Below, piece by piece: positions 1 to 13,758 of a DNA stretch of 13,758 nucleotides. Every line of letters starts with the position of its first letter. Within the stretch, counting starts at the first letter, position 1. The DNA comes from Oscillospiraceae bacterium (GTDB lineage Bacteria; Bacillota; Clostridia; Oscillospirales; Ruminococcaceae): positions 1-13,758 of the forward strand of contig CAADWC010000116.1 in NCBI GenBank assembly GCA_900752625.1. Reading direction: 5' to 3'. Made by a program: the position numbers and the translations under genes. Below the pieces are notes generated by a model. The model was not told the DNA's origin. It ran no database searches and saw nothing but the letters and a program-made list of their open reading frames with translations.

Positions 1-197
1 AACTATACTAATATAAGGATTAATTACCATTAATAACAAAGCTATGAACTCAATTTTAATATGGATGCAATATCTTTTGAATATAAGAACAAATGGCTTT
101 TGATTGTAACGGTAAGGTGATTCCAATGCAGAGATAAAATTAATCAGTTTGCAATAAAGCAATTCTTACAGACAATAAAATAGTGGAGGTATGTAAA

Positions 198-590
198 ATG
201 AAAAAATTGGGTAAAAGAATCGCAGCTGTTAGCGCTGCAATGGTGGTAGCGGTTAGTATGATGAGTATTGGGGCTGGTGCAGTTACCGATGTCGAATCCG
301 GAAAGCTGTCAGACTACACTGTTAAGGGAAGTTCTACGGTAACGGCAACCACCGGTTCAAGTTCAACAATAACATCAGCGAATACAACAGCGACTGTTAC
401 CGGAACTTATTCATATGTTAATACATCAACTTTATCAACTGGAAAAACTTCTAGATCCAATGGATATATGTATTCCGCATCTGTTAGCTTTAACGCTCCT
501 TCAGGCTGCAGAAGCGTCAAGGAAACCGGTTCACATTCAGTAAGCTATTCATCACAAAAATGGACAGCGTCTACATCGGCAACTTATTGA
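198..590 (+). CDS. Small secreted Ser/Thr-rich protein, unknown family
   Basis: This encodes a 130-residue exported protein of unknown function. The ATG at 198 is chosen because GGAGGT (185-190) lies 7 bases upstream; an in-frame GTG at 183 overlaps that site and is unlikely. The N-terminus is a classical Sec signal peptide (MKKLGKR basic end, then a hydrophobic run), with probable cleavage after SIGAGA near residue 27. The mature part of about 100 residues is very rich in Ser and Thr, has a single Cys (in SGCRS), and ends with an aromatic/Ser pattern (SQKWTASTSATY). There is no lipobox, sortase motif or transmembrane segment. It stands first, separated from two lipoprotein genes by a strong hairpin. 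The size, the signal peptide and the W-x-A-S-T-S tail faintly recall lactococcin-972-like bacteriocin precursors, but that is a weak visual resemblance and I do not assign the family. Confidence 0.75.
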   Translation: MKKLGKRIAAVSAAMVVAVSMMSIGAGAVTDVESGKLSDYTVKGSSTVTATTGSSSTITSANTTATVTGTYSYVNTSTLSTGKTSRSNGYMYSASVSFNAPSGCRSVKETGSHSVSYSSQKWTASTSATY

Positions 591-604
591 TCTGTGAATA
601 TTCA

Positions 605-640
605 GTAAAAGCATCAAGCATATATGCTTGATGCTTTTAC
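605..640 (+). terminator. Strong hairpin, probable intrinsic terminator or attenuator
   Basis: A perfect inverted repeat has 16-bp arms (GTAAAAGCATCAAGCA and its complement) around a 4-base TATA loop. The 3' arm ends in TTTTAC followed by AAATTTT, so the T tract lies partly inside the stem. It starts 14 bases after the stop of the small secreted protein and ends 13 bases before the ribosome site of the next gene. It probably ends most transcripts of the small gene and lets some read through into the lipoproteins. The T tract is imperfect, so a role as an mRNA-stabilising processing hairpin is also possible. Confidence 0.75.
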
Positions 641-662
641 AAATTTTCAATCGGAGGAGAAT

Positions 663-1865
663 ATGAATATCAGACAACACTTTGCGGCGGTGTTAGGTTC
701 CTTGGCGCTGATCTTTACCGCTTGCAGCTCTGAAAAGCCGGAGGAGAAAAAGACGGATGCCATGAGAGTAAGCATGGACTATACCCAAAGCTTCAGTTTT
801 ACAGACAAAAGCATGACATATCTCGCAAACAACGGTATTCTTCATTTTTATGATATTGACAGCGGATATGATACCGTTATTTGTTCCAAGGCAAACTGTC
901 GTCACGAGGGAGCTTCTTCCTCAAACCCTACGCCCGAATGCGATGGCTATGTAGAGGGTCCCTACACAACCTGTACGGCGATAATAAACGATAATTTGTA
1001 TTTCATTTACACCCCAGATATCAAAAATAACGATTACGCGGGCTTTTCAACTAAAAAGCTTTGCCGCGCAAAAACAGACGGAACAAGCAGAAAAGATATT
1101 GCCGAAATATCAAATGCCCAGTCTGTTTCTTCCGCTTGCTATAATGAAGGATATCTTACTCTGGGATATTCCAACACATTTGACGAAAAAGGAAATGATC
1201 TTGAAAAATCTCAATCGAGTATATGTGCAATTGATCTTACCGACGGAACGGTTATTTCGTCATCTGTAAAAGAAGGATATCAAGGACAGATAAGAAAAAT
1301 ATATTTTTCCGACGACGTCATTACTTATGCTTATTTTTATTTATCCGAGAAGATAGATTATGATGACTGGGACATCGAATCTGATGAATTCTCAGAATAT
1401 ATTAAGAAGATAACTAAAACCGAAATAATTCAGTTTAATATAAGCGATAACAAAGAAAAGGTCATATGGTCGGGCAGCGGAACTTGTGAAAGCATTGATT
1501 TCGGGTATGCCTGCATAGTCGATACAGAGCCTGAGATCATAAGACTTTCGGATATGAAGACATATTCCTTAGGCAGCGAATTTACCGATTGTTCTTTATC
1601 TATTGATGAAGGCGGAGTGATAATTTCCGATTACGCAAAGTCAAAGTACAGCTTTTTTGATTTTAAGACGGAAACTGTAAGGGAGATCGGCATAATATCT
1701 GAAAGCGGCTATATGATAATTACCGCAATTACGGACAATAAAATATTTGTAACTTATACGGAAAAAGGCGATATCGCTTTAGGCTATATAGAAAAAGACG
1801 ATTTTTACAGCGGAAAATTCAGCAGCGTAAAATTTATTAAAAACTATGATGAAGACTTAACTTAG
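663..1865 (+). CDS. Lipoprotein, probable beta-propeller-like, with Cys/His cluster
   Basis: This is a 400-residue predicted lipoprotein. The start at 663 follows GGAGGA (653-658); the in-frame ATG at 624 lies within the upstream hairpin and is rejected. The lipobox ends FTAC with the lipidated Cys at residue 21, and a charged, low-complexity stretch follows. The body consists of short repeated beta-strand segments (NGILHFYDIDSG, DNLYFIYTPD, LCRAKTDGT, ICAIDLTDGTV), typical of propeller-like lipoproteins of Clostridia. A Cys/His set stands near the start of the domain: C74, C79, H81, C93 and C104, including CSKANCRH. The function is unknown; an accessory or sensor protein for the solute-binding lipoprotein encoded 13 bases downstream is an inference from the operon. 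No catalytic motif was recognised. Confidence 0.8.
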   Translation: MNIRQHFAAVLGSLALIFTACSSEKPEEKKTDAMRVSMDYTQSFSFTDKSMTYLANNGILHFYDIDSGYDTVICSKANCRHEGASSSNPTPECDGYVEGPYTTCTAIINDNLYFIYTPDIKNNDYAGFSTKKLCRAKTDGTSRKDIAEISNAQSVSSACYNEGYLTLGYSNTFDEKGNDLEKSQSSICAIDLTDGTVISSSVKEGYQGQIRKIYFSDDVITYAYFYLSEKIDYDDWDIESDEFSEYIKKITKTEIIQFNISDNKEKVIWSGSGTCESIDFGYACIVDTEPEIIRLSDMKTYSLGSEFTDCSLSIDEGGVIISDYAKSKYSFFDFKTETVREIGIISESGYMIITAITDNKIFVTYTEKGDIALGYIEKDDFYSGKFSSVKFIKNYDEDLT

Positions 1866-1878
1866 AAGGAGAAAAACT

Positions 1879-3258
1879 ATGATAGCGAAAAGACTTGTTT
1901 GCATGGTATGCGTAATGTCGCTTTTTCTTGTATCATGCTCAAAAAATGAAAGCAAAGAATCGACTGAAAGCGAGAAATCGACGCAGGAATCTTCTCTCGG
2001 GTCTTCCGATCATGAGCATACGGAGATCTCTGTTTACACCATGCCGGACGATTATTATGTAGAATGGGCGGTACCCGATGTAGTGAGTATTCTTCCAGAA
2101 AATATCGCGGCTTTTAACAATATGCTTTCTGAAAACGGATATGATTTCGGGCTTAAACTTACTACCCTTAGCTTTGAGGACTATAACAGCGAGCTTAACG
2201 CCATATCCCCTGATATTGCATTTATAGGATTTAACGATGAAAACGTCGATATTTCCACAGAAATAATTTCATCGGGATATTTTGAAAACCTTGACAGCTT
2301 TCTTGAAAACAGTGTGATATATTCGCAGATCTCCCCTGAATTATGGGACTCTGTAAGATTTAACGGCAGTATATATACGATCCCAAACTGCACGGCGCAG
2401 GACGTAGGCGTAAGCGTAGTCTTTGATCTTGACAAAGTCAGCAAAGAAACCGCCGAAAGCTTCAGCGGAGATATTTCCGAACTTAATAATATTCTTGGCG
2501 ACGACGGTATGCTTTTATATCAGTTAAGCGGACTTGATTTTGTATCATATTACGGATATGAATATAAGTCGGGCGTACTTGTTTCACAGAAAGGAGAGGT
2601 TTTAAATCCTTTTGAATGCGGCCACTGCATTGACTGGCTAAAAACAATAAACGGCTTGTACATTGAAAACAAGGCAACAGACGATGTAAGCAAAGACTGG
2701 AGCGTTTGTATTACAAAAGATCTTGAAAGAATTGAAAAGGAAAACACATATATTTATACTGAAAAAGCAATTCTGGGCACAAGATATTCTGCATCTACGG
2801 GAATTTTATCATCTTCCGGAAAAAAAGAAAACGCTTTTAAAATTCTCGAACTTTTACATACTGACAGCGATTTTGCAAATTGCCTTATCTATGGAACTGA
2901 TTTCAAAGAAGAAAACGGATACGCTGTTAATTCCGACGGCGAGATAATAGACGGCTACATTAATAAATTGATCTTTGGTCTTGATGAAAACCTACTGTGG
3001 TCGATGGATTATTTAAAGAAATTTGATTCATACCGGGACAAGATAGATTATTATAATGACAACGTTATTGAATCTCCTGCAATGGATATTCAGATAGAAT
3101 TTGATACTTCTGAAATTTCAGAAATAATGCAAAAAGAAAATGAGCTATGGAAAAGCGGCAGTCTTGAAAATGATATATCAAAAATAAAAGAAGAATTGAA
3201 AAATGCCGATATTCAACAGGTAATTTCGGAGTTTTCAGATAAATTAAACGGAGAGTAA
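1879..3258 (+). CDS. ABC-type extracellular solute-binding lipoprotein
   Basis: This is a 459-residue lipoprotein with a signal peptide ending in the lipobox LVSC (Cys20), followed by a Ser/Glu/Lys-rich linker to about residue 45. AAGGAG (1866-1871) lies 7 bases before the ATG, and the previous gene stops 13 bases away, so the two are co-transcribed. The body looks like a family-1 type solute-binding protein: an early segment with AAFNNMLSENGYDFGLKL, a middle with FNGSIYTIPN, and a C-terminal half with AFKILELLHTDSDFANCLIYG, which closely follows the pattern of the DUF3502-type C-terminal domain of Firmicutes ABC sugar-binding lipoproteins. It ends in a helical tail (LKNADIQQVISEFSDKLNGE). 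The substrate cannot be read. No permease or ATPase gene follows, so it may serve a transporter encoded elsewhere, or the operon may have been cut. Confidence 0.8.
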   Translation: MIAKRLVCMVCVMSLFLVSCSKNESKESTESEKSTQESSLGSSDHEHTEISVYTMPDDYYVEWAVPDVVSILPENIAAFNNMLSENGYDFGLKLTTLSFEDYNSELNAISPDIAFIGFNDENVDISTEIISSGYFENLDSFLENSVIYSQISPELWDSVRFNGSIYTIPNCTAQDVGVSVVFDLDKVSKETAESFSGDISELNNILGDDGMLLYQLSGLDFVSYYGYEYKSGVLVSQKGEVLNPFECGHCIDWLKTINGLYIENKATDDVSKDWSVCITKDLERIEKENTYIYTEKAILGTRYSASTGILSSSGKKENAFKILELLHTDSDFANCLIYGTDFKEENGYAVNSDGEIIDGYINKLIFGLDENLLWSMDYLKKFDSYRDKIDYYNDNVIESPAMDIQIEFDTSEISEIMQKENELWKSGSLENDISKIKEELKNADIQQVISEFSDKLNGE

Positions 3259-3265
3259 TCTGATC

Positions 3266-3463
3266 ATGAATCTGACTATAGGCAAACAATATAACGCAGA
3301 TACTTTACGAAATCTTATCCGAAGTCACAATTTCAGATGTCACTCTAAGATTGTTAGTCAAGCGGATTTTTATTCATCAGAACGATGACATGAGTCTTGA
3401 GTTGACATAAAGTTCGAGACGAACGGTAAGGGTCAGCGTGTTCATATTGAGCCTGAGAATAAC
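3266..3463 (+). other. Possible decayed reading frame after the solute-binding gene
   Basis: An ATG at 3266, preceded by GGAGA inside the end of the upstream gene, opens a 40-codon frame (MNLTIGKQYNADTLRNLIRS and on) that stops at 3386-3388. The same frame continues after two stops to read VDIKFETNGKGQRVHIEPEN and ends in TAG at 3461-3463. The stretch looks protein-like in one frame, which suggests the 3' remains of a broken gene rather than a working one. I cannot name the family. A working 40-residue peptide is possible but not supported by any motif. Confidence 0.25.
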
Positions 3464-3488
3464 TTAAATATCGCATAGAAACACAGCG

Positions 3489-3518
3489 AAAGCCGCAGGA
3501 GTGCCTGCGACTTTTTTG
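3489..3518 (+). terminator. Intrinsic terminator
   Basis: AAAGcCGCAGG, loop AGTG, CCTGCGaCTTTTTT: a 6-bp GC-rich core stem is extended past one C/A mismatch by four more pairs and followed directly by a run of six T. It closes the AT-rich plus-strand block that contains the two lipoprotein genes and the decayed frame after them. Confidence 0.8.
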
Positions 3519-3821
3519 CTACATATATGAATGACGCACCAGCTATGGTAGTGAATCACCAAAAAATTGTTCAATCAGCTGGTACATCTGCCTGCATATT
3601 TTTGTTATGTATAAGGTTTTCCAGAGTTTAGCGGCTTGGAGACCTTTTTTACTCAGCCATACAAAAAATACATGAATAAAGATAAAATATAAGTATTAGA
3701 CATCGGAGCAAATCTGCCTTATAATAAAAACAGAAGCATAGCATGAAAGGTATCTTTTAAAAAAAATCAACCCTGCAGATTCGTAATGGATTTGCCACAG
3801 GGCAGACAGGAGGCAGTATTA
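3519..3821. other. Non-coding region before the flavodoxin gene
   Basis: No convincing gene is visible on either strand. The stretch holds a 7-bp inverted repeat (ACCAGCT at 3538-3544, AGCTGGT at 3577-3583, 32 bases apart), several A/T tracts, a possible promoter at 3696-3725 and the flavodoxin ribosome site (AGGAGG, 3808-3813). Composition changes from AT-rich to GC-richer across it, so it may contain a junction between DNA of different origin. Confidence 0.5.
3696..3725 (+). promoter_or_regulatory. Possible sigma-A promoter for the flavodoxin operon
   Basis: TATAAT at 3720-3725 is a consensus -10 box. TTAGAC at 3696-3701 is an acceptable -35 box with an 18-base spacer. It lies about 97 bases before the flavodoxin ATG. 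The spacer contains CATCGGAG, loosely resembling half of a MerR-type operator, but there is no clean dyad, so MerR control is only a thought. Confidence 0.4.
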
Positions 3822-4556
3822 ATGAAAAATTTTATTTCTCTTTTTTTAGCAACAGCGTTGGTTTTTTCTCTGGCTGCGTGCGGAGCAAATGAAACCCGAG
3901 AAAGTAATTTTTCCGAAACACCGGGAAACAATTATGCGGTATCTGAGCAGAAAGCACAAAACAACAATTCTTCACAGATGATAACTTCCGGCTCAGGATC
4001 GCCGAGTGAAGAACAGAGCAGCAATATCTTGGTGGCATATTTCACCTGGTCGGACAATGCTATACTGGCGGACGATGTGGACGCGGTTTCTTCCCCAAGC
4101 GTGATTCCGCCGGGAAATGTGCAGCAGCTGGCGGGATGGGTACAGGAGGAGACCGGCGGAGACCTGTTTTCCATCCGTGTGACAGATCCTTATCCCAGTG
4201 ATTGGGACGAATGTCTGGAGCGGGCTAATCAGGAACGGAGCGATAACGCCCGGCCGGTCTTAGCGGAGAATGTGGATAACCTGGATCAGTATGACACAAT
4301 ATTTTTAGGTTATCCCAATTGGTGGTACGGCGTTCCTATGGCGTTGCTCTCCTTTCTGGAACAGAATGACCTTTCCGGCAAACAGGTGTACCTTTTCTGC
4401 TCTCACGGTACCGGCGGTCTTGCCAACAGTGTGGAGCTGATTGCTGAAGCAACTCCACAAGCGGTAATTTCTGATAATATTTTTGATTGCTATGAAGAGG
4501 AAGCTTCTTCCTCCCAGGAAGATATAAAAAACTGGGCAGCCGGACTTGGCTATTGA
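3822..4556 (+). CDS. Flavodoxin-family lipoprotein (Flavodoxin_4 type)
   Basis: This is a 244-residue membrane-anchored flavodoxin, probably binding FMN on the outer face of the membrane and acting in one-electron transfer or quinone/thiol redox reactions; the partner is unknown. The start at 3822 follows AGGAGG (3808-3813); an in-frame ATG at 3786 would place 12 residues before the signal peptide and is rejected. The lipobox is LAAC (Cys20), and a Ser/Asn/Gln-rich linker runs to about residue 67. The flavodoxin fold then begins with NILVAYFTWSDNA (68-80) at the usual FMN-phosphate loop, continues with GGDLFSIRVTDPYPSDWDEC (112-131), FLGYPNWWYGVPMALLSFLE (161-180) and VYLFCSHGTGGLANSV (189-204), and ends soon after. 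The phosphate loop reads WSDNA, not the usual TGNT, which is common in this secreted subgroup. A second lipoprotein gene starts 18 bases downstream. Confidence 0.88.
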   Translation: MKNFISLFLATALVFSLAACGANETRESNFSETPGNNYAVSEQKAQNNNSSQMITSGSGSPSEEQSSNILVAYFTWSDNAILADDVDAVSSPSVIPPGNVQQLAGWVQEETGGDLFSIRVTDPYPSDWDECLERANQERSDNARPVLAENVDNLDQYDTIFLGYPNWWYGVPMALLSFLEQNDLSGKQVYLFCSHGTGGLANSVELIAEATPQAVISDNIFDCYEEEASSSQEDIKNWAAGLGY

Positions 4557-4574
4557 TGTGAGGAGGTTATAAAC

Positions 4575-4700
4575 ATGAGAAAATTCCTTAAAATATTCTT
4601 TCTGTGCCTACCGTTATTCATTTTTTCTGCTTGTGGAACCGGCAACCAGGAGTCGCTTGTAACATCAATATCCGAACTATCCTCTTCTGACGCGGAGCAA
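4575..4700 (+). pseudogene. 5' fragment of a lipoprotein gene, cut at a junction
   Basis: AGGAGG (4561-4566) and an ATG at 4575 start a clear lipoprotein: MRKFLKIFFLCLPLF, then lipobox FSAC (Cys20), then a Ser/Glu-rich linker to about residue 42 (SSSDAEQG). Past about 4700 the plus-strand frame becomes Arg-rich nonsense (RSRRRRLFHHRR), because the DNA from there on is the antisense of a calcium-repeat gene. The frame stops at 4791-4793, giving 72 residues, of which only about the first 42 belong to the original gene. It lies 18 bases after the flavodoxin gene, so the intact gene was probably the second member of that operon. Its function cannot be deduced because no domain remains. Confidence 0.75.
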
Positions 4701-6108
4701 GGGCGATCTCGTCGCCGTCGCTTATTCCATCATCGTCGGTATCGTACTTTAACGGATCTGTGCCGTAAATATTTACTTCATCGCCGTCCGTAAGTCCGTC
4801 GTTATCCGTATCGGGATTAAAAGGCTTTGTGCCGAGTTCAAACTCTCTGATATTGGAAAGTCCGTCACCGTCGCAATCTGCGTCGGCATCCGAAACTCCC
4901 TCCGTTACGGAATCATATACCAATGGGTCTGTACCGAGAATATAGTATTCCTGATAATCTGTCAAATCGTCGCCGTCGGTATCTTCATTATTAATATCTG
5001 TACCGATCTGTTCCTCAATAAAATCAGGCAGACCGTCTTCGTCGCTGTCAATAAATTTAGAGGAATAACCGTCCTGGTTTTTTTCAACATAGAATACGGG
5101 AGACTCCGCAGTCTGATCATCATTTGTTGTTTGGATAATCTTGAAATAGCGCTTATCAAACTCAGTAGTTATAGGGTAAGTATATGAATACTCATCTTCC
5201 AAAATTACAGTGGTAATGAAATCCTTGTTATTATAAGATTCAAGAAGTTCAAATCTGCCGTTTTCAATAGTTGTATACCAGAAAATGTTTAATGCGTTTT
5301 CTTCATTAAGATAATTTGCAAAGCCTGATACTGCAAGATTAATTTCAGGAATATCAATGGATGTAAAATCCTCGTTTACAGTAATTTCAGACATGATAAA
5401 ATTTGTCATTTCCGGAACTACCGCTGACTCCTTTGTTGCTTTAAAACCAAAAACCTTGCTTTCGCCTACTCCGATCGGAGTTGTTGTAATATCGTTTGCA
5501 ACCGTAAATGAATTCTCAAAGGAAGAAATAATCTGCGCATTCCAGATATCGTCTATAACAAAATTTGTATCAAAAGAAAGTCTCCAAGCCTCAAGTGGAT
5601 TTTCACCAAGATTTTTGATTGTAACTGTTCCGGTAAATCCGGTATCCCAGTCGTCGGTCACATCCATGGTTACAATGTAACCCTCTGCCGCTCTTTCCGT
5701 TCTCTGAGAACAAAGCTCGATTGTTTCAGGAAATTCCATATACTCGCCCGAAAGTGTGTAACCGAATCTTACTGACTGTTCCGGCTGAATCTCATAGTTA
5801 TATCCTACATTCTTTACAATATACTTTGTGGAATCGGAACTGTAAACAGTTCCGTTCCACAAGCCGTTTATTTCTCCATGTGCGTCATATTTCAATGCCC
5901 AGTTGAGAATATCTTCCGTTCCGGTATTTTTAATGGTAATCTCCACATTCTGATTACCAACCCAACTGCCCTTTATATCGTACGTAATTTCATAACCGTT
6001 TCCGGTATATGTTCGTGTTGTTCCTTCATCTGCAAATACGTTCATTGGAAAAATGAACGTTGTTGCGAATACAAGGCTTAGCAGTATTGAAATTATTCGT
6101 TTTTTCAT
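4618..6108 (-). CDS. Secreted tandem CBM2-like / calcium-repeat protein, 3' end replaced
   Basis: This is a secreted protein of 496 codons. It has a signal peptide (MKKRIISILLSLVFATTFIF, cleavage near VFA-DE at 26/27). Two CBM2-like beta domains follow: residues about 38-120 (SWVGNQNVEITIKNTG, WNGTVYSSD) and about 143-225 (DDWDTGFTGTVTIKNLGENP, WRLSFDTNFVIDDIWNAQI). An Fn3-like segment spans about 257-342. Calcium-binding type-3-like repeats run from 353 to 470 (DSDEDGLPD, DTDGDDLTD, DADCDGDGLSN, DTDNDGLTD, DTDDDGISD). It probably binds polysaccharide or acts as a surface adhesin. The last 26 residues (from APRQKR) are antisense of the neighbouring lipoprotein fragment, so the real C-terminus is lost at about 4700. 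The RBS AAAGGAGG overlaps the stop of the upstream gene (12-base gap), so the two form one operon. Confidence 0.82.
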   Translation of the reverse strand: MKKRIISILLSLVFATTFIFPMNVFADEGTTRTYTGNGYEITYDIKGSWVGNQNVEITIKNTGTEDILNWALKYDAHGEINGLWNGTVYSSDSTKYIVKNVGYNYEIQPEQSVRFGYTLSGEYMEFPETIELCSQRTERAAEGYIVTMDVTDDWDTGFTGTVTIKNLGENPLEAWRLSFDTNFVIDDIWNAQIISSFENSFTVANDITTTPIGVGESKVFGFKATKESAVVPEMTNFIMSEITVNEDFTSIDIPEINLAVSGFANYLNEENALNIFWYTTIENGRFELLESYNNKDFITTVILEDEYSYTYPITTEFDKRYFKIIQTTNDDQTAESPVFYVEKNQDGYSSKFIDSDEDGLPDFIEEQIGTDINNEDTDGDDLTDYQEYYILGTDPLVYDSVTEGVSDADADCDGDGLSNIREFELGTKPFNPDTDNDGLTDGDEVNIYGTDPLKYDTDDDGISDGDEIALAPRQKRIVRILMLQATPGCRFHKQKK

Positions 6109-6120
6109 GCTGTGCCTCCT

Positions 6121-8919
6121 TTATTGTAATGTGGCTTTATTATATGCCGAATAGTATCCTGTAATGCTTTCACCGGGTTTAAGTTCAATTTTATCCGATT
6201 CGCCCTCCTTTAAAAACGCAGAAAGGAATCTTTGAATTTTGCTTTTGTCTGCTTTTCCATTCTCCCAAGGTATTATTTCAACTATTCCATTAGGATATTT
6301 AACCGTCATCTCTTTTACATACATAAATTCGGAATATCCGCTGTAATTTACAGACGGATTATAAATTGTAATATCCGAAACATTGGTCAATTTGAAATCA
6401 ACCTGCCAGCAGTTATATTTATCGTCGTAATACTCCTGCTCAATAACCAGTTTCAATGCATCACCTCCGTAAACTTTAACAGGCTTATCGGTTTTAAACT
6501 GTGTGCTTACCTTTGTGTTAAACGGAGCGAGAATTCCGCTGAAATCTGCTAAAATATCGTATTCACCGGCGATATCGCCTCTCACTATCCAGCTTAATGT
6601 ACTTGATTCCCCGCCGTAAATTGTTCCCATACTCCTAGAAGCTGAATTGTCTGTATTTGTTTGAGCCAGCGACATTCCATCCGGAAGCGTTATCTTTGCG
6701 CTTGTATCGCCTATATAGAATTCATGCGAAGCGTTGTTCTGCACCGTAAGACTCACACTGAAAAACTCTTTAAGCCAGGTAAACGTAGTTGAAACATCGA
6801 GAAGAACTACAGACGGCGGTTCTCCGGGAACAGTTGCAGGAATCAGTCCAACATACGCAACATGATCCGTGTCCATATTTAAAATGCTGAATTTTACTCC
6901 GTTAAAATCAAACCATGTATCGGTATCTATCAGTTCTCCTTCGCCATTGACAGTGATATGAAAGGTTTTGGGATTGGCAGGATCGTCGGTCTTTATGTTG
7001 ACATTATAATTGTAAACATACTGATTTTCAGGCGCCGATGTGTCAATGCCCAGATTTTCTATTTCCTGAAGATCCAGCCTTTCTACGTCGATCTTGCCCG
7101 TTACAAGCTCGCCGTTTTCTATGTAAACCGTTGTCCATGAGCCGCCTTTTTGAACTGTAATATCCGCCGTTGCAGGCAGATAGCCGTCTTTATAGAAACT
7201 CATCTTATAAGTACCGAATGGCGCATATACTGTGGCAATTCCATTGGAATTTGAATTTACCAGCATTTCGCCGTCGGGAAGCTCCACATAAACCATAGCG
7301 TTGGCTACCGATCTTCCGCCGGAAGAATCGACAAGCTGAACGTTTGCATAACCATAGGTGGTGTCATCATGCACTGTTACCGATATTTCACTGCTTGAAG
7401 CATTACCCGCCGAATCCTTAACGGTAAGCTTCGCAGTATATACACCCTCATTTTCATATGTATGCGTCGCCTTAGCCGAATCTGCCGAATTGCCATCGCC
7501 AAAATCCCACTTATAGCTTGCAACATAGTGATTATCCGTCGAACCGGATCCGTCAAAGCTGATCGGTGTTCCTGCAAGTCCGTACAGGTCAATTCCGGCG
7601 TTTGCAACAGGTTTTATCGAATCCTCGTCTGTAGGAACAGCCATTACCTTTTCACTTGCAACTATATTATTATATTTGTCAACCGCCTCAACATAATAGA
7701 AATATGTCTTTCCCGCCTTAACGCTATTATCCGTATATTCGTTAAGAACCGTGCGTCCCACAAGTTCAAACGAACTGCTTTCCGACGAACGCTTATACAG
7801 ATTATAACCAAGAAGTGATTCGTCCGTAGTCGATGACCAGTTGAGTTTTATCTGCCAGCCTTTCTCAGTTGCAAAAAGCTTTGGGACGGTAATGGAGCAG
7901 CTCTTGTAGTCATAAGAGCAGGTGTAATACTCACTCTCGTTGCCGGATTTGTCCGTTACTTTTATTCGAACGTCATACATTCCGTCCGTCATATTATTCA
8001 TATCGAGATCAAACTTAACTATTTCCGCATACTCGGAAAGATTCTGAGTATACATGGTTTCCCACATTTCTGTTCCTGTCTGAGCAAATTCCACAAGAAT
8101 GCTTCCCAGTCTGAAATTATCCTTGCAGGAAATACTCATCGTTCTTCCGTTGCAGATTTTTGTACCGGTTTTGGGAACTACACTTAAGATCTGAGGATTT
8201 ACCGTATCTTCAGATATGCCGCCCGATACGATCTCCGACTTTTCACTTTCATTTCCAGCATAGTCTACAGCGGTAACATAATAATCGTACATTTCCGCAA
8301 ACTCTATATCCGTATCAAAATAGTTAAGAGCCTCGAGCTTGTCTTTCAGCAGAGTAAATGTCTCGTCTCCGCTGTATGCCTTGTATACTCTGAAGTAATT
8401 TATGTCGCTGTCTTCGGGATCATCCCAGCGGATTTCAAGCTGTCCGTTTACAACAGAGGTTTTTACATTAGTCAATGCATTAGGCGCTGTATTATCTACG
8501 GTATAGATAATTACAGGTGATAACTCAGCATCGCTTTGATTGTTTTTGCCGTCCAATGCTGTCGCTCTGACATAGAGTGAACCGTCCTTATATGCAGAAA
8601 TATCAAGGTCGTATTTTACAGACGTACTTGCGCTGCCGTTTGCCGTAATGCTGTCGACAGTTTTCCAAGCCTCTCCGTCTGTAGAAACTTCAACAGTTAT
8701 ACTTGCTACGGAAGCATTATCCTTTGCATAAACTGTCAGAGGAATTGACTGTGCAAAAGTATTGGCGTTCGGATAAATTCCGGTAATTGTCGGAGCTTCG
8801 GTATCTTCGCCTGTATAAACAGTTACCGTATTGCCCTTTTCAGAAACGTTGTTAGCCTTATCATATGCAATTACATACTGAGATGTTACGTTGGCACCAA
8901 ACTTTATATGTTTTCCTCT
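6121..8919 (-). pseudogene. Large surface protein with Ig/Fn3/PKD modules, 5'-truncated
   Basis: The frame is open for 932 codons from just inside a TAA at 8920-8922. No ATG occurs in the first 120 codons, and no signal peptide is present; a TTG at 8556 would cut through a domain and is not a credible start. Modules in order, numbered from the first open codon: Ig-like, about 1-135 (TVYAKDNASVASITVEVS); Fn3, about 146-230; Ig-like, 238-336; Fn3, 343-436 (GYNLYKRSS, YYVEAVDKYNN); PKD, 437-519 (YKWDFGDGNS, THTYENEGVYTAKLTVKD); carboxypeptidase-regulatory-like, 520-606 (GTYKMSFYKDGYLPA); then about 325 residues of unrecognised beta-rich sequence ending in a regular stop. There is no C-terminal anchor, sortase signal or dockerin. 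This is typical of large secreted adhesion or scaffold proteins of Ruminococcus-like bacteria. As it stands it probably cannot be made or exported. Confidence 0.8.
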
Positions 8920-8941
8920 TTAATAAATCAATATATATCAT

Positions 8942-8985
8942 AAAAAACGCAGAGCGGGCCGATTTTTTTCGGCACCGCCCTGTGT
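8942..8985 (-). terminator. Intrinsic terminator for the minus-strand genes
   Basis: On the minus strand a stem ACaCAGgGCGGtgCCGA pairs with TCGGcCCGCtCTGcGT across an A-rich loop and is followed by six T. It lies just after the stop of the small gene at 8995. It also marks the last DNA that clearly belongs to the right-hand block, before the truncated surface-protein gene begins at about 8920. Confidence 0.8.
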
Positions 8986-8994
8986 CTTTGCAAA

Positions 8995-9231
8995 TTATTT
9001 TTTCATGTTTTTATCTGCACGAAAAATAAGTTCTTTATCCTGTAACATAGTTTCCACAGAATACAACGCCATAGATGGAGTTTTCCCCTGTTTCACCACC
9101 GAAGCAACCAAAAGCTTTGTCAACATACGTGATATTCCGGTTTCTTCCATCAATTTCAGCGCCTGTTCCAATGTCTGCCCGGAGAATCCTGCCTGTTCCA
9201 ATTTTTTGCGTTCTTTTTTGAAATCATTCAT
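8995..9231 (-). CDS. Small hypothetical protein, helical
   Basis: This is a 78-residue cytoplasmic protein of unknown function. The ATG at 9231 (MNDFKKERKKLEQAGFSG) is preferred because GGGA lies 7 bases upstream; an ATG 21 bases earlier (MLFWEYD) has no ribosome site. The composition is basic and predicts helices (LEQALKLMEETGISRMLTKLLVASVV), with no signal peptide, Cys motif or membrane segment. I recognise no family. It sits between a KTR gene remnant upstream and its own terminator downstream, so it may be cargo of the same decayed mobile element. That placement is an inference. Confidence 0.55.
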   Translation of the reverse strand: MNDFKKERKKLEQAGFSGQTLEQALKLMEETGISRMLTKLLVASVVKQGKTPSMALYSVETMLQDKELIFRADKNMKK

Positions 9232-9269
9232 ATCATATTCCCAAAACAACATCAGCTTGTTCGTCTGGT

Positions 9270-9384
9270 AGATGCGTGCTGCTCATTCAGGCAGAACAAT
9301 AGAAGTTTTCAATCGCTGTACCTTTTCTAAGCTTTAAACGGTTTTACTCTTGCAGATCGGACAAAGTACCCATTCGCTTTTTAT
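9270..9384 (-). pseudogene. Frameshifted cysteine-rich KTR protein remnant
   Basis: On the minus strand the codons after 9381 read KSEWVLCPICKSKT, the hallmark N-terminus of the cysteine-rich KTR family (Cys_rich_KTR), which is common near the ends of conjugative transposons in Firmicutes. The start position holds ATA in place of ATG. After KSKT the frame hits GTT TAA; a one-base shift restores RLKLRKGTAIENF, and a second shift is needed near TTCTGCC, where the second Cys pair should lie. At least three lesions are therefore visible. The 3' limit is approximate. KTR function is unknown; the paired CPxC motifs suggest zinc binding. Confidence 0.65.
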
Positions 9385-9556
9385 ACGCTCTTTCGATGTT
9401 ATTACAAAGCCCCCTCAAATCTTGCGCCAACTTCTTTCAGCCACTCTCGGATGGGAAAACGCTGTGTACGTATCTTCTACATCACCCATGCTCGATACAG
9501 CCGCTCACTTTTCCAAACTATTTCGATGCTTTGAAACGGGTTCCGCTTTTGGCAAG
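9385..9556 (-). other. Non-coding or decayed stretch between telA and the KTR remnant
   Basis: No intact gene is visible. On the minus strand short coding-like pieces appear in shifting frames: FPIREWLKEVGARFEGAL then stop (9402-9458), and an upstream piece with SERLYRAWVM before a stop. A different frame reads KKLAQDLRGLCNNIERAYKK across the KTR start. This fits a gene decayed by frameshifts next to the KTR remnant, probably from the same mobile element. No strong terminator is visible directly after the telA stop. Confidence 0.35.
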
Positions 9557-10696
9557 TTATCGATTTTGCACGGCTGACAGCATGGTTTGCTTGAGCCGCT
9601 CTTCAATTCCTGCTAACTCTACTTCCGCATTCTGACGGGCGGCGCGGCCCTCCTGCTGGATTTTGATGGTTTCTTCTATGGTGGAAATCAAATCAGCGTT
9701 GACCTTTTTCAGCGTTTCCAGATCCACGATGCCGCGTTCGGATTCTTTGGCTACATCCACGCTGTTCTGCTTCAGCAGTTCCGCGTTTTTGGTGAGCAGC
9801 GTATTGGTGGCGTCGGTTACGCTCCTCTGCATCTGCAACACGGTTTCCTGCCGGTGCAGACCCAGGGCAATGACAACCTGGCTTTTCCAAAGCGGGATGG
9901 TGCTGAGCACGGCCGTCTGGATCTTATCCACCAGCATTTTGTCGTTGTTCTGGATCAGGCGGATCTGCGGCGCCGTCTGGATGGCAATGGTCTTGCTGAG
10001 TTTCAGGTCGTGGATTTTCTTTTCAAAACGGTTCACCGTATCTTCAAAGTCCCGCACCGCCTGGGCGCTCATGGGATCGCCTTTGGCTGATGCCTCCGCA
10101 TGGAGCTTTGGAAGGGTGGTTTCCCGCAATTCCTTCAACTTTTCCTCGCCGGCGGCAATATAGATCTGCAGCTCCTGGAAATATTCAAGATTCTTTTCAT
10201 ACAGCCCGTCGAACATGGTGACGTCCTTGAGCATCTGCATCCGCGCCTGTTCCAGTTCCTGCTCGATGCGGTCGATCTGTACCTCAAGCTTTTCATACCG
10301 CTGCATAAATTTTTTGATTGCACGGGAGGCGTTCTTCAGAAAAGGGATTTTGTCTAAAATGCCGTCGTCCAACTGGTCGACGCCTACATCCTTGACCTTC
10401 AAAACCAATTCCGACATCAGTTCCCCCACATAGCCGCTGTCCTTGCTGCGCACCTGCGCCAGGATATTGTCGGAAAAGCTGGAAATATTCCGCTGCGCTC
10501 CAATGCCGTACTGAAGCGCAGTCTGGGAATCCATCAGGTCGATGCTGTTTTTTAACTCTTCTACCCGCGCTCTCTGCGCCGGGGTCAATTCTTCTACCTG
10601 GGCGCGGACCGTCTCCACATCCACCGGCTCCTGTTTTTGCAGGGCGGTATTCTCTTTTCCCTGCATTAAAGTGTCCAAAGTGATTTCTTCTGCCAT
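9557..10696 (-). CDS. telA: TelA-family toxic anion resistance protein
   Basis: This 379-residue cytoplasmic protein belongs to the TelA family (toxic anion resistance; Bacillus YaaN type), and its length is normal for the family. The N-terminal part is charged and helical. Long coiled-coil segments lie at about 130-235 (RYEKLEVQIDRIEQELEQAR, FEKKIHDLKLSK). The family signature follows at 239-276: IQTAPQIRLIQNNDKMLVDK, then STIPLWKSQVVIAL. The C-terminus is again a long coiled coil ending at VQNR. A GGAAGG site lies 12 bases before the ATG, and the upstream gene stops 26 bases away, so it is the last gene of the operon. TelA proteins are linked to tellurite, peptide-antibiotic and envelope stress resistance, but their biochemical activity is not settled. 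The pairing with XpaC is classical. Confidence 0.92.
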   Translation of the reverse strand: MAEEITLDTLMQGKENTALQKQEPVDVETVRAQVEELTPAQRARVEELKNSIDLMDSQTALQYGIGAQRNISSFSDNILAQVRSKDSGYVGELMSELVLKVKDVGVDQLDDGILDKIPFLKNASRAIKKFMQRYEKLEVQIDRIEQELEQARMQMLKDVTMFDGLYEKNLEYFQELQIYIAAGEEKLKELRETTLPKLHAEASAKGDPMSAQAVRDFEDTVNRFEKKIHDLKLSKTIAIQTAPQIRLIQNNDKMLVDKIQTAVLSTIPLWKSQVVIALGLHRQETVLQMQRSVTDATNTLLTKNAELLKQNSVDVAKESERGIVDLETLKKVNADLISTIEETIKIQQEGRAARQNAEVELAGIEERLKQTMLSAVQNR

Positions 10697-10722
10697 ATCC
10701 TATTCATTCCTTCCTGCACTCT

Positions 10723-11778
10723 CTATGAGAGGGCCTTGATAATCCGATCCATGGTGGTGGCGTCGGGCATCGGCGCCACCTGGGTCAGTTCCTCTGCAAT
10801 ACCGGACACGCCGAAATGCTCTGCATCCGTTGGGGTGTCGTACACCCCTGTGCGGAACCCGTGCTTTTCCCAGGCAAGCCGCTGGATGTCCTCATCCAGC
10901 AGCGCATCAATCCCGGCGGTCCCCGCCTCGTCCAGCGCAATATACACATGGGAGGACCAGACAGTAGGCGTCGGGTACATCATCACGATATCCTCTTTTA
11001 TCTGTTCCCAGGTATCCGGGTTCTCCGCCGCAAATTCCAGCAGCTGGTTTTCATAGCCGGCGATCAGGGGCTTGGCGCCCATGCCGGTTTTCAGGAACTG
11101 GTCGAACAGGTCAGAGGACGAGCTTTCCATATACCCCAGCTTCTGAAAGATGCTTTGAAGCCGGGGCAGGATTTCATCCAGATTGCTTTCGTCTGCCACG
11201 CCGCCGCAGAGGGTGTTGGCCAAAAGGCCGGCGAACATATTGCCGGAATTGGATTTAGTGGGATCGGTGGTGCCCACAGTGATGCTGCCGTAAAGCTGGG
11301 GAAGGCCGATATCCGCCCAAGCTGTCCCAGCTTCAATAGCCTCGGTCAGTTTGACCATATTTACTGTATACACGCCGTCGGTCTGCGAGGCGATTCCGCT
11401 GTCAACCAGCGCCTGCGCTACGGCACTGCGGGTATACAGGACAATGGGCGTATTCAGGATAATTTCGCTCTTCACCGGGTCGCCGTTGACCTGCTTATAC
11501 AACTCCAGCGCCGTCTGGTTGGAAGGAAACAGGAAGTCCCGCCCTGTAGCGTCAGCGGTGATCATGTCGATGGAACCGGCTTTCGCATAGTCGATGACCA
11601 GCTTGTACCTGTCCCGCAGGATGTCCTGTACTTCCTCGTCTTCCAGCAGGCCGATTTTTTCGCCGCCCACATAACCGTTGATTTCGGCAACAGTCTGATT
11701 GTTGCTTATGAACACATAGGCGACAGCAGCTATGATAACGGCCGCTAAAATACCTAAACCAATAAGTTTTGTCTTCAT
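10723..11778 (-). CDS. Membrane-anchored solute-binding-like protein of the TelA operon
   Basis: This 351-residue protein has one N-terminal membrane segment (about 5-25) and no lipobox, so it is probably anchored with its domain outside. The body resembles periplasmic-binding type II proteins: a GGEK segment at 38-41, TPIVLYTRSAVAQAL (110-124) in the first hinge region, TDPTKSNSGNMFAG (171-184) as the probable ligand loop, GYENQLLEF (241-249) and YPTPTVWSSHVYIALD (268-283). It shares this motif order with the N-terminal half of the vWA fusion two genes upstream, so the two are paralogous. GGAGGG lies just upstream of the ATG, and its ATGA overlaps the xpaC stop by 4 bases. The ligand is unknown; an oxyanion is possible given TelA, but that is inference. 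Confidence 0.75.
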   Translation of the reverse strand: MKTKLIGLGILAAVIIAAVAYVFISNNQTVAEINGYVGGEKIGLLEDEEVQDILRDRYKLVIDYAKAGSIDMITADATGRDFLFPSNQTALELYKQVNGDPVKSEIILNTPIVLYTRSAVAQALVDSGIASQTDGVYTVNMVKLTEAIEAGTAWADIGLPQLYGSITVGTTDPTKSNSGNMFAGLLANTLCGGVADESNLDEILPRLQSIFQKLGYMESSSSDLFDQFLKTGMGAKPLIAGYENQLLEFAAENPDTWEQIKEDIVMMYPTPTVWSSHVYIALDEAGTAGIDALLDEDIQRLAWEKHGFRTGVYDTPTDAEHFGVSGIAEELTQVAPMPDATTMDRIIKALS

Positions 11779-12383
11779 TTCCCGCCCTCCATTTTCAAAG
11801 TGCTCTTCAAAAGTTCAATATCCGCCTCTACGTCCAGCAGTTCCCCCTGCATTAGATGGGTAAACTGCTTCTCAAAGGCTTTGTTCAGCACCGGCAGGGA
11901 TTCGGCGGTTTTACAAAGGATTTCCATAACCTCCTCCGAATGGAGTCCCGTATTTTGAAAATCCACATAACGTGCCAAAAGCTTGGCAGCCGTATCCAGG
12001 TAATAGGTAAAGAAACGGCGTGCAAGCTTGATTTTGTCCGGGTTTTCCTTGAGATAAGCAAGGATTCTTGTCCCGGTGGCGTACAAAGCCTGCGCATTAT
12101 GTTGCACGGCAGGATCCGCGATGGCCTTCACCGCTTTGTCAATGTCCGCCAGGTCTGCCTGGGCATCATCCAGAAGCTTCTGGATCTCCTCGCCGCCGGG
12201 CATGAATTCCACATCAATCCCCGCAATTTTCCGGCTGGGCTTAAGCAGGAAGAACAACCCGAAGTATATGCCGACGCAAAGCAGGATACAGACAATCAGG
12301 TTCCAGTGGAGGAATAGGAATAATAATAAAAACAGGACAGCCGCAATCAGGGTGGAAACTGTCATTCGCGGGGTATCTTTCAT
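11775..12383 (-). CDS. xpaC: XpaC-family membrane protein
   Basis: This 202-residue protein has two adjacent N-terminal membrane segments (about 9-25 and 29-47, joined by a very short turn) and a helical cytoplasmic domain (about 60-195) with LLDDAQADLADIDKAVKAI and YYLDTAAKLLARYVDFQNTG. The topology and sequence match the XpaC family, named for 5-bromo-4-chloroindolyl phosphate hydrolysis in Bacillus, although enzymatic activity is doubtful and no catalytic motif is seen. In Bacillus xpaC lies next to the telA homologue yaaN, which supports the call here. Its ATG overlaps the stop of the upstream vWA gene by one base (TGATG), and its stop overlaps the next start by 4 bases, which indicates translational coupling and possibly fixed stoichiometry. 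Confidence 0.85.
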   Translation of the reverse strand: MKDTPRMTVSTLIAAVLFLLLFLFLHWNLIVCILLCVGIYFGLFFLLKPSRKIAGIDVEFMPGGEEIQKLLDDAQADLADIDKAVKAIADPAVQHNAQALYATGTRILAYLKENPDKIKLARRFFTYYLDTAAKLLARYVDFQNTGLHSEEVMEILCKTAESLPVLNKAFEKQFTHLMQGELLDVEADIELLKSTLKMEGGK

Positions 12384-13758
12384 CAGTTATACCCCTTTAC
12401 GCTCCGGAAAGCCTCCGTCAGGTTCTCCCGGCCGTCGAATACCCGGGCATTGGTATACTGCGCCAATTCCTCCAGCTGGGTTTCGTCGGCATCCCCGAAC
12501 ATGATGGAAAAGACCGGAACCTCGGTCCCAAGTTCCTCATAAGCGTCCTCAAAATCATAAAGGGAACCGCCGGACTGCCCGTCGGTCAGCAGGATAATAG
12601 CGGGAGTATACTGGGATAGATCGTATTCCTTAAGCATTTCGATTCCCCGCACAGCAGCCGTGTACATATCTGTACCGCCGCCTACCTCCTGATTTTTCAC
12701 TTTATCATAGAGCGCCTCCAGTTCGCCGCCGTTGCCTTCCGCCGTATAGGTATTGATTACGCCGTCGTTAAAAGGAATCAGGATGTTTACTTCATTTTCC
12801 GATGCCTGTAGGAAATTTTTCTGGGCGTTCTCCTGAATCAGCAACTGCTCCATTGCCTGGACCAGCTGTTCGTTGCCTGTACCGCTCATGCTGCCGGAGT
12901 AATCCAGACAGTACACGGTAAGAGAAGGCTTGCGGAAATCGGTTTGATATAAGTTCAGGCACTCAAACAGAACATCGGAAGCCGGCATTTTGATCGGCGA
13001 CAGCACCCGGTCGGGCTGCAGGCCCCAGTCGGAGCGAAATACTTCCTTGTTTTCCTCGGAAACGCCGATATAGCCCGAACGGCGGCCGGTGCGCTGGATC
13101 TCATCCTGCGTGTCCTCCGACAGCAGATATTCCTGCAGCTTCAAAAACAACTCTTCCTGCTTATCGTCGCCTTTATCCACATATCCCAGCGGGGAATCTG
13201 CAATAGACAGCCCGTCATAGGGATATACCGCATACAGCGGCTCTTCTCCGCGCGCCTCCAGTTCTTTGTTGGCCTGGATAATCAGGCACTCGTAGTTGAC
13301 CATGGCGTCGTAATTGCCTTCCAAAAACATATCCTTGAGCCAGTCGGAGCTGCCGGAGGAACGGTCCACACCCGAAAGCAGTTCCTTCATCTGGGTTTTC
13401 AGGCTTTCATTCTGCAAATCCTCTTCTGTGATGACCTCCGGGTTACCCAGAAGGGCGTACAGAAAACCGATGTACGCGCTGGCGCCGGAATTTGACTGGG
13501 TAGCGCTGGTCATGCAGAAGCGGAGTTCCCCGCTTTGGATCGCCTGAAGCAGGTCGTTGACCGATACTTCGCACCCTACAAACCCCAGCTCCTCCGCCAG
13601 GCTTTTGCGGATGCCGAATACCACCGGCGTGATGGATATCGACTCAGCGTGCTTGACCCGGTGCTCCGTATCTCCTACCGTCAGCCACAGGCTGCTGGCC
13701 GGCCCCCCGGCGTCATAGGGGGTTTTCTCTTCTCCCCGCAGGCGGCAGGTTTTCCGAG
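12383..13758 (-). CDS. Solute-binding / vWA domain fusion, N-terminus beyond window
   Basis: The frame is open to the window edge (458 codons, first complete codon at 13756), so the N-terminus is missing; the GTG at 13624 is internal. The first part is a solute-binding-like domain: TPVVFGIRKSLAEELG, then CMTSATQSNSGASAYIGFL, NYDAMVNYE, YPYDGLSIADSPLGYVD and RRSGYIGV. The second part is a von Willebrand factor A domain with a complete MIDAS metal site: DYSGSMSG, the Thr of GGGTDMYTA, and the Asp of LLTDGQSGG. It ends at GYN. vWA/MIDAS domains bind protein partners through Mg2+ or Mn2+. As first visible gene of the vWA-xpaC-sbp-telA operon, it probably presents or senses a ligand together with the paralogous anchored protein. 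Its exported location is assumed, since the signal region is off the window. Confidence 0.85.
   Translation of the reverse strand, partial: RKTCRLRGEEKTPYDAGGPASSLWLTVGDTEHRVKHAESISITPVVFGIRKSLAEELGFVGCEVSVNDLLQAIQSGELRFCMTSATQSNSGASAYIGFLYALLGNPEVITEEDLQNESLKTQMKELLSGVDRSSGSSDWLKDMFLEGNYDAMVNYECLIIQANKELEARGEEPLYAVYPYDGLSIADSPLGYVDKGDDKQEELFLKLQEYLLSEDTQDEIQRTGRRSGYIGVSEENKEVFRSDWGLQPDRVLSPIKMPASDVLFECLNLYQTDFRKPSLTVYCLDYSGSMSGTGNEQLVQAMEQLLIQENAQKNFLQASENEVNILIPFNDGVINTYTAEGNGGELEALYDKVKNQEVGGGTDMYTAAVRGIEMLKEYDLSQYTPAIILLTDGQSGGSLYDFEDAYEELGTEVPVFSIMFGDADETQLEELAQYTNARVFDGRENLTEAFRSVKGYN

Follow-up and report, generated by a model that had tools for sequence, protein, structure and literature searches.

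The window, by which we mean the whole 13,758-nucleotide stretch of DNA analysed, contains four adjacent genes encoding a fusion of a solute-binding protein (SBP) with a vWA domain, the membrane protein XpaC, a second solute-binding protein (SBP2), and TelA. This set is a real module, conserved as a unit and, among TelA/XpaC systems, a rare variant. Its parts belong to known families, and we call the set a new form of that system; we found no description of the four genes together in the open-licence literature, where an earlier mention of SBP/vWA genes with TelA is nonetheless possible. The clustering of two outward-facing binding proteins with two membrane-stress proteins, seen in certain gut bacteria and in a small number of distant relatives, suggests a small sensing-and-protection machine.

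The operon, its products, and its surroundings

All four genes lie on the minus strand, and the ORF coordinates confirm the layout first read from the DNA: the fusion and XpaC genes overlap by 1 base, those for XpaC and SBP2 overlap by 4 bases, and SBP2 and TelA are 26 bases apart. The original domain calls were likewise upheld, by Pfam for TelA, XpaC, and the SBP/vWA fusion, and by structure prediction for SBP2. TelA (PF05816; 9557..10696, minus strand) is full length (4.7e-118; 394.5 bits, the cut-off being 30; profile positions 1-331 of 332) and has no predicted membrane segment, a hydrophobicity scan having found no hydrophobic stretch. XpaC (PF10112; 11775..12383, minus strand) matches profile positions 4-190 of 191 (1e-24, 88 bits against a cut-off of 29.8); its helical domain is preceded by an N-terminal hydrophobic stretch that, judged by eye, covers approximately residues 9-47, peaks at residues 29-47, and is long enough for a hairpin. 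Searches by sequence found no solved-structure relative of TelA or XpaC.

The fusion, a probable lipoprotein with a type II SBP domain (12383..13756, minus strand), is open at the window end, such that ∼82 N-terminal residues including the lipobox lie beyond it. Pfam recognizes SBP_bac_11 (1.3e-7) and VWA (4.8e-9) in the part within the window, and SBP_bac_11 at 4e-16 in the closest relative, the full-length 535-aa protein of locus L001 (L001:5789-7393), at about residue 83 of which the window match begins. DNA homology to L001 ends 14 bases short of the window end, leaving 13745-13758 unmatched; nearby codons depart from residues that are invariant elsewhere, which fits errors at a contig end. 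An alignment of 39 sequences shows the MIDAS residues D363/S365/S367/T440/D470 and C24 to be invariant; the vWA domain thus has the DxSxS, T, and D residues of a MIDAS, and a strict GGGT pattern matches 29/33 locus proteins. An AlphaFold model of the L001 fusion (pLDDT 85.6, pTM 0.81) adopts the type II SBP fold, with its best Foldseek match being 6lkg, an SBP from a two-component sensor that we take to be HptA.

SBP2 (10723..11778, minus strand), which is N-terminally anchored, matched no Pfam family at E 0.1, SBP_bac_11 (PF13531) included, and its sequence profiles produced a single chance match among solved structures. Its predicted structure (pLDDT 90.0, pTM 0.84) is that of a two-lobed type II SBP, as is that of the fusion. 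The two SBPs are paralogous (hhalign E 3e-12) and share the motifs GSE(K/N), GSxD, TPxV, SNSG, and YE; comparison of predicted structures places the binding folds nearest to oxyanion and ferric binders.

Outside the module, a junction at 8900..9500 recognized from GC content and DNA homology separates the GC-rich module (53.6%) from an AT-rich flank (40.1%), with homology to L001 ending near 9475 on the flank side. An FN3/PKD gene on the minus strand keeps its reading frame no further back than ∼8900 and carries a frameshift near 8556. Minus-strand frame fragments with a CPIC motif at 9260-9440 resemble a decayed Cys-rich KTR small protein. Window positions 4618-8556 encode two adjacent secreted surface proteins, with PKD/FN3-type repeats and with CBM_2 and TSP3 repeats. 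The DNA downstream of TelA (8557-9556) gave no plasmid match.

Copies of the module from four genera (L004, L005, L006, and L032) are 98.2-99.6% identical in DNA over 3.7-5.7 kb; mis-binning may lie behind this near-identity, and two of the four records are not marked as metagenome-assembled. A large serine recombinase is encoded near the L005 module (L005:3-1487), and the same ORF cluster is present in L006 and L032. Carriage by phages was rejected, since 50,697 phage records held no SBP2 relative and none was confirmed in viral contigs. Membership in known anti-phage defence was also rejected, there being no PADLOC match at E 0.1 for TelA, SBP2, XpaC, or the L001 fusion.

Conservation in Clostridia and association with TelA

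Searching the genome collection once with SBP2 as query retrieved 38 loci, all in Clostridia-type genomes. The vWA fusion, XpaC, and SBP2 genes adjoin in that order at all 37 with upstream DNA, a count that leaves aside L002, where the upstream DNA is only 43 bases; in L031 the match to the fusion is split in two and lacks its central part, and in L026 the contig ends within the fusion. An order kept in 37/37 related loci is an operon arrangement and not chance, and spacing is the same as in the window for vWA/XpaC in 27/37 and for XpaC/SBP2 in 21/37. TelA comes next after SBP2 in 25 of the 38 loci and is absent there in 10, each of which extends over 2.7 kb further downstream; the other three (L013, L032, and L038) stop at a contig edge after SBP2. 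Among 480 ORFs from the 38 loci we found no conserved flanking gene, the largest non-module clusters having 5 members. A permease or ATPase such as would mark an ABC importer was found neither in the window nor, by ORF clustering, as a conserved neighbour in these loci, and to that extent the original remark that none is present holds.

A census across the phylum shows how unusual the solute-binding genes are. Of 299 genomes drawn from it, 32 have TelA above cut-off and 2, one of them the seed, have SBP2 by profile. XpaC adjoins TelA in 21 of 36 sampled loci (all the other TelA loci above cut-off), in agreement with the stated pairing of the two families, and SBP2 is present at 1 of these 21, a locus that ends inside XpaC. 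The outcome named beforehand as refuting, solute-binding genes missing from most TelA/XpaC loci, is thus what the census shows, and the view of these genes as a general TelA/XpaC feature is not borne out; rather, they are a specialised arm that a minority of such systems carry. The converse does hold, SBP2 being accompanied by XpaC and the fusion, and the proposal that the four genes are a unit was strengthened by their conservation in Clostridia and their recurrence in other phyla.

A full TelA was found in all 35 module genomes searched (10/10 and 25/25, taking in the genomes of 35 of the 38 module loci), as compared to the 32/299 of the phylum. Within one family of 120 genomes, 61 have TelA and 9 have SBP2 (one only as fragments), and TelA is present in 9/9 SBP2 genomes versus 52/111 others (Fisher p 0.0029). 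Where the linked TelA is absent, incomplete, or diverged, a full TelA lies elsewhere in the genome in 12/12 cases, as compared to a second full TelA in 9 of the 23 genomes with an intact linked copy (Fisher p 0.0006; 0.002 if L009 and L023 are counted as intact, and 0.0009 with a 43-aa fragment counted). In genomes without a linked TelA, the other TelA has XpaC beside it (L082-L092). The SBP2 tree implies at least 6 changes in linked-TelA state, of which only 2 independent pairs fall on starred branches, both consistent with the pattern and not significant, so that relatedness can explain much of it. An incomplete or strongly diverged linked TelA accompanied by another full TelA was seen at L009, at L023, and on contig C17 of genome G378.

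Relatives in other phyla and known systems

Through tblastn against plasmid records we retrieved 8 records, representing 5 genera, with SBP2 relatives at 22-29% identity, and we examined one locus per genus. The order is SBP2-TelA-fusion-small membrane protein in Sphaerotilus, Variovorax, and Nonomuraea, and SBP2-fusion-small membrane protein in Deinococcus, where a search of the plasmid bearing the locus found no TelA; the Streptomyces SBP2 is solitary, with neither TelA nor the fusion on its replicon. Thus, 4/5 non-Clostridia loci combine SBP2 with the fusion and a small membrane protein, and 3 of these 4 also have TelA; the gene order is a permuted version of the one seen in Clostridia. The Burkholderiales, Deinococcus, and Nonomuraea loci accordingly resemble the window in these shared genes, and differ from it in their permuted order, in the low identity of SBP2, and in a small membrane protein that is not recognisably XpaC. 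We tried and rejected these small proteins as XpaC (hhalign probability 2.3-2.5%, P ∼0.02), so that only position and architecture are common. NCBI annotates the Variovorax fusion as a ‘substrate-binding and VWA domain-containing protein’, and the Sphaerotilus small membrane protein gave one weak PADLOC match (0.017). At three further loci a diverged SBP/vWA fusion directly adjoins a distant TelA (L075:4198-5892, L076:7280-8968, and L077:7153-8847); SBP_bac_11 and VWA were confirmed for the fusions of L075 and L076, no SBP2 or XpaC match was found at any of the three, and they are perhaps a second SBP/vWA-TelA lineage.

The canonical XpaC-TelA pairs, described in the literature as B. subtilis xpaC-yaaN, Listeria lmo1966-lmo1967, and L. 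lactis llmg_1115-1116, have the same two families in the same relative order as the window. They are adjacent there, with no SBP2 at 20/21 sampled loci, whereas the window has SBP2 between XpaC and TelA and the fusion upstream. Published work assigns xpaC/telA pairs to the sigma-W regulon, reports that they rise on CesSR-type stress and that xpaC rises in a liaR mutant, describes responses to membrane-protein overload and wall-active peptides, and, citing Collins 2010, gives for an lmo1967 mutant of Listeria a 4-fold increase in sensitivity to nisin and a 2-fold increase for tellurite. The literature thus supports the stated tie between TelA/XpaC and envelope stress.

Two other systems invite comparison. 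In Ter stress systems (TerB/C/D/F, TelA, and TerY-P), TelA and a vWA protein have been proposed to form submembrane structures (PMC7824862). The module shares that combination, but its vWA domain lies outside the cytoplasm as part of an SBP fusion; Pfam found no TerB, TerC, TerD, kinase, or phosphatase among 10 window proteins, and no Ter partner recurs as a conserved locus neighbour, which sets the module apart from that class. HptA (PMC8774646) binds a ligand and relays the signal to a partner in the membrane, and the HptASR system of Staphylococcus aureus is similar in using an SBP for sensing and not import and in its fold match to the fusion. Unlike HptASR, the module has neither a histidine kinase, none being found among the window proteins scanned, nor a response regulator; it is therefore not a two-component sensor of that type, and TelA/XpaC would be its output.

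A candidate receptor arm and competing readings

We tentatively favour, as a reading somewhat short of probable, an SBP receptor arm that would act through XpaC on TelA to raise tolerance of envelope damage. Two paralogous outward-facing type II SBPs, one lipid-anchored with its vWA domain and the other anchored by a transmembrane segment, would bind a small ligand outside the cell, probably anionic or metal-bearing. Ligand binding and a metal-dependent vWA contact might then alter the packing of the SBPs against XpaC in the membrane, and XpaC would pass the change to cytosolic TelA; working at the cytoplasmic side of the membrane, TelA would confer the tolerance. We infer that the four proteins form one physical complex. 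This reading is favoured because of the envelope-stress links of xpaC/telA and the sensing precedent of HptA, the latter together with 6lkg as top match of the fusion, and we count for it the operon unit, its permuted recurrence, the folds and paralogy of the SBPs, the invariant MIDAS, the lack of a conserved transporter neighbour in 38 loci, and the full TelA in every module genome searched. Counted against it are the few independent changes behind the TelA correlation, the solitary Streptomyces SBP2, the Deinococcus plasmid without TelA, the lack of a sure XpaC homologue in other phyla (hhalign P 0.019), and the absence from the module of a histidine kinase or any other recognised output.

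We rank the receptor arm above four alternatives, two of which we regard as unlikely to the same degree. The SBPs could simply sequester a compound such as a toxic anion, metal complex, or antimicrobial on the outer side of the membrane and so shield its target, with XpaC/TelA as an anchor and no signalling; their closeness in fold to oxyanion and ferric binders, the naming of the TelA family for toxic anions, and the lack of a transporter at the loci would all suit this, yet it leaves the MIDAS domain and the constant link to cytosolic TelA unexplained, and one binding site per protein makes a poor sink. The module could instead be a scaffold for envelope assembly or repair, organising envelope proteins without sensing while its SBP-like domains hold a wall precursor, lipid head group, peptide, or metal. 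Binding of partner proteins is common among vWA domains, and this habit is consistent with a scaffold, though the conserved pockets of both SBPs point to reversible binding of a small ligand. The response of XpaC/TelA to membrane-protein overload and wall-active peptides points the same way as the vWA habit.

Import, in which the SBPs would pass substrate to an ABC permease whose gene lies elsewhere, we consider very improbable: the SBPs do have the fold of ABC-linked proteins, and in L004 an unrelated SBP_bac_6 gene follows 2.4 kb downstream, but no permease or ATPase neighbour is conserved in the 38 loci, where non-module clusters reach at most 5. Slightly less credible still is that the genes are passenger cargo, co-carried on mobile elements without joint function. 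The near-identical copies in four genera, the serine recombinase beside them, and the jump in GC in the window are what such carriage would leave, but the unit is kept in 37/37 loci despite varied flanks, and it is re-formed by permutation in other phyla with SBP2 only 22-29% identical.

A bolder form of the receptor arm, possible but doubtful in our view, would make the module an undescribed receptor class, in which a paralogous SBP pair, one member bearing a MIDAS vWA domain, gates a cytosolic TelA scaffold through XpaC. TelA would then be a ligand-controlled membrane-protection machine, and the canonical XpaC-TelA pair would be the same machine without the receptor, able to supply TelA in trans. 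The conserved extracytoplasmic ligand-binding pair offers a handle on TelA, as finding its ligand would let one ask what switches TelA on, and it counsels against taking TelA in these genomes for tellurite resistance.
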